A stretch of DNA of 64,000 nt from Idiomarina aquatica (GTDB lineage Bacteria > Pseudomonadota > Gammaproteobacteria > Enterobacterales > Alteromonadaceae). Of the stretch, positions 1-64,000 are shown in pieces. Under the pieces are notes generated by a model. The model made no database searches. It worked only from the letters and a program-made list of their open reading frames with translations, and was not told the origin of the DNA. Location: positions 1 to 64,000 of the forward strand of contig NZ_SNXI01000008.1 of assembly GCF_004362895.1 (NCBI RefSeq). The letters are read 5' to 3'. Position 1 is the stretch's first letter. Every line of letters begins with the position of its first letter. The position numbers and the translations under genes are program-made.

Positions 1-54
1 GCGCCTTTATCTGAGTCAAGGTCGCAGACTGACTATAAAACCTACGCCTTATAT

Positions 55-75
55 CCCCGCCCTCATCGGGCGAGG
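55..75. repeat. GC-rich inverted repeat downstream of the cusB remnant
   Basis: Two 8-base arms (55-62 and 68-75) pair with one G-T wobble around a 5-base loop, just past the stop codon of the cusB reading frame at 78-80. No T-run follows on the minus strand, so it is at best a weak terminator or an mRNA-stabilising hairpin. The next gene of a cus operon would lie beyond the window edge. Confidence 0.35.
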
Positions 76-77
76 GT

Positions 78-1276
78 TTACGGCGAAACTGCTAAAAGGA
101 ACTGGCCGTTAGTCACCACTTGCTCACCGTCAACGAGGCCCGATGTAACCACAACCTCATCACCCACCCGCAGGCCGGTCTTTACTGCTTTGACGGCAAA
201 CGCCTGGTCCCTGACCTGCACTAACACGCGGTTATTTTGCGCCGTGGTAATTAAGCTTTTGACCGGAATCACCAGGGCGTTTGTTACCGGCGACAGCTCG
301 ACATGACCGGTCGCCCACAACCCCTCGCGAAGGCAATCTATCGAGCTATCAATCGGCACACGCGCGGTCAGTGTTTGAGTCTGAGGGTCTATTTGCGGAT
401 AAATGTAGTCAATGTTATTCATCCAGTGACCACTCACCTGTTCAGAACTTAAATGAACCATTTGGCCAACGCTTAGCTGGTCTGCGTAGCGTACTGGTAT
501 ATCCAGCATAAACCAGAGCTGCTGGTCGTCAGTAATGGTCATTAGTTCCAAACCTGGTTTTACGTACATGCTCTGTTGAATGTTGAGTTCGGTGATATAA
601 CCGGATTGCGGTGCATAATAGTCCACTTCGTAGGACGCTTGTTTGGTCTTTTCCAGCAAGCTAATTTGCTGCGCACTCATGCCAAGTAACAGTAAACGCT
701 GCTTACCGCGGCGTTTAAACTGTTGCTGGCTCTCGGCATCACCCACTTCATTAATTGAATTAAGCAGCTGAAGGTAGTCGTCTTGCGCAACGACTAAGTC
801 CGGTGCGTACACACGGTAGAGTTTTTCGCCCTGTTCCACCCACTGACCTTCAACATCGGCATAAAGTTCTTCCACCCAACCCTCGGCGCGTGAATGCACA
901 TGATACTTGGCAGATTGTTGCCAGCGCACCTGCGCTTGTGCCTTAAGCATGGGTTGCAGATCTTTACGGGTTGCTGTGGCCGTGGTGACTCGTATCGCTT
1001 GTTGCTGGGCTTTGGGCACATGAAAGCTTTGTTCTATACTTGAGGCTCTTGCTTTTTCTCGCGCTCCACTAAGTCCATACCGCAGATGGGGCAAGTACCT
1101 GCTTCGTCTTTTACGATTTGACTATGCATCGGGCAAACATACTCAACTTGCGCGTCGTTAAAGGGGTCGTTGTCACTGCTTTGCTGATGTTGGCTATGAT
1201 CCTGAACTAGCGCATGTGCCGCGCTGACACTAGTATTCAGCGCTAATACGAATAGCGCTAACAATAAAACTCGCAT
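78..1276 (-). pseudogene. cusB: CusB-like efflux periplasmic adaptor, split by a frameshift
   Basis: This would be the periplasmic membrane-fusion subunit of a CusCBA-type heavy-metal RND efflux pump. The 5' part (start 1276, behind an AAGGTGGA ribosome site) encodes a signal peptide and the heavy-metal-binding motif CPMH...[11 protein letters not shown], then stops at 1034. The rest of the protein (barrel-sandwich, beta-barrel and membrane-proximal domains, down to 78) is open in the -1 frame. The two frames join at a run of five A residues on the coding strand (1053-1057): [10 protein letters not shown] continues sensibly from DLVERE. One missing A would explain it. The second part lacks its own signal peptide, so it is not an independent gene. 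Alternatives are a sequencing error or ribosomal slippage (the site reads G AAA AAG). The cusA partner should lie just beyond position 1. Confidence 0.8.
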
Positions 1277-1319
1277 GGTATTCCACCTTCTGATTGTGCA
1301 TAAAAAAACAGACTCCCGG

Positions 1320-1676
1320 TTATGCAACAACCCGTTTTGGTGGACGAATAAGGCGCTCACTGCGCTGCCAAAGCGCCATTTGCTGGTGCTTAAACACAGT
1401 GAAAAATGAGGGTGAATTAAATTCGGTCAGTAGATTAACCAAGCCAATTTGGCCAGCACAGTGCTGTTCACAATACTGGCAAAATAAGCCTTCCTCGTCG
1501 CAATGTTCTGCCATCGACGGTTGCTCGACTTCGTCGCAACAATCATGCATGCCACTGCCTTCGGAGCTAACAACACCTACGGTGTCTGTCATTGGCATAG
1601 CGTGCATTGCCGGCGCGGAAAACGTCCCCGCCAGCAGGCTCACCAACAATGTCAAAACAACCGTAAGTGTTTTCAT
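1320..1676 (-). CDS. Small exported Cys/His/Met-rich protein, putative metal-associated
   Basis: A 118-residue protein with a clear N-terminal signal peptide ([17 protein letters not shown], cleavage probably near residue 20). The exported part is rich in Cys, His, Met and acidic residues ([25 protein letters not shown]), a composition typical of periplasmic copper or silver handling proteins. It starts 22 bases after the stop of the M13 peptidase and lies 43 bases upstream of the cusB start, on the same strand, which supports a metal-resistance role. I do not recognise a named family. The metal-binding idea rests on composition and context only. Confidence 0.65.
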
Positions 1677-1698
1677 ACTCTTTAGTTTAACAGAGCTA

Positions 1699-3792
1699 TT
1701 ACCAGATGGTCACGCGGTTTTCCGGCGCCACATAAAGCTCGTCACCTTCCTCAACGTCAAAGGCTTCGTAAAACGCCGGTACGTTAACTACGGTACCGTT
1801 TACACGATACTCTGCCGGTGAGTGCGGATCGCTCATCACCTGTTCACGAATCGCATCTTCACGGTATTTACCACGCCATACTTGTGCCCAGCCAATAAAT
1901 ACCCGTTGCTCGCCGGTAAAGCCGTCCAGTTCAGGCGATGGTTCGCCGTTGAGCGACTTTTTGTACGCTTCATAAGCAATCGTCAAACCGGCTAAATCGC
2001 CAATGTTCTCACCTAGCGTCAAGTCACCGTTAATATTCAGCCCTTCGATAGGTTCATAAGCGCTAAACTGAGCAGACAACTGTTGGCCACGCTCGTCAAA
2101 TGCTTCGCGATCGGCGTCAGTCCACCAGCTTTGCAGGTTGCCATCACCGTCATATTTCGAGCCCTGATCATCAAAACCGTGGCCCATCTCGTGACCGATA
2201 ACCGCGCCTATGCCACCGTAGTTAACAGCCATTTCGGCATTCATATCAAAGAATGGAGGCTGCAAAATACCAGCCGGGAAGACGATTTCGTTGCGTACCG
2301 GGCTGTAATAAGCATTCACCGTTTGCGGTGTCATGCCCCAATCCTCTTCGTCAACCGGACCACCAATTTTCTCGATTTCTTCCTGGTAATTAAACTCGGC
2401 ATACGCTTTGTAATTGCCAACCAGGTCAGTCGCCGAGATTTGCAGGTCGCTGTAATCACGCCATTCATTCGGGTAGCCAACTTTTGGATCAAACTTAGCC
2501 AGTTTTTCCAGTGCTTTTTGTTTGGTGTCTTCTGTCATCCACTCGAGGTTACGAATGGAGTCACCATAGGCCTCACGCAGGTTCTCGATCAGCACTTCCA
2601 TTTTTTGCTTAGCTTCTGGTGGGAAGTACTCTTTAACGTAAACCTGGCCTAACACTTCACCCAGAATGCTGTTGGTCGCATCAACACCACGCTTCCAGCG
2701 GGGTTCCTGCTCGGGGATACCACGCAAGGTCGTACCGTAGAACGCAAAACGACGCTCGCCAAACTCTTCGCTCAGAATAGTGGCCGCATCGTTTACCATG
2801 CGGAAGCTCAGATAATCCTTCCACGCTTGTAATTCAACGTCGGTGAACATCGCACCAAAGTCTTCGAAATACGACGGCTGGCGAATCACCATGTTGTCGA
2901 CATCGCTTAACCCGGCAGTTTCTACCCAGGCTGCAAAATCAAAGTCACCCAGCATTTCAGCCACTTCGTCAACCGACTTCTTGTTATAGGTTTTGTCCGC
3001 ATTACGGCTTTCTACCCGTGACCACTGAATTTCAGCCAACTTAGTTTCCAGCTCAAGAATGCGCTCTGCAGCGGCTTCGGCATCTTCAACGCCGGCCATA
3101 GCCAAAATATCTGCTGCATAGTCTTGATACGCTGCACGGAACTCCTTGAATTTCTCTTCATCGTTCAGGTAGTAATCGCGATCCGGCAGGCCCAGTCCTG
3201 ATTGCGATACATACATGGCGTTGGTTTGCGGATCTTTGGCGTCCGGATACACGTAAAAGCCGAACGGCGTTGAGACGCTTTGGCGACTAAAACGTGCCAT
3301 ATGCTCGGCTACAGCCGAGTGGCTATCCAGCGCTTTGATTGCATCTAAATCGCTTTGAATCGGTGAAACACCCAGTTCGTTAAGCGTTTCTACGTCCATA
3401 AAGGCGTTGAAGAAGTCACCGACTTTACGTTCGCTGCTGCCTGCTTCAGGGTTTGAGTTGGCTGCGTTTTCAATAATGTCACGCAGACGTTTTTGATTTT
3501 GCTCGCGCAAATCATAAAACGAACCCACCGACGAACGGTCTGACGGAATTTCAGTACGCTCAATCCAGGCGCCATTAACGTGGCGATAAAGATCATCCTG
3601 TGGCTTAACGCTGTGATCAAAGTTTTCTAACACAACACCTGACGGCATTTGCTGTTGAGCTTGTTGCTCGGCAGAGGATTGTTGTTGTTCAGCATTGGCT
3701 TGCGTGTTGCCCTCGCCCTGCTGCGGTGAGCAGGCAGATAAGGCTAGCGCCATTGAGACACTAGCCGCAACGGTAGCTAATTTTAATTTCAT
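1699..3792 (-). CDS. pepO: M13 (neprilysin/PepO-type) zinc metallopeptidase, lipoprotein
   Basis: Zinc endopeptidase of the M13 family, predicted to be anchored to a membrane on the periplasmic side. The start at 3792 is chosen because an AGGGAA ribosome site precedes it and because it gives a compact lipoprotein signal (MKLKLATVAASVSMALALSAC); the frame stays open 10 codons upstream but there it would run into the preceding gene. The N-terminal M13 domain is followed by the catalytic domain with HEMGH near residue 530 (zinc ligands and catalytic Glu), the third ligand motif ENIGDLAG, and the conserved C-terminal end NRVTIW. Length (697 aa) is normal for the family. After the signal there is a short Gln/Ser-rich linker. 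Confidence 0.9.
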   Translation of the reverse strand: MKLKLATVAASVSMALALSACSPQQGEGNTQANAEQQQSSAEQQAQQQMPSGVVLENFDHSVKPQDDLYRHVNGAWIERTEIPSDRSSVGSFYDLREQNQKRLRDIIENAANSNPEAGSSERKVGDFFNAFMDVETLNELGVSPIQSDLDAIKALDSHSAVAEHMARFSRQSVSTPFGFYVYPDAKDPQTNAMYVSQSGLGLPDRDYYLNDEEKFKEFRAAYQDYAADILAMAGVEDAEAAAERILELETKLAEIQWSRVESRNADKTYNKKSVDEVAEMLGDFDFAAWVETAGLSDVDNMVIRQPSYFEDFGAMFTDVELQAWKDYLSFRMVNDAATILSEEFGERRFAFYGTTLRGIPEQEPRWKRGVDATNSILGEVLGQVYVKEYFPPEAKQKMEVLIENLREAYGDSIRNLEWMTEDTKQKALEKLAKFDPKVGYPNEWRDYSDLQISATDLVGNYKAYAEFNYQEEIEKIGGPVDEEDWGMTPQTVNAYYSPVRNEIVFPAGILQPPFFDMNAEMAVNYGGIGAVIGHEMGHGFDDQGSKYDGDGNLQSWWTDADREAFDERGQQLSAQFSAYEPIEGLNINGDLTLGENIGDLAGLTIAYEAYKKSLNGEPSPELDGFTGEQRVFIGWAQVWRGKYREDAIREQVMSDPHSPAEYRVNGTVVNVPAFYEAFDVEEGDELYVAPENRVTIW

Positions 3793-3814
3793 GTGAGTTC
3801 CCTGAGTTTTTGTT

Positions 3815-4102
3815 TTAATCATGTTTTAGTGATTTATCGGTAAACAAGTAATCTTTTAGCTCTTCATCAAACTTTGGATCTTTGCGACGGATCCATTCCA
3901 GCGTCATGGCCGCATGCTCTTTTTCTTCGTCACGATTATGGATTAACACCGATCGTAACTCATCGTCTTTGCATACATCGATACGTTGGTTATACCAGTC
4001 CATCGCTTCCAACTCTTCCATCAGCGAAATTATCGCGCGATGCATATCGCGGGTTTCGTCAGACAGCAGTTCGTATGGTTCATGATATCCTTCGTTCGCC
4101 AT
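3815..4102 (-). CDS. Encapsulated-ferritin (EncFtn)-like ferroxidase, orphan
   Basis: A 95-residue protein matching the encapsulated ferritin family, a half-ferritin fold that assembles as a ring of dimers and oxidises Fe(II). The family signature is intact: HRAIISLMEELEAMDWYNQR and HNRDEEKEHAAMTLEW. Glu30, Glu60 and His63 align by eye with the ferroxidase ligands Glu32, Glu62 and His65 of the Rhodospirillum rubrum protein, and Trp36/Tyr37 with its Trp38/Tyr39. The protein ends right after the domain and lacks the C-terminal tail that directs cargo into encapsulin shells. No shell gene is adjacent: the neighbours are pepO and lpdA. It has a good AAGGAG ribosome site. It may work as a free iron or redox protein. 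Confidence 0.85.
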   Translation of the reverse strand: MANEGYHEPYELLSDETRDMHRAIISLMEELEAMDWYNQRIDVCKDDELRSVLIHNRDEEKEHAAMTLEWIRRKDPKFDEELKDYLFTDKSLKHD

Positions 4103-4127
4103 AACAGGCTCCTTGTTGTTTGTATGA

Positions 4128-4140
4128 GTCTAAATTAGAC
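4128..4140. promoter_or_regulatory. 13-bp perfect palindrome in the EncFtn-like gene leader
   Basis: GTCTAAATTAGAC is a perfect palindrome around one central base, 25 bases upstream of the EncFtn-like start codon. On the coding strand an extended -10-like TGCGATAAT lies about 20 bases further upstream, so the palindrome would sit just after the transcription start, where a repressor could act. The binding protein is unknown; it does not match the Fur box. Confidence 0.4.
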
Positions 4141-4175
4141 AACCCATTAAAATTATCGCATTGTTACCGGACACG

Positions 4176-4214
4176 CAAAGAAAAACGGCCGCATTCGCGA
4201 TGAATGCGGCCGTT
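4176..4214 (-). terminator. Rho-independent terminator of lpdA
   Basis: A 13-bp perfect stem (4184-4196 with 4202-4214, core CGGCCGCATTC) with a 5-base loop is followed on the minus strand by TTTTTCTTT. It lies about 40 bases past the lpdA stop and ends the pyruvate dehydrogenase operon. T residues also follow on the other strand. Confidence 0.9.
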
Positions 4215-4254
4215 TTGCCGTTAACTTAACGTAACAGAGTACTACAACTGACTA

Positions 4255-5682
4255 TTACTTTTTCTTCTTAGCCTTCGGGTTTGGCATATCAGTGATAGAG
4301 CCTTCCTGAATCTCCGCGGCCAAACCAACTGATTCATGCAATGTCGGATGCGCATGTACGGTCAATGCGATATCTTCTGCATCACAGCCCATTTCGATAG
4401 CCAGGCACACTTCACCCAGTAACTCACCGGCATTGCTACCACACATAGCGCCGCCGATAATGCGATTGTTCTTATCAAAGATCAGCTTAGTCATACCTTG
4501 CTGAGCATTTGAAGCAATCGCACGGCCCGATGCAGACCACGGGAAAGTCACTGCGTCATACTCGATACCTTTCTCTTTCGCTTCTTTCTCGGTTACACCG
4601 GCCCATGCAACTTCCGGGTCGGTATACATGATAGAAGGAATAACTTTAGGCTCGAAGAAGTGTTTCTTACCCGCGATAACTTCAGCTGCAACATGCGATT
4701 CATGTACCGCTTTGTGCGCCAGCATGGGTTGACCCACAATGTCACCAATAGCAAAAATGTGGTCAACATTAGTGCGCATTTGGCTGTCAACATTGATAAA
4801 GCCGCGGTCATCAACCTTAACACCGGCTTTGTCAGCATCGATTTTGTTACCGTTAGGCGCACGACCCACAGCAACTAAAACAACGTCATATTTAACCGGT
4901 TTTTCCGGCGCATTTTTACCTTCGAAGGTTACATAAACACCGTCTTTTTTGGCTTCAACGTTAGTCGCCTTGGTGTTTAACATAACGTTTTCGAAACGGC
5001 CTTTAATTTGCTTATTAAAGTTTTTGATGATGTCAGCATCAGCCGGCGGTACCAGCTGGTCGGTCATTTCGACCACGTCTACTTTTGAGCCCAGAGACGC
5101 ATAAACCTGACCCATTTCCAACGCGATAATACCACCGCCTAACAGCAGCATTTTCTTCGGAATTTCTTTTAATTCCAGCGCATCAGTAGAGTCCCACACA
5201 CGCTCGTCATCGTGCGGAATAAATGGCAACTTAATGGCTTGTGAGCCGGCTGCGATAATGGCGTTATCAAACTCAACCGTGGTGTTACCGTCGTCACCTT
5301 CTACCTCGATGGTGTTGCTACCGGTGAACTTGCCGTAACCATTAACAATTTTCACCTTACGCATTTTCGACATCTGGCCCAGACCACCGGTCAACTGGCC
5401 AACAACCTTTTCTTTATGCTTGCGCATTTTTTCCAGGTCAATTTTCGGCTCGCCAAATTCAATACCTTCAGCCGCAAGATTTTTGGCTTCTTCGATATGT
5501 TTGGTCATGTGCAGCAGTGCTTTTGACGGAATACAACCGACGTTAAGACAAACACCGCCTAAGGTGCTGTAACGCTCAATCAAAACAACATCCTGGCCTA
5601 AGTCTGCGGCGCGAAACGCTGCCGAATAGCCACCTGGGCCCGAACCTAACACTACTACCTGTGTTTTAATTTTGTCGCTCAT
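4255..5682 (-). CDS. lpdA: Dihydrolipoyl dehydrogenase (E3)
   Basis: FAD-dependent E3 subunit that reoxidises dihydrolipoamide with NAD+ for the pyruvate and 2-oxoglutarate dehydrogenase complexes. The 475-residue protein has the FAD dinucleotide fold GSGPGG (13-18), the redox-active disulfide Cys45/Cys50 in GGVCLNVGCIPSK, a second NAD-binding fold near residue 180 (LLGGGIIALEMG), and the C-terminal catalytic His-Glu in HAHPTLHES. It ends in a Lys-rich tail. It is the last gene of the pdhR-aceE-aceF-lpdA group, 135 bases after aceF. That gap holds two hairpins and may carry a promoter of its own, as in E. coli, but I see no convincing -35/-10 pair. Confidence 0.97.
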   Translation of the reverse strand: MSDKIKTQVVVLGSGPGGYSAAFRAADLGQDVVLIERYSTLGGVCLNVGCIPSKALLHMTKHIEEAKNLAAEGIEFGEPKIDLEKMRKHKEKVVGQLTGGLGQMSKMRKVKIVNGYGKFTGSNTIEVEGDDGNTTVEFDNAIIAAGSQAIKLPFIPHDDERVWDSTDALELKEIPKKMLLLGGGIIALEMGQVYASLGSKVDVVEMTDQLVPPADADIIKNFNKQIKGRFENVMLNTKATNVEAKKDGVYVTFEGKNAPEKPVKYDVVLVAVGRAPNGNKIDADKAGVKVDDRGFINVDSQMRTNVDHIFAIGDIVGQPMLAHKAVHESHVAAEVIAGKKHFFEPKVIPSIMYTDPEVAWAGVTEKEAKEKGIEYDAVTFPWSASGRAIASNAQQGMTKLIFDKNNRIIGGAMCGSNAGELLGEVCLAIEMGCDAEDIALTVHAHPTLHESVGLAAEIQEGSITDMPNPKAKKKK

Positions 5683-5701
5683 GTTAACCCCTTATTTGCT
5701 A

Positions 5702-5723
5702 CGGCCGGTTGAGCCACCGGCCG
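5702..5723. repeat. Perfect inverted repeat in the lpdA 5' leader
   Basis: Arms CGGCCGGT (5702-5709) and ACCGGCCG (5716-5723) pair perfectly around a 6-base loop, about 12 bases upstream of the lpdA ribosome site AAGGGG. No T-run follows, so it is not a terminator. It may stabilise the processed lpdA mRNA. Confidence 0.5.
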
Positions 5724-5792
5724 AGGTCAGTCAACGCTAAAAAGTGGCGCTATTGTAGCGCGAATTTTTTCGTATTTCTTGTCAAATTGATC

Positions 5793-5816
5793 GTAGCTCG
5801 TGCCTTGGGCACGAGG
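5793..5816 (+). repeat. REP-like hairpin with GTAG foot, copy 1
   Basis: GTAG (5793-5796) is followed by an 8-bp stem CTCGTGCC / GGCACGAG with loop TTG, ending directly at the aceF stop codon. A second copy with compensating stem changes lies at 50724-50748 on the minus strand. A GTAG tetranucleotide at the foot of a palindrome is the known layout of REP sequences mobilised by RAYT (TnpA-REP) transposases. Confidence 0.55.
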
Positions 5817-5817
5817 T

Positions 5818-7578
5818 TTACAATACCAATTTGCGGATATCACCCAGAACCTGGCTTAAGTAAGCGGTAAAGCGTGCGGCTTCAGCACCATCAATTACGC
5901 GGTGGTCGTACGATAACGACAACGGTAACGTCAAGCGTGGCTCAAACTCTTTACCATTCCACTTCGGCTTCATCTCATTGCGCGAAACGCCCAAAATAGC
6001 TACATCCGGCGCATTGACGATTGGTGTGAATGCGGTTCCACCGATGCCGCCCAGACTCGAAATCGAAAAGCATCCGCCTTGCATATCGGCAGCTTTCAAT
6101 TTGCCATCGCGCGCTTTCGAGCTGATTTCAACCAACTCTTCTGACAATTCATAAATGCCTTTCTTATCAACATCACGAATTACCGGTACCACAAGCCCGT
6201 TCGGTGTATCAACGGCAATGCCGATGTGCACATATTTTTTCATGTACAGCGATTCGCCGGACTCAGACAAGCTCGAATTAAAGGTTGGGAATTCCCGTAA
6301 CGCTTTAGCACAGGCTTTCATAATGAAAACCAATGGCGTGATTTTAAAGCCTAAGTCCTGCTTTTTCGCCACTTCGTTTTCGGCCTTACGGAAGTTTTCC
6401 AGCTCGGTAATATCGGCTTCGTCAAACTGCGTAACATGAGGGATCGTCACCCAGTTACGATGCAGGTTAGGTCCTGACTTACGCTGAATACGCGAAAGTT
6501 GCACTTCTTCGACTTCGCCAAACTTGCTAAAGTCGACTTTTGGCGCGTCAATTACCTGAAGGCCACCACCGCCCTGTCCTGTTGCACCAGCAACCGCTTT
6601 CGGACGCGATAACTCGTACTTAACGTAGTCCTGCACGTCTTCTTTCAGGATACGACCTTTAGGACCATTGCCTTTGACCTGCGACAAATCAACACCGAAT
6701 TCACGTGCAACGCGGCGTACTGCCGGCGACGCATGAATAGTGTGCTTGTCTTTGCGCTCGGTTGGATGATCCGGTACCGGCGGCTGACGCTCGCTGGTAG
6801 GCTTAGCGCGTGAACTGCCGGAATCTTCTGATGACTCGTCTTTAGGTTTTTCCTTCGATTCGCTTTTTTCTGTGTTCTCTGAGGTTTGCTCTTGAGAACT
6901 CTCAGATGAACCCGAATCGTCAGAACCACCAGCCACTTTCAGCTTGGCAATCACCGAGCCCTGCGAAACTTTATCGCCCTCTTTAACCAACATTTCGACG
7001 ATCTCGCCGTCATCCGGGCAAGGCACGTCCATGGTCGCTTTATCGGTTTCCAGCGTAATTAAGCCATCTTCTTTGGCAACTGAATCGCCTTTAGAGACCA
7101 GAATTTCAATGATCTCGACGTCCTCTTCGTCACCAATATCCGGTACTTCTACCTCAATCACTTTCGACTCAGTCGAGCCGGACTTGCTGTCAGCGTCCGA
7201 TGCTTGTTCGGCCTCGTCCTGCTCGTCATCGCTCTTGGCTTCCGCTTTATCTTCGCTTTTTTGGCTGCTATCAGAGGTGTCCTCAGCGCTTTCTTCGGCC
7301 TCTGCATCATCACCGTCAGATGAATCCTCAGAGCCGGCATCTGCCGCTTCGACGATCGCCAGCACGTCACCTTCGCTAATGGTATCCCCTTCTTTTACCT
7401 TCAGCTCAACGATTTTACCGCCGGCTGAGGCAGGGATGTCCATCGACGCCTTGTCACTCTCGACCGTTACGATACCGTCTTCTTTCTCGACGGTATCACC
7501 CTTGCTCACCAAAATTTCAATGACTTCGACTTCTTCACCGCCCACGTCAGGGACTTTGAGTTCGATTGTATCGGCCAT
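5818..7578 (-). CDS. aceF: Pyruvate dehydrogenase E2, dihydrolipoamide acetyltransferase
   Basis: Core E2 subunit that transfers the acetyl group from lipoamide to CoA. Domains in order: lipoyl domain 1 (residues 1-77, lipoyl Lys43 in ESDKASMD), linker, lipoyl domain 2 (about 138-215, Lys180 in ETDKATMD), linker, peripheral subunit-binding domain (ASPAVRRVAREFGVDL...), and the catalytic domain with the active-site motif YDHRVIDGA near the C-terminus. E. coli has three lipoyl domains; this protein has two. The linkers (about 78-137 and 218-280) are unusually rich in Asp, Glu and Ser instead of the Ala-Pro linkers typical of E. coli. It lies 11 bases downstream of aceE. Confidence 0.97.
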   Translation of the reverse strand: MADTIELKVPDVGGEEVEVIEILVSKGDTVEKEDGIVTVESDKASMDIPASAGGKIVELKVKEGDTISEGDVLAIVEAADAGSEDSSDGDDAEAEESAEDTSDSSQKSEDKAEAKSDDEQDEAEQASDADSKSGSTESKVIEVEVPDIGDEEDVEIIEILVSKGDSVAKEDGLITLETDKATMDVPCPDDGEIVEMLVKEGDKVSQGSVIAKLKVAGGSDDSGSSESSQEQTSENTEKSESKEKPKDESSEDSGSSRAKPTSERQPPVPDHPTERKDKHTIHASPAVRRVAREFGVDLSQVKGNGPKGRILKEDVQDYVKYELSRPKAVAGATGQGGGGLQVIDAPKVDFSKFGEVEEVQLSRIQRKSGPNLHRNWVTIPHVTQFDEADITELENFRKAENEVAKKQDLGFKITPLVFIMKACAKALREFPTFNSSLSESGESLYMKKYVHIGIAVDTPNGLVVPVIRDVDKKGIYELSEELVEISSKARDGKLKAADMQGGCFSISSLGGIGGTAFTPIVNAPDVAILGVSRNEMKPKWNGKEFEPRLTLPLSLSYDHRVIDGAEAARFTAYLSQVLGDIRKLVL

Positions 7579-7589
7579 CTCAGTACTCC

Positions 7590-10262
7590 TTATGCTAAAC
7601 GTGGGTTAAGTTTGTCGGTATCGATACCAAAATCTTTGATCGCTTTGGTTACCACTTTCTTATCGATATCACCGGCATCCGCCAATTCTTTAAGTGCCGC
7701 CACAACAATAAATTCGGGGCTTACCTCAAAGTGCTTGCGCAGATTACCGCGGCTATCAGAACGACCAAAGCCATCAGTGCCTAACACACGATAAGGCGTC
7801 GGTACCCAGGCACGAACCTGGTCAGCGTAAAGTTTCATGTAATCAGTCGCAGCAATTGCCGGTCCTTTAGCATCTTTCATTGCTTTGGTGATATAAGCTT
7901 CTTTTGCTTCTTTATCCGGGTTCAGCATGTTGTGACGATCTACATCCAGACCATCACGCGCCAGCTCGTTAAACGAGGTAACACTGTAAACCGTCGAGTT
8001 AACGTCAAACTGTTCAGCCAGAATATCGGCGGCTTCACGAACCTGCTGCAGGATAGTCCCGCTACCTAACAACTGTACGTCAGCCTTGGCTTTTTTCTTG
8101 GCTTTAACGTTATCCAGCACATACATTCCTTTCAGAATGCCTTCTTCCACGCCTTCCGGCATTTCCGGTTGCTGGTAGTTTTCGTTCATTACCGTTAAGT
8201 AGTAGAAAACGTTCTCCTGATCTTCGTACATGCGCTTAAGACCATCATGCACGATAACAGCAATTTCGTAGCCATAGGTTGGGTCATAGCTGATACAGTT
8301 TGGCACCGTGCCAAACAGAATATGGCTGTGTCCGTCCTGGTGCTGCAGACCTTCACCGTTAAGTGTTGTACGGCCGGCCGTGCCGCCAATCAGGAAGCCG
8401 CGGGTTTGGCTGTCGCCAGCAGCCCAGACCAGATCGCCCACACGCTGGAAGCCGAACATGGAGTAGTAAATGTAGAACGGGATCATTGGCTCATTGTTCA
8501 GAGAGTAACTAGTACCCGCTGCAACCCATGACGCCATTGCGCCCAACTCGTTGATGCCTTCCTGAATAACCTGGCCTTTTTTATCTTCACGATAATAGGC
8601 AACCTGATCAGCATCCTGCGGCGTATATTTCTGGCCGTGGTGCGCATAAATACCAACCTGGCGGAACAGGCCTTCCATACCAAAGGTACGGGCCTCGTCC
8701 GGAATGATCGGTACGACGCGTTTGCCAATTTTCTTATCCTTTAACAATGCCGTCAGTACGCGTACAAACGCCATGGTTGATGAGATTTCGCGGTCGCCCG
8801 AACCTTTCAGCACGGCGTCAAACGCTTTCAGTGACGGCATCTCCAGCTCAACGTCGCTGTTAGCGCGTCGCACCGGCATGTAGCCACCTAAGGATTCGCG
8901 ACGCTCTTTCATGTACTTCATCTCGTCGCTTTCGTCTTCAAACTTGTAGTATGGCAAATCTTCAAGTTCTTCGTCTTTAAACGGAATATTAAAGCGGTCA
9001 CGCAAATGTTTGATCGCGTCCATATCCATTTTCTTAACCTGGTGGGCAATGTTTTTGCCTTCACCAGCTGCGCCCATGCCATAACCTTTGACGGTTTTGG
9101 CTAAAATAACCTGTGGACGATTTTTGGTGTTCACTGCCTTGTGATAAGCCGAGTAAACCTTGACCGGATCATGACCACCGCGGTTCAGGCGCCAGATGTC
9201 TTCATCTGACAGGTTGGCAACCATTTCTTCGGTTTCCGGATATTTACCGAAGAAGTTTTCGCGCGTGTATTTACCGCCTTTTGCTTTAAAGTTCTGGTAG
9301 TCACCATCAACGGTTTCCTCCATTAACTGGCGCAGCTTACCTTCGGTATCACGGTAAAGCAGCGGATCCCAATAACGGCCCCAAATGACTTTGATGACTT
9401 CCCAGCCTGCACCACGGAATGTGCCTTCCAGCTCCTGGATAATTTTACCGTTACCACGCACCGGACCATCCAGGCGCTGCAGGTTACAGTTAATCACAAA
9501 AGTCAGGTTGTCCAGCTCTTCACGGGCCGCCATGTTGATGGCACCCAAGCTTTCCGGCTCATCCGTCTCACCATCACCCATAAAGCAATAGACGCGCTGG
9601 TTAGAGCAATCTTTTATACCGCGATCCGTCAGGTACTTAAGGAAGCGAGCCAGGTAAATAGCCTGGATGGGTCCTAAGCCCATGGATACAGTCGGGAACT
9701 GCCAGAAGTCCGGCATCAGGTTGGGGTGCGGGTACGATGGTAAGCCTTTACCTTCGACTTCCTGACGGAAGTTGTTTAACTGCTCTTCGGTCAAACGGCC
9801 TTCGATAAAGGCGCGACCGTAAATACCCGGTGACGCGTGGCCCTGAATAAACAGGAAGTCGCCGCCGTCGCCTTCACTCGGCGCACGGAAGAAATGATTA
9901 AAACCCACGTCATACAGCATCGCAGATGACGCGAAGCTGGCAATGTGACCACCCAGCTCTTCGCCTTTTTGCGAGGCGCGCAGCACCATCATCACAGCGT
10001 TCCAGCGGATCGCTGAGCGGATACGTGATTCCATGGTCTGGTTGCCCGGCATGGTCGGTTCCTGACTGGCCGGAATAGTATTCAGATACGATGTGGTCGG
10101 ACGGTATGGCAAATACGCCCCGTTACGACGCGCCTTGTCGATTAACTGCTCCAACAAGAAATGCGCGCGCTCGGGACCTTCGGCGTCGAGCACACCCTCA
10201 AGAGCGTCTAACCACTCCTGAGTTTCCTGCTGGTCAACATCTTTGTTTAATTCTTCACTCAT
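7590..10262 (-). CDS. aceE: Pyruvate dehydrogenase E1 component
   Basis: Thiamine-diphosphate-dependent E1 that decarboxylates pyruvate and acetylates the E2 lipoyl groups. The 890-residue length fits the homodimeric E1 family. The thiamine-diphosphate motif starts at GDGETDEPES and continues to FVINCNLQRLDGPVRGNGK. Conserved stretches include GHASPGIYGRAF and the C-terminal transketolase-like part with YGRSDSRGNLR-like residues (FGRSDSRGNLRKHFE). It follows pdhR by 24 bases in the same operon, so transcription is probably under PdhR control. Confidence 0.98.
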   Translation of the reverse strand: MSEELNKDVDQQETQEWLDALEGVLDAEGPERAHFLLEQLIDKARRNGAYLPYRPTTSYLNTIPASQEPTMPGNQTMESRIRSAIRWNAVMMVLRASQKGEELGGHIASFASSAMLYDVGFNHFFRAPSEGDGGDFLFIQGHASPGIYGRAFIEGRLTEEQLNNFRQEVEGKGLPSYPHPNLMPDFWQFPTVSMGLGPIQAIYLARFLKYLTDRGIKDCSNQRVYCFMGDGETDEPESLGAINMAAREELDNLTFVINCNLQRLDGPVRGNGKIIQELEGTFRGAGWEVIKVIWGRYWDPLLYRDTEGKLRQLMEETVDGDYQNFKAKGGKYTRENFFGKYPETEEMVANLSDEDIWRLNRGGHDPVKVYSAYHKAVNTKNRPQVILAKTVKGYGMGAAGEGKNIAHQVKKMDMDAIKHLRDRFNIPFKDEELEDLPYYKFEDESDEMKYMKERRESLGGYMPVRRANSDVELEMPSLKAFDAVLKGSGDREISSTMAFVRVLTALLKDKKIGKRVVPIIPDEARTFGMEGLFRQVGIYAHHGQKYTPQDADQVAYYREDKKGQVIQEGINELGAMASWVAAGTSYSLNNEPMIPFYIYYSMFGFQRVGDLVWAAGDSQTRGFLIGGTAGRTTLNGEGLQHQDGHSHILFGTVPNCISYDPTYGYEIAVIVHDGLKRMYEDQENVFYYLTVMNENYQQPEMPEGVEEGILKGMYVLDNVKAKKKAKADVQLLGSGTILQQVREAADILAEQFDVNSTVYSVTSFNELARDGLDVDRHNMLNPDKEAKEAYITKAMKDAKGPAIAATDYMKLYADQVRAWVPTPYRVLGTDGFGRSDSRGNLRKHFEVSPEFIVVAALKELADAGDIDKKVVTKAIKDFGIDTDKLNPRLA

Positions 10263-10286
10263 AGCTATTCCTTACCGTTAAGTTAT

Positions 10287-11033
10287 TCAGGAACGACGCA
10301 GCGAGCGCTGGATGCGTGATTGCTCTTTGGTCATTTCCAGCAATGCCTGTTCAATATAGGACAAATGCTGATGACATGCATCCCGCGCCTGCTCCGGTTG
10401 CCCATCAATAATTGCAGCTGCAATTTGTGAGCGGTGTTGATTTAATTGCTCTAACACCTGCGGGTGTTGAGCCAGTATGTCTAAATTTTGTTTTATATTA
10501 TCTGCGAGCAATTCTTTCATACCCATAACCACATGCAATAGCACGACATTATGGGAAGCCTCGGCGATACGCAGGTAAAACGCGACCAACGCGTCAACCT
10601 GTGAGTCTATATCACTCGCTTGTGATTCAATGATGTTATTGATACTGCATTTAATCCGATCCAGATCGGAATCGGTGCCACGCAGTGCAGCATAAAATGA
10701 CGAAATCCCCTCGAGCGCATGACGAAACTCCAGCAGGTCAAACTGTGACTCGGGATGTTTAGCCAATAACTCAAACAAGGGCGTCGCCACTTTGTCATTT
10801 AGCGTATCGGTAATAAAGGTGCCACCGCCTTGACGACGATCAATCAACCCTTTGGCCTCAAGCTTCTGGATGGCTTCGCGCAGTGATTGCCGCGAAACAT
10901 TGAACCGTTGTGCCAACTCACGCTCTGACGGCAGTTTTTCACCCGCGCTAAAACGACCATCGACAATCATTGCCTCAATTTCAGCAACAATTTGATCGGA
11001 TATTTTCGCCACTTTTATCGGTTGAAATGCCAT
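10287..11033 (-). CDS. pdhR: Pyruvate-responsive GntR-family repressor PdhR
   Basis: Transcriptional repressor of the pyruvate dehydrogenase operon, released by pyruvate in E. coli. The N-terminal winged helix (about 10-75: GEKLPSERELAQRFNVSRQSLREAIQKLEAKGL, split here only for description) ends in RRQGGGTFI, the typical FadR-subfamily hinge; the C-terminal all-helical FCD domain follows. The start at 11033 (MAFQPIKVAKISDQ) fits the family; a frame seven codons longer would begin inside the operator. It heads the operon pdhR-aceE-aceF-lpdA. An operator lies 9 bases upstream of this start, implying autoregulation. Confidence 0.93.
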   Translation of the reverse strand: MAFQPIKVAKISDQIVAEIEAMIVDGRFSAGEKLPSERELAQRFNVSRQSLREAIQKLEAKGLIDRRQGGGTFITDTLNDKVATPLFELLAKHPESQFDLLEFRHALEGISSFYAALRGTDSDLDRIKCSINNIIESQASDIDSQVDALVAFYLRIAEASHNVVLLHVVMGMKELLADNIKQNLDILAQHPQVLEQLNQHRSQIAAAIIDGQPEQARDACHQHLSYIEQALLEMTKEQSRIQRSLRRS

Positions 11034-11041
11034 TCGGTAAA

Positions 11042-11094
11042 TTGGTCTGACCAAAAGATGGGATCATTTTAGTAGAAGTAACAGCAAAACCCAA
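11042..11094 (-). promoter_or_regulatory. pdhR promoter and PdhR operator
   Basis: On the minus strand, TTGGGT (11089-11094), a 17-base spacer and TAAAAT (11066-11071) form a sigma-70 promoter. Downstream of the expected start lies the perfect palindrome TTGGTCAGACCAA (11042-11054), matching the known PdhR box ATTGGTNNNACCAAT. The position just after the transcription start is that of the E. coli pdhR operator, so the whole pdh operon is probably repressed by its own first product. Confidence 0.85.
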
Positions 11095-11133
11095 ATTTTT
11101 CTGGTCTGGTATGACCTCGAGTTAACGACTCAG

Positions 11134-11967
11134 CTAGTAAAGTCCGCCTGACAATGTCATCAGCGCAATCACGCACAACCAGACAATTTGCTGGCGTTTC
11201 ATGAGTTTTAGCTGTGCCCCGGCGGCATCAGTTTTATCATCCGGGTGATGTGTCATATCCTCTGCTTTATCAACAACTGCAGCCAACACGTCGCGCTGAT
11301 CGCAACGCAGGTCAGTTAATGAACTGAGCCACACCGGCAGTGCCCGCGAAAAATGCCCAACGATCAACAAACCAAGACCCGCCAGCCGTACAGGAATAAA
11401 ATCTAAAGCCCAGCGTAACCGCTGTAAGGGCAAGCTGTTAAAGCGCGCCGACTGATGCAGCTCCGCACTACGAATTGCCGCGTAAGCAAGAACGCCAAAC
11501 ACGCCAAATACAACATAAAAGAACATCACCGCCACGTAATACTGAAAATTTAACCAACAGACCGTTTGGTTAATGGGTCGCGATGCGTCGCTGCCTGCCA
11601 GGAGATTGAGTTGTTGCTGGTAATGCGCGACCGCTTCATGGTCACCTTTATTAGCTGCCTTTAGATAATTTTTATAAGCACTGCGTGCGTCCGGGCAACT
11701 CATGCCAACCAGCAAAGCAATGATACCCGCTATAAAGGTGACCAGGCTATTGTCCAACAAGGTAACCAACAAACCTGCCAGCAGCGCCGGCAGCAATAAC
11801 CAAATTGCCTGCGGCACGGGTTTGTCGAGCTGTTGTTGTTTTCCCGGTGATAACTTTTGCTGGCTCCAGTCTAACCACCGCGCCAGCAAAAAGTCCATTT
11901 GCCAAAATGCCGGCAAGTGGACAACCCGTTCAATGCTAAAAGCGATTAGCAGGGCAATTAAGATCAT
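11134..11967 (-). CDS. ampE: AmpE inner-membrane protein
   Basis: Polytopic membrane protein of the AmpE/CobD-like family, partner of AmpD in sensing peptidoglycan recycling; its biochemical role is not settled. The 277 residues contain an N-terminal hydrophobic segment, a paired hydrophobic region around residues 50-85 (LLLPALLAGLLV and VTFIAGIIALLVG), a segment near 145-170 (YVAVMFFYVVFGVFGV), and a C-terminal helix (QIVWLCVIALMTLSGGLY). A soluble Gln/Asp/Lys-rich loop lies in the middle. The start codon overlaps the ampD stop by 4 bases, so the two genes are translationally coupled. Confidence 0.9.
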   Translation of the reverse strand: MILIALLIAFSIERVVHLPAFWQMDFLLARWLDWSQQKLSPGKQQQLDKPVPQAIWLLLPALLAGLLVTLLDNSLVTFIAGIIALLVGMSCPDARSAYKNYLKAANKGDHEAVAHYQQQLNLLAGSDASRPINQTVCWLNFQYYVAVMFFYVVFGVFGVLAYAAIRSAELHQSARFNSLPLQRLRWALDFIPVRLAGLGLLIVGHFSRALPVWLSSLTDLRCDQRDVLAAVVDKAEDMTHHPDDKTDAAGAQLKLMKRQQIVWLCVIALMTLSGGLY

Positions 11968-12566
11968 AGTTTCTCCTGCTCGGGGCAGCTGTTTTCCATT
12001 GCTTGTAATTGGTTACGATAACGCTGCCAGTCAAAACCCCGGCCCGGATCAGTCTTGCGTCCCGGGGCGATATCCTCATGTCCGACGATACGGTCTCGCC
12101 GCAACTGCGGATAGTGACTTAATAAAGCTGCTGTTATCAATGCCAACTGTTGGTATTGTGCTTCAGTATAGCGATCTTGATCGGTTCCCTCTAGCTCTAT
12201 CCCAATACTGAAATCATTACAGCGTGTGCGACCACAATAACTGGATTTACCGGCGTGCCAGGCACGTTGGTTAAAAGGCACATATTGCTCCACCGCGCCA
12301 TCCCGGCGTATAACTAAATGCGACGAGACACGCAAACCATCAAGATAAGCAAAGTCGCTGCCGGGCGAGGTGTCTAAGCTGCCCAGAAAAAGCTGCTCGA
12401 CATACGGACTCCCATAGCTGCCCTCGGGCAGGCTAATACAATGAATAACCAACAGGCTTATATCATCGGCGTCGGGGCGTGCGTCAAAATGCGGACTTGG
12501 TAACTGCCGCGCTGTCACTAACCGGTGGTCTGAAATCGACACTGTACTGTTCAGTTTTGGCTCCAT
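11964..12566 (-). CDS. ampD: 1,6-anhydro-N-acetylmuramyl-L-alanine amidase AmpD
   Basis: Cytoplasmic zinc amidase that cleaves the peptide from anhydromuropeptides during cell wall recycling and so keeps ampC-type induction low. Visible motifs: VIHCISLP with the first zinc His, RAWHAGKS, CNDFSIGIELEGTD, and GHEDIAPGRKTDPG with the second His and the Asp ligand. The start at 12566 (MEPKLNST, ribosome site GAAGAG) gives 200 residues, close to the E. coli enzyme; an upstream extension of 24 codons would reach back toward the divergent nadC and has no ribosome site. Next to nadC and ampE as in E. coli. Confidence 0.95.
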   Translation of the reverse strand: MEPKLNSTVSISDHRLVTARQLPSPHFDARPDADDISLLVIHCISLPEGSYGSPYVEQLFLGSLDTSPGSDFAYLDGLRVSSHLVIRRDGAVEQYVPFNQRAWHAGKSSYCGRTRCNDFSIGIELEGTDQDRYTEAQYQQLALITAALLSHYPQLRRDRIVGHEDIAPGRKTDPGRGFDWQRYRNQLQAMENSCPEQEKL

Positions 12567-12629
12567 CGTGCTCTTCGTTAATGAATGTCTTTTCACAGCT
12601 ACCGCAAACAGGTAAAGTTTGCCCCCTAG

Positions 12630-13526
<897 letters not shown>

Positions 13527-13601
13527 TCGCTTACAGGTTAATCTGTTTGCGCAGTTAGCGCTCATCAACCATGCTTGCGGCTTTTATTGACGAGAGCCGC
13601 C

Positions 13602-14060
13602 ATGCACTACCCCAACTCCAGACAATTTGCTTTTAGCCTTATCGAGCTGATGGTCGTTATTGCCATTATCGCAATACTTTCGTCACTGGCTATTCCGGCT
13701 TACCATCAATATACACAGCGTGCAAAAGCGACGCAGGCACTGCAACATGCACAACCGCTGCAACTCGCTATCGCGCTATGCTGGCAACTGGAGGGTAATC
13801 TTGATGCCTGCGCCAGCCCCGGTGTAAACGGCATACCCGAGCTACCCACACCGCTGCCGGAATCACTCAGCGACTTATCCTTGCAGCCGGCAGGCGTAAT
13901 AACTTTGCAACTCAAAGAAGTTAAAGTTGATAACCAGCCTGTTTCGGTGAGCTTAGTTCCGGCCGAGCAACAAGGCATGCTGGCCTGGCAAACCCAATGT
14001 TCTGACTTTAACAGTGGACGTTCGGTTATCGCCAATTGCAACGCAGGTTTGATGCCGTGA
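13602..14060 (+). CDS. pilA: Type IV pilin, PilA-like, with Ala before the cleavage site
   Basis: Major-pilin-type protein of 152 residues. The type III signal is a 10-residue leader followed by FSLIELMVVIAIIAILSSLAIPAY, with Glu at +5 of the mature protein as required for assembly. The residue before the cleavage point is Ala (leader MHYPNSRQFA), while most prepilins have Gly. A C-terminal Cys pair (C-X13-C pattern near residues 132-146, in TQCSD and ANCNA) could form the usual disulfide loop. The start at 13602 is chosen over an upstream TTG because it gives a normal leader. It begins a pilA-pilB-pilC-pilD run; its stop overlaps the pilB start. Confidence 0.88.
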   Translation: MHYPNSRQFAFSLIELMVVIAIIAILSSLAIPAYHQYTQRAKATQALQHAQPLQLAIALCWQLEGNLDACASPGVNGIPELPTPLPESLSDLSLQPAGVITLQLKEVKVDNQPVSVSLVPAEQQGMLAWQTQCSDFNSGRSVIANCNAGLMP

Positions 14061-15397
14061 ACTGCGCCGGACAGCTCGCCGACATGCCCCGTTCCGAATC
14101 CCCCGCAGAGGCAACACTGCGTTCAACCATGGGCTTAGCCGTGGGCAATTTCTGTATCCTGTATCAAAATGACGAAATTGCCTTAGTGGCACTGGCTAAA
14201 ACCGCAATGACAAAGTCTGCGCAGCTGCATTTGGCGTGGCAAACCTTATCCACGGCACGCGTTGTTATCATTGAATTGTGTCATCAACACCAGTGCTTGA
14301 TTGATACCCGGGCAGCCGTCACGGACTGGTTGACCCAATTGATTACTTATACGCTGAGGCAGCAAGCGTCGGACGTCCATCTGGAACCAACCATTAATAG
14401 CCTTCGTATTCGCATCCGCGTAGCCGGTGAGCTGATAACCCTGCAACATTTAAGCGCAGATAACGGCAAACAGTTGATTGCTCATATTAAGGTTCTGGCG
14501 GATTTGGATAGTAGTGAACAGCGACGTTCGCAGGACGGGCGTTTTTCTGTAGCTGTTACCGTTGATGATAAGCAGCCGCTAACTGCCTACGACTTTCGGG
14601 TCAGCACCTGCGCTGTCATGTCCGGAGAAAAGCTGGTACTTCGCAGCTTGGGTATGCTGGAGCAAGTCAGTGCACTTTCCCGCTTAGGGCTAACCCAGAC
14701 ACAGTTGATGGTTACCTCACGAGCACTTAAGAGCGCACAGGGGCTTATCTTAGTCACGGGACCAACCGGCAGCGGTAAAACCTCCACGCTATACAGCCTG
14801 CTGCAGCGACTTAATCAGCGTGCCTTAAATATCTGCACGGTAGAAGACCCTATCGAAATACGTTGTCCGGGGATAAACCAGGTACCGGTGCGGCAACAAC
14901 AGCAACTGGACTTTGCTACGATTCTGCGAACCTTGCTACGGCAAGATCCGGACGTCCTGATGGTGGGTGAAATTCGTGACAGCGAAACCGCCCGGGTGGC
15001 ACTTCAGGCAGCTCAAACCGGGCACCTTGTACTCGCCTCGCTGCACACCAGTGGCGCGCTGGCAAGCTTTCAGCGCTTACAGGCTTTAGGGATTCCGGAA
15101 GCGGAAATAGCCAGCGCGTTAAGCTTAATCGTAAGCCAACGGCTACTACGACGCTTGTGCAAACGCTGTAAGGGAGTTGGTTGCACACATTGTCACAGCG
15201 GGTATCAGGGTCAATTACCCTGCTTTGAGGTTACTCCCTGGCAAGCCGACACCTTACTTAAGCTCCGCACTCAATCGCTGGCAGGAATGCTTAACGCACA
15301 GCAACTTCCGACTTTGGCACAACACGCTAACCAGCTGGTCAAAGCGGGTAAAACATCGGCTCAACAGGCAGCGAGATTAGAGCATGCCAGCGCGTAG
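14057..15397 (+). CDS. pilB: Type IV pilus assembly ATPase PilB/HofB-like
   Basis: Hexameric extension ATPase that drives pilin polymerisation from the cytoplasm. Visible: a reduced N-terminal domain, the N2 domain with ASDVHLEP, Walker A GPTGSGKTST, the Asp box, Walker B DVLMVGEIRD, the His box TGHLVLASLHT, and a zinc-binding Cys set CKRCKGVGCTHC near the C-terminus. At about 446 residues it is shorter than PilB of Pseudomonas (about 566), lacking most of the N-terminal N1 domain, and resembles HofB/GspE in size. Start chosen at GTG 14057, which overlaps the pilA stop as GTGA; ATG 14084 is possible. Confidence 0.9.
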   Translation: MNCAGQLADMPRSESPAEATLRSTMGLAVGNFCILYQNDEIALVALAKTAMTKSAQLHLAWQTLSTARVVIIELCHQHQCLIDTRAAVTDWLTQLITYTLRQQASDVHLEPTINSLRIRIRVAGELITLQHLSADNGKQLIAHIKVLADLDSSEQRRSQDGRFSVAVTVDDKQPLTAYDFRVSTCAVMSGEKLVLRSLGMLEQVSALSRLGLTQTQLMVTSRALKSAQGLILVTGPTGSGKTSTLYSLLQRLNQRALNICTVEDPIEIRCPGINQVPVRQQQQLDFATILRTLLRQDPDVLMVGEIRDSETARVALQAAQTGHLVLASLHTSGALASFQRLQALGIPEAEIASALSLIVSQRLLRRLCKRCKGVGCTHCHSGYQGQLPCFEVTPWQADTLLKLRTQSLAGMLNAQQLPTLAQHANQLVKAGKTSAQQAARLEHASA

Positions 15398-16430
15398 AAA
15401 ACCGATGTGTTATAAGCACCAACAGTTATTAATGGCGGCGTTTGAACAGCTCTGTCTGCTGCTGGAAAGCGGTCTTCCGATGCGCAATGCGCTGCAGGTT
15501 ACCACCGCACAAACAACAGATAAGCTGGTGCGACAGGTATTGATAAGGTTCTCGCAAACGGTTAACCAGGGTTTACCCTTATACCGTGCCGCGCCCGAGC
15601 TGCCGGCGAAAATTCCGGTAAGCTTTACTGGTTACCTGCAATTAGCTGAGCAAAGCGGTCAGTTTGTTACGGTGTTAAATCACATGGTGGATGAGTTTAA
15701 CCACGCCCATGCACAGCGTCAGCATATCAAAGCGGCCGTGCGTTACCCGCTTGCCATTCTGGCCCTGTCGATTGTTATTAGCGTCGGCCTGTTAGTTTTT
15801 GTGTTGCCGAAGTTTACCGCTTTATTTGGTGCCGGCCAGCTGCCATTGCTGACACAAAAGTTATTGGCCTTTTCGTTGTTGCTCAGCAACTACGGCAACA
15901 TGTTACTGACCGCCTGCCTGCTACTAGCATTGGGCGCATGGTTAAGCCGCCGCTATTACCGGGGTATCTGGCAACGCAGTTTACTGTACTTGCCGGTTAT
16001 CGGAACTCTGACCGAGCAGGCACGTCAACAACAGATGTTTCAGCGGCTGGCCCTATTGCAGCGTTCAGGTATGGCGGCAGTAGCGGCCATAAAACTTTGC
16101 GCTCAAAGTAGTGCCTGGTTAAAAACGCGCGATGATTGTAACAAGTTGGCCGACTTAGTTGCGGACGGCAATGCCTGGTCAGTGGCGCTTAATCATATCG
16201 GCCTCAATCATCCGTTAATTACTGCCTATATCAGTACCGGTGAACAAACCGGCCGAATTGACTTTATGATGACCAAACTAGCCCAACAGCTCAGTAACGA
16301 TTTACGTCGCCGCAGTCAACAACTGGTTGGCATGATACAGCCCTTGCTGATGCTGTCGTTAGGCGGCATTATAGGCGTGATTTTACTCGCCATGTACCTA
16401 CCAATTTTTACATTGGGGCAGCAGTTTTAA
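15384..16430 (+). CDS. pilC: Type IV pilus inner-membrane platform protein PilC
   Basis: Polytopic platform protein of the T2SF/GspF family that couples the ATPase to pilin assembly. Two GspF domains are visible: the first with ESGLPMRNALQVTT and GQFVTVLNHM, the second with LALLQRSGMAAVAAIKLCAQ and TGEQTGRIDFMM. Three hydrophobic segments follow the family pattern (YPLAILALSIVISVGLLVFV, MLLTACLLLALGAWL, and the C-terminal MLSLGGIIGVILLAMYLPIF). The 348-residue length is somewhat short because the N-terminal extension is missing. It overlaps the pilB end by 14 bases; a second ATG at 15405 is an alternative start. Confidence 0.92.
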   Translation: MPARRKPMCYKHQQLLMAAFEQLCLLLESGLPMRNALQVTTAQTTDKLVRQVLIRFSQTVNQGLPLYRAAPELPAKIPVSFTGYLQLAEQSGQFVTVLNHMVDEFNHAHAQRQHIKAAVRYPLAILALSIVISVGLLVFVLPKFTALFGAGQLPLLTQKLLAFSLLLSNYGNMLLTACLLLALGAWLSRRYYRGIWQRSLLYLPVIGTLTEQARQQQMFQRLALLQRSGMAAVAAIKLCAQSSAWLKTRDDCNKLADLVADGNAWSVALNHIGLNHPLITAYISTGEQTGRIDFMMTKLAQQLSNDLRRRSQQLVGMIQPLLMLSLGGIIGVILLAMYLPIFTLGQQF

Positions 16431-16442
16431 CAGGAAGACATA

Positions 16443-17300
16443 ATGGAAACTCTCTACGCCGCCGGCCAATGGCCTGCTGTACTCATCGGTATTCTGCTTG
16501 GCGCCTGCGTCGGTAGCTTTTTGAACGTCGTCATTGTACGCCTGCCAAAGCAGTTACAGCAGCAGTGGCAACGCGAGTGCGCGGAACTTAACGGACAACC
16601 CGTTAAAGAATTGGATCGTTATAACCTCGCACACCCGCCGTCGCACTGTCCGCAATGTCAGCACCGTATCGCATGGTATGACAATATTCCACTGCTAAGT
16701 TATGTCGTATTGATGGGCCGCTGTCGACATTGCCGCGATACCATTCCGGTTGTTTACTGGCTGGTAGAATTACTCATGACTGCAGTAATAGGTTATGCAG
16801 CCTGGACACTGGGTATTACCTTAACCTGGCTGGTGCTGTTAGTCGCAACCGCGTTGTTAGTGGCAATGGTGGTTATAGATACACGTCATCAGCTGCTACC
16901 TGACCAATTGACTTACTGCCTGCTTTGGCTGGGCTTATTGTGGTCAATCAGCGGGCAATCCGCCATTACCCCAACAACCGCGTTAATTGGTGCCGCAGCC
17001 GGATACCTGAGCTTGTGGCTAGTCTACTGGGCATTTAAATTGCTCACCGGCAAGGAAGGCCTGGGTTATGGCGATTTTAAATTGCTTGCCGCTATCGGCG
17101 CATTTACCGGCGCAACTTTGCTACCGGTAACCATCCTGGCCAGTTCGCTGGTGGGTATCGTTGTCGGTGTTATCGCGATGCTTAAACGCGGCTATTCAGC
17201 CCCGATCCCATTCGGACCATTTTTAATTGGTGGCGGCTTAATCAGTTATTTTTACGGCAATGAACTACTACTTAGTTACTGGCAGTGGATAGGCTTCTAA
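16443..17300 (+). CDS. pilD: Prepilin peptidase / N-methyltransferase PilD
   Basis: Inner-membrane aspartic protease that cleaves prepilin leaders and methylates the new N-terminal Phe. The cytoplasmic zinc-binding loop has both Cys pairs, CPQC and CRHC. The two catalytic Asp residues lie in VVIDTRHQLLPD and GYGDFKLL. About eight transmembrane segments fit the family, as does the length of 285 aa. It is 12 bases downstream of pilC, and its stop lies 2 bases before the coaE start, so the pil genes and coaE are probably cotranscribed. Its substrate next door, PilA, has Ala before the cut site. Confidence 0.96.
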   Translation: METLYAAGQWPAVLIGILLGACVGSFLNVVIVRLPKQLQQQWQRECAELNGQPVKELDRYNLAHPPSHCPQCQHRIAWYDNIPLLSYVVLMGRCRHCRDTIPVVYWLVELLMTAVIGYAAWTLGITLTWLVLLVATALLVAMVVIDTRHQLLPDQLTYCLLWLGLLWSISGQSAITPTTALIGAAAGYLSLWLVYWAFKLLTGKEGLGYGDFKLLAAIGAFTGATLLPVTILASSLVGIVVGVIAMLKRGYSAPIPFGPFLIGGGLISYFYGNELLLSYWQWIGF

Positions 17301-17302
17301 CG

Positions 17303-17917
17303 ATGGCAAATTATATTGTGGGACTGACCGGCGGTATTGGCAGCGGCAAATCAGCCGCCTCGGATTATTTCGCGACACTCGGCATCGATATTGTTGATGC
17401 CGACGTCATAGCCCGTGAGGTTGTAAGTCCCGGAAGCCCCTGCCTGAAAGAAATCGTAAAACATTTTGGTGATCATCTGCTGGATGACCAGGGGGCGCTT
17501 AATCGCAAAGCTTTACGGCAACTCGTGTTTAACAACGAAGAACATAAGCAGTGGTTAAATAACTTATTGCATCCGGCTATTCGAACGCGAATACTCGAGC
17601 AATTAAGCCATGCCAGCTCGCCTTATGTCGTCCTGGTGGCGCCATTGCTATTAGAGAACAACCTCGACCGATTCTGTCAGCGGGTATTAGTGATTGACGT
17701 CCCCGAATCGTTGCAAGTACAGCGGACCCTTGAACGCGACCAAACCTCAGCGCAGCAGGTAGAAGCCATAATGGCGTCACAGGTAACGCGCGAACAACGG
17801 TTGGCTCATGCCGATGACATTGTCCGTAACGACGGTAGCCTTGCACAGCTGCAGCAACAAATTAATCACTTACACGGCCTCTATCAGCAACAGGCAAGTA
17901 GTTGGCAGCATGATTGA
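17303..17917 (+). CDS. coaE: Dephospho-CoA kinase
   Basis: Catalyses the last step of coenzyme A synthesis, phosphorylating the 3'-hydroxyl of dephospho-CoA. P-loop GLTGGIGSGKS lies at the N-terminus, followed by DADVIAREVV, the CoA-binding LNRKALRQLVF, HPAIR, and the lid region with RTLERDQTS and DDIVRNDG. Length 204 aa. The start at 17303 (MANYIVGLTGG) fits homologues; an in-frame ATG six codons earlier lies inside pilD. The placement after pilD is common in gammaproteobacteria. Confidence 0.96.
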   Translation: MANYIVGLTGGIGSGKSAASDYFATLGIDIVDADVIAREVVSPGSPCLKEIVKHFGDHLLDDQGALNRKALRQLVFNNEEHKQWLNNLLHPAIRTRILEQLSHASSPYVVLVAPLLLENNLDRFCQRVLVIDVPESLQVQRTLERDQTSAQQVEAIMASQVTREQRLAHADDIVRNDGSLAQLQQQINHLHGLYQQQASSWQHD

Positions 17918-18007
17918 TTACATTCGTTAACAGTCCGGCCATTGCACCCCGATACTATTCAGTTATCATACTCGGAATAATAAAGAGCAGGGTTCCGGGA
18001 CAACCAA

Positions 18008-18790
18008 ATGAGCAGCGAGCAACAAAGTAGCAGCGTCTATGAGTATCCACTTCAGGAGCGTTTTCGCACCTATCTGCGGCTGGAACATAGCTTCGTGGAA
18101 CTGAACAATGCGTTGGCACTAGCTGAGCACGCCCCTTTGGCGTTTTTTAATACGCTATTTGCTACCCAGGAGCTGATCGAACGCAACGATATCAAAACTG
18201 AGCTGGCAAAAGACCTGGAACTGCAACGAGCGACTATGGAGCGCTGGCAGAACCACCCCCAGATCGATCAAAATGCGTTACAGGGCGCCCTGCAGAGCAT
18301 CACCATGGCCTCAGATAATCTGCAATATATCGGTCGCGCATTGCGCCAACTAAAGGACGACCGGTTTTTAGCAAGTATTCGATCGCGCTTGATACAGCCC
18401 GGAATAACCGGCTTATTCGAGTTACCGCAATTACAGCGTTGGTTAAGTCAACCGCTGGCGCTACAACAGCAACATTGGGATTACTGGCACGAGGCAGTGC
18501 AGCCACTGGCTGCCGCTATTCAATTACAATTGGAATTAACCCGCCAACAGGGTGAGTTTGACACGGTGGTTGCCCGTAACGGATTTTGGCAGGAAAGTTG
18601 CGACCCGCTCGCGCTACTGCGCATTCGCATGCCACCCGACAGCCCTTATTACCCGATTGTTAGTGGCCACCGCCAACGTTTCACGCTGCGGTTTATGGCA
18701 ATACCGACATCTACCGATGCCGATGCCGCCAACGAGGACATCACCTTCGAACTGGCGCGCAGTCCGCTGTTAAGTACCACCACCAGCTAA
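18008..18790 (+). CDS. zapD: Cell division protein ZapD
   Basis: FtsZ-binding protein that bundles Z-ring protofilaments. The 260-residue sequence shows family hallmarks: [17 protein letters not shown] at the N-terminus, an all-helical first half, [24 protein letters not shown], and a C-terminal beta-rich part with [17 protein letters not shown] and [16 protein letters not shown]. It lies between coaE and yacG, the order seen in E. coli and relatives. Start has a weak ribosome site (GGGAC). Confidence 0.95.
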
Positions 18791-18813
18791 CCATAAAGAT
18801 AAACGAGGATATT

Positions 18814-19005
18814 ATGCCAACAACCGTAGATTGTCCGACCTGCCAAACACAGGTTGAATGGAGTGACAATTCTCCTTACAAACCCTTTTGCAGTGAACGT
18901 TGCAAATTGATCGACTTAGGCGAGTGGGCGAACGAGGAAAAGTCGATTCCGGGAGAACCCGCCGTTGTTCCCGAACAAGTTCCGGGCAACGACGATATCT
19001 ATTAA
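18814..19005 (+). CDS. yacG: Zinc-binding DNA gyrase inhibitor YacG
   Basis: Small zinc protein (63 aa) that binds GyrB and inhibits gyrase in E. coli. Four Cys ligands are present in CPTC and FCSERC, followed by the conserved [12 protein letters not shown] and an acidic C-terminal tail. An AACGAGGAT ribosome site precedes it. It is 23 bases after zapD. Its stop codon overlaps by 4 bases the end of the convergent mutT, and no terminator separates them. Confidence 0.95.
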
Positions 19006-19424
19006 TAACTATTGAGGGTGTCGACTAAGCGTTCGACGATGGGTTGATTGGCGTCAGGGAATTGAAACGCGTCCAGCTGCGCAATATCAACCCAAAGCCA
19101 TTGCTGGCCTTCCAGTTGTTTTGCTTCACCACGATATTTTAGTACCCACCAAACATCGAGTAACACCCGCTTATCCTGGTATTGGTGTTCTACTACGGTC
19201 AGTGGAGCACAGTCCTCAACTTCTATATTGCATTCTTCTTTTAACTCACGAGCTAGTGCTTGTTGCACAGATTCACCAGGCTCTACTTTGCCGCCGGGAA
19301 ACTCCCATTTGCCACCCTGGTGTTGCTCAGGCAGGCGTTGGGCAATAAAGATCTCGCCATTATCGTTTTCGATAACCCCAACCGCGACATGCACGGTTGG
19401 GAGCTGACTGTCTGCTTCACTCAT
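19002..19424 (-). CDS. mutT: 8-oxo-dGTP diphosphatase MutT
   Basis: Nudix hydrolase that sanitises oxidised guanine nucleotides. The Nudix box runs from Gly45 ([20 protein letters not shown]) to EECNI (63-67). All catalytic acidic residues are present, but the position that is normally Gly after the second Glu (EEXGU) is Asn66. Other MutT features are FPGGK and the C-terminal FPDANQPIV. Length 140 aa. It is encoded immediately downstream of secA (3-base gap), the usual secA-mutT order, and converges on yacG. Confidence 0.93.
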
Positions 19425-19427
19425 GAG

Positions 19428-22139
19428 TTATAGTTTACCGTGGCAATGTTTATATTTTTTACCCGATCCACACGGGCAGGGATCGTTACGTCCAACTTTA
19501 GGACCGCGCTGCGCCGGTGCACCGGCATTAGCATTAGGTTGCTCAGCCTGACCCGTTGCACTCGCTTGCTCGTGCTTAAATTCCCGTGGTGCTGAATCTG
19601 CCGCTTTGCGTTGCTGATCAACCGCATCGACGTCTTCAGGCGCACGAACCTTAACTCGGCTTAGAATGGTAACCACGTCAAGCTTCAGGTTTTCCAGCAT
19701 CTCACTGAATAACTCAAACGCTTCGCGCTTGTATTCCTGTTTTGGATTTTTCTGAGCGTAACCACGCAAATGGATACCCTGACGCAAGTGGTCCATCGCT
19801 GCAAGGTGCTCTTTCCAATGCTGATCCAGGCTTTGCAGCATAATCGACTTTTCAAAACGGCGCAGCGTTTCGGCACCGACCATGTCTTCTTTTTCCTGAT
19901 ACGCTTTGGTAAGCGCCTCTAACACCCGTTCGCGTAGTACTTCCTCGTGGAAGTGATCATCTTCCTCCAGCCATTGCTGTAGAGGGACTTCCACGTCAAA
20001 GTCTGCCCGCAAGCGCTCTTCAAGCGAGGCAAGATCCCAAAGTTCGGCCAAAGACTGCGGCGGAACATACTCGTCAATCACCGCATTGATGACATCTTCA
20101 CGGATAACCTGAATCGTTTCAGAAATATCACCTTCATCCAGCAATTCATTACGCTGCTCGTAGACGACACGACGCTGGTCATTGGCGACGTCGTCGTATT
20201 CCAACAGTTGCTTACGAATATCAAAGTTACGCCCTTCGACTTTACGCTGTGCGTTTTCTATCGCTCGCGTCACCCAGGGGTGCTCAATCGCCTCACCTTC
20301 TTTCATACCCAGTCGTTTCATCATTGACGCCATCCGATCGGACGCAAAGATACGCATCAGCGAATCTTCTAACGACAGATAGAAACGTGACGAACCCGGG
20401 TCACCCTGACGACCAGAACGACCGCGTAGCTGATTATCGATACGGCGTGACTCATGACGCTCGGTACCAATAATATGCAGGCCCCCTGCTTCAATCACTT
20501 GATCATGAAGGGTTTGCCATTCTTGCTTTATTGCGTCAATTTTTTCGTTAGACGGCTCTTCAAGCTTTTCGACTTCAGCCATCCAGCTACCTCCTAACAC
20601 GATATCGGTACCACGACCGGCCATGTTGGTAGCAATGGTCACCGCGCCGGGACGCCCGGCCTGCGCAATGATGTCGGCTTCGTGGGCATGGAATTTTGCG
20701 TTAAGTACCGCATGCGGTATCTTTTTCTTCTTCAGTAGCTGCGATAATAATTCCGAGTTTTCAATCGACACCGTACCAACCAGTACCGGTCGACCCTGCT
20801 TACGACACTCATGAATATCTTCTGCTATCGCCTCGTACTTTTCTTTGGTCGTGAGGTAGATGAGGTCAGCGCGGTCGTCACGCACCATCGGCTTGTTGGT
20901 GGGAATGACCACGGTTTCCAGACCATAAATTGATTGGAATTCGAATGCTTCGGTATCGGCTGTACCCGTCATACCGGCTAATTTGTCATACAAGCGGAAG
21001 TAGTTCTGGAAGGTAATCGAGGCCAGTGTTTGGTTCTCGTTTTGTATCTCTACGCCTTCCTTAGCTTCTACTGCCTGGTGCAGGCCTTCTGACCAACGTC
21101 GGCCTTCCATGGTACGGCCGGTGTGTTCGTCTACAATGACAATTTTGCCGTCTTTGACGATATAGTCGACATCTTTCTGGAACAAGTGATGCGCCCGTAA
21201 CGCCGCATTAATATGATGCAAAAGCGTAATATTGGCGGCAGAATAAAGCGAATCATCCTCACCCAGCATTCCGCGTTCTTTAAGTAGTGACTCAACGTGC
21301 TCCTGACCGTGCTCGGTCAAGTGCAGCTGTTTCGCCTTTTCATCGATAGTAAAGTCGCCGTCACCCTTTTCTTCTTCGGTATCTTCTTTTTCCTGACGGG
21401 TTAATAGCGGTACCAGCTCATTCATTTTGGTGTACATCTCGGAGCTGTCTTCTGCAGGCCCGGAGATAATTAACGGTGTACGAGCTTCGTCAATCAGGAT
21501 CGAATCAACTTCATCGACTAGCGCGTAGTAAAGCTCGCGCTGCACGCGATCTTCCGGTGAAAACGCCATGTTGTCGCGCAAATAGTCAAAACCAAATTCA
21601 TTATTAGTGCCGTAAGTGATGTCGGCTTGGTAGGCTTCTTTTTTCTGTTGCGGTGGCAATCCGGGTATATTAAAGGCAACCGTCATACCCAAAAATTCAA
21701 ATAATGGGCGGTTAAATTCAGCATCGCGGCGCGCCAGATAATCGTTAACGGTGATGATGTGAACACCTTTGCCCGCCAGCGCGTTCAAATAAGCCGGCAG
21801 GGTCGCGGTTAACGTTTTACCTTCACCGGTTTTCATTTCGGCGATGCGATTTTCATCCAGCACCATACCACCGACCATTTGCACGTCAAAATGGCGCATT
21901 TTAAACACACGCTTACTAGCTTCGCGCACTGTCGCGAATGCCTCCGTTAACAAACTCTGTAGGCTCTCGCCATCGGCTAAGCGCTTTCGAAACTCCGCTG
22001 TTTTGTCTTTGAGTTCTGCGTCGGATAACGCTTCGAATTCAGGCTCCAGCTGGTTAATTTGGTTAACCTTTTTGGATAGCGCCTTCAGAATGCGGTCGTT
22101 ACGACTGCCAAATACTTTACTAAACAAACTGCCTAACAT
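19428..22139 (-). CDS. secA: Protein translocase ATPase SecA
   Basis: Motor ATPase that pushes preproteins through SecYEG. Walker [33 protein letters not shown] (DEAD-like box), [12 protein letters not shown] and the helicase motif [19 protein letters not shown] (described in part) are all present. The C-terminal tail carries the zinc-binding SecB-interaction motif [14 protein letters not shown]. Length 903 aa is normal. The upstream gene is an M23 peptidase rather than the SecM arrest peptide that controls secA in E. coli, and a terminator separates them, so secA probably has its own promoter in the short gap. Confidence 0.99.
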
Positions 22140-22173
22140 GAGTACGGAATTTCCTGTCTTGTAAAATTACAAC

Positions 22174-22202
22174 AAAAGCGACGCCTACAGTACCGGCGTC
22201 GC
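22174..22202 (-). terminator. Terminator after the M23 peptidase gene
   Basis: Perfect 8-bp stem GCGACGCC / GGCGTCGC (22178-22185 and 22195-22202) followed on the minus strand by TTTTGTTG. It lies between the M23 gene stop (22219) and the secA start, separating the two transcripts. Confidence 0.8.
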
Positions 22203-22218
22203 TCGCGTTTATCTGTTT

Positions 22219-23151
22219 TTATTCATCGTCGAGTTTGCGATAAACAAACTGATTGGGGTCAATTTGCTGGTCATTGCGCAACACTTCATAATGTACGTGC
22301 GGTCCGGTTGAACGGCCCGTGTTACCCATTTCGGCAATCGCCTGGCCGCGCGTTACCACGTCACCGACTTCAACTAACAACGTGTCGTTGTGCCCATAGC
22401 GCGTTTTTAGCCCGCCACCATGGTCGATTTCAATGAGTTGACCGTAGCCCCATCTATCGCCGGCCCAGGTTACAACGCCGGCACCGGTTGCCACCACTTT
22501 GACGTCCTCGGCATAACTGGCAAAATCGAGGCCCTTATGCATTGCCGGTGTGCCGTTAAACGGATCTTTTCTTACTCCGTATTGCGATGATAGCCACCCC
22601 TCGCTAATGGGACGCCCAGCTATATAACTCGCATTAGAGACATTGTGGTTCATCATTACAGATTCAAGGAGGGAAAGCTGTTTTTGTTTATCCGAGATGT
22701 GATTCAATAACTGGTCGATTTCCGCTAATACATCGGTCCCCGACGCTTTGGGAAGCTCAGAGGTGACGGCTTCGGGGCCGCCCAGCGGAATGTCACTGTT
22801 AAAGTTAAACTCTCCGTTGCTGAGATTGGCTTTTTCTGCCAAACGCTCACCGAGCGCGTCTAAGCGACGCACCTGTGCTCGTAGTTCGCCTAAATAAACA
22901 GTCATTGCGCCTAATTTTTTTTCGGTTTTTTCGCGCATCTCGGCAACAACCTGCTGCTGAACCGCTAAATTACGCTGCTCAGCCGTTATTTTTTCTTGTG
23001 CCAGCTGTGGATCGATTCCCTGGTATTCCCACGGTGACCACGCAGCCAACAGTACGACACTCAGTAAACCAGTGTAAGATAACAAGCGTCGTCGCGTCAG
23101 ACTAAAACGAAATCGTATTTTTGAGCCTCGGTAAAAGACTGATAAACTCAT
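22219..23151 (-). CDS. Membrane-anchored M23 family metallopeptidase
   Basis: Periplasmic LytM/M23 zinc endopeptidase likely to cut peptidoglycan cross-links or to act in cell separation. After a basic N-terminus (RFRFSLTRRR) there is one transmembrane segment (LLSYTGLLSVVLLAAW), a predicted coiled coil (about 50-110), and the peptidase domain (about 180-305) with HKGLDFA (His and Asp zinc ligands) and HVHYEVLRN (third ligand motif). All three ligands are intact, so it should be active, unlike EnvC/NlpD-type activators. It occupies the place of secM upstream of secA, a common arrangement outside the enterobacteria, and diverges from dciA. Confidence 0.9.
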   Translation of the reverse strand: MSLSVFYRGSKIRFRFSLTRRRLLSYTGLLSVVLLAAWSPWEYQGIDPQLAQEKITAEQRNLAVQQQVVAEMREKTEKKLGAMTVYLGELRAQVRRLDALGERLAEKANLSNGEFNFNSDIPLGGPEAVTSELPKASGTDVLAEIDQLLNHISDKQKQLSLLESVMMNHNVSNASYIAGRPISEGWLSSQYGVRKDPFNGTPAMHKGLDFASYAEDVKVVATGAGVVTWAGDRWGYGQLIEIDHGGGLKTRYGHNDTLLVEVGDVVTRGQAIAEMGNTGRSTGPHVHYEVLRNDQQIDPNQFVYRKLDDE

Positions 23152-23203
23152 GAATACTCTCTTTTATAGGGTTCTTAATCGAGCGCCAGGTATAAACAAC
23201 ACC

Positions 23204-23641
23204 ATGAGTCATAAACCCAAAACACCCAAACAATGGCTCCGTTCCAACGTCGAGCCGCAATCGCAAGCACTGCAACGATACGCACAGTTTGCCGTTCAAC
23301 TGAAACAATGGCAACAATTGTTTGCTGAAGCGGCACAGCGACCGCTTATCGAACACTGTCAGCTGATTAACGTGCGCGATAACAAACTCATTGTTGAGGC
23401 CGATTCGGCTACTTGGGCAACCCAATTAAAGTTACAACAAGGGCGCATTATAACGCATTTCCAACAGGATGCGACGGTTGCTGTTCAGACAATCGAAATC
23501 AAGGTGAAGCCGCAATTGGATCGCAGTGCACTAGCCAGCAGCGAGAAGGCGTCGCGTCGCGAACGCATTTTACGTTTGGCGGAAAACAGCCAGGAGCCAT
23601 TAAAATCGGAACTATTAAAGATGGCAGATAGGATGTGGTAG
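23204..23641 (+). CDS. dciA: DciA-family (DUF721) replicative helicase operator
   Basis: Member of the DUF721 family, whose characterised members (DciA) load or assist the DnaB helicase in bacteria without DnaC. The 145-residue form starts at 23204 (MSHKPKTPKQWLRSN); an upstream in-frame ATG would overlap the divergent M23 gene. The KH-like part spans about residues 25-95 (LIEHCQLINVRDNKLIVEAD and WATQLKLQQGRI). The C-terminal tail is basic (SSEKASRRERILRLAE) and ends in SELLKMADRMW. Family assignment is firm on the WATQLK-type motif and context; the function is taken from studied homologues. Confidence 0.82.
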   Translation: MSHKPKTPKQWLRSNVEPQSQALQRYAQFAVQLKQWQQLFAEAAQRPLIEHCQLINVRDNKLIVEADSATWATQLKLQQGRIITHFQQDATVAVQTIEIKVKPQLDRSALASSEKASRRERILRLAENSQEPLKSELLKMADRMW

Positions 23642-23661
23642 CCCGACTAATGCAGGCTACC
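23637..23661. terminator. Short hairpin between convergent dciA and lpxC
   Basis: GGTAGCC and GGCTACC (23637-23643 and 23655-23661) pair around 11 bases and include the dciA stop codon. No clear T-run follows on either strand, so termination here is only plausible. Confidence 0.3.
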
Positions 23662-23670
23662 GTAAATACA

Positions 23671-24588
23671 TTAAGCCAGGCTTGGCGCCCAATAGGTGAT
23701 TGGAGACTCGGCTTCAGCGTCATCAAATGTTACAAATTCCCAGGCTTCCTGCTGTTGTAACAGCGCTTGCAGTAGCTGGTTATTTAACGCATGCCCCGAT
23801 TTGTATGCACGTAAGTGGCCTAAAATACTATGCCCACCCATATACAGGTCGCCAATCGCATCGAGCATTTTATGCTTAACAAACTCGTCGTCGTAACGCA
23901 GGCCATCAGTATTCAGCACACGGAACTCGTCTAACACCACGGCATTATCGAAGCTCCCGCCCAAGGCAAGATTGTTCTTACGCAAATACTCGATATCTTT
24001 CATAAAGCCAAAGGTACGCGCGCGGCTGATCTCTTTGATGAAAGCGCCGCTGTTGAAGTCCATTGACACTGCCTGACCCGTCTCAGCAATGGCCGGATGG
24101 TCAAAGTCGATGGCAAAATCAATGCGGAATCCATCGTAGGGTAGCAGTTCCGCCCATTTGCCATCTTCCTCTTCAACACGAATTGGCGATTTGATACGAA
24201 TAAACTTCTTCGCCACAGACTGCTCTTCAATCCCCGCACTTTGTAGCAGGTAGACAAAGGGATGTGAGCTGCCATCCATAATCGGAATTTCGTGTGAATC
24301 GACTTCGATAATGCAGTTATCAATACCGACGCCGGCAAGCGCAGCTAATAGGTGTTCAACGGTCGATATGCGAACATTCTGTTCGTTTATCAAACACGTA
24401 CACAACTGTGTGTCCCGCACCCAATCGGCTCGCGCAGGAATATCCACCGCCGGGTCTAAATCGACACGGCGAAATATCAAGCCAGTGTTTGCGGGTGCCG
24501 GGCGCAACGTCAAATTGACTTTATTGCCCTTGTGCAGCCCAACACCGGTCGTTGAGATCGCTTGTTGTAATGTACGTTGTTTTACCAT
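23671..24588 (-). CDS. lpxC: UDP-3-O-acyl-N-acetylglucosamine deacetylase LpxC
   Basis: Zinc deacetylase catalysing the committed step of lipid A synthesis. Hallmarks: [18 protein letters not shown] at the N-terminus, [18 protein letters not shown] with a zinc His, [18 protein letters not shown], and [11 protein letters not shown] with the remaining ligands and the catalytic [17 protein letters not shown]. Length 305 aa is typical. Last gene of the division cluster, 116 bases after ftsZ, with its own promoter in that gap. The C-terminal tail is short and could carry the degradation signal for FtsH, as in E. coli, but I cannot confirm that. Confidence 0.98.
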
Positions 24589-24653
24589 TAGCTAAACTCA
24601 CCTCTTTAAACAGCGACTGGCTATACTCAACGTCAATGCCAGCGCGGCCGCAT

Positions 24654-24683
24654 AGTATACGACATTTGTCATGGTGCAAGCAA
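24654..24683 (-). promoter_or_regulatory. Putative lpxC promoter
   Basis: On the minus strand TTGCTT (24678-24683), an 18-base spacer and TATACT (24654-24659) lie in the ftsZ-lpxC gap, about 65 bases upstream of the lpxC start. This matches the independent expression of lpxC known in E. coli. Confidence 0.55.
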
Positions 24684-24704
24684 ATTTTGCTTATTTTTTA
24701 CGCA

Positions 24705-25895
24705 TCAATCGACTTGTTTGCGCAAAAATGCCGGAATATCTAAATAATCCAGCTCTTTATCCTGCTGCTTTTTAGGCGCAGTTTTACGAGCTGCCTCGGC
24801 CTGCGGTTCCGCTTGTTGCTCCTCGACTTCTTCGTAACGCGGTGCTGCAGCGCTGCGATCAAGGTCTGCACGGTAACTTGGTGCCGCATCGCGCTTGGTA
24901 GCCTGACCGCTGTTTACCAGCGAGATATCAGGTTTGCGCTCAGCACCTATACCTGTGGCAACTACAGTAACACGCAACTCATCAGACATTTCGGTATCGA
25001 TAACAGTACCCACAATGACGGTCGCATTATCAGAAGCAAAGGCTTTAACCGTATTACCTACGGTTTCAAATTCGTCAATGCTCATATCCATGCCGGCAGT
25101 CACGTTAACTAATACGCCGCGCGCACCAGAAAGATCGATGTCCTCAAGCAGCGGACTGTTGATTGCCATTTCAGCCGCTTCCTGCGCACGGTCTTCACCG
25201 CTGGCAACACCTGTTCCCATCATCGCGGTGCCCATTTCTTTCATCACCGCACGCACGTCGGCAAAGTCGACGTTGATAAGGCCCGGACGCGTAATCAGCT
25301 CAGCAATACCTTGTACCGCACCCAATAACACATTGTTAGCAGCACTAAAGGCATCCAGTAATGACGTACCCTTACCCATCACTTTGAGCAATTTTTCGTT
25401 TGGAATGGTGATTAACGAATCAACACTTTGCGACAAGGCGTTAATACCCTCGTCAGCAACTGCCATGCGCTTTTTACCCTCAAACGGGAACGGCTTAGTA
25501 ACCACAGCAACCGTTAAAATACCCAGTTCTTTGGCGACTTCCGCAACCACTGGCGCGGCACCGGTACCTGTACCGCCCCCCATACCAGCGGCGATAAAGA
25601 CCATATCCGCACCTTCTAATTGTGCTTTAATCGCTTCGCGATCATCTTCAGCAGACTGGCGACCCACTTCCGGGTTTGCGCCTGCGCCCAAGCCCTTGGT
25701 AATTTCACCACCTAACTGAATGGTGACATCGGCAGTATGGTTACGCAGTGCCTGTGCGTCGGTGTTAGCAGCAATAAACTGCACACCTTCGATAGACTCT
25801 TTAACCATGTGTTGTACGGCGTTTCCGCCACCACCACCAACACCGATGACTTTTATGACGGCTTCACTTTCGTAATTATCCATCAGTTCAAACAT
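24705..25895 (-). CDS. ftsZ: Cell division GTPase FtsZ
   Basis: Tubulin-like GTPase forming the Z ring. GTP-binding signature GGGTGTG at residues 106-112, preceded by [15 protein letters not shown]; the T7 loop region [15 protein letters not shown] provides the catalytic Asp. The C-terminal linker (about 315-380) is Ala/Glu/Gln-rich and ends in the conserved peptide [13 protein letters not shown] that binds FtsA, ZipA and probably ZapD. 396 aa. Follows ftsA by 43 bases. Confidence 0.99.
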
Positions 25896-25938
25896 AAGAT
25901 TTCTCCCTACCTGCTTTTCTTATTGTGCTACCCCAGCG

Positions 25939-27171
25939 TTAAAACTCACCTTTAAACCAGCTTTGGACTTTTTGCCAAAGACCGATCACGTCAGTTTTAC
26001 TGCTTTCCTTTTGCACCGCCGTCGTACTCTCCTGCCCATAGCGTAACAGGCCAACCGCGGTCGCATAAACCGGATCCTCTACATAATCTTTTAAGCCCTT
26101 AACATTAAGTGGCTTACCGATGCGCACCGGCATCTGAAAAATTTCTTCTGCAAACTCGACACAACCCTGCATTTTGGCGCTACCACCGGTAATCACCACG
26201 CCGGCAGCAATTTGCTCGTCTAAGCCGCTCTGTACGATTTCGTCGCGCACCAGTTCAAATAACTCCTGGTAGCGTGGTTCAACCACCTCCGCCAGTGTGT
26301 GGCGTGACATCATGCGTGCCGGTCGGCCGCCTACCGATGGTACTTCGATGGTATCTTCCATACTGACCATTTGCCGCAACGCGCAGGCATGCTGTGTTTT
26401 AATCTGTTCCGCGTGATTGGTTGGTGTGCGGAAAATTTTAGCAATATCACTGGTGACCTGATTACCCGCAGCCGGGATAACCGCTGTGTGTCGCAACACG
26501 CCGCCGGCATAAATACAAATATCAATGGTTCCGCCGCCCAGATCCACCAGTGCCACGCCAAGGTCTTTCTCATCATCGGTTAACACCGAGATACTCGACG
26601 CCAATGCCGAAAAAATCAGTTTGTCTACCTGCAGTCCACAACGCTCAACTGCTTTGGTAATATTTTTTGCCATATCGTTGGCACACGTAATGATGTGAAC
26701 TTTCGACTCCATGCGCACCCCTGACATGCCAATGGGGCTACGAATACTTTCCTGCGAGTCGATAACATATTCTTGTGGTAACACATGTAATATGCGCCGC
26801 TCTTTAGCAATCGGTACCGACTGTGCAGCATGGATAACATTATCAACGTCATCCTGAGTTACTTCGGCTTCGTTAATTGGCACCATGCCACTTTCGTTCT
26901 GGCAGGAAATATGGCGCCCGGAGATATTTAAAAATACCGAGGCAACACGGCAGTCTGCCATCAGTTCCGCTTCGTCAACTGCGCGCTGGATAGACTGCAC
27001 CACTAAGTTAAGGTCATTAACCCCGCCTTTATCCATACCCCGGGCCGTCGTCACGCCTACCCCGACCACGCTAATTTCATCATCCGGCAGCAGTTCGCCG
27101 ATGAGCGCGGTAACCTTACTGGTTCCGATATCCAGCCCTACTACCATTTGACGTTCTGTTGCTTTCGACAT
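25939..27171 (-). CDS. ftsA: Cell division protein FtsA
   Basis: Actin-like protein that tethers FtsZ to the inner membrane and recruits late division proteins. ATP-binding motifs: VGLDIGTSKV at the N-terminus, VALVDLGGGTIDI, and VITGGSAKMQGC. The 1C subdomain lies between residues about 85 and 160. The C-terminal amphipathic helix IGLWQKVQSWFKGEF is the membrane anchor. 410 aa. It starts 6 bases after ftsQ ends. Confidence 0.98.
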   Translation of the reverse strand: MSKATERQMVVGLDIGTSKVTALIGELLPDDEISVVGVGVTTARGMDKGGVNDLNLVVQSIQRAVDEAELMADCRVASVFLNISGRHISCQNESGMVPINEAEVTQDDVDNVIHAAQSVPIAKERRILHVLPQEYVIDSQESIRSPIGMSGVRMESKVHIITCANDMAKNITKAVERCGLQVDKLIFSALASSISVLTDDEKDLGVALVDLGGGTIDICIYAGGVLRHTAVIPAAGNQVTSDIAKIFRTPTNHAEQIKTQHACALRQMVSMEDTIEVPSVGGRPARMMSRHTLAEVVEPRYQELFELVRDEIVQSGLDEQIAAGVVITGGSAKMQGCVEFAEEIFQMPVRIGKPLNVKGLKDYVEDPVYATAVGLLRYGQESTTAVQKESSKTDVIGLWQKVQSWFKGEF

Positions 27172-27177
27172 ATTGAT

Positions 27178-27942
27178 TTAGCTCTCTTTTTGCTCTTGTT
27201 TGCGCCAACTCACTGCCGCGCCGGTATCGTACCGCAAATCAACCGTTGCTAACGCGTTTTGTTCACTGTTTTTATGCGCTTCGATTTGCGGTAGCAAATC
27301 AATAAAGCGTTTAATTCGTTCTAACGTTGCCTCACGTCCAAGTTTTAACTCGATACCATTACCAAGCACCACACTCACTGCAAAACGTTCGGTCAGGCGC
27401 ATCGCTGTCACCGACATGCCATTAACCTCTAGCATCTGCTGCACTCGGTTAAACTGTTCCAGCGTCGTTTCTACCGCGGTTTCCGGACCGAACAAGCGAG
27501 GCAATGGTTGCGCCAGTTTGTCGCTGTCCAGAGCTGCTTTAAACACATCGCCCGATGCCGTTACCAAACGGTCATTATTCCAATAGGCCAGCGGTTCTCG
27601 CTCGGTGATATATACCGAAAGCCGGTCCGGCCAAACTTTACGCAACGACGCTTTAGCTACCCAGGGCAACTGTTCTACCCGCTGCCGCAAGGCATTAACA
27701 TCCGCGGTAAAAAAGCTGCCCAGCGGTTGTCGAGTCAATGCCGCACGTACTTCGTGCTCACTTAACTGCTGCAATTCTCCCTGCACGTTTAAACGTGCCA
27801 AGGGTACCTGTTGCTCATCCTTAAGCACCGTAATCAATTTCGCCAATCCCAGCCCAAAGGCGACCAATGTCACTATGCAGGTCAATAAACCGAGCCAAAA
27901 ATTCCAACTCGGTAATGCACGTCGATTGACCTTGACGGACAT
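27178..27942 (-). CDS. ftsQ: Cell division protein FtsQ
   Basis: Bitopic divisome protein linking FtsK to FtsL/FtsB. One N-terminal transmembrane segment (FWLGLLTCIVTLVAFGLGLA), a POTRA domain (VPLARLNVQGELQQLSEHEVRAAL), and the FtsQ domain with WVAKASLRKVWPDRLSVYITEREPLAYW. 254 aa. The start codon shares one base with the ddlB stop (TGATG). The tail is basic and Glu/Gln-rich. Confidence 0.96.
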   Translation of the reverse strand: MSVKVNRRALPSWNFWLGLLTCIVTLVAFGLGLAKLITVLKDEQQVPLARLNVQGELQQLSEHEVRAALTRQPLGSFFTADVNALRQRVEQLPWVAKASLRKVWPDRLSVYITEREPLAYWNNDRLVTASGDVFKAALDSDKLAQPLPRLFGPETAVETTLEQFNRVQQMLEVNGMSVTAMRLTERFAVSVVLGNGIELKLGREATLERIKRFIDLLPQIEAHKNSEQNALATVDLRYDTGAAVSWRKQEQKES

Positions 27943-28865
27943 CAGGCCTCCAGCGTCTGCGCCAAAATCGCCTCAACCAGTGCTGGAAAATCCATGCCCC
28001 GGGCTTGTGCCGCCATCGGAACCAGACTCTTTTCGGTCATACCCGGCACGGCATTAGCCTCTAGCAAATACCATTGGCCCTGCTCATCGCGCATGGCGTC
28101 AATACGACCCCAGCCATGACACCCCAAGGCATCGAATGCTTGTACTGCCAGCGTTTGTAACTGCTGTTCGTCACTATCATTTAAACCCGCCGGGCAGTGG
28201 TACTGAGTATCGGTCGCTTGGTACTTAGCATCAAAATCGTAAAACTCATGCGGTGTCTGTAGCCGAATCACTGGCAGTGCCTCTGCACCTAATAGTCCAA
28301 CGGTATATTCTTTGCCCACAATCCAACGCTCAATCAACACCTGCTGGTCATAGTTGAATGCTTGTGACAGCGCTTGCGCCAGTTGCTCAGCATTGTTCGC
28401 CACGCTCATGCCAATCGACGAACCTTCGTTCGCAGGCTTAACAATCACCCGTCCGCCCAATTGATGAAGAGTCTGGGCACAATCAATATCGGTATGCTGG
28501 GGCTCAACGCTAATGCTGGCGGCAACCGGCAGTCCCATCGCCTGCCAAATTTGCTTCGTTCGAACTTTGTCCATGGCCAGTGCACAGCCAAGAATACCGC
28601 TCCCGGTATAAGGCAATCCCAGCGTTTGTAATGCACCTTGCATACTGCCATCTTCACCACCGCGACCATGCAAGGCGATAAACACCCGCTCAAAGCCCTG
28701 TTCAATCAATTGCTGCACCGGCTGCTCAGCGGGGTCAAAGGCGCTGGCATCGATACCGCGCTCTGTTAATGCCGCCAATACTGCAGCACCGGATTTTAAC
28801 GACACCGCTCGTTCGGCTGAACTGCCGCCCATCAGCACTGCTACTTTACCAAAGCCCTTAGCCAT
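27942..28865 (-). CDS. ddlB: D-alanine-D-alanine ligase DdlB
   Basis: ATP-grasp ligase that makes D-Ala-D-Ala for MurF. Motifs: VLMGGSSAERAVSLKSG, FIALHGRGGEDGSMQGAL, YTGSG, GGRVIVKPANEGSSIGM (ATP grasp), and the C-terminal NAVPGMTEKSLVPMAA. The serine triad and the catalytic basic residues appear present. 307 aa. Tightly coupled with murC upstream and ftsQ downstream, each with TGATG junctions. Confidence 0.98.
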   Translation of the reverse strand: MAKGFGKVAVLMGGSSAERAVSLKSGAAVLAALTERGIDASAFDPAEQPVQQLIEQGFERVFIALHGRGGEDGSMQGALQTLGLPYTGSGILGCALAMDKVRTKQIWQAMGLPVAASISVEPQHTDIDCAQTLHQLGGRVIVKPANEGSSIGMSVANNAEQLAQALSQAFNYDQQVLIERWIVGKEYTVGLLGAEALPVIRLQTPHEFYDFDAKYQATDTQYHCPAGLNDSDEQQLQTLAVQAFDALGCHGWGRIDAMRDEQGQWYLLEANAVPGMTEKSLVPMAAQARGMDFPALVEAILAQTLEA

Positions 28866-30337
28866 CAGCGCCGCTCCTGTTCCAGTACATCAAACGCCAG
28901 ACGCTTGGCCAGTGCACCAATATTGCCAGCCCCCTGAGTTAACAGCAGGTCATTAGGCTCGAGCATATCGCCAATAACGTTAACCAGTTCATCGGGCGAG
29001 CTCACATAAACCGGTTCAACCTGCCCGCGCTGACGAATACTACGACTCAACGAGCGGCTGTCGGCACCGGTCACAGCTGCCTCTCCGGCGCTATAAACTT
29101 CCAGCAATAACAGTGAATCCACCTGTGACAGTACGTTAACGAAATCTTCATACAGATCACGTGTACGCGAATAACGGTGCGGCTGAAATGCCATCACTAA
29201 GCGTTTGTCCGGCCAGCCCTCACGAGCTGCTTTTATCGTAGCCTCCACTTCCGACGGATGATGGCCGTAATCATCGACTAACATGACACTACCGCGTGCT
29301 TTTTTCTCAGCCGGCCATTGCGGCACAACAAATTGTCCATAATGCTGAAATCGACGGCCTATCCCTTCAAACTTATCCAGTGCGCGCTGCAACGCCGTAT
29401 CAGGTACACCCTCGTCAGTCGCTACGGCAACAGCAGCCAGCGCATTCAAAACGTTGTGGCGCCCCGGCAAATTAAGCACTACAGCTAATGGTTCGTGGCC
29501 ATCACGCAATACCGTAAAGCGGCTTTGGCCGCCTGACTGTTGATAATCTACCGCCCTTACATCCGCTTGTTCGTTAAAGCCATAAGTGATCGCCTGGCGA
29601 CCAATGCGTGGTATCAGTTCGGCCACCACCGGATCATCAGTACACATAACGGCCAGCCCGTAAAAAGGCAGGTTATGTAAGAATTCAACGTAGGTATCCA
29701 GCAGTTTGCTAAAGTCACCTTCGTAGGTGTCCATATGGTCTGCTTCGATATTGGTTACCACTGCCACCATGGGTTGCAGATGCAAAAATGAGGCATCGCT
29801 TTCGTCTGCTTCGGCAATCAGGTATTTACTATTACCCAGCCGCGCATTAGCGCCGGCAGAGTTCAACAAGCCACCGATGACAAAGGTTGGATCAAGCTCA
29901 GCTTCGGCAAAAACGCTTGCTAACAGCGACGTAGTGGTCGTTTTACCGTGAGTACCGGCAACTGCAATACCGTGTCGAAAGCGCATCAATTCAGCTAGCA
30001 TCTCGGCGCGACGCACAATCGGTAAGCGCTGCTCTTTAGCCGCCTGCAGCTCCTCATTGTTGGGGTTAATCGCGCTGGACACTACCACCACACTGGCCTC
30101 TTCAATATTGTGATGGCTATGGCCAATGACCACATTGGCTCCCAGCGATTGCAACCGCTCGGTATTGGCGTTGGTGGCAATATCAGAGCCCGAGATGCGG
30201 TAGCCTTGATTTAATAACACCTCAGCAATACCGGCCATACCGGCCCCACCAATACCAATAAAGTGAATACGTTTAACCCGGCGCATTTCCGGCACGTTCA
30301 CTATGGTAAAAGGTTGCTGTTGTGCTGTTACTGTCAT
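28865..30337 (-). CDS. murC: UDP-N-acetylmuramate-L-alanine ligase MurC
   Basis: Adds L-Ala to UDP-MurNAc, the first amino acid of the stem peptide. Rossmann start [19 protein letters not shown]-loop [13 protein letters not shown], the central domain with [14 protein letters not shown] and [12 protein letters not shown], and the C-terminal domain with [15 protein letters not shown] and [13 protein letters not shown]. 490 aa. Between murG and ddlB. Confidence 0.98.
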
Positions 30338-30350
30338 TTTATTTCACCTG

Positions 30351-31448
30351 CTACGCTGCTCGGTTCCGAGCGCTATCAATACATTTTTGCGCCACATTAA
30401 GTGCCGCCTGCGGACTTGCACACTGACGCGCGAAGCGCGCCATTTTCCACAGTTGGTCAGGGTCTTGCAATAAACTTTGCAGCTGCTTTGCAAGTTGCTC
30501 TGCAGTTAGTTCGGCTTGTGGCAGCAAAAGTGCAGCTCCAGCGTCCACTAACACGCGTGCGTTAGCTGTTTGATGGTCATCAACTGCATGTGGTAGCGGC
30601 ACAAAGATTGCCGGCTTAGCTAATGCTGCAAGCTCTGATACAGTCAGTGCTCCGGCCCGGCAAATGACCAAATCCGCGTTGCAATATGCGCTTGCCATGT
30701 CGTCGATAAAGTCGCTAACCGAAAGGCTATGTTGCTGATTCCCGGCCCGGCTAGCGTACCCCTCCCGCACTGCAGGACTATTCCCTTCACCACACTGGTG
30801 TACCACGTTAACGGGCATGGCCAGTTTTGCTGTAGCTTGGGGCAGTACGTCATTTAAGACCTTGGCGCCCAAACTTCCGCCGACCACAAGAATCGACAGT
30901 TTTTCTGCCGTTTCGCTATTATTTTCTGCTGCTTGCAAGGCCAACCGTTCAATCTCTTCGCGCAGCGGATTACCAACCAGCTGTGCCTGCTTTAACGGTT
31001 TTTTAGCAAGCGGCAAACCCAGCATTACTAGCGACGCAATGGGCGCTAATAGCCGCGTTGTCATGCCCGCTACCGCATTTTGCTCGTGTACCAACAGCGG
31101 CACACCGGCCCAGCGCGCGGCCATACCCATTGGCGCACAAACATAGCCACCAAAGGTCAATACCACGTCGGGTTGTAATTGCTTTAACAATGCCCGGCAC
31201 TGACGCACGGCCGACAGCAACGTCCACGGAGCTTTAAGCAAGCGCTTGGCTCCATGACCGCGCACGCCGGTCATACTAACCTGATGTAAAGCAATACCGT
31301 TGGCCGGCACCACTTTCGCTTCCAGTCTGGCTTCGCGGGTACCCACCCAGTCCACCTGCCAGCCCTCAGCAATCAACTTTTTCGCTACCGCCAATGCCGG
31401 GAACACATGCCCGCCAGTGCCTGCTGCCGCGATCACGATGCGCTTCAT
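30351..31448 (-). CDS. murG: UDP-GlcNAc:lipid I N-acetylglucosaminyltransferase MurG
   Basis: Peripheral membrane glycosyltransferase that turns lipid I into lipid II. Glycine-rich N-terminal loop AAAGTGGHVFPALAVA, HEQNAVAGMTTR, the second Gly-rich loop VVGGSLGAKVLND, and the UDP-GlcNAc site CRAGALTVSELAALAKPAIFVPLPHAVDDHQ (split here for description). 365 aa. The start overlaps the ftsW stop by 4 bases (ATGA). Confidence 0.98.
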   Translation of the reverse strand: MKRIVIAAAGTGGHVFPALAVAKKLIAEGWQVDWVGTREARLEAKVVPANGIALHQVSMTGVRGHGAKRLLKAPWTLLSAVRQCRALLKQLQPDVVLTFGGYVCAPMGMAARWAGVPLLVHEQNAVAGMTTRLLAPIASLVMLGLPLAKKPLKQAQLVGNPLREEIERLALQAAENNSETAEKLSILVVGGSLGAKVLNDVLPQATAKLAMPVNVVHQCGEGNSPAVREGYASRAGNQQHSLSVSDFIDDMASAYCNADLVICRAGALTVSELAALAKPAIFVPLPHAVDDHQTANARVLVDAGAALLLPQAELTAEQLAKQLQSLLQDPDQLWKMARFARQCASPQAALNVAQKCIDSARNRAA

Positions 31449-32674
31449 TCAGCACCTCCACGCGGCGTTACTTTGCGCCCTGACATACGACGTTCGTGAT
31501 CAATACGCAGCAGAATCCCTACCGCCATCGCTGACACCACCAAGCTAGTGCCACCGTAACTAATCAACGGCAAGGTTAAGCCCTTGGTAGGTAAAGCGCC
31601 GGAGGCAACACCAATATTGACAAATGCCTGCAAACTAAACCAAACCCCAATACCGTACGCCAGATAGCCCCCGTACCGCTGTTCTATAGCCAGGCAACGG
31701 CGACCGATGACTAACGCGCGACTAACCAGCATAAGCACCAGGCTAATTACAGCAACAACACCAATAAAGCCAAGCTCTTCGGCAACTACTGACATAATAA
31801 AATCGGTATGCGCTTCGGGCAGGTACTGCAGTTTTTGAATACTATTGCCCAGCCCCAGACCACTAAACTGCCCCTGGCCAAAGGCAATAAGCGACTGCAT
31901 TAATTGATAACCTGCGCCAAATGGGTCTTTCTCAGGCTCCAGGAATGTCAGCATTCGCTGCATCCGGTAGGGCTCGACAATAATGAGCAGAATCAATGCC
32001 AGCATAAACGTAATGAATACACCAAAGAACTGCCATAGTTTGGCACCGGCTAAAAACAGCATCGCGATAGTGGTCGCCGACATCACTGCGACAGTACCAA
32101 AGTCAGGTTGCATCAACAGCAGCACAGCAGCAATGAACAGCAACGCCAGCGGCTTAATAAAGCCTTTTAATGCTTCGCGGATCTCTTCTTCGCGACGCGC
32201 TAAATAACTCGCCATATAGATATAGAAAAACAGCTTGGCCAGCTCCGCCACTTGTATCGTGATCGGGCCCACTTTTATCCAACGCTGGGCACCGTTGACC
32301 GAATGTCCCGCCACCAGTACTAACACCAGCAGCGCCAGACCCACCAGCAACAGCTTGCCGCTATGTTGTTGCCAGGTTTGCATCGGCACCGCAAGTGTCA
32401 GTAGCAACGTAATTAGTCCGGCAACGACATAAACCGTATGGCGTATGGCAAAATGGAACGGATTACCGGTTAACTTTTCGGCCGTAGGGAGTGAAGCCGA
32501 CGCAACCATCACGAAGCCGAATAGCAGCATGGTGATGGCTAACGTTAGTAACACCCGGTCGTAGAGGCTGCTGGAATAGCCCGGCCATAGCCAGTCCCGC
32601 AAAGCCAGTAAGGGGTTACGACCCGCAGCGGCAGCCATGTTAAGGTCGAGCTGCTGCTCATGCGCTTTGCTCAT
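31445..32674 (-). CDS. ftsW: Septal peptidoglycan polymerase FtsW
   Basis: SEDS-family glycosyltransferase that polymerises lipid II at the septum with FtsI. About ten transmembrane segments; typical SEDS motifs include GAQRWIKVGPITIQVAELAK, MQPDFGT, PEAHTDFIMSVVAEELG (catalytic-region Asp) and the C-terminal LPTKGLTLPLISYGGTS. The start at 32674 (MSKAHEQQ) gives 409 aa and overlaps the end of murD by 17 bases; the frame extends 33 codons further into murD, but that part has no family counterpart. Confidence 0.95.
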   Translation of the reverse strand: MSKAHEQQLDLNMAAAAGRNPLLALRDWLWPGYSSSLYDRVLLTLAITMLLFGFVMVASASLPTAEKLTGNPFHFAIRHTVYVVAGLITLLLTLAVPMQTWQQHSGKLLLVGLALLVLVLVAGHSVNGAQRWIKVGPITIQVAELAKLFFYIYMASYLARREEEIREALKGFIKPLALLFIAAVLLLMQPDFGTVAVMSATTIAMLFLAGAKLWQFFGVFITFMLALILLIIVEPYRMQRMLTFLEPEKDPFGAGYQLMQSLIAFGQGQFSGLGLGNSIQKLQYLPEAHTDFIMSVVAEELGFIGVVAVISLVLMLVSRALVIGRRCLAIEQRYGGYLAYGIGVWFSLQAFVNIGVASGALPTKGLTLPLISYGGTSLVVSAMAVGILLRIDHERRMSGRKVTPRGGAE

Positions 32675-34061
32675 AACAGGCCTCCACCAGTTGCGCAAAC
32701 TGCTCACCGCGCTGTTCAAAGTTGGCAAATTGATCAAAGCTAGCGCACGCAGGTGATAGCAGCACCATATCACCGCTTTCAGCTAACGAACTGGCCAGCC
32801 TTACCGCTGCGCTCAGGTCATTAAGTTGACGAGAGCCATTAAACAAGCGACCAATTTTAGGTCCGTCCTCGCCAATCGTTAGTAATACATCAACCTTGCT
32901 AAGGGCTGTGGTTAACTCAGTAAAGTCAGCGCCTTTACCAACCCCGCCGGCAATAACAATTAACTTACCGTGCACGATGGGCCGCATGCCTTCAATCGCG
33001 GCTTCGGTAGCGCCCATATTGGTCGCTTTAGAATCATTAACCCACTTAACGCCGTCACGTTCTTTGACTAACTGACAACGGTGCGCGAGCCCGTTAAATC
33101 GGGTTAAATGGCGAGCTGCTGCGTTCGGCTCAATATCAGCGGCCATGGCTAACGCAATGGCAGCCTGTGCATTGAGCAAATTATGAATGCCCTGCACACC
33201 AAGTTGATGCGCACCCAGCAGCAAGCGTCCGTTATGGGTTATCCAGGTTTCTTGCTGATGCTGAACCAAACCAAAATCTTGTGCTGCTGCGTCTGCACCA
33301 AAAAATCGCTGAACACAGCCGCTAGCGGCATTTACCGGCTGGCAGTCAGGTTGTTGGCGATTAATGACATGCTGCGCTGCGCGCTGGTATATACGTAATT
33401 TTGCGGCAGCGTAATCCTGCATGTCGCCATACCGGTCTAAATGGTCAGGGCTCAGGTTAAGCACCGTTGCCGCTATGGGAGCTAAGGTTTCAACCGTTTC
33501 CAGCTGAAAACTTGAAAGCTCCAGCACATAAAGATCAGCGCCTTGCTCCAGCGCATCAAGCGCCGGCAACCCGATATTGCCTGCAGCAATAGCCTTAATA
33601 CCCTCTTGTTGGGCGATAAATTCAACCATTCGGGTAACCGTTGATTTGCCATTAGAACCGGTAATGGCGATGACGGGTTTATCAACCTGCTGTGCGAATA
33701 ATTCAATATCACCCACAACCCGAACACCCGCTTGTCGCGCCAGCTCTAATGATTCATCGCGGGCATCGATGCCCGGACTCAGCACGATGACATCAGCAGC
33801 CAGCGTATCTTCAAGTCCCCATGGACCACAGATGACCTGCTCGTTGCCAAGTAACTGTATAGCTTCGTCTTTACCCGGTGCGTCGGCGCGTGAATCAAAA
33901 ACATTTACCTGTAATTGTCCTGCTTCGATACGGCCGCTGAACTGGCGCAATAAAAAACGCAATACCGAGCAACCGGACTTACCTAAGCCCAGCACGGTTA
34001 CTTGCTCTATCTGTTGCCAGTCTATCCGAGGCGGGAGTTGTTGCCCGCTAGCCGCTGCCAT
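32658..34061 (-). CDS. murD: UDP-N-acetylmuramoyl-L-alanine-D-glutamate ligase MurD
   Basis: Adds D-Glu to the growing stem peptide. N-terminal Rossmann part VTVLGLGKSGCSVLRFL, P-loop ITGSNGKSTVTRM, VLELSSFQLE, LNLSPDHLDRYG, AHRCQLVKERDGVKWVNDSKATN and the C-terminal LLSPACASFDQFANFEQRGEQF (split in description). 467 aa. The start could be a few codons later, but the second visible Met-free start region fits homologues. Follows mraY by 16 bases. Confidence 0.97.
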   Translation of the reverse strand: MAAASGQQLPPRIDWQQIEQVTVLGLGKSGCSVLRFLLRQFSGRIEAGQLQVNVFDSRADAPGKDEAIQLLGNEQVICGPWGLEDTLAADVIVLSPGIDARDESLELARQAGVRVVGDIELFAQQVDKPVIAITGSNGKSTVTRMVEFIAQQEGIKAIAAGNIGLPALDALEQGADLYVLELSSFQLETVETLAPIAATVLNLSPDHLDRYGDMQDYAAAKLRIYQRAAQHVINRQQPDCQPVNAASGCVQRFFGADAAAQDFGLVQHQQETWITHNGRLLLGAHQLGVQGIHNLLNAQAAIALAMAADIEPNAAARHLTRFNGLAHRCQLVKERDGVKWVNDSKATNMGATEAAIEGMRPIVHGKLIVIAGGVGKGADFTELTTALSKVDVLLTIGEDGPKIGRLFNGSRQLNDLSAAVRLASSLAESGDMVLLSPACASFDQFANFEQRGEQFAQLVEACYEQSA

Positions 34062-34077
34062 TATGAGTTCCTTATTG

Positions 34078-35160
34078 CTATCTCAGTTTGAGTGTTGCTA
34101 AGCCAATCAGTACAAAAATCAATGATAAAATCCAAAACCGCACGATTACCCGGGGTTCAGGCCAGCCTTTTAATTCGTAGTGATGGTGTATGGGTGCCAT
34201 TCTGAAAATGCGCTTACCACGCAACTTGTATGAACCGACCTGCAACATGACCGAAACGGTTTCCATAACAAAAACACCGCCCATGATAAACAACACCAGT
34301 TCCTGCCGGACTAATATGGCCACAACGCCCAAGGTTGCGCCCAGCGATAGCGAGCCCACATCACCCATAAAAACCATCGCCGGATAGGTGTTGAACCACA
34401 AAAAGCCCAAGCCCGCACCGACGATCGCTGCACACACCACCAACAACTCGCCGGATAAAGGCAAGTGAGGGATTTGCAAATAATCGGCAAAATTAATATT
34501 ACCCGACGCGTATGCAAATATGCCCAACGCGCCAGCAACCATGATAGTCGGCATAATGGCGAGGCCATCCAGGCCATCGGTTAAATTAACTGCGTTACTG
34601 GTACCGACAATTACGAAGTAACCTAACAGCAAATACATCAGCCCCAGCTGTGGTGCTACGTCTTTAAAAAATGGCACTAACAAGGCGGTTTCTGCAGCCA
34701 TCGAACTGGACCAGTAAAGGTAGACAATGGCGACACTGGCAATAACCGACTGCCAGAAGTACTTCCACTTCGCAATTAGGCCTTTAGGGTCTTTACGAAC
34801 GACTTTTCGATAATCATCAACAAAACCAATCAGTCCGAAACCCATAACCACAAACAGAACGACCCACACGTAACGGTTGTCGAGATCAGCCCACAATAAG
34901 CTTGAACCCACAATCGCAACTAAAATGAGTACCCCACCCATGGTTGGTGTACCGGTCTTACTTAAATGGCTCTGCGGGCCATCATCACGTACCGTTTGTC
35001 CTATCTGCAGACGTTGTAAACGGGCAATCATCCACGGCCCCAACCACAATGACAGCACTAGGGCTGTTAACACGCTTAATATGGCTCGCAAAGTCAGGTA
35101 CGAAAACACGTTAAACGCGCTCTCGAATTGCGTCAGGTATTCAGCCAGCCAAACTAACAT
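34078..35160 (-). CDS. mraY: Phospho-N-acetylmuramoyl-pentapeptide transferase MraY
   Basis: Integral membrane enzyme that transfers phospho-MurNAc-pentapeptide to undecaprenyl phosphate, forming lipid I. Ten transmembrane helices are expected. Visible motifs: [11 protein letters not shown], the Asp pair in [22 protein letters not shown], and [10 protein letters not shown], with the His-rich [12 protein letters not shown] loop near the C-terminus. 360 aa. Overlaps the murF end by 7 bases. Confidence 0.99.
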
Positions 35161-36566
35161 GCGTGTTGGTCCTCCGCTGCGGATAAGGTTATTTGTTGTT
35201 TTAACGCGTTTACTACGCGTTCCATTTGAGCCGAACGCGACCCTTTAACCAACACTGTGACCACTCGGTCGCTATGCTGTTGTGTAATGTTCTGTAAAAT
35301 CGCTGCCACCAACTCATCGACTGACGAGAAATGACGCCCGCCCTTACCGTTAAAGACCTCACTTGCACTCTGACTCAGCACGCCTAAGGTGTATAAGTTA
35401 TCAATGTCGCATTGCAGCGCGTGGTCACCGATTTCCTCGTGATAAGCACGCGAATCAGGACCCAGTTCCCCCATATCACCCAACACCATGATGCGGTAAC
35501 CCTTATAGCCGCCGAGTAAGTCAAGTGCGGCCTTAGTTGATGCAACACTGGCGTTGTAGGTGTCATCAATCAAGCGCACCCGCTCGCTTAACTTACTGGT
35601 GGTCAAACGACCGGCAACGGGTTGAACGGCTTCAAGCCCGTTGATGATATCCACTAAACTAACTCCTAGTTCATAGGCTGCTGCACTTGCAGCAAGGGCA
35701 TTAAGCACATTGTGCCGGCCGCTTAACTGCAAGCTAATGGAGGTGTGGTGTTCAAATAGATTTAAACTAAACGATGCACAGCCTTCGTCGTCCAGCTTCA
35801 CATCGGTCGCATAAACATCAGCATTGTTATCCAGTCCAAACGTATGCCAACGCTTGCCTTCCCGATTGCGTTGCCAACACGGCAAAAATTCAGAGTGTAT
35901 TGTTGTTATTGCCAAACCATCTTCCGGCAAGCCCCGGAATATCTCGGTTTTTGCTCTTGCAACACCCTGTATTGAGCCAAATCCTTCAACGTGGGCTGCA
36001 CTCACGTTATTCAATATCGCCACATCGGGTTTGGTCAGCGCCGTGGTGTAAGCAATCTCACCGGGATGATTCGCACCGAGTTCGATAACGGCATACTCAT
36101 GTTCGGGGGTTAAACGCAATAACGTTAATGGCACCCCGATGTCATTGTTAAAATTACCCTGAGTTGCCAACACTGAGTGGCGCTGCGACAAAATCGAAGC
36201 GAGCATCTCTTTAACCGTTGTTTTACCGTTACTACCAGTGATAGCAACTGTTTTAGGCCCGACTTCGGCTTTAACGGCGGCACCCAACTGCCCCAGTGCG
36301 TAGCGGCTGTCTTCCACAATTAGCTGCGGCACATCAACGTCGGCGGGCTTTTCACAAATAATTGCCCTAGCCCCCTGAGCCGCAGCTTGTTGAATAAATT
36401 CATGTGCATCAAAGTTATGCCCGCGCAAGGCAATAAACAACGCACCCTGGAGCGACTTTCGGGTGTCAGTGCTGACCGTATCAACAACTATCGATACCGC
36501 GTTATCAGTACCAATAATCCGGGCATCAATTTTTTCTGCAATCCACTGCAAGCTTACATTGATCAT
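35154..36566 (-). CDS. murF: UDP-MurNAc-tripeptide D-alanyl-D-alanine ligase MurF
   Basis: Adds D-Ala-D-Ala to complete the pentapeptide. P-loop [38 protein letters not shown], the central [12 protein letters not shown] and the C-terminal [41 protein letters not shown]. The start at 36566 (MINVSLQW) overlaps the murE stop as ATGA; two upstream codons give an unlikely TTG start. 470 aa. Confidence 0.97.
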
Positions 36567-38035
36567 GCGCAATCCCCCCGCAGCCAGTCTGCTACTATGG
36601 CACGCTCGTTATAGTCAACCTGTTCGTCACCGATAACTTGATAGTCTTCATGCCCTTTGCCCGCCAATAAGACCACATCGTCGCTGCCGGCGCGCGCAAT
36701 CGTGTCTAACACAGCTTCGCGTCTGCCGCGTAAAACACGGGTTCGTTTTTGGTTTCCGGTACCGGCTAGAATGTCGGCAATAATTTGTTCTGGAGGTTCT
36801 GTTCGAGGGTTATCATCTGTAACCACAACCTCATCCGCATATTCCACTGCAATCTGACCCATTTGTGGTCGCTTGCCACGATCGCGGTCGCCGCCACAAC
36901 CGAATACGCACCACAACTTTCCGCGACAGTGCTTACGCAGAGCTTGCAGTACTTGTTGCAGAGCATCCGGCGTGTGGGCATAGTCGACAACAATTAATGC
37001 AGACTGACTGTTTTGAAAGGCTTCCATTCGGCCTGGTACCGGCTGCAGCTGACTACAGGCGTCAGCAAGTTTTGTTAATGCCTCGCCCTGGCTAACGCCA
37101 ACCGCCAGCGCCGTCAGTAAGTTATAAACATTGAATTGGCCCAGTAATGGCGAGTGCACTGCCGCCGTTTCCTGTTCACCATCGGCGCGTGTGTAAACGG
37201 CGTCAAATGCGGTACCATCGGCATGGTAACGAATATTAGTTGCGACTAGCGAGGTCCCCTCTGGCGTTTTAAAAAGGCTGGTTGCAATAGCTTTCGGATT
37301 ATCGTCACGCCATTGCTGCAACATCACATCGTCAACATTAAGTACTTGCCGGTGCGAATCAAAATCGGTAAACAAACGATATTTAGCGCGCACATAATTA
37401 TCCATGGTGCCATGATAATCGAGGTGGTCACGGCTAATGTTGGTAGCCGCTACCGCACTAAAGGTCAGTGCCTCTACCCGACGCTGCACCAACGCATGCG
37501 AAGATACCTCCATGGCAATCCACTGGGCACCTTCAGCAACCAGAGTCGCCAGCCGTTGCTGCACGGTAACAGCATCAGGCGTGGTGTGCTTTTCCGGCAA
37601 TAAATGGCCAATTAAGCCACTGCCGGTGGTTCCTATAACGGCTGCCTCGTAACCAATAAGTTTGGCTAGCTGCGCAACCAGGTGGGTCACTGATGTTTTA
37701 CCATTAGTTCCTGTTACCCCAATAACCCTTGCTCGCTGCGAGGGGTGCTTAAAAAAGCGCCCTGCAATTGTCGATAGTTGTTCTTTAACGGCCGGCATTC
37801 TTATCACCGGTACGTTGTGTTGGTATGCTATCGCAACCGATTCTGCCTCTGCCAACACGGCGGCAGCGCCGCTTTCGATCGCCTGTTGAATAAAGTCACG
37901 GCCGTCAGATAAATAGCCGGGTACCGCAACAAACAAATCGCCATTGGCGACTTGTCGGCTATCTAATTTAATACCACTGACGGCGACTTGCGGCAGTGGC
38001 TTGTGAATCATTGCTAGTAGTTGGCTCAACATCAT
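36563..38035 (-). CDS. murE: UDP-MurNAc-dipeptide meso-diaminopimelate ligase MurE
   Basis: Adds the third residue of the stem peptide. P-loop VTGTNGKTSVTHLV, MEVSSHALVQRRV, TNISRDHLDYHG and the C-terminal DNPR motif in VVTDDNPRTEPP, which selects meso-diaminopimelate instead of Lys; also VLLAGKGHEDYQVI. 490 aa. The start overlaps the ftsI stop by 4 bases (ATGA). Confidence 0.98.
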   Translation of the reverse strand: MMLSQLLAMIHKPLPQVAVSGIKLDSRQVANGDLFVAVPGYLSDGRDFIQQAIESGAAAVLAEAESVAIAYQHNVPVIRMPAVKEQLSTIAGRFFKHPSQRARVIGVTGTNGKTSVTHLVAQLAKLIGYEAAVIGTTGSGLIGHLLPEKHTTPDAVTVQQRLATLVAEGAQWIAMEVSSHALVQRRVEALTFSAVAATNISRDHLDYHGTMDNYVRAKYRLFTDFDSHRQVLNVDDVMLQQWRDDNPKAIATSLFKTPEGTSLVATNIRYHADGTAFDAVYTRADGEQETAAVHSPLLGQFNVYNLLTALAVGVSQGEALTKLADACSQLQPVPGRMEAFQNSQSALIVVDYAHTPDALQQVLQALRKHCRGKLWCVFGCGGDRDRGKRPQMGQIAVEYADEVVVTDDNPRTEPPEQIIADILAGTGNQKRTRVLRGRREAVLDTIARAGSDDVVLLAGKGHEDYQVIGDEQVDYNERAIVADWLRGDCA

Positions 38036-39792
38036 GGCGCCGACCCTCCCATGCTGGCGGCCTTCATTGGCTCGTTGTGCAAGTTATCGGGGGGAACATT
38101 TAATAAGCGCATGGTTTGGCCGACAATTTCCGAAAAAACCGGCGCTGCCGCCGTACCACCATAATAATCATCGGTACCCGGCTCATTAATGGTCACAACC
38201 ACTACTACTTCCGGGTTCGATGCCGGCGCTACACCGGCAAATAAAGCAACATATTCGTCGCCGTAACCGCCTGCGGCTCGAATTTTCCGGGTAGTGCCCG
38301 TTTTACCAGCAATACGATAGCCGGGCACCTTAGCCTCTTTTGCCGTACCGTCGCTGACAACGCGCTCCATCATTCGTAAAACAGCGCGAGTGTTATCCGG
38401 GCTAAATACTTGTTCGGCCGGAAGCGGTGACTCTTGTCGGAAAATCGTTAACGGACGCAACATTCCGCCGCTGGCGATAGTAGTATAGGCGCGCGCCAGT
38501 TGTAGCGTGGTGGTCGACAAACCGTAACCGTAGGACAAGGTCGCCAATTCAAAATCTGACCAGCGACGACGATTACCAAATAGCCCCATACTCTCGCCCA
38601 GCAATGACACCCCGGTATCGTTGCCAAAGCCGACGTCAAAATATGTCTGTAGTAATTTATCGACGCCAAGTTCCAGCGCAATATTAGTGACACCGACATT
38701 CGAGGAATGCTCTAAAATACCGCCCAGACTTAACTCCCCATAGTTGCGTGGGTCACTGACGCGGCGACCGCCAATTCTCAGCCAACCCGGGCTGGTATCG
38801 ATGCTATCGCCGGCCTTATAAAGGCCGTTTTCGAGCGCACTCAAGACCACCAGTGGTTTAACAGTGGAGCCCGGCTCATAGCTATCGGTAATCACCCGGT
38901 TTCGCATTTTAAAGCTTTGCAAATCCGCGCGATTGTTAGGATTAAAGGACGGGCTATTAACCATGGCCAGAATTTCGCCGGTATCGACATCGATGACCAC
39001 CGCACTACCCGAGGTTGCCTGATTGTAGCGCACGGCTTTTTTCAACTCGGTGTAAGCAGTAGCCTGAATTCGTTGATCGATACTTAAGGTTAATTGTTTA
39101 GGTTGTTGGGCTTCAGTCTGGCTGATCTCCTCAATAACCCGTCCTTGCGCATCCTTGCGATAAACTCGTTTACCGGGCGTACCGGTTAAATGTTCGTCAT
39201 AAAGTAGTTCAAGGCCTTCCTGACCCTGCCCGTCTATGTTAGTGATACCCAGTAAGTGAGCACTAATTTCGCCGGTAGGATAATAACGGCGTGATTCGGT
39301 TTTCAAGTACACGCCGGGGATGTTTAAGTCGCGAACGTATTCAGCCTCGCTGGGAGTAACCTTACGTTGCAGGTAAACAAAACGCCGCTCAGGATCGGAG
39401 ACTTTTCCGATAAGCTCATCACGGTTCATACGGAAAGTTTCTGCCAATGCTTGCCAGCGACTGGTATCAGCAAGCGCATTATGTTCAGCAATACGCTGCG
39501 GATCAGCCCAGACTGTCTCAACCGGCACACTGACGGCCAGTTCACGACCATTGCGGTCGACGATCATACCGCGCTGAACACTAAGGCTGGCTGATCTCAG
39601 TGAGCGCATATCGCCCTGCATCGAGTAACGTTCAGGGCTAATAACCTGGATATAGGCCGCTCGCGCTATCAGTACGCTGAAAACAGAAAACAACACGCCG
39701 ACAGCCACATAAAAGCGCCATTGGGTGCCAACAGGCTTGGTATTTTTGCGGTTACGTTTAACCGCTGGTTTGCGCCGCGGTGTCATTGCCAT
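38032..39792 (-). CDS. ftsI: Septal transpeptidase FtsI (PBP3)
   Basis: Class B penicillin-binding protein that cross-links septal peptidoglycan. A short basic cytoplasmic N-terminus precedes one transmembrane helix (about 27-48), then the pedestal domain (RGMIVDRNGRELAVS) and the transpeptidase domain with the catalytic tetrad Ser309-Thr-Val-Lys312, Ser363-Ser-Asn365 and Lys497-Thr-Gly499. 586 aa, normal. It overlaps ftsL upstream by 10 bases. Confidence 0.98.
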   Translation of the reverse strand: MAMTPRRKPAVKRNRKNTKPVGTQWRFYVAVGVLFSVFSVLIARAAYIQVISPERYSMQGDMRSLRSASLSVQRGMIVDRNGRELAVSVPVETVWADPQRIAEHNALADTSRWQALAETFRMNRDELIGKVSDPERRFVYLQRKVTPSEAEYVRDLNIPGVYLKTESRRYYPTGEISAHLLGITNIDGQGQEGLELLYDEHLTGTPGKRVYRKDAQGRVIEEISQTEAQQPKQLTLSIDQRIQATAYTELKKAVRYNQATSGSAVVIDVDTGEILAMVNSPSFNPNNRADLQSFKMRNRVITDSYEPGSTVKPLVVLSALENGLYKAGDSIDTSPGWLRIGGRRVSDPRNYGELSLGGILEHSSNVGVTNIALELGVDKLLQTYFDVGFGNDTGVSLLGESMGLFGNRRRWSDFELATLSYGYGLSTTTLQLARAYTTIASGGMLRPLTIFRQESPLPAEQVFSPDNTRAVLRMMERVVSDGTAKEAKVPGYRIAGKTGTTRKIRAAGGYGDEYVALFAGVAPASNPEVVVVVTINEPGTDDYYGGTAAAPVFSEIVGQTMRLLNVPPDNLHNEPMKAASMGGSAP

Positions 39793-40100
39793 GGTACCAC
39801 CACTTCGCGTTCCGGCGTAACTTCAACCATACCCAGCTGTTCTTGCGCAATACGTTCTACACGGCTGTGTTCAGTCAACGCATTCTGTTCGATCACTAAA
39901 TGACGCCATTCACGGTCAAGCAAATCTCGCTGAGATAGTAATTGATCCCGGGCAGACGTTAACTGACGATTTTGATGTGCGATATAAATGACCGTCAATG
40001 CGGTTGCAATAACCAACAACATTAATGCGATCACATATTTATAGCGCCGCAAATCTTGCAATAGCATAACCGGTAAGGCTGGATAGCGTTGCTTAGCCAT
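39783..40100 (-). CDS. ftsL: Cell division protein FtsL
   Basis: Small bitopic divisome protein forming a complex with FtsB and FtsQ. 105 aa: a short cytoplasmic tail, one transmembrane segment ([20 protein letters not shown]), and a periplasmic coiled coil ([27 protein letters not shown], in part). The tail ends in [12 protein letters not shown]. Overlaps rsmH by 8 bases and ftsI by 10. Confidence 0.95.
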
Positions 40101-41037
40101 GAGCTAGTCTCCTCGCTATACGCAACACCGAACTGCGTGCTCGCGGGTTATGCTGAAGTTCAGCTTCGCTTGGCTTGATTGCTTTACCGACTAATTGCAG
40201 TGAGCGATCTTTATTTAATTCAGCCTCTGTCAGGGGTAACCCTGCCGGAACCTGTTTGCCCTGACTATGATGACGCATAAAGCGCTTCACAATGCGATCT
40301 TCAAGACTATGAAAACTTATCACTACTAGCCGGCCATCTTCTTTTAACGCCCGCAGCGATGCATCAAGCGCTTGTTCAATTTGTTCTAGTTCGCGATTAA
40401 TATGAATCCGAATAGCCTGGAATGAACGCGTTGCCGGGTGTTTATGACGCTCTTTGTTCGGTGCCACGCGGCCGATTAGGTCGGCCAGCTGTTTGGTTCG
40501 GGTAAAAGGCTCCTGGTCACGGTCGTGAACAACAGCGCGGGCGATTTTACGCGCAAAGCGCTCTTCCCCATACACTTTCAAGACATAAACAATGTCGTCG
40601 AAGCTCGCTTTATTCAGCCACTCAGCTGCGGTTTCTCCGCGACTGGTATCCATGCGCATATCCAGTGGCCCGTCACGCATAAAGCTAAAACCGCGTTCGG
40701 CATCGTCGAGCTGTGGTGACGACACCCCTAAATCAAACAAAATGCCTGTCACTTGATGCTCAAGCTGGTGCTGAGTTATGACATCTGCTAACCGGGAGAA
40801 TGGCGTGTGAATAATGCTAAACCGCGGATCATCTATTTGTTCAGCGGCGGCTATCGCTTGAGGATCTTGATCAAGTGCAATAACACGTCCGCTTTCGCCT
40901 AGTTTTTGTAACAACGCACGGGTGTGGCCACCGCGTCCGAACGTGGCGTCAATATAGGTGCCTTGTGGATCAATCACTAGTGCAGCGATGGATTCTTCCA
41001 GTAGCACCGAAACATGTTGCGGTGTCGTTGTTGTCAT
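40093..41037 (-). CDS. rsmH: 16S rRNA (cytosine1402-N4)-methyltransferase RsmH
   Basis: S-adenosylmethionine-dependent enzyme methylating C1402 of 16S rRNA (also called MraW). Motifs: [29 protein letters not shown] (SAM site), [25 protein letters not shown], and [17 protein letters not shown]. 314 aa. Its partner RsmI, which methylates the 2'-O of the same nucleotide, lies about 1 kb away at 42077-42958. Start codon shares one base with the mraZ stop. Confidence 0.98.
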
Positions 41038-41495
41038 TATAATGAAAAATCTTCCAAGCGCTCATTCAAGATAAATTCGCCGTCGCGCTCGACATCCATA
41101 TCCTGCGCGATTTGGTCGTGCCACGCGGCCTCGTCCCAAATCTCAAATTTGTTTAATTGCCCAACCAGCATTAATTTTTTATCTAGTCCTGCATGCTGGC
41201 GAAGTGGTGCAGAGAGTAACAGGCGACCATTTTTATCCATTTCACAGTCGTCTGCATGGCCGAGCAAAAGCCGTTGTAGCCGGCGTTCTGCTGGGTTCAT
41301 ACTGGATAATTGCGTCAACTTTTTCTCGATGATTTGCCATTCCGGTAACGGATACAACAATAGGCACGGTTGCTTAATATCAATCGTGCATACCATTTTA
41401 CCTTCGCAGTCGATAGACAAGGCATTTCGATACTTAGCAGGTATCGCTAAGCGGCCTTTGCTGTCCAGACTGATCGTTGTAGCCCCTCGGAACAT
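41037..41495 (-). CDS. mraZ: Transcriptional regulator MraZ
   Basis: AbrB-like (SpoVT-fold) ring-forming repressor of the division cluster. 152 aa with two tandem SpoVT repeats: [23 protein letters not shown] at the N-terminus (in part) and [20 protein letters not shown] in the second half. The start at 41495 gives exactly the size of the E. coli protein; 13 codons upstream in frame lie within the operator. First gene of the cluster, with its binding repeats 24-47 bases upstream. Confidence 0.97.
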
Positions 41496-41518
41496 GATCC
41501 TCACCTGATCATTACGAT

Positions 41519-41580
41519 CCACTATTATCCACAAATCCCCACAATGTTACAGTCTAGGTAGTTAAAGTTCCCACTGTCAA
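41519..41580 (-). promoter_or_regulatory. mraZ promoter and MraZ operator repeats
   Basis: On the minus strand TTGACA (41575-41580), an 18-base spacer and TAGACT (41551-41556) form the cluster promoter. Downstream are three GTGG direct repeats spaced exactly 10 bases apart (41539-41542, 41529-41532, 41519-41522), the pattern of the known MraZ box (TGGGN repeats separated by 5 bases). One repeat per helical turn fits binding by the MraZ ring, so the cluster is probably autorepressed. Confidence 0.85.
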
Positions 41581-41683
41581 GTTAAAAACCACGCAAATAG
41601 CAGGCTTTTCGCGGGCTTTTCGAATCATTTACGACAAGTGGTTGAAGGGTAAAGGCATTTTAAAGAAGTAAAAAAGAAGAAGG

Positions 41684-42038
<355 letters not shown>

Positions 42039-42047
42039 AAGCGCGCA

Positions 42048-42076
42048 ATCATACGCACTGTAGCGACAGAGCTCAA
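42048..42076 (-). promoter_or_regulatory. rnpB promoter
   Basis: TTGAGC (42071-42076), a 17-base spacer and TATGAT (42048-42053) on the minus strand, followed by GC-rich TGCGCGC, lie just downstream of the rsmI stop and 10 bases before the inferred RNase P RNA start. Stable RNA genes usually have such strong promoters with GC-rich discriminators. Confidence 0.8.
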
Positions 42077-42958
42077 TCAATTATTGAGGTTTTTAAGTCC
42101 CCACTGGTACAGTGCATTTTTTCGCTCGTCATAAAGCTGCGCTACGATCGCTGCCGCTTTTTTTAACGGTAATTCCTGTACCAATATCGCCAACGCTTTT
42201 TGCGCCTGCAGGTCAGGTTGATCGTCAGCGTCGACCGGCGCCACATAACCACTGATAATCAGCACCATTTCGCCACGCTGCTGGTTAGGATCGTCGGTCA
42301 GGCGTTGCAAGAGTTGTGAGGCATTACCATATAAATAGGTTTCGAATTGCTTTGTCAGCTCTCTTGCTAACACTAGCTCGCGGCCATCACCCAGCGTCTG
42401 ATAAATATCCTCAAGGGTGTGCATAATACGATGTGGTGTTTCATAAAACACCATAGTGCGCGATTCTTCAGCCAGCGCCGCCAGCTGTTTTTTGCGTTGT
42501 TGTGGCTTAGCAGCCAAAAAGCCCTCAAAGCTAAAGCGGTCAGTCGCGACCCCCGCACCACTCAAGGCAGTGGTAATAGCACAAGGCCCGGGTAAGGCAA
42601 CAACCGGTAAACCCTGCTGCCGACAACGGCTGACAATAATATAGCCGGGGTCACTAATTAATGGTGTGCCGGCATCACTGATCAGTGCAACATTGAGTCC
42701 GTTGCTTAATAATTCCATGACCGCTGCGGTCTTTTGCTTTTCGTTGTGTTCGTGTAAAGCAATAAGCCGGGCTTTAGAACCAACCTGTTGTAACAACGGC
42801 TTACTATGGCGAGTGTCTTCGGCAGCCACATAGTCCACTTCAAGCAGTGTTCGTATGGCACGCTCGGTCATATCGCTTAGATTACCGATAGGCGTTGGCA
42901 CAATATAAAGGGTGCCGGGATTGTTTTGCGCTTCTTTTACACTCTGCTGTGCGGACAT
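42077..42958 (-). CDS. rsmI: 16S rRNA (cytidine1402-2'-O)-methyltransferase RsmI
   Basis: Tetrapyrrole-methylase-fold enzyme adding the 2'-O-methyl to C1402, complementing RsmH. Motifs: LYIVPTPIGNLSDMTERA, AAEDTRHSKPLLQQ, ALISDAGTPLISDPGY, VALPGPCAITTALSGAG, FSFEGFLAAK, VFYETPHRI and the C-terminal LPLKKAAAIVAQL...KNALYQWGL. The start at 42958 (ATG behind AAAGG) gives 293 aa; a TTG seven codons earlier is less likely. It diverges from lpoA, and a -10-like TATAAT lies in the shared upstream region. Confidence 0.96.
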   Translation of the reverse strand: MSAQQSVKEAQNNPGTLYIVPTPIGNLSDMTERAIRTLLEVDYVAAEDTRHSKPLLQQVGSKARLIALHEHNEKQKTAAVMELLSNGLNVALISDAGTPLISDPGYIIVSRCRQQGLPVVALPGPCAITTALSGAGVATDRFSFEGFLAAKPQQRKKQLAALAEESRTMVFYETPHRIMHTLEDIYQTLGDGRELVLARELTKQFETYLYGNASQLLQRLTDDPNQQRGEMVLIISGYVAPVDADDQPDLQAQKALAILVQELPLKKAAAIVAQLYDERKNALYQWGLKNLNN

Positions 42959-43034
42959 GGATGCCTTTGTTTGTTTCAATCAACCTAAGCATTATAGTAT
43001 CATTCCGGTTAAAACTTTGGCAGAGGACAAACCC

Positions 43035-44870
43035 GTGACGGCTAAATTAACAACCCAAATTATGCGGTTAGCGCTGGCCTTATTATGCGTTCCTCTGCTG
43101 ACGCAATGCTCCAGCGTTGAGCGCGCGGAAAAATCAACACCCCAGCAGCAACAACCTGCCACTGTTGAGGACAGCGCACAGACAACTGACAGAACCGCAG
43201 CTGATTGGCTGCAACAAGCTGCGGCAGGGGACTCAAACATCGACCAGCTACGCGCCCTGTTAAATGCCTCCGAGGCCTTCCAACAACAGCAACAGTGGCA
43301 ACACGCTGCAGCAATTCTTAGCCAAATTGAGACAGCGCAGTTAACTCGCCAGGACAACGCGCGCTTCAAATTGATGCAGGCACGATGGTTTGCATACCAG
43401 CAACAGTGGCAAACGGCTATTAGTGAGCTGGAACCGCAAATACAATATTTTCAGACCCGGGAACGACGCTTACAGGGCCTTTCAATACTCGCCAAGAGTC
43501 ATGCCGCATTAGAACAGTATTGGCAGGCCAGCCAGGCACAAATAGAAGCCGAACAATATAATGGTAATGCCTCTCCGGATCAGAGTCGGGCAGCCATCTG
43601 GGCCTATTTACGACAGGCCCGGGCTGACGAACTGCCCGCCACACGACCGTTAGCAAATCAACTAGCTGGCTGGTGGCGGTTAGCTAAGCTGTTCCACCAG
43701 CATGCGAGTAAGCCCACGTTATTAGCAGAATCTTTGCAACAATGGCAATCAAGTTACCCCGACCACCTGGCTGCTGACATGGTAGCAACCTGGCTGCAAC
43801 AGCCTTGGCAAGATGCGAGCCATGTGGTAGCGCTATTACCTTTAACCGGCGATTACGCTAAACAAGGCATTGCAGTGCGCGATGGATTGCTGGCAGCGGC
43901 CAGCAAAAACGATTTGTCCGTAAGCTTTATAGACACCCAAACGACTCCGCTCGCTGAGCAGCAATCTGCCATTATTGAAGCCGGAGCAACACACATCGTT
44001 GGACCGTTATTAAAATCGCAGGTAGAGCAATGGAAAAATCAGCCGTTACCGGGGGTTTATCATTTATTGCTCAACGAAACCACGGTGCTCCCTTCCTCGA
44101 TCATCGGTGCTGAACTGATCGAGTTTGCACTGGCACCTGAGGATGAAGCGCGACAATCGGCCCGCTACTTAAGCCGGCAGAGTATATTGACACCGCTAAT
44201 TTTAGCTGCCAGCAGCCGCGGTAGCGAGCGTGTGGTGGAAGCTTTTCAGCAGCAACGCGAGTTATTAAATCAACAGCCCGCCGAGCTGGGCTGGTACCAA
44301 AGCCGTGACCAGATGCAAGCCGTGGTCGAACAAAAGCTGGGTATCGAAGCCAGTAAACAACGTATCAGAGAAGTCAAAATTGCTGCGGGTAAAATAATTG
44401 TAGACGAGCAAGAGCGCAGTCGAGCTGACCTCGACGCAGTTTATTTACCCGGCAACCTCGCACAGGTCAGACTGCTTAAGCCATTTATCGACGTGAATTT
44501 GTCACCCTTTGCACCACCGCTAACGGTCTATGCCAATTCCGATGTGCATCAACGTGCTAATCGCTTTGGCGATGCCGATTTACAGGGCGTAGTTTTTACC
44601 GAAACTCCGGGACTATTAAACAGAAACGGCGACAGTGAAAGCGTTGCGCAATGGCTTAACTTGCGTTCAGACGCCAACCTCAACGAAGCACGACTATTTG
44701 CGATGGGCTACGACAGCATTCCACTACTAAATCATTTAATGGCATTAATACGCTTCCCGGGGGTTCACTACCGTGGTGTTAGTGGCACACTTCAGGTACC
44801 CTTCGGTCGGGTTCAACGCACGTTAGATTGGGCTACCTTTACTCGAGAGTCCGTTCAAGCAATCGAGTAA
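43035..44870 (+). CDS. lpoA: Penicillin-binding protein activator LpoA
   Basis: Outer membrane lipoprotein that activates PBP1A through the periplasm. GTG at 43035 is chosen because AGAGGA lies 8 bases upstream and because it yields a lipoprotein signal, MTAKLTTQIMRLALALLCVPLLTQC; an ATG nine codons later has no ribosome site. The residue before the lipid Cys is Gln, unusual for a lipobox. An N-terminal TPR-like helical domain rich in Gln (about 30-260) is followed by a periplasmic-binding-protein-like domain starting at VVALLPLTGDYAKQGIAVRDG. 611 aa, somewhat shorter than in E. coli. Followed by yraN after 2 bases. Confidence 0.92.
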   Translation: MTAKLTTQIMRLALALLCVPLLTQCSSVERAEKSTPQQQQPATVEDSAQTTDRTAADWLQQAAAGDSNIDQLRALLNASEAFQQQQQWQHAAAILSQIETAQLTRQDNARFKLMQARWFAYQQQWQTAISELEPQIQYFQTRERRLQGLSILAKSHAALEQYWQASQAQIEAEQYNGNASPDQSRAAIWAYLRQARADELPATRPLANQLAGWWRLAKLFHQHASKPTLLAESLQQWQSSYPDHLAADMVATWLQQPWQDASHVVALLPLTGDYAKQGIAVRDGLLAAASKNDLSVSFIDTQTTPLAEQQSAIIEAGATHIVGPLLKSQVEQWKNQPLPGVYHLLLNETTVLPSSIIGAELIEFALAPEDEARQSARYLSRQSILTPLILAASSRGSERVVEAFQQQRELLNQQPAELGWYQSRDQMQAVVEQKLGIEASKQRIREVKIAAGKIIVDEQERSRADLDAVYLPGNLAQVRLLKPFIDVNLSPFAPPLTVYANSDVHQRANRFGDADLQGVVFTETPGLLNRNGDSESVAQWLNLRSDANLNEARLFAMGYDSIPLLNHLMALIRFPGVHYRGVSGTLQVPFGRVQRTLDWATFTRESVQAIE

Positions 44871-44872
44871 CT

Positions 44873-45223
44873 ATGTCCAAAAAAGCCAAAGGCAACCGAG
44901 GCGAGGAAAGAGCTGCAGCCTTCCTGGTCGAAAATGGTTTGCGTATTGCCGCGCGTAATTTTCGTATTGACGGCGGAGAGATCGATATTGTCGCGACGTC
45001 GCCGGCAATGTTTATATTCGTTGAAGTTAAGTTCCGCAGTGAAGGAAGCTATATTGATGCCCTGGAGCGAATCAGTCCTGCACAGACAGCAAGAATTCGC
45101 TTTACCGCGCAGCACTATTTATTACAACACGGTCTAAACCAACATCAACTCAGATTACGATTTGATGTAATTACGATAACAGGGCCGAATGCGGACCTTT
45201 ATTGGCTCAAGGATGCTTTTTAA
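44873..45223 (+). CDS. yraN: YraN family endonuclease-like protein
   Basis: Small protein (116 aa) of the UPF0102 family with a predicted nuclease fold; the cellular role is not established. Motifs GNRGEERAAAFLVENGL, ARNFRIDGGEIDIVA and FIFVEVKFRSEGSY hold the typical acidic/Lys residues of the PD-(D/E)XK type. The start at 44873 (MSKKAKGNRG) fits homologues; the frame is open further back into lpoA. Gene order lpoA-yraN-diaA-dolP is the same as in E. coli. Confidence 0.93.
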   Translation: MSKKAKGNRGEERAAAFLVENGLRIAARNFRIDGGEIDIVATSPAMFIFVEVKFRSEGSYIDALERISPAQTARIRFTAQHYLLQHGLNQHQLRLRFDVITITGPNADLYWLKDAF

Positions 45224-45225
45224 TC

Positions 45226-45774
45226 ATGCAGTCAGAACAAGTGAAAACAGTTTTTACCGAGAGCATACAGACGCAGATTTCTGCCGTTGAAAGCCTTTCC
45301 GATATGCTTGAGGATACGGTCGGCTTACTCGTCAACAGCCTGCTTAACGGACAGCGGCTGTTCGTTCAGGGGAATGCATCGTGCCGCTGGATTAGTCGTC
45401 ACTTTGCCGAGCAGATGAACAGCGGGATGCGTTTGGAACGGCCGGCTTTTCCGGTTATCCCACTGCAAAACTATGGTCACCAGCAGGTGGCCTCTTTGGG
45501 TCAGCGCAATGATATTTTAGTGGTTATAGCAGCAGCAGAAGGCGACGATAAGGCACTGCTCGAAACGATGGAAGTAGCACTAAGCCGCGAGATGATTATT
45601 GTTGCCTTAACCGGGCAGAATAATGAACTGGTGTCGGGTCTGTTGGGCGCTGACGATATAGAAATACAAATACCGTCACAAAACCCTGCACGCGTACTAG
45701 AGCATCAATTACTGATCTGTCATTGCCTTTGCGAACTTATAGAACAAACAATTTTTCCACAGGAGCACGACTGA
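45226..45774 (+). CDS. diaA: DnaA-associating protein DiaA (divergent SIS-domain protein)
   Basis: SIS-fold protein that stimulates DnaA assembly at oriC. Ends strongly resemble DiaA (VFTESIQTQISAVE, SLLNGQRLFVQGN, REMIIVALTGQNNELVSGLLG, and C-terminal CHCLCELIEQTIFP). The start at 45226 (MQSEQVKTV) gives 182 aa, about 14 fewer than E. coli. The middle is shortened, and the usual STxGNS sugar-phosphate loop is replaced by IAAAEGDD, while the GNGTSA loop reads GNASCR. Sugar-phosphate isomerase activity is therefore unlikely. Overlaps the dolP start by one base. Confidence 0.85.
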   Translation: MQSEQVKTVFTESIQTQISAVESLSDMLEDTVGLLVNSLLNGQRLFVQGNASCRWISRHFAEQMNSGMRLERPAFPVIPLQNYGHQQVASLGQRNDILVVIAAAEGDDKALLETMEVALSREMIIVALTGQNNELVSGLLGADDIEIQIPSQNPARVLEHQLLICHCLCELIEQTIFPQEHD

Positions 45775-46361
45775 TGACAAAGTGGCTAACTAAACCTTTA
45801 AAGACAGGCTTCATGGCGGTTGCAGCGTTGGTTATGCTAAACAGCTGCGCGGTCGTAGCAACCGGCGCAGCAGCCGTTGGTATCAGCTCTGTTACTGACC
45901 CCAGAACTATAGGTAGCCAGTTAGATGACCAAACTATTGAAATGAAAGCCAATGCAAAATTAGGCAATGATGAACAACTTGGTGACTACCGTTTACGCGT
46001 TGTCAGTTATGACCAACAAGTTTTATTAATTGGCCAGGTTCCTAATGATGGCATGCGCCAACGAGCAGAAGAAGTTATCGCAGATACTAACGGTATTGAA
46101 CGCATTTTTAATCAAGTTCGGGTTAGTTCGCAAGCTGGACTGTCGGTGCAAAGCAACGACGCCTGGATTACCAGTCAGGTTAAGCTCAAACTCGCTGCTA
46201 ACGAACAGGTCAGTGCCAGCGACATAAAAGTTGTCACCGAAAACAGTGAAGTGTTTTTATTGGGAATCGTCGGCCGCGCGTCTGCCGAAATCGCTGTAAA
46301 CATTGCCCGCAATGTTAAAGGCGTGAGCCGCGTAGTTAAGGCATTTAAAGCGCCACGTTAA
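45774..46361 (+). CDS. dolP: Outer membrane lipoprotein DolP, double BON domain
   Basis: Lipoprotein (formerly YraP) that locates to the division site in E. coli and supports outer membrane integrity. The start at 45774 follows CAGGAG and gives a lipoprotein signal ending LVMLNSC. Two BON domains: residues about 45-110 (DDQTIEMKANAKLG, RLRVVSYDQQVLLIGQVPND) and about 120-190 (WITSQVKLKLAANEQ, VFLLGIVGRASAE). 195 aa. Last gene of the lpoA group. In E. coli the homologue is under sigma-E control; I see no such promoter here. Confidence 0.92.
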   Translation: MTKWLTKPLKTGFMAVAALVMLNSCAVVATGAAAVGISSVTDPRTIGSQLDDQTIEMKANAKLGNDEQLGDYRLRVVSYDQQVLLIGQVPNDGMRQRAEEVIADTNGIERIFNQVRVSSQAGLSVQSNDAWITSQVKLKLAANEQVSASDIKVVTENSEVFLLGIVGRASAEIAVNIARNVKGVSRVVKAFKAPR

Positions 46362-46368
46362 ATGGCGC
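46350..46368 (+). terminator. Possible weak terminator after dolP
   Basis: GCGCCA and TGGCGC (46350-46355 and 46363-46368) form a 6-bp stem that spans the dolP stop codon, between convergent dolP and sspB. Only a mixed CTTATGCTATTT follows, so efficiency is doubtful. Confidence 0.35.
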
Positions 46369-46374
46369 CTTATG

Positions 46375-46809
46375 CTATTTAATGACTTTTAGATTGGGTC
46401 TTTTTGACTTGTTTTTTTCTTCGCTCTGGCCTGTGCCGCCTGATGACTCTTCAGGAGTCTCGTCGACTGGCATTTTGTCGAGTTGCGGCTCAGCCTCAAA
46501 CATTGCGCCGGCACCATTCTCGCGAGCAAACAACGCCAGTGCAGCAGTCATCGGCACGATAACTTCCATCGGCTGGCCACTAAAGCGTGCATTGAAGCGA
46601 ATCGCATCATCCAACAACTGCAAGCCAACAACAGCCGATGGTGAGATGTTAAGCGTTATCTGACCATCTTTGACAAACTGTTGAGGTACTTTGGTACCTA
46701 CAATGGTTGCATCCACAACTAGATGAGGCGTGAGCTGGTTATCAACGATCCAATCATAAAGCGCTCTAAGTAAATAGGGCCTCTTAGGTGTCATTTCTGA
46801 TACTTTCAT
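46375..46809 (-). CDS. sspB: ClpXP adaptor SspB
   Basis: Dimeric adaptor that brings ssrA-tagged proteins to ClpXP. Substrate-binding domain at the N-terminus (MTPKRPYLLRALYDWIVDNQ, LTPHLVVDA, ITLNISPSAVVGLQL, IRFNARFSGQP, ALFARENGAGAMFE) followed by a flexible acidic linker and the short ClpX-binding tail RPNLKVIK. Three ATG/GTG starts lie in a row; 46809 has the best distance to GAGG. Second gene of the sspA-sspB operon (19-base gap). Confidence 0.97.
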   Translation of the reverse strand: MKVSEMTPKRPYLLRALYDWIVDNQLTPHLVVDATIVGTKVPQQFVKDGQITLNISPSAVVGLQLLDDAIRFNARFSGQPMEVIVPMTAALALFARENGAGAMFEAEPQLDKMPVDETPEESSGGTGQSEEKNKSKRPNLKVIK

Positions 46810-46828
46810 CATCACCTCGATTAGTGTT

Positions 46829-47449
46829 TTAGCGTGCCAATTCTTTCTCGGCTTCGGTTAACGATTCCTGGAATGTTTTACGCTCGAAAACACGGATCAT
46901 ATAGGCTTTGATATCCTTAGAACCCTGACCGTCTAATTGAATACCATAAGCCGGCAGACGCCATAACAGCGGTGCTAAATAGCAGTCAACCAAGCTGAAC
47001 TCTTCGCTCATAAAGTACGGCGAATCAGCAAAAATGGGTGCCAAAGACAATAGTCCCTCTTTTAGTTCCTGCCGCGCAGCATTATCGCCTGCGAGTATCT
47101 TATCGGCCAACGAATACCAGTCACGCTCGATACGATGCATCATTAAACGGCTTGTTCCACGCGCTACCGGATAAACTGGCATCAGTGGCGGGTGCGGGAA
47201 ACGCTCATCCAGATATTCCATGATGATATGTGCATCGTAAAGCACCAATTCACGATCAACTAACGTCGGCGTCGCATCGGAGTATGGATTCAGTTGAATC
47301 AAATCTTCGGGACGTTCGTCTCCTTCAACGTAACTAATTTCTACTGTCACGCCTTTTTCTGCTAAAACTAAGCGAACTTGGTGACTTTTCAAGTCGTCCC
47401 GACCTGAATACAACGTCATCACTGAACGTTTATTTGCTGCAACCGCCAT
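46829..47449 (-). CDS. sspA: Stringent starvation protein SspA
   Basis: Glutathione-S-transferase-fold protein that binds RNA polymerase and alters promoter use under stress. The N-terminus MAVAANKRSVMTLYSG is almost the same as in E. coli; then VRLVLAEKGV, DRELVLYDAHIIMEYLDERFPHPPLMP (partly quoted), YPVARGTSRLMMHRIE and the C-terminal EFSLVDCYLAPLLWRLP. The 206-residue length is normal. The upstream gene petC ends at a terminator, so sspA likely starts its own transcript. Confidence 0.97.
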   Translation of the reverse strand: MAVAANKRSVMTLYSGRDDLKSHQVRLVLAEKGVTVEISYVEGDERPEDLIQLNPYSDATPTLVDRELVLYDAHIIMEYLDERFPHPPLMPVYPVARGTSRLMMHRIERDWYSLADKILAGDNAARQELKEGLLSLAPIFADSPYFMSEEFSLVDCYLAPLLWRLPAYGIQLDGQGSKDIKAYMIRVFERKTFQESLTEAEKELAR

Positions 47450-47473
47450 TTATTTCTCCAGATAATATCAACG

Positions 47474-47499
47474 GCAAAAGGGTGGCAAGCCACCCTTAT
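47474..47499 (-). terminator. Terminator of the petABC operon
   Basis: Stem AAGGGTGGC / GCCACCCTT (47478-47486 and 47489-47497) followed on the minus strand by TTTTGCC, 24 bases past the petC stop. Confidence 0.8.
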
Positions 47500-47522
47500 A
47501 AACCATTACTCAACGTGCCGAA

Positions 47523-48257
47523 TTACTTAAGATCTCGCCAGAACTCTTTCTTCAACAGCCAAGCTAAAATGGTGAATACCAATAGGAAACCAAAAGCAAA
47601 CCAACCCATACGGCGTTGCTCCAGTAACATCGGTTCACCCATATAAACTAAGAACGAAGTCAGATCGAGCATCGCTTGATCGTATTCGCTTTCAGTTAAT
47701 CGACCCGTGCCGTCAGCCTGTATGCCGGCGTACACTTGTTTCATTTCACCATCAATACGGCGTTCTTCGTAAGTCTCTGCAGGCATGCCCTGCAATTCTT
47801 CCAATACGTGTGGCATGCCGACGTTAGGAAAAACGGCGTTGTTAACGCCAAACGGACGACTATCATCTTTATAGAACGAACGTAGATAGGTGTAGATCCA
47901 ATCTGCTCCGCGAACACGCGCAACGTTAGTCAAATCCGGTGGTGGATTACCAAACCAGTTGCCTGCAGCCTCCGGCGACATATTGATAGTGATCAAGTCA
48001 CCCGCTTTGTCTCCGGTAAACTGCAAATACTTTTCGCCTAACTCTTGCGGGATTTCCAAATCACTAAACATACGGTTATAACGCGCATATTCCAGTGAGT
48101 GGCAGCCCAGGCAATAGTTCATGTACAACTGCGCACCGCGTTGAAGCGAAGCCTTATCGTGCAAATCTACTTTTGCTTCGTCTAACGGTACAGTTGGTCC
48201 CGCCGCAAACGTTAGCGACGGAATCAAGGTGATAAGAGCGATTAACAGTTTTTTCAT
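47523..48257 (-). CDS. petC: Ubiquinol-cytochrome c reductase, cytochrome c1
   Basis: Heme c subunit of the bc1 complex. Signal peptide MKKLLIALITLIPSLTFA, covalent heme site Cys49-Leu-Gly-Cys52-His53, a likely Met ligand in ITINMSPEAAGNW, and a C-terminal membrane anchor (MGWFAFGFLLVFTILAWLLKKEFW, partly quoted). 244 aa. Last gene of petABC; its start shares one base with the petB stop. Confidence 0.97.
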   Translation of the reverse strand: MKKLLIALITLIPSLTFAAGPTVPLDEAKVDLHDKASLQRGAQLYMNYCLGCHSLEYARYNRMFSDLEIPQELGEKYLQFTGDKAGDLITINMSPEAAGNWFGNPPPDLTNVARVRGADWIYTYLRSFYKDDSRPFGVNNAVFPNVGMPHVLEELQGMPAETYEERRIDGEMKQVYAGIQADGTGRLTESEYDQAMLDLTSFLVYMGEPMLLEQRRMGWFAFGFLLVFTILAWLLKKEFWRDLK

Positions 48258-49522
48258 TATGACGTCACCCTTTCTGGTACCGGTTTCGTTTTCTCGCGTC
48301 GACTGTAAAAGAACAGGAACACGAAGAAGGCGAAATACAGGAATGTGAAGATTTGCGCAAACAACGTTGCCACCGGCGTCGCTGGTTGAGTACCTAAGTA
48401 TCCCAGCACCACAAAACTGATCACAAAGTTAACCAAGTTCAATTTGTGGAACATCGAACGATAACGAATCGAACGTACCTTGCCGCGGTCAATCCATGGT
48501 AGTAACGCAAGCAACACGATGGCCGCGAACATCAGGATAACGCCCAGCAGCTTGTCCGGCACCGCACGCAGAATTGCATAGAACGGCGTGAAGTACCATA
48601 CAGGTGCAATATGCTGCGGTGTCTTCAACGGATTCGCTGGTTCAAAGTTCGGCGGCTCAAGGAAGAACCCGCCCATCTCCGGATTAAAGAAAATCACGTA
48701 GCAGAAGAAGAACAGGAAGATACCAATACCGATCAGGTCCTTAACGATGTAGTAAGGATAGAAAGGAATCGCATCGACGATGTCGTACTTCTTGGTAAAC
48801 CGTTCGTGGAACTTAAATTTAGGTTTTTCTTCGTCCGGCACCGAGCCTTTTGGTTTCTTAATCGCGACACCATCAGGGTTGTTAGAACCAACCTCATGCA
48901 ACGCAATAATGTGCAGAAATACCAAAATAACCAGAACCAACGGCAATGCAATAACGTGTAGAGCGAAGAAGCGGTTCAGAGTCGCTCCCGAGATAACATA
49001 GTCACCACGAATCCACAGTGTCAGATCGTCGCCAATAACAGGAATCGCACCGAACAGGGAGATAATAACCTGAGCACCCCAGTAAGACATTTGTCCCCAA
49101 GGCAACAGGTAGCCCATGAAGGCTTCTGCCATCAGTACCAGGAAGATAAACATACCGAACAACCACAGTAACTCTCGTGGTTTCTGGTAAGAGCCATACA
49201 TCATCCCGCGGAACATGTGCAGATAAACCACCACGAAGAACGCAGACGCCCCGGTGGAATGCATGTAACGGAGTAACCAACCGTACTCAACGTCACGCAT
49301 GATGTATTCTACCGATGCAAAGGCGCCTTCAGCACTTGGCACGTAGTTCATGGTAAGCCAAACACCTGTCAGAATTTGGTTTACTAACACCAACATCGCC
49401 AGCACACCAAAGATGTACCACATGTTGAAGTTTTTCGGCGCAGGATACTGAGCAAGGTGGATATTCCACGTCTTGGTCATCGGGATGCGTTCGTCCATCC
49501 ACTGTATAAATTTGTTAGCCAT
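48257..49522 (-). CDS. petB: Ubiquinol-cytochrome c reductase, cytochrome b
   Basis: Membrane subunit with two b hemes and both quinone sites. Features: GWLLRYMHSTGASAFFVVVY with heme His, HMFRGMMYGSYQKPRE, MAEAFMGYLLPWGQMSYWGA, RFFALHVIALPLVLV with the second heme pair, and the Qo-site motif PPNFEPANPLKTPQHIAPVWYF (split here: PPNFEPANP, TPQHIAPVWYF). 421 aa with eight or nine membrane spans. Between petA and petC. Confidence 0.98.
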   Translation of the reverse strand: MANKFIQWMDERIPMTKTWNIHLAQYPAPKNFNMWYIFGVLAMLVLVNQILTGVWLTMNYVPSAEGAFASVEYIMRDVEYGWLLRYMHSTGASAFFVVVYLHMFRGMMYGSYQKPRELLWLFGMFIFLVLMAEAFMGYLLPWGQMSYWGAQVIISLFGAIPVIGDDLTLWIRGDYVISGATLNRFFALHVIALPLVLVILVFLHIIALHEVGSNNPDGVAIKKPKGSVPDEEKPKFKFHERFTKKYDIVDAIPFYPYYIVKDLIGIGIFLFFFCYVIFFNPEMGGFFLEPPNFEPANPLKTPQHIAPVWYFTPFYAILRAVPDKLLGVILMFAAIVLLALLPWIDRGKVRSIRYRSMFHKLNLVNFVISFVVLGYLGTQPATPVATLFAQIFTFLYFAFFVFLFFYSRREKTKPVPERVTS

Positions 49523-50112
49523 TACGCTTGCCCCTTCTCTTCGCCAACTAAGATGGTGTTGTCATCTACGTAGTAATGAGGCGGAACCACCAGGTTCAAT
49601 GGTGCTGGTACGCTTTGGAATACACGGCCGGCGATATCGAACTTGGAGCCATGACACGGGCAAAAGAACCCTGACGCAACGCCTTCGACGTGCTCGCCCA
49701 TACCGCTTTGATAATAAGTCGGCGAACAACCCAAGTGCGTACAAATACCAACGGCAACAAAGAATTCTTCTTTGATGGCACGGTATTTATTAGCAGCGTA
49801 TGAAGGCTGCTGTGGTTCTTGCGAATCAGGATCGCGTAAGCGGTCTGCGATGCCATCAAGTTCTTTCAGCATCTCAGGCGTACGACGTACGACCCAAACA
49901 GGTTTGCCTCGCCATTTAACACGGATCATCTGACCCGGCTCGGCCTTCGCGATGTTTACTTCAACCGGCGCTCCGGCGTTTTTGGCTCTCGCACTAGGGT
50001 TCCAGGAAGCAATAAAAGGAACGGCAACTGCCACCGCTCCAGCTCCACCGACAACCCCCGTCGCGACCGTCAAAAAACGACGGCGGCCTTTATCTACAGG
50101 CGCATTGCTCAT
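49522..50112 (-). CDS. petA: Ubiquinol-cytochrome c reductase, Rieske iron-sulfur subunit
   Basis: 2Fe-2S subunit that takes electrons from ubiquinol. Twin-arginine signal GRRRFLTVATG with an uncleaved membrane anchor, then the Rieske domain with Cys124-Thr-His126, Cys129, and Cys151-Pro-Cys153-His154-Gly; Cys129 and Cys153 form the expected disulfide. 196 aa. First gene of petABC; a sigma-70 promoter lies about 105 bases upstream. Confidence 0.98.
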   Translation of the reverse strand: MSNAPVDKGRRRFLTVATGVVGGAGAVAVAVPFIASWNPSARAKNAGAPVEVNIAKAEPGQMIRVKWRGKPVWVVRRTPEMLKELDGIADRLRDPDSQEPQQPSYAANKYRAIKEEFFVAVGICTHLGCSPTYYQSGMGEHVEGVASGFFCPCHGSKFDIAGRVFQSVPAPLNLVVPPHYYVDDNTILVGEEKGQA

Positions 50113-50213
50113 CCATTTATTCTCCAGTTTTGGACGCTCCGCGGTGCATCGCCGCGAAGTCGGGAATTAGCTGCTGCGTTATCCGCCATACGGATTACAA
50201 AAAATGCCTTAGA

Positions 50214-50242
50214 ATGATAAAGAAAACCCACAAAATTTACAA
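50214..50242 (-). promoter_or_regulatory. Putative petABC promoter
   Basis: TTGTAA (50237-50242), a 17-base spacer and TATCAT (50214-50219) on the minus strand, about 105 bases upstream of petA. It lies downstream of both cruciform repeats, so those would not be part of a petA mRNA starting here. Confidence 0.6.
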
Positions 50243-50287
50243 GACAAAAGGCGGGGCACGCCGTTGTTTATAGATTGCGTTAAGCGC

Positions 50288-50459
50288 AACGAAGCACCTG
50301 CAACAGGAAAACGCTTTTATTCGGCCTCGAGGGGGTCTGGGTCAGGAACCGCTCCAAGCACGTCCGTGTGGCTTGTGTCCGGGCATCCATGCCCTCCCAC
50401 ATTCCTGCCCCAGACCCCCTCGAGGCCAAATAGCGTTTCCCTGTTGCAGGCGCTTCGTT
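50288..50459 (-). repeat. Large cruciform repeat, element 1 (twin GGA-loop core)
   Basis: Two arms of about 60 bases (50288-50348 and 50402-50459) are inverted copies with only a few mismatches and one 3-base indel; they include CTGCAACAGG, CCTCGAGGGGGTCTGGG and CAGGAA. They enclose a 53-base core that, on the minus strand, matches the core of element 2. Arm sequences of the two elements are unrelated, so only the core is shared. Open frames over this element are by-products of the palindrome. Confidence 0.85.
50349..50401 (-). ncRNA. TwoAYGGAY-like structured core of element 1
   Basis: Read on the minus strand: hairpin 1 is GGGC-ATGGAT-GCCC (50381-50394); hairpin 2 is CAAG-C-CAC-ACGGAC-GTG-CTTG with loop at 50362-50367. 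Both 6-base loops fit AYGGAY exactly, and the flanking arms would close a three-way junction. This is the layout of the published TwoAYGGAY candidate RNA motif as I remember it. Its function is unknown. GGA in a hairpin loop is also the recognition feature of CsrA/RsmA. Confidence 0.7.
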
Positions 50460-50554
50460 ACGCAAAGCTCATACCCCATTAAAACTTTTGTACATTAATC
50501 ATACTAACGAAAATTGTCGATGCCTTTGGTGTAAAGTTATCAGCGTTTGGTGGT

Positions 50555-50707
50555 GCGGTCACACCGGTGCCGCTTGGTGTGACGCTACCCCGTCAGGCGG
50601 GGGTGTTGGAGGCCATGGATGGCCGGAAACAAGCCTACAGGGACGTACTTGTGGCGTCCCCCGACTGACGGGGTAGCGTTACATCAAAAAGGCAACGGTG
50701 TAATCGC
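50555..50707 (+). repeat. Large cruciform repeat, element 2 (twin GGA-loop core)
   Basis: Arms at about 50555-50604 and 50656-50707 are inverted copies (roughly four of five bases paired; GACGCTACCCCGTCAGGCGG on the left is the best-matched part). They enclose a core at 50607-50657 in the opposite orientation to element 1. The arms differ completely in sequence from those of element 1. Confidence 0.85.
50607..50657 (+). ncRNA. TwoAYGGAY-like structured core of element 2
   Basis: Hairpin 1 is GGCC-ATGGAT-GGCC (50611-50624). Hairpin 2 is CAAG-CC-TAC-AGGGAC-GTA-CTTG (50630-50651), loop 50639-50644. Compared with element 1, stem changes are compensated (GGGC/GCCC to GGCC/GGCC; CAC/GTG to TAC/GTA), while loop and linker (CCGGA-ACAAGC) are kept. 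The second hairpin reads TACAGGGACGT, one base away from the selected CsrA target UACARGGAUGU. Confidence 0.68.
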
Positions 50708-50723
50708 CTCGCCAAGCCGGTTC

Positions 50724-50748
50724 CCTTCGCGCCAAAGGCGCGAGCTAC
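50724..50748 (-). repeat. REP-like hairpin with GTAG foot, copy 2
   Basis: On the minus strand GTAG (50745-50748) leads into TCGCGCC-TTT-GGCGCGA. Compared with copy 1 at 5793-5816 the head GTAGCTCG is the same and the T-A stem pair is replaced by C-G, a compensated change. It sits between element 2 and the rpsI terminator. Confidence 0.55.
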
Positions 50749-50754
50749 GGCCAT

Positions 50755-50781
50755 AAAAAAACCCGGCGATGCCGGGTTTTT
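50755..50781 (-). terminator. Terminator of rplM-rpsI
   Basis: Stem AACCCGGC / GCCGGGTT (6 GC pairs plus A-T pairs, 50760-50778) with A-run on one side and T-run on the other; on the minus strand TTTTTTTATGG follows. It lies about 20 bases past the rpsI stop and could also act on the plus strand. Confidence 0.92.
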
Positions 50782-50802
50782 GATACAGTTTGGAAGCGGG
50801 AA

Positions 50803-51195
50803 TTAACGCTTCGAGAACTGTGGACGCTTACGTGCTTTGTGTAAGCCGATTTTCTTACGTTCAACCTGACGAGCGTCACGCGTAACGTAGCCTTCTTTAC
50901 GTAGAGGACCACGGAATGTTTCGTCGTACTGCATCAAGGCACGGGTGATACCGTGACGGATTGCGCCCGCCTGACCGGTAGTACCACCACCACTTACAGT
51001 GATGTACAGGTCGAATTTTTCAGTCATTTCTACTGCTTCTAATGGCTGACGAACAACCATTTGTGCAGTTTCACGACCAAAGTATTCGCCTAGTTCACGG
51101 TTGTTGATTTGGATGTTGCCGCTACCCGGACGCAAGAAAACGCGAGCCGTTGAGTTTTTGCGGCGACCAGTACCGTAGTATTGATTATCTGCCAT
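50803..51195 (-). CDS. rpsI: 30S ribosomal protein S9
   Basis: Ribosomal protein with the conserved [19 protein letters not shown] start (partly quoted), [18 protein letters not shown] and the basic tail [11 protein letters not shown] that reaches the P-site tRNA. 130 aa as in E. coli. Cotranscribed with rplM, 15 bases downstream. Confidence 0.99.
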
Positions 51196-51210
51196 AGTAT
51201 TCTTGCTCCG

Positions 51211-51639
51211 TTAAATATCCAGTTGTTTCGGTTGTTGAGCAGTATGGTTATGCTCAGCACCTGCGTACACTTTCAGTTTACGGAACATGGCACGGCCTAG
51301 TGGTCCACGAGGCAACATACCTTTAACCGCTTTCTGAATGACCATTTCTGGTTTCTTAGCAATCAGCTTTTCGAAGCTGATTGATTTGATACCACCCGGA
51401 AATCCAGTGTGCGAGTAGTACATCTTGTCCTGAGCTTTGTTACCGGTTACGGCAACTTTCTCGGCGTTAACAACAACGATGTAATCGCCAGTGTCAACGT
51501 GCGGAGTATACTCAGCTTTATGCTTGCCGCGCAGGCGACGAGCGATTTCGGTAGCTAAACGACCTAAAGTTTTACCTTCTGCGTCTACTACATACCAGTC
51601 GCGTTTTACCGTTTCTGGCTTTGCTACAAATGTTTTCAT
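51211..51639 (-). CDS. rplM: 50S ribosomal protein L13
   Basis: Ribosomal protein with [37 protein letters not shown] (in part), [31 protein letters not shown] and HNHTAQQPK. 142 aa as in E. coli. First gene of the rplM-rpsI operon, which in E. coli is regulated by L13 itself through the mRNA leader. Confidence 0.99.
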
Positions 51640-51799
51640 GAGTTTAAAACCTAAATCAAAAAGTTCACGGACAGTAATTCCGGGCTTCCCCGCGAATCAC
51701 AACAGTAAAATAACGAATAAAATCATTAAGTTACTTGCTGCAACCATTGGTTAAACAAAATTAACACAATGGACTGTAACGTGGGCTGCGCGGATTATA
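51640..51799 (-). promoter_or_regulatory. rplM promoter and leader
   Basis: TATAAT (51794-51799, minus strand) followed by GC-rich CCGCGCAGC is a strong -10 with the discriminator typical of ribosomal genes; no good -35 is seen. It implies an untranslated leader of about 145 bases before rplM, long enough to hold an L13 autoregulatory site, though I cannot identify the fold. Confidence 0.6.
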
Positions 51800-51845
51800 G
51801 GAAAAATGGCAGTAAAGATCACGTCTTTTTTGCAGAAACTTTAAC

Positions 51846-52955
51846 CTATGCCTTGTGCTCTTCCGCCAAATATTGCTGACTTTGCATTTCTTGTAAGCGA
51901 CTGACACAGCGTTTAAATTCAAAACTCAACTGCCCTTCGGTATAAAGCTGTTCAATGGGCACAGCTGCTGACAGAATAAGCTTTACTTTACGTTCGTAAA
52001 ACTCATCAACCAATGCAATAAACCGCCGTGCGATATCGTCATTACCGCGCCCCATCTGTTCGACGTTACTGATAAGAACGGCATGATAAAGTTGACTGAT
52101 TTCCATATAGTCGTTTTGTGACCGTGCAGTTTTGCAAATGGCACTAAAATCAAAAAACACAACGTCATCACTGACCGCACGCACAGCAATATCTCTGCCG
52201 AGGATATCGATAGTGGTCTCGTCATAGGCTTGTTTGTTTTCCGGGGCCAGTTGCGCGAAATACTCAATTAAATTTTTATCCGCCTGTTGATCGAGTGGCG
52301 AATGAAATATTTCAGCCTTACTTAAGGTACGCAAGCGATAATCAACACCACTATCAACGTTAATCACGCGACAATTTTCTTTAATCCGCTCAATCGCCGG
52401 TATAAAACGCTCACGTTGCAGTCCATTTTTGTAAAGATCATCAGGTACAATGTTAGACGTTGCCACCAGCACCACGTTGCGTTCAAATAAATACTCAAAC
52501 AGCTTACCCAGCAACATAGCATCGGTAATATCCTGCACGAAAAATTCATCAAAACAGATAATCTGCGCTTGCTTGGCGATCCGTTCAGCGATGATCTCTA
52601 GCGGGTCTGACTGGTCTTTCAGGGTTTTCAATTCGCCGTGAACGCGGTGCATAAAACGGTGAAAATGCACTCGCCACTTGCGTTCAAGCGGCAACGCCTC
52701 AAAAAACGTATCCACCAGATAGGTTTTACCGCGACCGACGCCCCCCCAAAAATACAAACCTTTCGGTGGTTTCGGCGTTGAACTAAACAGCCGCTTCCAG
52801 AATGGCTGCTGCAACTGACGTTGATACATAACGAGTTGCTGGTAGAGGGTTTCTAATTGCTCAACCGCATGCGCTTGCGCCTCGTCATAACTAAAACCCG
52901 CTTGTTGCAGGTCTTTTTCATACTGCTGTTGGGGACTTAAGCCACGCGTTGTCAC
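51846..52955 (-). CDS. zapE: Cell division ATPase ZapE
   Basis: AFG1-family P-loop ATPase associated with FtsZ ring stability under stress in E. coli. Walker A GGVGRGKTYLVDTF, Walker B IICFDEFFVQDITDA, VLVATSNIVPDDLYKNGLQRE (partly quoted), RFIPAIERI, DVVFFDFSAIC and the C-terminal RRFIALVDEFYERKVKLILSA. 369 aa. It lies upstream of rplM in the same direction and diverges from zapG, as in E. coli (yhcM-yhcB). Confidence 0.96.
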   Translation of the reverse strand: MTTRGLSPQQQYEKDLQQAGFSYDEAQAHAVEQLETLYQQLVMYQRQLQQPFWKRLFSSTPKPPKGLYFWGGVGRGKTYLVDTFFEALPLERKWRVHFHRFMHRVHGELKTLKDQSDPLEIIAERIAKQAQIICFDEFFVQDITDAMLLGKLFEYLFERNVVLVATSNIVPDDLYKNGLQRERFIPAIERIKENCRVINVDSGVDYRLRTLSKAEIFHSPLDQQADKNLIEYFAQLAPENKQAYDETTIDILGRDIAVRAVSDDVVFFDFSAICKTARSQNDYMEISQLYHAVLISNVEQMGRGNDDIARRFIALVDEFYERKVKLILSAAVPIEQLYTEGQLSFEFKRCVSRLQEMQSQQYLAEEHKA

Positions 52956-53080
52956 TACCTGTTACCCTCAGATCGGATTACCCATAAACGTGCAGATAGT
53001 TTATCATGATGCTAAGTTTGAGCAATCAGCCGCTATTGATACGATGCGGTTGTGGTTAAGTCACCATTCAGGAGTGAGTA

Positions 53081-53539
53081 ATGAGTTGGATTATTGGTGT
53101 GCTGTTAGTAATAGCGGGTGCAATACTCGGCTTTTTTGTGGCTAAATTTTGGCTGTCCGGCGGCACCTCAGGTGATTTAGAAAGTCAGGTTGAACAAAGC
53201 CAGAAGCAATTAGCAGACTACAAACGTGAAGTTGCTGAGCACTTCGCAACAGCTAATGCACTAGTCGAGCAGCTTGCTGACACACAGGACAAACTGCACA
53301 ACTACCTACAACAAAGCGCCGACTTACTGCAACAAAACGGTGGTCAGGACGACTTACCGTTTTTTTCCGAAGATACTTTACGGCAGCTGCGAGTGGCCAA
53401 CACCGTGAATAAAGATTACCGTTCAGGGCAAACTGACGACGCCTCGCAGCAGGCGCCGCGTGATTACACCGAACAGCGCAGTGGGCTTTTTGAGAGCAAC
53501 AAGGGCCGGGACGAGGATAATAGCTCAAAAACATCTTGA
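53081..53539 (+). CDS. zapG: Division-associated protein ZapG (YhcB, DUF1043)
   Basis: Inner-membrane protein that links cell wall growth and division. One N-terminal transmembrane segment (WIIGVLLVIAGAILGFFVA), then a coiled coil (DLESQVEQSQKQLADYKREV, HFATANALVEQLADTQDKL in part), and the conserved tail PRDYTEQRSGLFES. 152 aa. A GGAG ribosome site precedes the start. Neighbours zapE and degQ match the E. coli order. Confidence 0.92.
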   Translation: MSWIIGVLLVIAGAILGFFVAKFWLSGGTSGDLESQVEQSQKQLADYKREVAEHFATANALVEQLADTQDKLHNYLQQSADLLQQNGGQDDLPFFSEDTLRQLRVANTVNKDYRSGQTDDASQQAPRDYTEQRSGLFESNKGRDEDNSSKTS

Positions 53540-53553
53540 AACATTTTTAAGGT

Positions 53554-53581
53554 GAACTCATATAAAGAGTTAACAGTCTGA
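53554..53581 (+). promoter_or_regulatory. Sigma-E-like promoter upstream of degQ
   Basis: GAACTC (53554-53559), a 17-base spacer and TCTGA (53577-53581) resemble the RpoE consensus GGAACTT-N15-19-TCTGA. It sits 15 bases after the zapG stop and 43 bases before the degQ start. DegP-type proteases are classic sigma-E targets, which makes the match more credible. Confidence 0.6.
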
Positions 53582-53624
53582 ACCTGCAAGTTGTAATCCC
53601 CTGTTACTTGGAGAAAAAAGTAAT

Positions 53625-54983
53625 ATGAACAAATTGTTGACTCTTTTTGCTGCTTCACTTTTAGTCATTACCAGTGCCTCGAGCAACGCACAGGTAAGCA
53701 TTCCATTTTTCGGCGACAGCGACGAGACCCCTACACTCGCTCCAATGCTGGAGGAAGTGACGCCGGCTGTGGTTAATATTTCGGTTAAAGGCAAACGTGA
53801 AGTCCGCCAGCGTATGCCGGATGCGTTGCGTTTTTTCTTCGGCCCCAACGCCCCGCGCGAGCAAGTACGTGAACGCCCCTTTCAAGGCTTAGGTTCCGGC
53901 GTCATTATTGACGCAGAAAAAGGTTATGTGGTTACCAATAACCATGTCATCGACGACGCCACAGAAATCTTAGTTACATTAAAAGATGGACGCGAGTTTG
54001 ACGCCGAGGTCATCGGCACTGACGAGCGCTCAGACATTGCACTAATTAAGATTAAGAATGGTGAAAACCTGACTGATATCGAGATTGGCCAGTCTTCTGA
54101 CCTGCGCGTTGGCGATTTTGTCGTTGCGATTGGCAACCCGTTCGGGTTGGGTCAAACCGTTACCTCAGGCATTGTCAGCGCGCTCGGACGCAGTGGTCTG
54201 GGTATTGAAGAGTTAGAAAACTTTATCCAAACGGATGCAGCCATTAACAGCGGTAATTCAGGCGGCGCATTGGTCACCCTGGATGGTCAGTTGGTCGGTA
54301 TTAATACTGCCATCCTGGGTCCAAATGGCGGCAACATTGGTATTGGTTTCGCTATTCCTTCGGATATGATGAATAACCTGGTACTTCAGCTAATTGAATT
54401 TGGCGAAGTTCGTCGCGGCGTACTGGGTATTCGTGGTCACGACTTAACCCACGACATCGCTCAGGCTCTGAATATCGACGCCAGTAATGGCGCGTTCGTT
54501 GCCGAGTCTATTCCGGGCGGTTCAGCCGACGAGGCCGGAATCAAATCCGGTGATGTTATTTTGTCGGTCAATGGTTCAGCTATAGCCTCTTTTTCGGAGT
54601 TGCGCGCGCTTGTTAGCAGCATGGGACAAGGCAAAACCATTACCCTGGGCGTAGTTCGCGATGGCGAAAGCATGGAAATTGACGTTACGCTGGGTTCACA
54701 GGATGTCGAGGTTACAGCTTCTTCAATACATCCGGCTCTGGAAGGCGCTACACTAGCTGTATCCAGTGACCCTACTGGTATCGAAATCACGCAGCTTGAG
54801 GACGGTTCACCAGCAGCTCGGGTAGGTCTTGAAGAAGGCGATATTATCCGCGGTGTTAATCGCAGAGCAGTCAGTTCAATGGGCGATTTACGCAGTGTCA
54901 TCGAAGACACCACCGGTGTCGTGGCATTAAATATACAACGCGGTAGTAGCTCGTTATATTTAGTCCTGCGTAACCCGGGTTAA
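53625..54983 (+). CDS. degQ: Periplasmic serine protease DegQ (DegP/HtrA family)
   Basis: Periplasmic protease-chaperone that degrades misfolded envelope proteins. Signal peptide MNKLLTLFAASLLVITSASSNA; trypsin-like domain with catalytic His107 (TNNHVID), Asp137 (ERSDIALI) and Ser212 (GNSGGAL); two PDZ domains follow (about 260-350 with RRGVLGIRGHDL, and about 365-450 with SPAARVGLEEGDIIRGVN). 452 aa. The LA loop is short, as in DegQ rather than DegP. Start has a GGAG ribosome site 11 bases upstream. Confidence 0.95.
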   Translation: MNKLLTLFAASLLVITSASSNAQVSIPFFGDSDETPTLAPMLEEVTPAVVNISVKGKREVRQRMPDALRFFFGPNAPREQVRERPFQGLGSGVIIDAEKGYVVTNNHVIDDATEILVTLKDGREFDAEVIGTDERSDIALIKIKNGENLTDIEIGQSSDLRVGDFVVAIGNPFGLGQTVTSGIVSALGRSGLGIEELENFIQTDAAINSGNSGGALVTLDGQLVGINTAILGPNGGNIGIGFAIPSDMMNNLVLQLIEFGEVRRGVLGIRGHDLTHDIAQALNIDASNGAFVAESIPGGSADEAGIKSGDVILSVNGSAIASFSELRALVSSMGQGKTITLGVVRDGESMEIDVTLGSQDVEVTASSIHPALEGATLAVSSDPTGIEITQLEDGSPAARVGLEEGDIIRGVNRRAVSSMGDLRSVIEDTTGVVALNIQRGSSSLYLVLRNPG

Positions 54984-55012
54984 GATCATTTGACGTAACT
55001 TCAAGCGCTTAC

Positions 55013-55053
55013 AAAAAGGTGACAGCAGTGATAAGCTGATGTCACCTTTTTTT
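55013..55053 (+). terminator. Terminator between degQ and degS
   Basis: AAAAAGGTGACA (55013-55024) pairs with TGTCACCTTTTT (55040-55051) around a 15-base loop, followed by T residues. It separates degQ from degS, whose start lies 14 bases further on, so degS would need read-through or its own promoter. Confidence 0.88.
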
Positions 55054-55066
55054 CAGGAATAATACC

Positions 55067-56122
55067 ATGAGTTCAGCCCAGTCCATGTTTCGCTTTTTGA
55101 TTCAGTCCGTCGGACTGGGGCTTGTTGTGGCAGCAATTGTGGTGCTAATGATGCCGCTTATCTCGCCACAGCAAAATACCTTGAACCCCGATAGCGCTCC
55201 CTTAAGCTTTAATCATGCGGTTGATCGGGCTGCACCCGCCGTCGTCAACATCTACAGCCTGGGCGAGATCGAAGGCTCCTATTATCAACCTCAAACATCA
55301 CGTGTATGGCGCCTGGGGTCAGGTGTCATCATGGATAGTCGCGGCTATATCCTGACGGCGCAACACGTGGTTGATAACGTTGACCAAATATTGGTGGCGC
55401 TGCAGGACGGCCGTCAATACGGGGCGCAATTAATTGGCAGCGATTATTATACCGATCTGGCGGTGTTAAAAATAGAAGCCGATAACCTACCTGTCATACC
55501 AACCGCCGATAAACCTCAGCCACGTGTCGGAGATATTGTATTGGCGATAGGTAACCCCTATAACATTGGCCAAACAATTACCCAGGGTATTATCAGTGCA
55601 ACAGGTGGACGCGTCGGCGTTAGCCGCAGTTCTTATTCCGATTTAATTCAAATGGATGCCGTTATTAACCAGGGCGCATCAGGCGGTGCGTTGGTGAATA
55701 CCGCAGGTGAGCTCATTGGCATTAATAACGCCCGTTTCAATAACGCCTTTGGTGACGGTATCGAAGGCATTTATTTTGCCGTACCATACAGTAATGCCCG
55801 CGAAATTATGCAAACCCTTATCGCCGAAGGTAAGGTCGTTCGGGGCTGGATTGGCATTAGTGTGGACCCCAACTCCAGCGACCAACTTGCGCAGCAAGGT
55901 ATTCAGGTGACTGCCGTTGAACCCGGCAGCCCTGCTGCTGTCGCCGGTATGCGCCAGGGAGATATTATTACTCGTATCGGTGGAAAGCCGGTTCGCTCCG
56001 CGTCAGAAGGTATGCGAGAAGTGGTTAATGCTAAACCGGGTTCAGCCTTAGACATTACGATTTATCGTAACGGCGAGCCACAACAACTCACCGTTACGAC
56101 CGCCGAACCACCGAGTGGCTAG
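55067..56122 (+). CDS. degS: Site-1 regulatory serine protease DegS
   Basis: Inner-membrane-anchored HtrA protease that cuts the anti-sigma factor RseA when unfolded outer membrane proteins bind its PDZ domain, releasing sigma-E. Membrane anchor at about residues 13-32 (QSVGLGLVVAAIVVLMMPLI), catalytic His100 (TAQHVVDN), Asp130 (YTDLAVLK) and Ser205 (NQGASGGAL); one PDZ domain (about 255-345). The residue before the catalytic Ser is Ala instead of the usual Asn. 351 aa. Located next to degQ as in many gammaproteobacteria. Confidence 0.95.
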   Translation: MSSAQSMFRFLIQSVGLGLVVAAIVVLMMPLISPQQNTLNPDSAPLSFNHAVDRAAPAVVNIYSLGEIEGSYYQPQTSRVWRLGSGVIMDSRGYILTAQHVVDNVDQILVALQDGRQYGAQLIGSDYYTDLAVLKIEADNLPVIPTADKPQPRVGDIVLAIGNPYNIGQTITQGIISATGGRVGVSRSSYSDLIQMDAVINQGASGGALVNTAGELIGINNARFNNAFGDGIEGIYFAVPYSNAREIMQTLIAEGKVVRGWIGISVDPNSSDQLAQQGIQVTAVEPGSPAAVAGMRQGDIITRIGGKPVRSASEGMREVVNAKPGSALDITIYRNGEPQQLTVTTAEPPSG

Positions 56123-56134
56123 ACGTACCAGGCG

Positions 56135-57663
<1,529 letters not shown>

Positions 57664-57705
57664 TATATTAACCCTTGTTACTGCAGGCAGTTAGCATTTA
57701 GGACG

Positions 57706-57996
57706 CTAGCTTAACGAAAGCACGCCCTCAACGCCACTGACTGCGGCAATTTGTTGTAACTGTTGGTTGGCACCAACACAGCTGATGCCGCTAAGCCCCT
57801 GTTCTTTAACTAGGTCCAGCAACAGCGCAACCCCGGCCGTATCAACATTAGAGACGTCACTGAGATCGATTTTTGTTACCTTATCAGCACTGATCGCCTG
57901 CCGCCACGTTGTCCAGATGGACGGAATTGTATGCCGCGTTAACGAACCACTGATGGTTAGTACCTGCTGCTCGATGGCAAAGGTAATATCACTCAT
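57706..57996 (-). CDS. mlaB: Phospholipid transport STAS protein MlaB
   Basis: Cytoplasmic STAS-domain subunit that stabilises the MlaFEDB ABC transporter. 96 aa with KIDLSDVSNVDTAGVALLLDLV, the typical Asp-Thr-Ala STAS loop, and a C-terminal GVEGVLSLS. It is 12 bases after mlaC in the mlaFEDCB order. The weakest conserved member of the operon, identified by fold motif plus position. Confidence 0.93.
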   Translation of the reverse strand: MSDITFAIEQQVLTISGSLTRHTIPSIWTTWRQAISADKVTKIDLSDVSNVDTAGVALLLDLVKEQGLSGISCVGANQQLQQIAAVSGVEGVLSLS

Positions 57997-58008
57997 TAGT
58001 TGCCCCTG

Positions 58009-58665
58009 TTAGGCCGGTACATCAACTTCATCATCAAGACGAATCGGTTGCTGCGCTTTGTTATTCAACAACTCTATGGTGTTGTCGATACCGCGCGAGC
58101 GGATCACCGCGTTAATTTCGCTTTGTTTGCTGGAAAGCAGGCTAACACCCTCGACAACTAAGTCATATGCTTTCCAGATCTCGCTATCCGCATCGTAGCG
58201 CACGCGAAAGTTTAACCGAATGGGATCGCGCCCATTTTCGACAACCCGAGTCTCTACGGTAACATCGCGATCGCTGGGCGAAACGTTTTTAGGGTTAACG
58301 AATTCAACCTCGTGTTTGCTCTCGTCATATTGCGTAAAAGCCCGGGCATAGGTTGCAACAATGTAATCTGTAAAAGCTTGGTAAAAAGCCTGACGCTGTT
58401 CATTGCTGGTATCCTTAAAGTAACGTCCAAGTACCTTTTTCGAAGCAAAAATATTATCCACGTAGGGCATCAGCTCGTCTTCTACAATCACTTTAAGGTG
58501 ATCTGGATTTTCATTAATCATATCGCGTTCGTTGGCGATACGTTGAAACGTCTGCTCGGCAACCTTCTCAAGCAGACGATACGGATTATCGTCTTTTATC
58601 AACTCTGCCGACGCCGGGGCCACCAGCATCAATGCACTAATTGCCCAAATCACTAAGGTTTTCAT
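58009..58665 (-). CDS. mlaC: Periplasmic phospholipid carrier MlaC
   Basis: Soluble carrier shuttling phospholipids between MlaA-porin complexes and MlaFEDB. Signal peptide MKTLVIWAISALMLVAPASA; mature domain with NPYRLLEKVAEQTFQRIANE, VLGRYFKDTSNEQRQAFYQAF, LVVEGVSLLSSKQSEINAVI. The start at 58665 (behind AAGGAGTA) gives a normal signal; an upstream TTG would overlap mlaD. 218 aa. Confidence 0.95.
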   Translation of the reverse strand: MKTLVIWAISALMLVAPASAELIKDDNPYRLLEKVAEQTFQRIANERDMINENPDHLKVIVEDELMPYVDNIFASKKVLGRYFKDTSNEQRQAFYQAFTDYIVATYARAFTQYDESKHEVEFVNPKNVSPSDRDVTVETRVVENGRDPIRLNFRVRYDADSEIWKAYDLVVEGVSLLSSKQSEINAVIRSRGIDNTIELLNNKAQQPIRLDDEVDVPA

Positions 58666-58681
58666 GTTACTACTCCTTAAA

Positions 58682-59149
58682 TTAGTCGTTGCCCTGGCTG
58701 AATAAGAATTGGCCAATTAACTGTTCCAACACCAATGCTGACTTAGTATCGCTAATGGTATCGCCGTCTTCCAGCATACCCACGGTGTCATCAATAAAGC
58801 CTGGCTGCAGTCCGAGATATTGCTCACCCAATAAGCCCGAGGTCAAAACCGATAACGAACTGGTCTCTGAAAATTGGCTGTAATCAGCGCTAATTTCCAT
58901 TTCTACTGTGGGTTCATAATATTCCCCAGTTAGCGATATCTGACTGACCCGGCCAACAACAACCCCACCCACCTTTACCGGTGAACGAACTTTTAAACTG
59001 CCGATATTATCGAACTTGGCATACAGCGTATAAGTTTCACCTGCCGTTGCCGCACTGCCGCTGGCAGCGCGCAATGCTATAAATGACAACGCCAGCACAC
59101 CTAGTACGACAAATAAACCGACCCAAATCTGTGTTTTACGTGATTCCAT
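58682..59149 (-). CDS. mlaD: Phospholipid transport MCE protein MlaD
   Basis: MCE-domain subunit forming the periplasmic hexameric ring on MlaE. One N-terminal transmembrane helix (IWVGLFVVLGVLALSFIAL) and a single MCE domain (YTLYAKFDNIGSLKVRSPVKVGGVVVG in part) with LLGEQYLGLQPG. 155 aa, similar to or slightly shorter than E. coli. Between mlaE and mlaC. Confidence 0.96.
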   Translation of the reverse strand: MESRKTQIWVGLFVVLGVLALSFIALRAASGSAATAGETYTLYAKFDNIGSLKVRSPVKVGGVVVGRVSQISLTGEYYEPTVEMEISADYSQFSETSSLSVLTSGLLGEQYLGLQPGFIDDTVGMLEDGDTISDTKSALVLEQLIGQFLFSQGND

Positions 59150-59155
59150 GGTTTT

Positions 59156-59932
59156 CTACCCACCAAACATCAAAGCTGTAAGAATAAAATCAAGACCTAA
59201 AATAGTGAGCGATGCAGTCACTACTGTAGACGTTGTTGCGGCACTGATACCGGCAGAGGTTGGCACCGCGCGATATCCTTTATAAAGAGCAATCCAGGTA
59301 ACAACAAAAGCAAATACGATGGACTTAATTACCCCGTTTAACAGATCGTCATACCAATCGACAGACGACTGCATAACTGACCAGAAGGCACCTTCGTCGA
59401 CTCCCAGCCAGCCTGAGCCAACCAAATAGCCACCGTAAATGCCTACCGCTGAGAATATCAACGCTAACAACGGCATACTGACAAAGCCCGCCCAAAAACG
59501 CGGTGCAACGACGCGCCGTAGCGGATCAACCGCCATCATTTCCAGGCTCGACAACTGCTCAGTTGCTTTCATTAATCCAATTTCGGCTGTAAGCGCAGAA
59601 CCTGCACGTCCCGCAAATAATAGCGCTGTGACAACCGGCCCCAGCTCACGCAACAGCGACAAAGCGACCATGGGCCCCAGCGACTGCTCGGCGCCATAAT
59701 CAACTAAAATGGTGTAACCTTGTAAGCCCAGCACCATGCCGATAAACAGGCCGCTGACAATAATAATTAACAGCGATAATACGCCGACCACATACATTTG
59801 ATGGATAAACAGAGGCAATGACTTACGTGGATTTGGCTTACCAATAAGCGCATTCATCAGCATCGCCAGTGCGTAACCAATTCCGGCAACTTGATCCAAC
59901 GACTTCTTACCCAGACGACGTAGCATTTCCAT
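59156..59932 (-). CDS. mlaE: Phospholipid ABC transporter permease MlaE
   Basis: Membrane permease of the Mla complex. 258 aa with five or six hydrophobic segments and the conserved permease motif [26 protein letters not shown] ([18 protein letters not shown]), [20 protein letters not shown] and the C-terminal [20 protein letters not shown]. Its start shares one base with the mlaF stop. Confidence 0.97.
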
Positions 59933-60732
59933 TATTGCGCCCCCTTTAGCAAATCCGTTGCAAAGTCGTCGTCACTGTAATGGAACGCAACCGGTCCATC
60001 GGCTTCACCATGCAAAAACTGTTTAACAATAGCCGTACTGTCGCTTAACAGAGCTTTCGGCTCACCTTCTGCAACCACGCGTTTGTCGGCAATAATATAA
60101 GCGTAGTCTGCAATACTGAGCACTTCATCGACATCGTGTGTTACTACAATCGAGGTTAAGCCAAGTGAGTCATTGAGTGACTTAATTAGTTTGACTATAA
60201 CGCCCATTGAAATAGGGTCCTGCCCGGCAAAAGGTTCGTCATACATAATTAAATCCGGGTCCAACGCAATGGCACGTGCTAACGCCGCCCTTCGCGCCAT
60301 GCCACCGGATAGCTCAGCCGGCATCAGATGACGTGCGCCGCGTAATCCGACGGCTTCCAACTTCATAATGACAATGCTGCGAATGAGCGTTTCAGGCAGG
60401 TTGGTATGCTCTCGAAGCGGAAACGCAACGTTGTCAAAAACACTCATGTCGGTAAACAATGCGCCGCTTTGGAATAACATACTCATGCGCTTGCGCAGTT
60501 CATACAACGGCTTTCGTGACAACGCCGGTACTTCCTCTCCAGCCACCTTTATGCTGCCCGAGGTTGGTTTTAACTGGCCACCGATCAAGCGCAGTAATGT
60601 CGTTTTACCGATGCCACTGGGACCCATCACAGCAACTGTTTTGCCTTTCGGCACAGTTAGTGACAAGCCTTCATATATTGAACGCTCGCCATGGGCAAAA
60701 TGCACATTGTTCAGCTCAACAAAATTGCTCAC
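59932..60732 (-). CDS. mlaF: Phospholipid ABC transporter ATPase MlaF
   Basis: ATPase of the MlaFEDB complex. Walker [18 protein letters not shown]-loop [15 protein letters not shown] signature [17 protein letters not shown], Walker [14 protein letters not shown], His switch [12 protein letters not shown] at 60732 is chosen because AGGA lies upstream and the protein then begins where E. coli MlaF does (266 aa); a 21-codon Lys/Arg-rich extension reaching 60795 is less likely. First gene of the mla operon, 103 bases after the TetR gene. Confidence 0.96.
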
Positions 60733-60834
60733 TGTGCTTCCTGTTTTTTGGTTTCTATTAAGCTTACGTAGTTTAGCCTGTAAGCGTCTAATCAATAACT
60801 GTAAAAATGTTGCAAAACGTATCAGTTAATTGAA

Positions 60835-61389
60835 TCAATCGGTGTCACCGATACCATCAACTAGTGCCATTAGTTTTTGCGCAAACTGCTCTCGATCGGC
60901 CTGGCAGTGTTGGCACAATTGTAACTGCTCAAAGAGACGCGCCCCGTGCACTGAAAAGAACAATAATTCCGCCAGCTGCGGATCCGCTGTGGCGTTTTTT
61001 ATCGTCTCAAACGTTTGTCGCACGTGGCTTTGTAACGGCTCAAGTAATTCAGGGTTATTGGCAGCTACGGCTAACATACCGCTACTGAGCTGCGCACACT
61101 CGGCGTCACTGTTTAACGAGGCCAGCAATATGCTTTTTAGTTCTTTACGCGGGTCATCGTTGAGTTGATCACGAAAATGCGCCCGCAACTGGTCAAACTG
61201 CGCCACCATGCGCTCCAGCATAGCCGCCAATAACGCATCTTTGTTGGCAAAGTGATAGAGCAAACCACCCTTACTGATGCCGGTTTCCTGACCTAACGCA
61301 TCAAACGTCAAATGCGCTGCGCCCTGCTCTGCTACCAGCTTTTCTGCTGCGTCGATAATCACATCACGATTACTGGGACGACCTGCCAT
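60835..61389 (-). CDS. TetR/AcrR family transcriptional regulator
   Basis: DNA-binding regulator of 184 aa. N-terminal helix-turn-helix: RDVIIDAAEKLVAEQGAAHLTFDALGQETGISKGGLLYHFANK (described, key part GISKGGLLYHFANKDAL). The C-terminal ligand domain resembles the group found with SKGGLLYHF-type regulators and holds two Cys residues in LCQHCQ. The target is unknown. It lies between mlaF (same strand, downstream) and kdsD (divergent), where E. coli has a calcium/sodium exchanger gene. It may control itself, the mla operon or the kds-lpt operon. Confidence 0.88.
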   Translation of the reverse strand: MAGRPSNRDVIIDAAEKLVAEQGAAHLTFDALGQETGISKGGLLYHFANKDALLAAMLERMVAQFDQLRAHFRDQLNDDPRKELKSILLASLNSDAECAQLSSGMLAVAANNPELLEPLQSHVRQTFETIKNATADPQLAELLFFSVHGARLFEQLQLCQHCQADREQFAQKLMALVDGIGDTD

Positions 61390-61411
61390 ATAATTCAGCC
61401 ACCTTTTATAA

Positions 61412-61447
61412 ACCGTCTGGATGGTATAGTAATTAAAATATGCTATA
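61412..61447. promoter_or_regulatory. Inverted repeats in the tetR-kdsD intergenic region
   Basis: ACCGTCTGGATGGT (61412-61425) is an imperfect palindrome with matching ACC/GGT ends, and TATAG...CTATA (61425-61429, 61443-61447) is a second inverted repeat. Both lie 23-58 bases upstream of the tetR start, between divergent genes, as expected of a TetR-type operator. Binding is not proven. Confidence 0.45.
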
Positions 61448-61545
61448 AAAGCAATAGCCGAAAGCTCACAGAACTGACTTCATGGTAGGCACAGGCAGGT
61501 TAAATAACGTATCATTAAGCTAAGCAACAGAATTAGGAAAAAAGC

Positions 61546-62523
61546 ATGCAGCAAATCACCGAAGATTTTAAAGCGCTGGGTAAAGAAGTGCTTGAAATTG
61601 AACGGCAAGCTATTGACGATCTGCAGCAATATCTCGATGTCAATTTTGACCGTGCCTGTCAGACGTTATTTGATTGCCGCGGGCGCGTTATTGTAATCGG
61701 GATGGGCAAGTCAGGTCATATCGGCGGTAAAATTGCCGCGACCCTGGCCTCCACCGGCACACCCTCATTTTTTGTCCACCCCGGCGAGGCAAGCCACGGC
61801 GATTTGGGCATGGTCACCGAGCATGACGTTGTTATCGCAATATCCAATAGCGGCGAGACTGCTGAGGTATTGAACATTATTCCGGTGATAAAACGCCTGG
61901 GCGTTAAACTGGTGGCCATGACCGGCAATCCTGAGTCAACATTAAGCCGCCTTGCCGACGTTCATGTGTGTATTAAAGTCGAGCAGGAGGCCTGCCCGTT
62001 GGGCTTGGCGCCAACGGCTTCAACCACTGCTACGCTGGTTATGGGTGACGCCTTGGCTGTTGCATTGCTTAAAGCCCGCGGCTTTACCGCAGACGACTTT
62101 GCCTTATCACACCCGGGGGGCTCGCTGGGTAAACGCCTGCTACTACGCTTGCAAGACGTGATGCATACAGGTGAGCGAGTTCCCGTTACGCATAAATCAG
62201 CATTGATTAGCGAAGCCCTGTTAGAAATGTCACGCAAAGGTCTGGGCATGACGGCTATCGTTGACGATAATCAGCGCCTGGCAGGGATTTTTACTGACGG
62301 TGATCTGCGCCGTATTCTGGATAATCGTATTGACGTGCATAGTACCGGTATCAGCGAGGTTATGACCCGCTCCTGCACCACCGCCAATGCCGATATGTTA
62401 GCCGCGCAAGCGTTAAAGCTTATGCAGGACCGTAAAATCAACGGACTCATCATTATTGACGAAGACGGTAAACCGGTCGGCGCGATGAATATGCATGACT
62501 TATTGCAGGCTGGAGTGGTCTAA
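61546..62523 (+). CDS. kdsD: D-arabinose 5-phosphate isomerase KdsD
   Basis: Converts ribulose 5-phosphate to arabinose 5-phosphate for Kdo synthesis. SIS domain with VIGMGKSGHIGGKIAATLAS, FVHPGEASHGDLGMV and ISNSGETAEVL; then two CBS domains (VMHTGERVPVTHKSA and VMTRSCTTANADMLA regions). 325 aa. AGGAAAAAAGC precedes the start. First gene of the kdsD-kdsC-lptC-lptA run. Confidence 0.97.
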   Translation: MQQITEDFKALGKEVLEIERQAIDDLQQYLDVNFDRACQTLFDCRGRVIVIGMGKSGHIGGKIAATLASTGTPSFFVHPGEASHGDLGMVTEHDVVIAISNSGETAEVLNIIPVIKRLGVKLVAMTGNPESTLSRLADVHVCIKVEQEACPLGLAPTASTTATLVMGDALAVALLKARGFTADDFALSHPGGSLGKRLLLRLQDVMHTGERVPVTHKSALISEALLEMSRKGLGMTAIVDDNQRLAGIFTDGDLRRILDNRIDVHSTGISEVMTRSCTTANADMLAAQALKLMQDRKINGLIIIDEDGKPVGAMNMHDLLQAGVV

Positions 62524-63077
62524 TGGAAATGATCAACACCTGGTACGGCGACATTGAGCAATCGTTACTGGATAAGTTCCGCCAGGTACGGTTACTTATT
62601 CTGGACGTCGATGGCGTGTTTTCGGATGGACGTATTTACTTAGGTAACGACGGCGAGGAATTCAAAGCCTTTCATACCCGTGACGGCTTTGGCATGAAAG
62701 CGCTGGCCAATGCCGGCTTCGAGACCGCTGTTATTACCGGTCGCGAGTCATACATTGTGGAACGCCGCATGCAGCATTTAAATGTCGGACATATTTTTCA
62801 GGGCCAGTCGGACAAAACAGTTGCTTACCAGCAGTTGTTACAGCAGCTTTCGCTGCATGACAGTCAGGTCGCTTATGTCGGCGATGATGTTCCTGATTTA
62901 GCATTGATTCAACGCTGCGGCCTGGGTATCGCCGTTAATGACGCACACCCGGCAGTGCAGCAGGGAGCCGATTATATTACCCGTTGTGTCGGTGGTCATG
63001 GCGCAGTGCGAGAGGTTTGTGACCTGTTGCTATTAGCCAACGGCCAATTACGTCAAGCCGAGGGAATTAGTCTGTGA
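62523..63077 (+). CDS. kdsC: Kdo-8-phosphate phosphatase KdsC
   Basis: HAD-family phosphatase releasing Kdo from Kdo 8-phosphate. Catalytic LILDVDGVFSDGRIYLG with the nucleophile Asp, then FHTRDGFGMKAL, VITGRES and VGDDVPDLALI with the metal-binding Asp pair; C1-type HAD without a large cap. 184 aa. The start shares one base with the kdsD stop; an ATG two codons on (62529) is also possible. Confidence 0.97.
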   Translation: MEMINTWYGDIEQSLLDKFRQVRLLILDVDGVFSDGRIYLGNDGEEFKAFHTRDGFGMKALANAGFETAVITGRESYIVERRMQHLNVGHIFQGQSDKTVAYQQLLQQLSLHDSQVAYVGDDVPDLALIQRCGLGIAVNDAHPAVQQGADYITRCVGGHGAVREVCDLLLLANGQLRQAEGISL

Positions 63078-63634
63078 ACAGACGTGTCGCGCTAATCTTA
63101 CTGCTACTTTTTGGTGCCGGGGTACTATTGGTCTGGCGCCCATTTAGCAGTGGCGACGGTGACGGCAGTGAACGGCGCTCACAAGTCATGCAACCCGATT
63201 TTACCGCACGTGGATTGCAGACACGTTTATTTGAGTCAGGCGGTGACTTAGCGCACCAGCTAGATGCCGAAGGCATGGCTCACTACATCCAAATTGGTTT
63301 GACCGAGCTGACTCAGCCCACCTACACGGTTTACACCCAGGATGACTTAGCCACATGGCAGATCAGCGCCGAGCAAGGTACATTTTATGACGACCAAACG
63401 CTGATTCTGGAACGCGGAGTTGAAATCAACTCGCTACAGCCTGATACTGCAATACAAAGGGTAATTACAGAATACCTGGTTATCGATATGGCAGCTGAAA
63501 GTATGCGTACCGACTATCCAGTAACGTTATTTGGTCCGCAATTAACTATCCGTGGAGATGGTTTAAAAGCTGACCTATATGCTGAAAAGATGGAGTTAAA
63601 TCGACATGTTAAGACCGTATTTGAGCCTCGTTAG
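63074..63634 (+). CDS. lptC: LPS export protein LptC
   Basis: Bitopic inner-membrane protein passing LPS from LptBFG to LptA. N-terminal transmembrane segment (VALILLLLFGAGVLLVW) and a periplasmic beta-jellyroll (residues about 45-180; LFESGGDLAHQLDAEGMAHY, WQISAEQGTFYDDQTLILE in part). Start is GTG at 63074, overlapping the kdsC stop as GTGA. 186 aa. Overlaps the lptA start by 29 bases. Confidence 0.93.
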   Translation: MNRRVALILLLLFGAGVLLVWRPFSSGDGDGSERRSQVMQPDFTARGLQTRLFESGGDLAHQLDAEGMAHYIQIGLTELTQPTYTVYTQDDLATWQISAEQGTFYDDQTLILERGVEINSLQPDTAIQRVITEYLVIDMAAESMRTDYPVTLFGPQLTIRGDGLKADLYAEKMELNRHVKTVFEPR

Positions 63635-64000
63635 CGGCCTTGTTGTGCTGTTCAGTAGCGCCGTATTTGCACAGGGCGAAGCGGACTTTTCTAAAGCGAT
63701 TGAGCTGACAGCCGGCCATGAAGAGCTGGATATCAAAAACAATAAGTTGTTGCTAACCGATAACGTAACGGTAACCCAGGGGTCGCTCGTCATAAAAGCC
63801 GACCGCCTTGAAGCGCTGCGTAATAACGAGCAGCAAGCCGATACCTTCATTGCCGAAGGAAATCCTGCAACTTATACCCAGCAACTAGAAGACGGGTCAA
63901 CCATCAGCGCTCAAGCACAACGTATTACCTACTATCAGGCGCGCGAAGTGCTTGAACTCGTGGGTGATGCGCAAGTATCCCAGGGTGCCAGCCGCTCTAG
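63606..64000 (+). CDS. lptA: LPS transport periplasmic protein LptA (3' end outside window)
   Basis: Periplasmic bridge protein of LPS export. ATG at 63606 begins a signal peptide (LRPYLSLVSGLVVLFSSAVFA) followed by the OstA-like domain: AIELTAGHEELDIKNNKLLL, TDNVTVTQGSLVIKADRLEA, FIAEGNPATYTQQ, AQRITYYQAREVLELVGDAQ. About 131 codons are present and the frame is open at the window edge, so the gene is incomplete here. It overlaps the lptC end by 29 bases. lptB is expected next. Confidence 0.93.
   Translation, partial: MLRPYLSLVSGLVVLFSSAVFAQGEADFSKAIELTAGHEELDIKNNKLLLTDNVTVTQGSLVIKADRLEALRNNEQQADTFIAEGNPATYTQQLEDGSTISAQAQRITYYQAREVLELVGDAQVSQGASRS

Follow-up and report, generated by a model that had tools for sequence, protein, structure and literature searches.

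The window, by which we mean the whole 64 kb stretch of DNA analysed here, carries two long hairpins of opposite orientation (50284-50463 on the minus and 50562-50700 on the plus strand) in the gap between genes that, from their translations, we take to be petA (49522-50112, minus strand) and rpsI (50803-51195, minus strand). They belong to a family of elements that are probably dispersed CsrA-catching RNAs and that come, go and flip in genomes. Inverted repeats (50284-50318/50429-50463, 50318-50348/50402-50432 and 50574-50603/50658-50687) and folding confirm the sequence-only reading of the gap, which had described two oppositely oriented elements with a common twin-hairpin core. As RNA, element 1 folds at -139.7 kcal/mol (z -15.7) and element 2 at -94.2 kcal/mol (z -8.7), and in each case 0 of 200 shuffled sequences folded as well. 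The core comprises a stem TGTT/AACA (TGTG/CACA in element 1), a GGA/GGA internal loop and a stem GGNC with an ATGGAT loop, followed by a linker and a second hairpin with the loop ACGGAC or AGGGAC. The loops are those named in that reading, and the compensated stem changes that it pointed out, GGGC/GCCC against GGCC/GGCC and CAC/GTG against TAC/GTA, are present. The features of the pair are as follows.

50284..50463, minus strand: element 1, a long hairpin with 60 arm pairs, a 3' AAA bulge after 28 pairs and the twin-hairpin core at the tip (inverted repeats, fold)
50329..50421, minus strand: core of element 1 with 20-bp inner arms (model match, R1 101.0 bits, R2 76.0 bits)
50385..50390, minus strand: first hexaloop of element 1, ATGGAT, on stem GGGC/GCCC (sequence)
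50362..50367, minus strand: second hexaloop of element 1, ACGGAC, on stem CAC/GTG (sequence)
50562..50700, plus strand: element 2, a long hairpin with inner arms 50574-50603/50658-50687, an AAA bulge and an outer helix (inverted repeats, fold)
50584..50677, plus strand: core of element 2 with 20-bp inner arms (model match, R1 103.3 bits, R2 90.2 bits)
50615..50620, plus strand: first hexaloop of element 2, ATGGAT, on stem GGCC/GGCC (sequence)
50639..50644, plus strand: second hexaloop of element 2, AGGGAC, on stem TAC/GTA (sequence)
50464..50561, no strand: spacer of the divergent pair, without a promoter-like site in the scan

Searching the window with covariance model R2, which was built only from other organisms (80 aligned matches from named relatives), returns exactly two matches, the two elements (E 2e-16 for element 1 and 5e-20 for element 2, the E-values of R1 and R2 being rough). 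The promoter scan yielded 1 site against 0.5 expected over all 751 bases scanned, and 0 in the spacer. A REP-like palindrome with a GTAG head, GTAGCTCGCGCCTTTGGCGCG on the minus strand, lies beside the pair at 50728-50748; palindromes like it flank, in inverted orientation, the element pairs at C12 and C3, and short matches to it recur in genomes of the genus that are without the element. At 50755-50781, an A-run, CCCGGCGATGCCGGG and a T-run resemble, by eye, a two-way terminator behind rpsI, which the terminator scan did not list. Elsewhere in the window, 41683-42036 on the minus strand is RNase P RNA of class A.

The two elements are part of a larger set within the genome. A core pattern, CATGGATGN{12,40}ASGGAYGT, has 24 exact matches in 2.95 Mb, with 0 for the reversed control. 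The copies, which the sequence-only reading had proposed to count, amount to 32 in this genome with covariance model R1, the window pair included (weakest rough E 2e-6), and more are found in relatives. In an alignment of 20 of the genome's own copies, 98.3% of the cells of the structure are paired, compared with 70.5% after shuffling, and 23 of the 33 pairs have changed on both sides. Most own copies have, after 28-29 pairs, a 3' bulge of 2-3 bases that are mainly A; those with the CTGGCGCC stem carry a 5' bulge after 23-26 pairs instead, and a few fit neither geometry cleanly. The lack of relation between the arms, claimed for the window pair, holds family-wide: the copies have cores in common, nearly identical in sequence, with no shared arm ends and with unrelated outer arms, and only 4 of 496 pairs of 5' arms from the 32 copies are detectably similar at E 1e-4. 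The core type of element 1 is that of the copy at C18:8714, and the inner arms of these two look alike by eye, although this pair is not among the four. All nine own pairs of elements less than 500 bp apart are divergent, and the spacer of several pairs, at a few to about 24 nt, leaves no room for a promoter. Among held-out neighbours within the same distance, 14 of 19 are divergent, 3 convergent and 2 tandem.

Conservation of the structure extends to named relatives, in whose genomes at least 119 stretches fit the core pattern. R1 aligned 80 matches from 80 of these loci, and in this alignment 31 of the 32 pairs have changed on both sides and 94.7% of cells are paired, as against 56.5% after shuffling and 39-45% with slid partners. 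Covariation is also seen in the linker, between alignment columns 86 and 91 (T-A in 50 and C-G in 23 of the 80 rows), whose bases stand two nucleotides apart; it may reflect a CUUG-like turn or a third partner common to both. The mismatches in the arms indicate which molecule is selected. Perfect DNA palindromes should give G-T and A-C mismatches in equal numbers on either strand, so an excess of G-U on the GGA strand points to selection on one single strand. Read on that strand, the own copies contain 74 G-U and 16 A-C mismatches (21 copies to 1), and 119 distinct copies (from 135 rows) contain 282 and 69. Named relatives found by the core pattern alone, with the arms ignored, show the same bias (86 to 33; 34 copies to 8) in a set of 83 rows reduced to 68 by dropping 4 near contig ends and 11 with fewer than 12 arm pairs; stricter trimming leaves 52. 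A corresponding bias of G-A over C-T is seen in the own copies (35 to 6) and is absent (24 to 26) in one trimming of the named set. These data show that the GGA strand, as one single strand, is what is selected, and not a duplex cruciform, and together with the covariation they back the earlier proposal of selection on a single-stranded structure. That proposal, which read 'RNA or single-stranded DNA', is narrowed to one strand; by itself the strand test fits both kinds of molecule.

Loop statistics were taken from model-found sets only, because pattern-found sets have fixed loops; R1-found sets are biased to the structure of R1 in the inner 20 pairs. Among 87 distinct R1-found relatives (from 103 rows; 9 omitted for gaps in the first loop and 1 in the second), A1, G3, G4 and A5 are kept in at least 76 of 78 first and at least 84 of 86 second loops, and a C-G pair closes the first loop in 85 and the second in 84 of the 87. 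Position 2 may be any base (first loop T52 A14 G8 C4; second loop T39 G34 C8 A5). R2 found 34 elements in whole genomes, and 33 of them fit the loop pattern too, in each of the two loops. According to PMC4005645, a high-affinity Csr/Rsm site is a hexaloop ANGGAX placed directly on a stem, and both loops of the element have this form. The SELEX consensus of CsrA, given as RUACARGGAUGU in PMC7652899, occurs 8 times in the genome, where about 1.4 occurrences are expected by uniform composition and the reversed control gives 0; 7 of the 8 lie inside elements. The eighth (G000:C1:150765-150776) immediately precedes an ATG start, a position that would suit a CsrA target site, and marks a candidate CsrA-controlled gene.

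The genome has one canonical csrA (G000:C12:66506). Across the class, a CsrA match is present in 56 of 60 element genomes (counted by hand) and in 216 of 261 others (P 0.046), and among good genomes only in 48 of 49 and 196 of 227 (P 0.024); this co-occurrence weakly supports the CsrA reading, and the genomes are related by descent. Four element genomes are without a CsrA match, namely G083, G144 and G175 (67-88% complete) and G270 (98% complete), and the G270 element (L309) has intact loops despite this. A further point against a CsrA site is that the first-hairpin stems are long and GC-rich, whereas the SELEX ligands of PMC7652899 mostly have at most 4 stem pairs. Moreover, PMC7694677 reports that RsmU was still bound by RsmA after all four of its GGA motifs had been changed, and GGA loops alone are therefore no proof of a site. 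An independent lead comes from Pseudomonas putida KT2440: PMC7937890 lists a 'long palindromic region' and stretches next to ISPpu8 copies among the RNAs recovered in pull-downs with each of the three Rsm proteins; this palindromic region is a candidate relative of the element.

The element is widespread and its copy number is variable. R1 finds it in 14 of 19 genomes of the genus, with 5 lacking it and 0-32 copies per genome, and, in a filtered search, in at least 16 of 59 genomes of the family. In the class, which we judged from the named relatives to be Gammaproteobacteria, R2 finds it in at least 60 of 321 genomes, a lower bound given strict filters and the scoring of at most 13 candidates per genome. 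The named relatives include Marinobacter, Xanthomonas, Stenotrophomonas, Halomonas and Shewanella among others, and R2 matches 34 of 39 further loci outside its building set (58 matches). A blastn search of plasmids with two queries gave no match. In viral contigs at least 120 stretches fit the core pattern, of which 2 of 80 tested loci fit R2, and most of these pattern matches are attributed to chance.

Comparison between relatives shows that the elements are gained, lost and inverted. By simple ORF calls, 23 own sites comprise 14 convergent gaps, 8 co-directional gaps, 0 divergent gaps and 1 contig end, a bias with P 1e-4 (convergent) and 2e-3 (divergent) against an assumed 25%. Across the 19 genomes of the genus, the petA-rpsI gap holds the pair in the window genome (690 bp), a fused remnant in G061 (465 bp) and, in G068, a single element that differs in type and in its arms (417 bp); in the remaining 16 it is short (218-280 bp) and no element was seen. 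At other sites common to the window genome and G061, types and arms can differ entirely. At C1:381658 (L147 against L172) the core is inverted in G061 between conserved arms, direct evidence of a flip at the palindrome tip; at C12 it is the entire region of the pair that is turned around relative to its flanks. Hypermutation of the arms is not indicated, the arms at sites shared with G061 changing at an ordinary pace, with some paired changes. G142 and G110 carry the element in units that are almost the same from copy to copy and that end in shared terminal inverted repeats, as in a MITE, whereas the outer arms of the own copies are unrelated; G348 has identical cores with different arms; and G073 has, at 7 fetched places (L152-L158), copies of a unit of about 680 bp that contains two divergent elements, the copies being 92-96% identical (L341, having no core, was omitted from the comparison). 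The suggestion that the core is the functional or mobile unit thus holds for the core as the conserved unit, while mobility is backed for the whole element; the exchange of arms proposed with it is not needed to explain arm diversity, since recent amplifications copy the arms along.

The nearest described family is TwoAYGGAY (RF01731), with which the sequence-only reading had matched the design. The likeness in design stands: both have two hairpins with ANGGAY loops, a long outer stem of low sequence conservation, a conserved linker and a 3' CGUC-like stretch, and window-type elements also share a tandem-GA-like internal loop (GGA/GGA) in the first stem. Membership does not follow, as scores are below gathering everywhere scanned: element 1, for which TwoAYGGAY is the top sub-threshold Rfam hit, reaches 29.5 bits against a gathering score of 43, the best score elsewhere is 33.7, and no match at gathering score was obtained in the window, in 20 loci of relatives or in 15 named loci. 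Sub-threshold matches touch 3 other elements in the 8 sources scanned. Three of the four window loops (ATGGAT twice, ACGGAC) fit AYGGAY and AGGGAC does not, the family as a whole being ANGGAY; unlike TwoAYGGAY, the element may have A or G at loop position 2, and it has much longer arms, many copies per genome and divergent pairs. TwoAYGGAY was noted in gammaproteobacteria and Clostridiales, and the statement that its function is unknown is out of date: a 2014 paper by Gardner and Eldai (PMC4333381) proposes that it binds CsrA, a prediction that we make for the element too.

The decoys CsrB, CsrC and RsmX/Y/Z resemble the element in their GGA hairpin loops, ANGGAX hexaloops that would bind CsrA, but they have many sites rather than two per unit and are encoded by one or two fixed genes rather than dispersed in variable number. 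The CsrB model (RF00018) exceeds its cut-off in 0 of the 19 genus genomes and has 1 weak match, in the element-free G074. RsmU of Xanthomonas campestris, an RsmA-binding RNA derived from a 3' UTR, is similar in lying behind a gene; homology was rejected, as the model matched nothing behind comEA in 4 Xanthomonas genomes, although two elements lie elsewhere in those loci. sRNA-Xcc1 (RF02221) gave no match at gathering score. REP/BIME and MITE sequences are likewise short palindromes that recur between genes and frequently form inverted pairs where genes end, but the element differs in combining free arm sequence with a conserved core and in having no tie to a Y1 transposase; RAYT mobilisation, as for REP, was rejected for lack of co-occurrence with this transposase. 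In the open-licence library searched, we found no description of a dispersed long-armed twin-hairpin family.

The explanation that we put somewhat above an even chance is a dispersed RNA element, read from the GGA strand, whose twin hexaloops bind CsrA and whose copies titrate it. A long double-stranded stem of free sequence bears at its tip two small C-ANGGAY-G hexaloop hairpins, with a GGA-to-GGA distance of about 24 nt at which one CsrA dimer or two could bind the loops. Copies transcribed behind genes would bind CsrA and lower its free level, acting as a scattered Csr decoy, and the long arms may provide a stable, decay-resistant handle. Because the elements vary both in where they sit and in how they face the genes next to them, their main role is not to control petA or rpsI in cis; the position of elements behind gene ends, their gain and loss between relatives and the inversion of one core argue instead for action in trans, with the copies serving as scattered decoys for CsrA. 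The analysis establishes the fold, the strand, the conservation, the dispersal, the gain and loss and the core inversion, whereas transcription, CsrA binding and titration are inferred. Counting against this reading are the lack of a promoter-like site in the spacer of the window pair, the short spacers of several other pairs and the five genus genomes that do without the element.

An unlikely but substantial competitor is a selfish MITE- or REP-like mobile element, whose RNA fold serves the element itself through transcript stability or its own use of CsrA, with CsrA titration incidental. The range of copy numbers within one genus, presence and absence at the same gap, the near-identical units of G142 and G110 with their terminal inverted repeats, the recurring G073 unit and the harmless gene-end sites all agree with selfishness. 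However, no transposase is tied to the element (Y1 occurs in 11 of 19 genus genomes, is absent from 7 element-rich ones and is present in 4 of the 5 element-free ones), the copies in the window genome lack common arm ends, the plasmid and viral searches gave no match and 2 of 80 loci, and selfishness alone does not predict a free loop position 2 within a fixed ANGGAX. We give less credence still to a gene-end element acting in cis, that is, an insulator, a 3' processing signal or an mRNA-stabilising hairpin between mostly convergent genes, whose GGA loops would bring CsrA or some other factor to 3' UTRs. The predominance of convergent sites and the lack of divergent ones would suit it; against it stand the two inversions relative to G061, the empty petA-rpsI gap in most relatives, and the divergence of every own pair, by which the element nearest a gene end reads antisense.

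Two further readings address the palindrome as DNA. A single-stranded DNA hairpin, attC- or IS200-like, that serves a recombinase or HUH nuclease would pass the mismatch test as RNA does, and the fixed bulges (3' AAA after 28-29 pairs, or 5' after 23-26) recall recombinase hairpins. It seems very unlikely, however, because the loops match an RNA-binding consensus in detail, Y1 transposase shows no association and the inverted-repeat arms explain the core inversion. Most improbable is that these are functionless quasi-palindromes kept perfect by template switching in replication. Such a process could keep arms of unrelated sequence paired and could invert a core, but equal counts of G-U and A-C would have favoured it, and G-U is tolerated above A-C; moreover, loops, linker and bulge are conserved, and conservation reaches across orders.

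Within the reading of the element as a dispersed CsrA decoy, one tentative extension, to which we assign a chance well short of even, is a genome-scattered mobile CsrA sponge, in which selfish palindromes across much of the class would bear twin high-affinity CsrA sites and their copy number and transcription, and not one CsrB-like gene, would help to set the level of free CsrA, with arms diversifying under pairing alone and the CsrA-binding core held fixed. What is new is the dispersed, mobile, long-armed form, the idea of CsrA binding by TwoAYGGAY having been proposed already. CsrA regulates metabolism and lifestyle globally, and the antagonists known for it are a small number of dedicated RNAs. 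With twin CsrA-type loops in each copy, a widespread and unannotated repeat class would supply each genome with tens of further potential decoys, in sets that vary between close relatives. The 2014 prediction of CsrA binding by TwoAYGGAY-like RNAs would become directly testable, and the family offers a clean case of arms that keep their structure without their sequence and of a functional core that flips inside its own inverted repeats.
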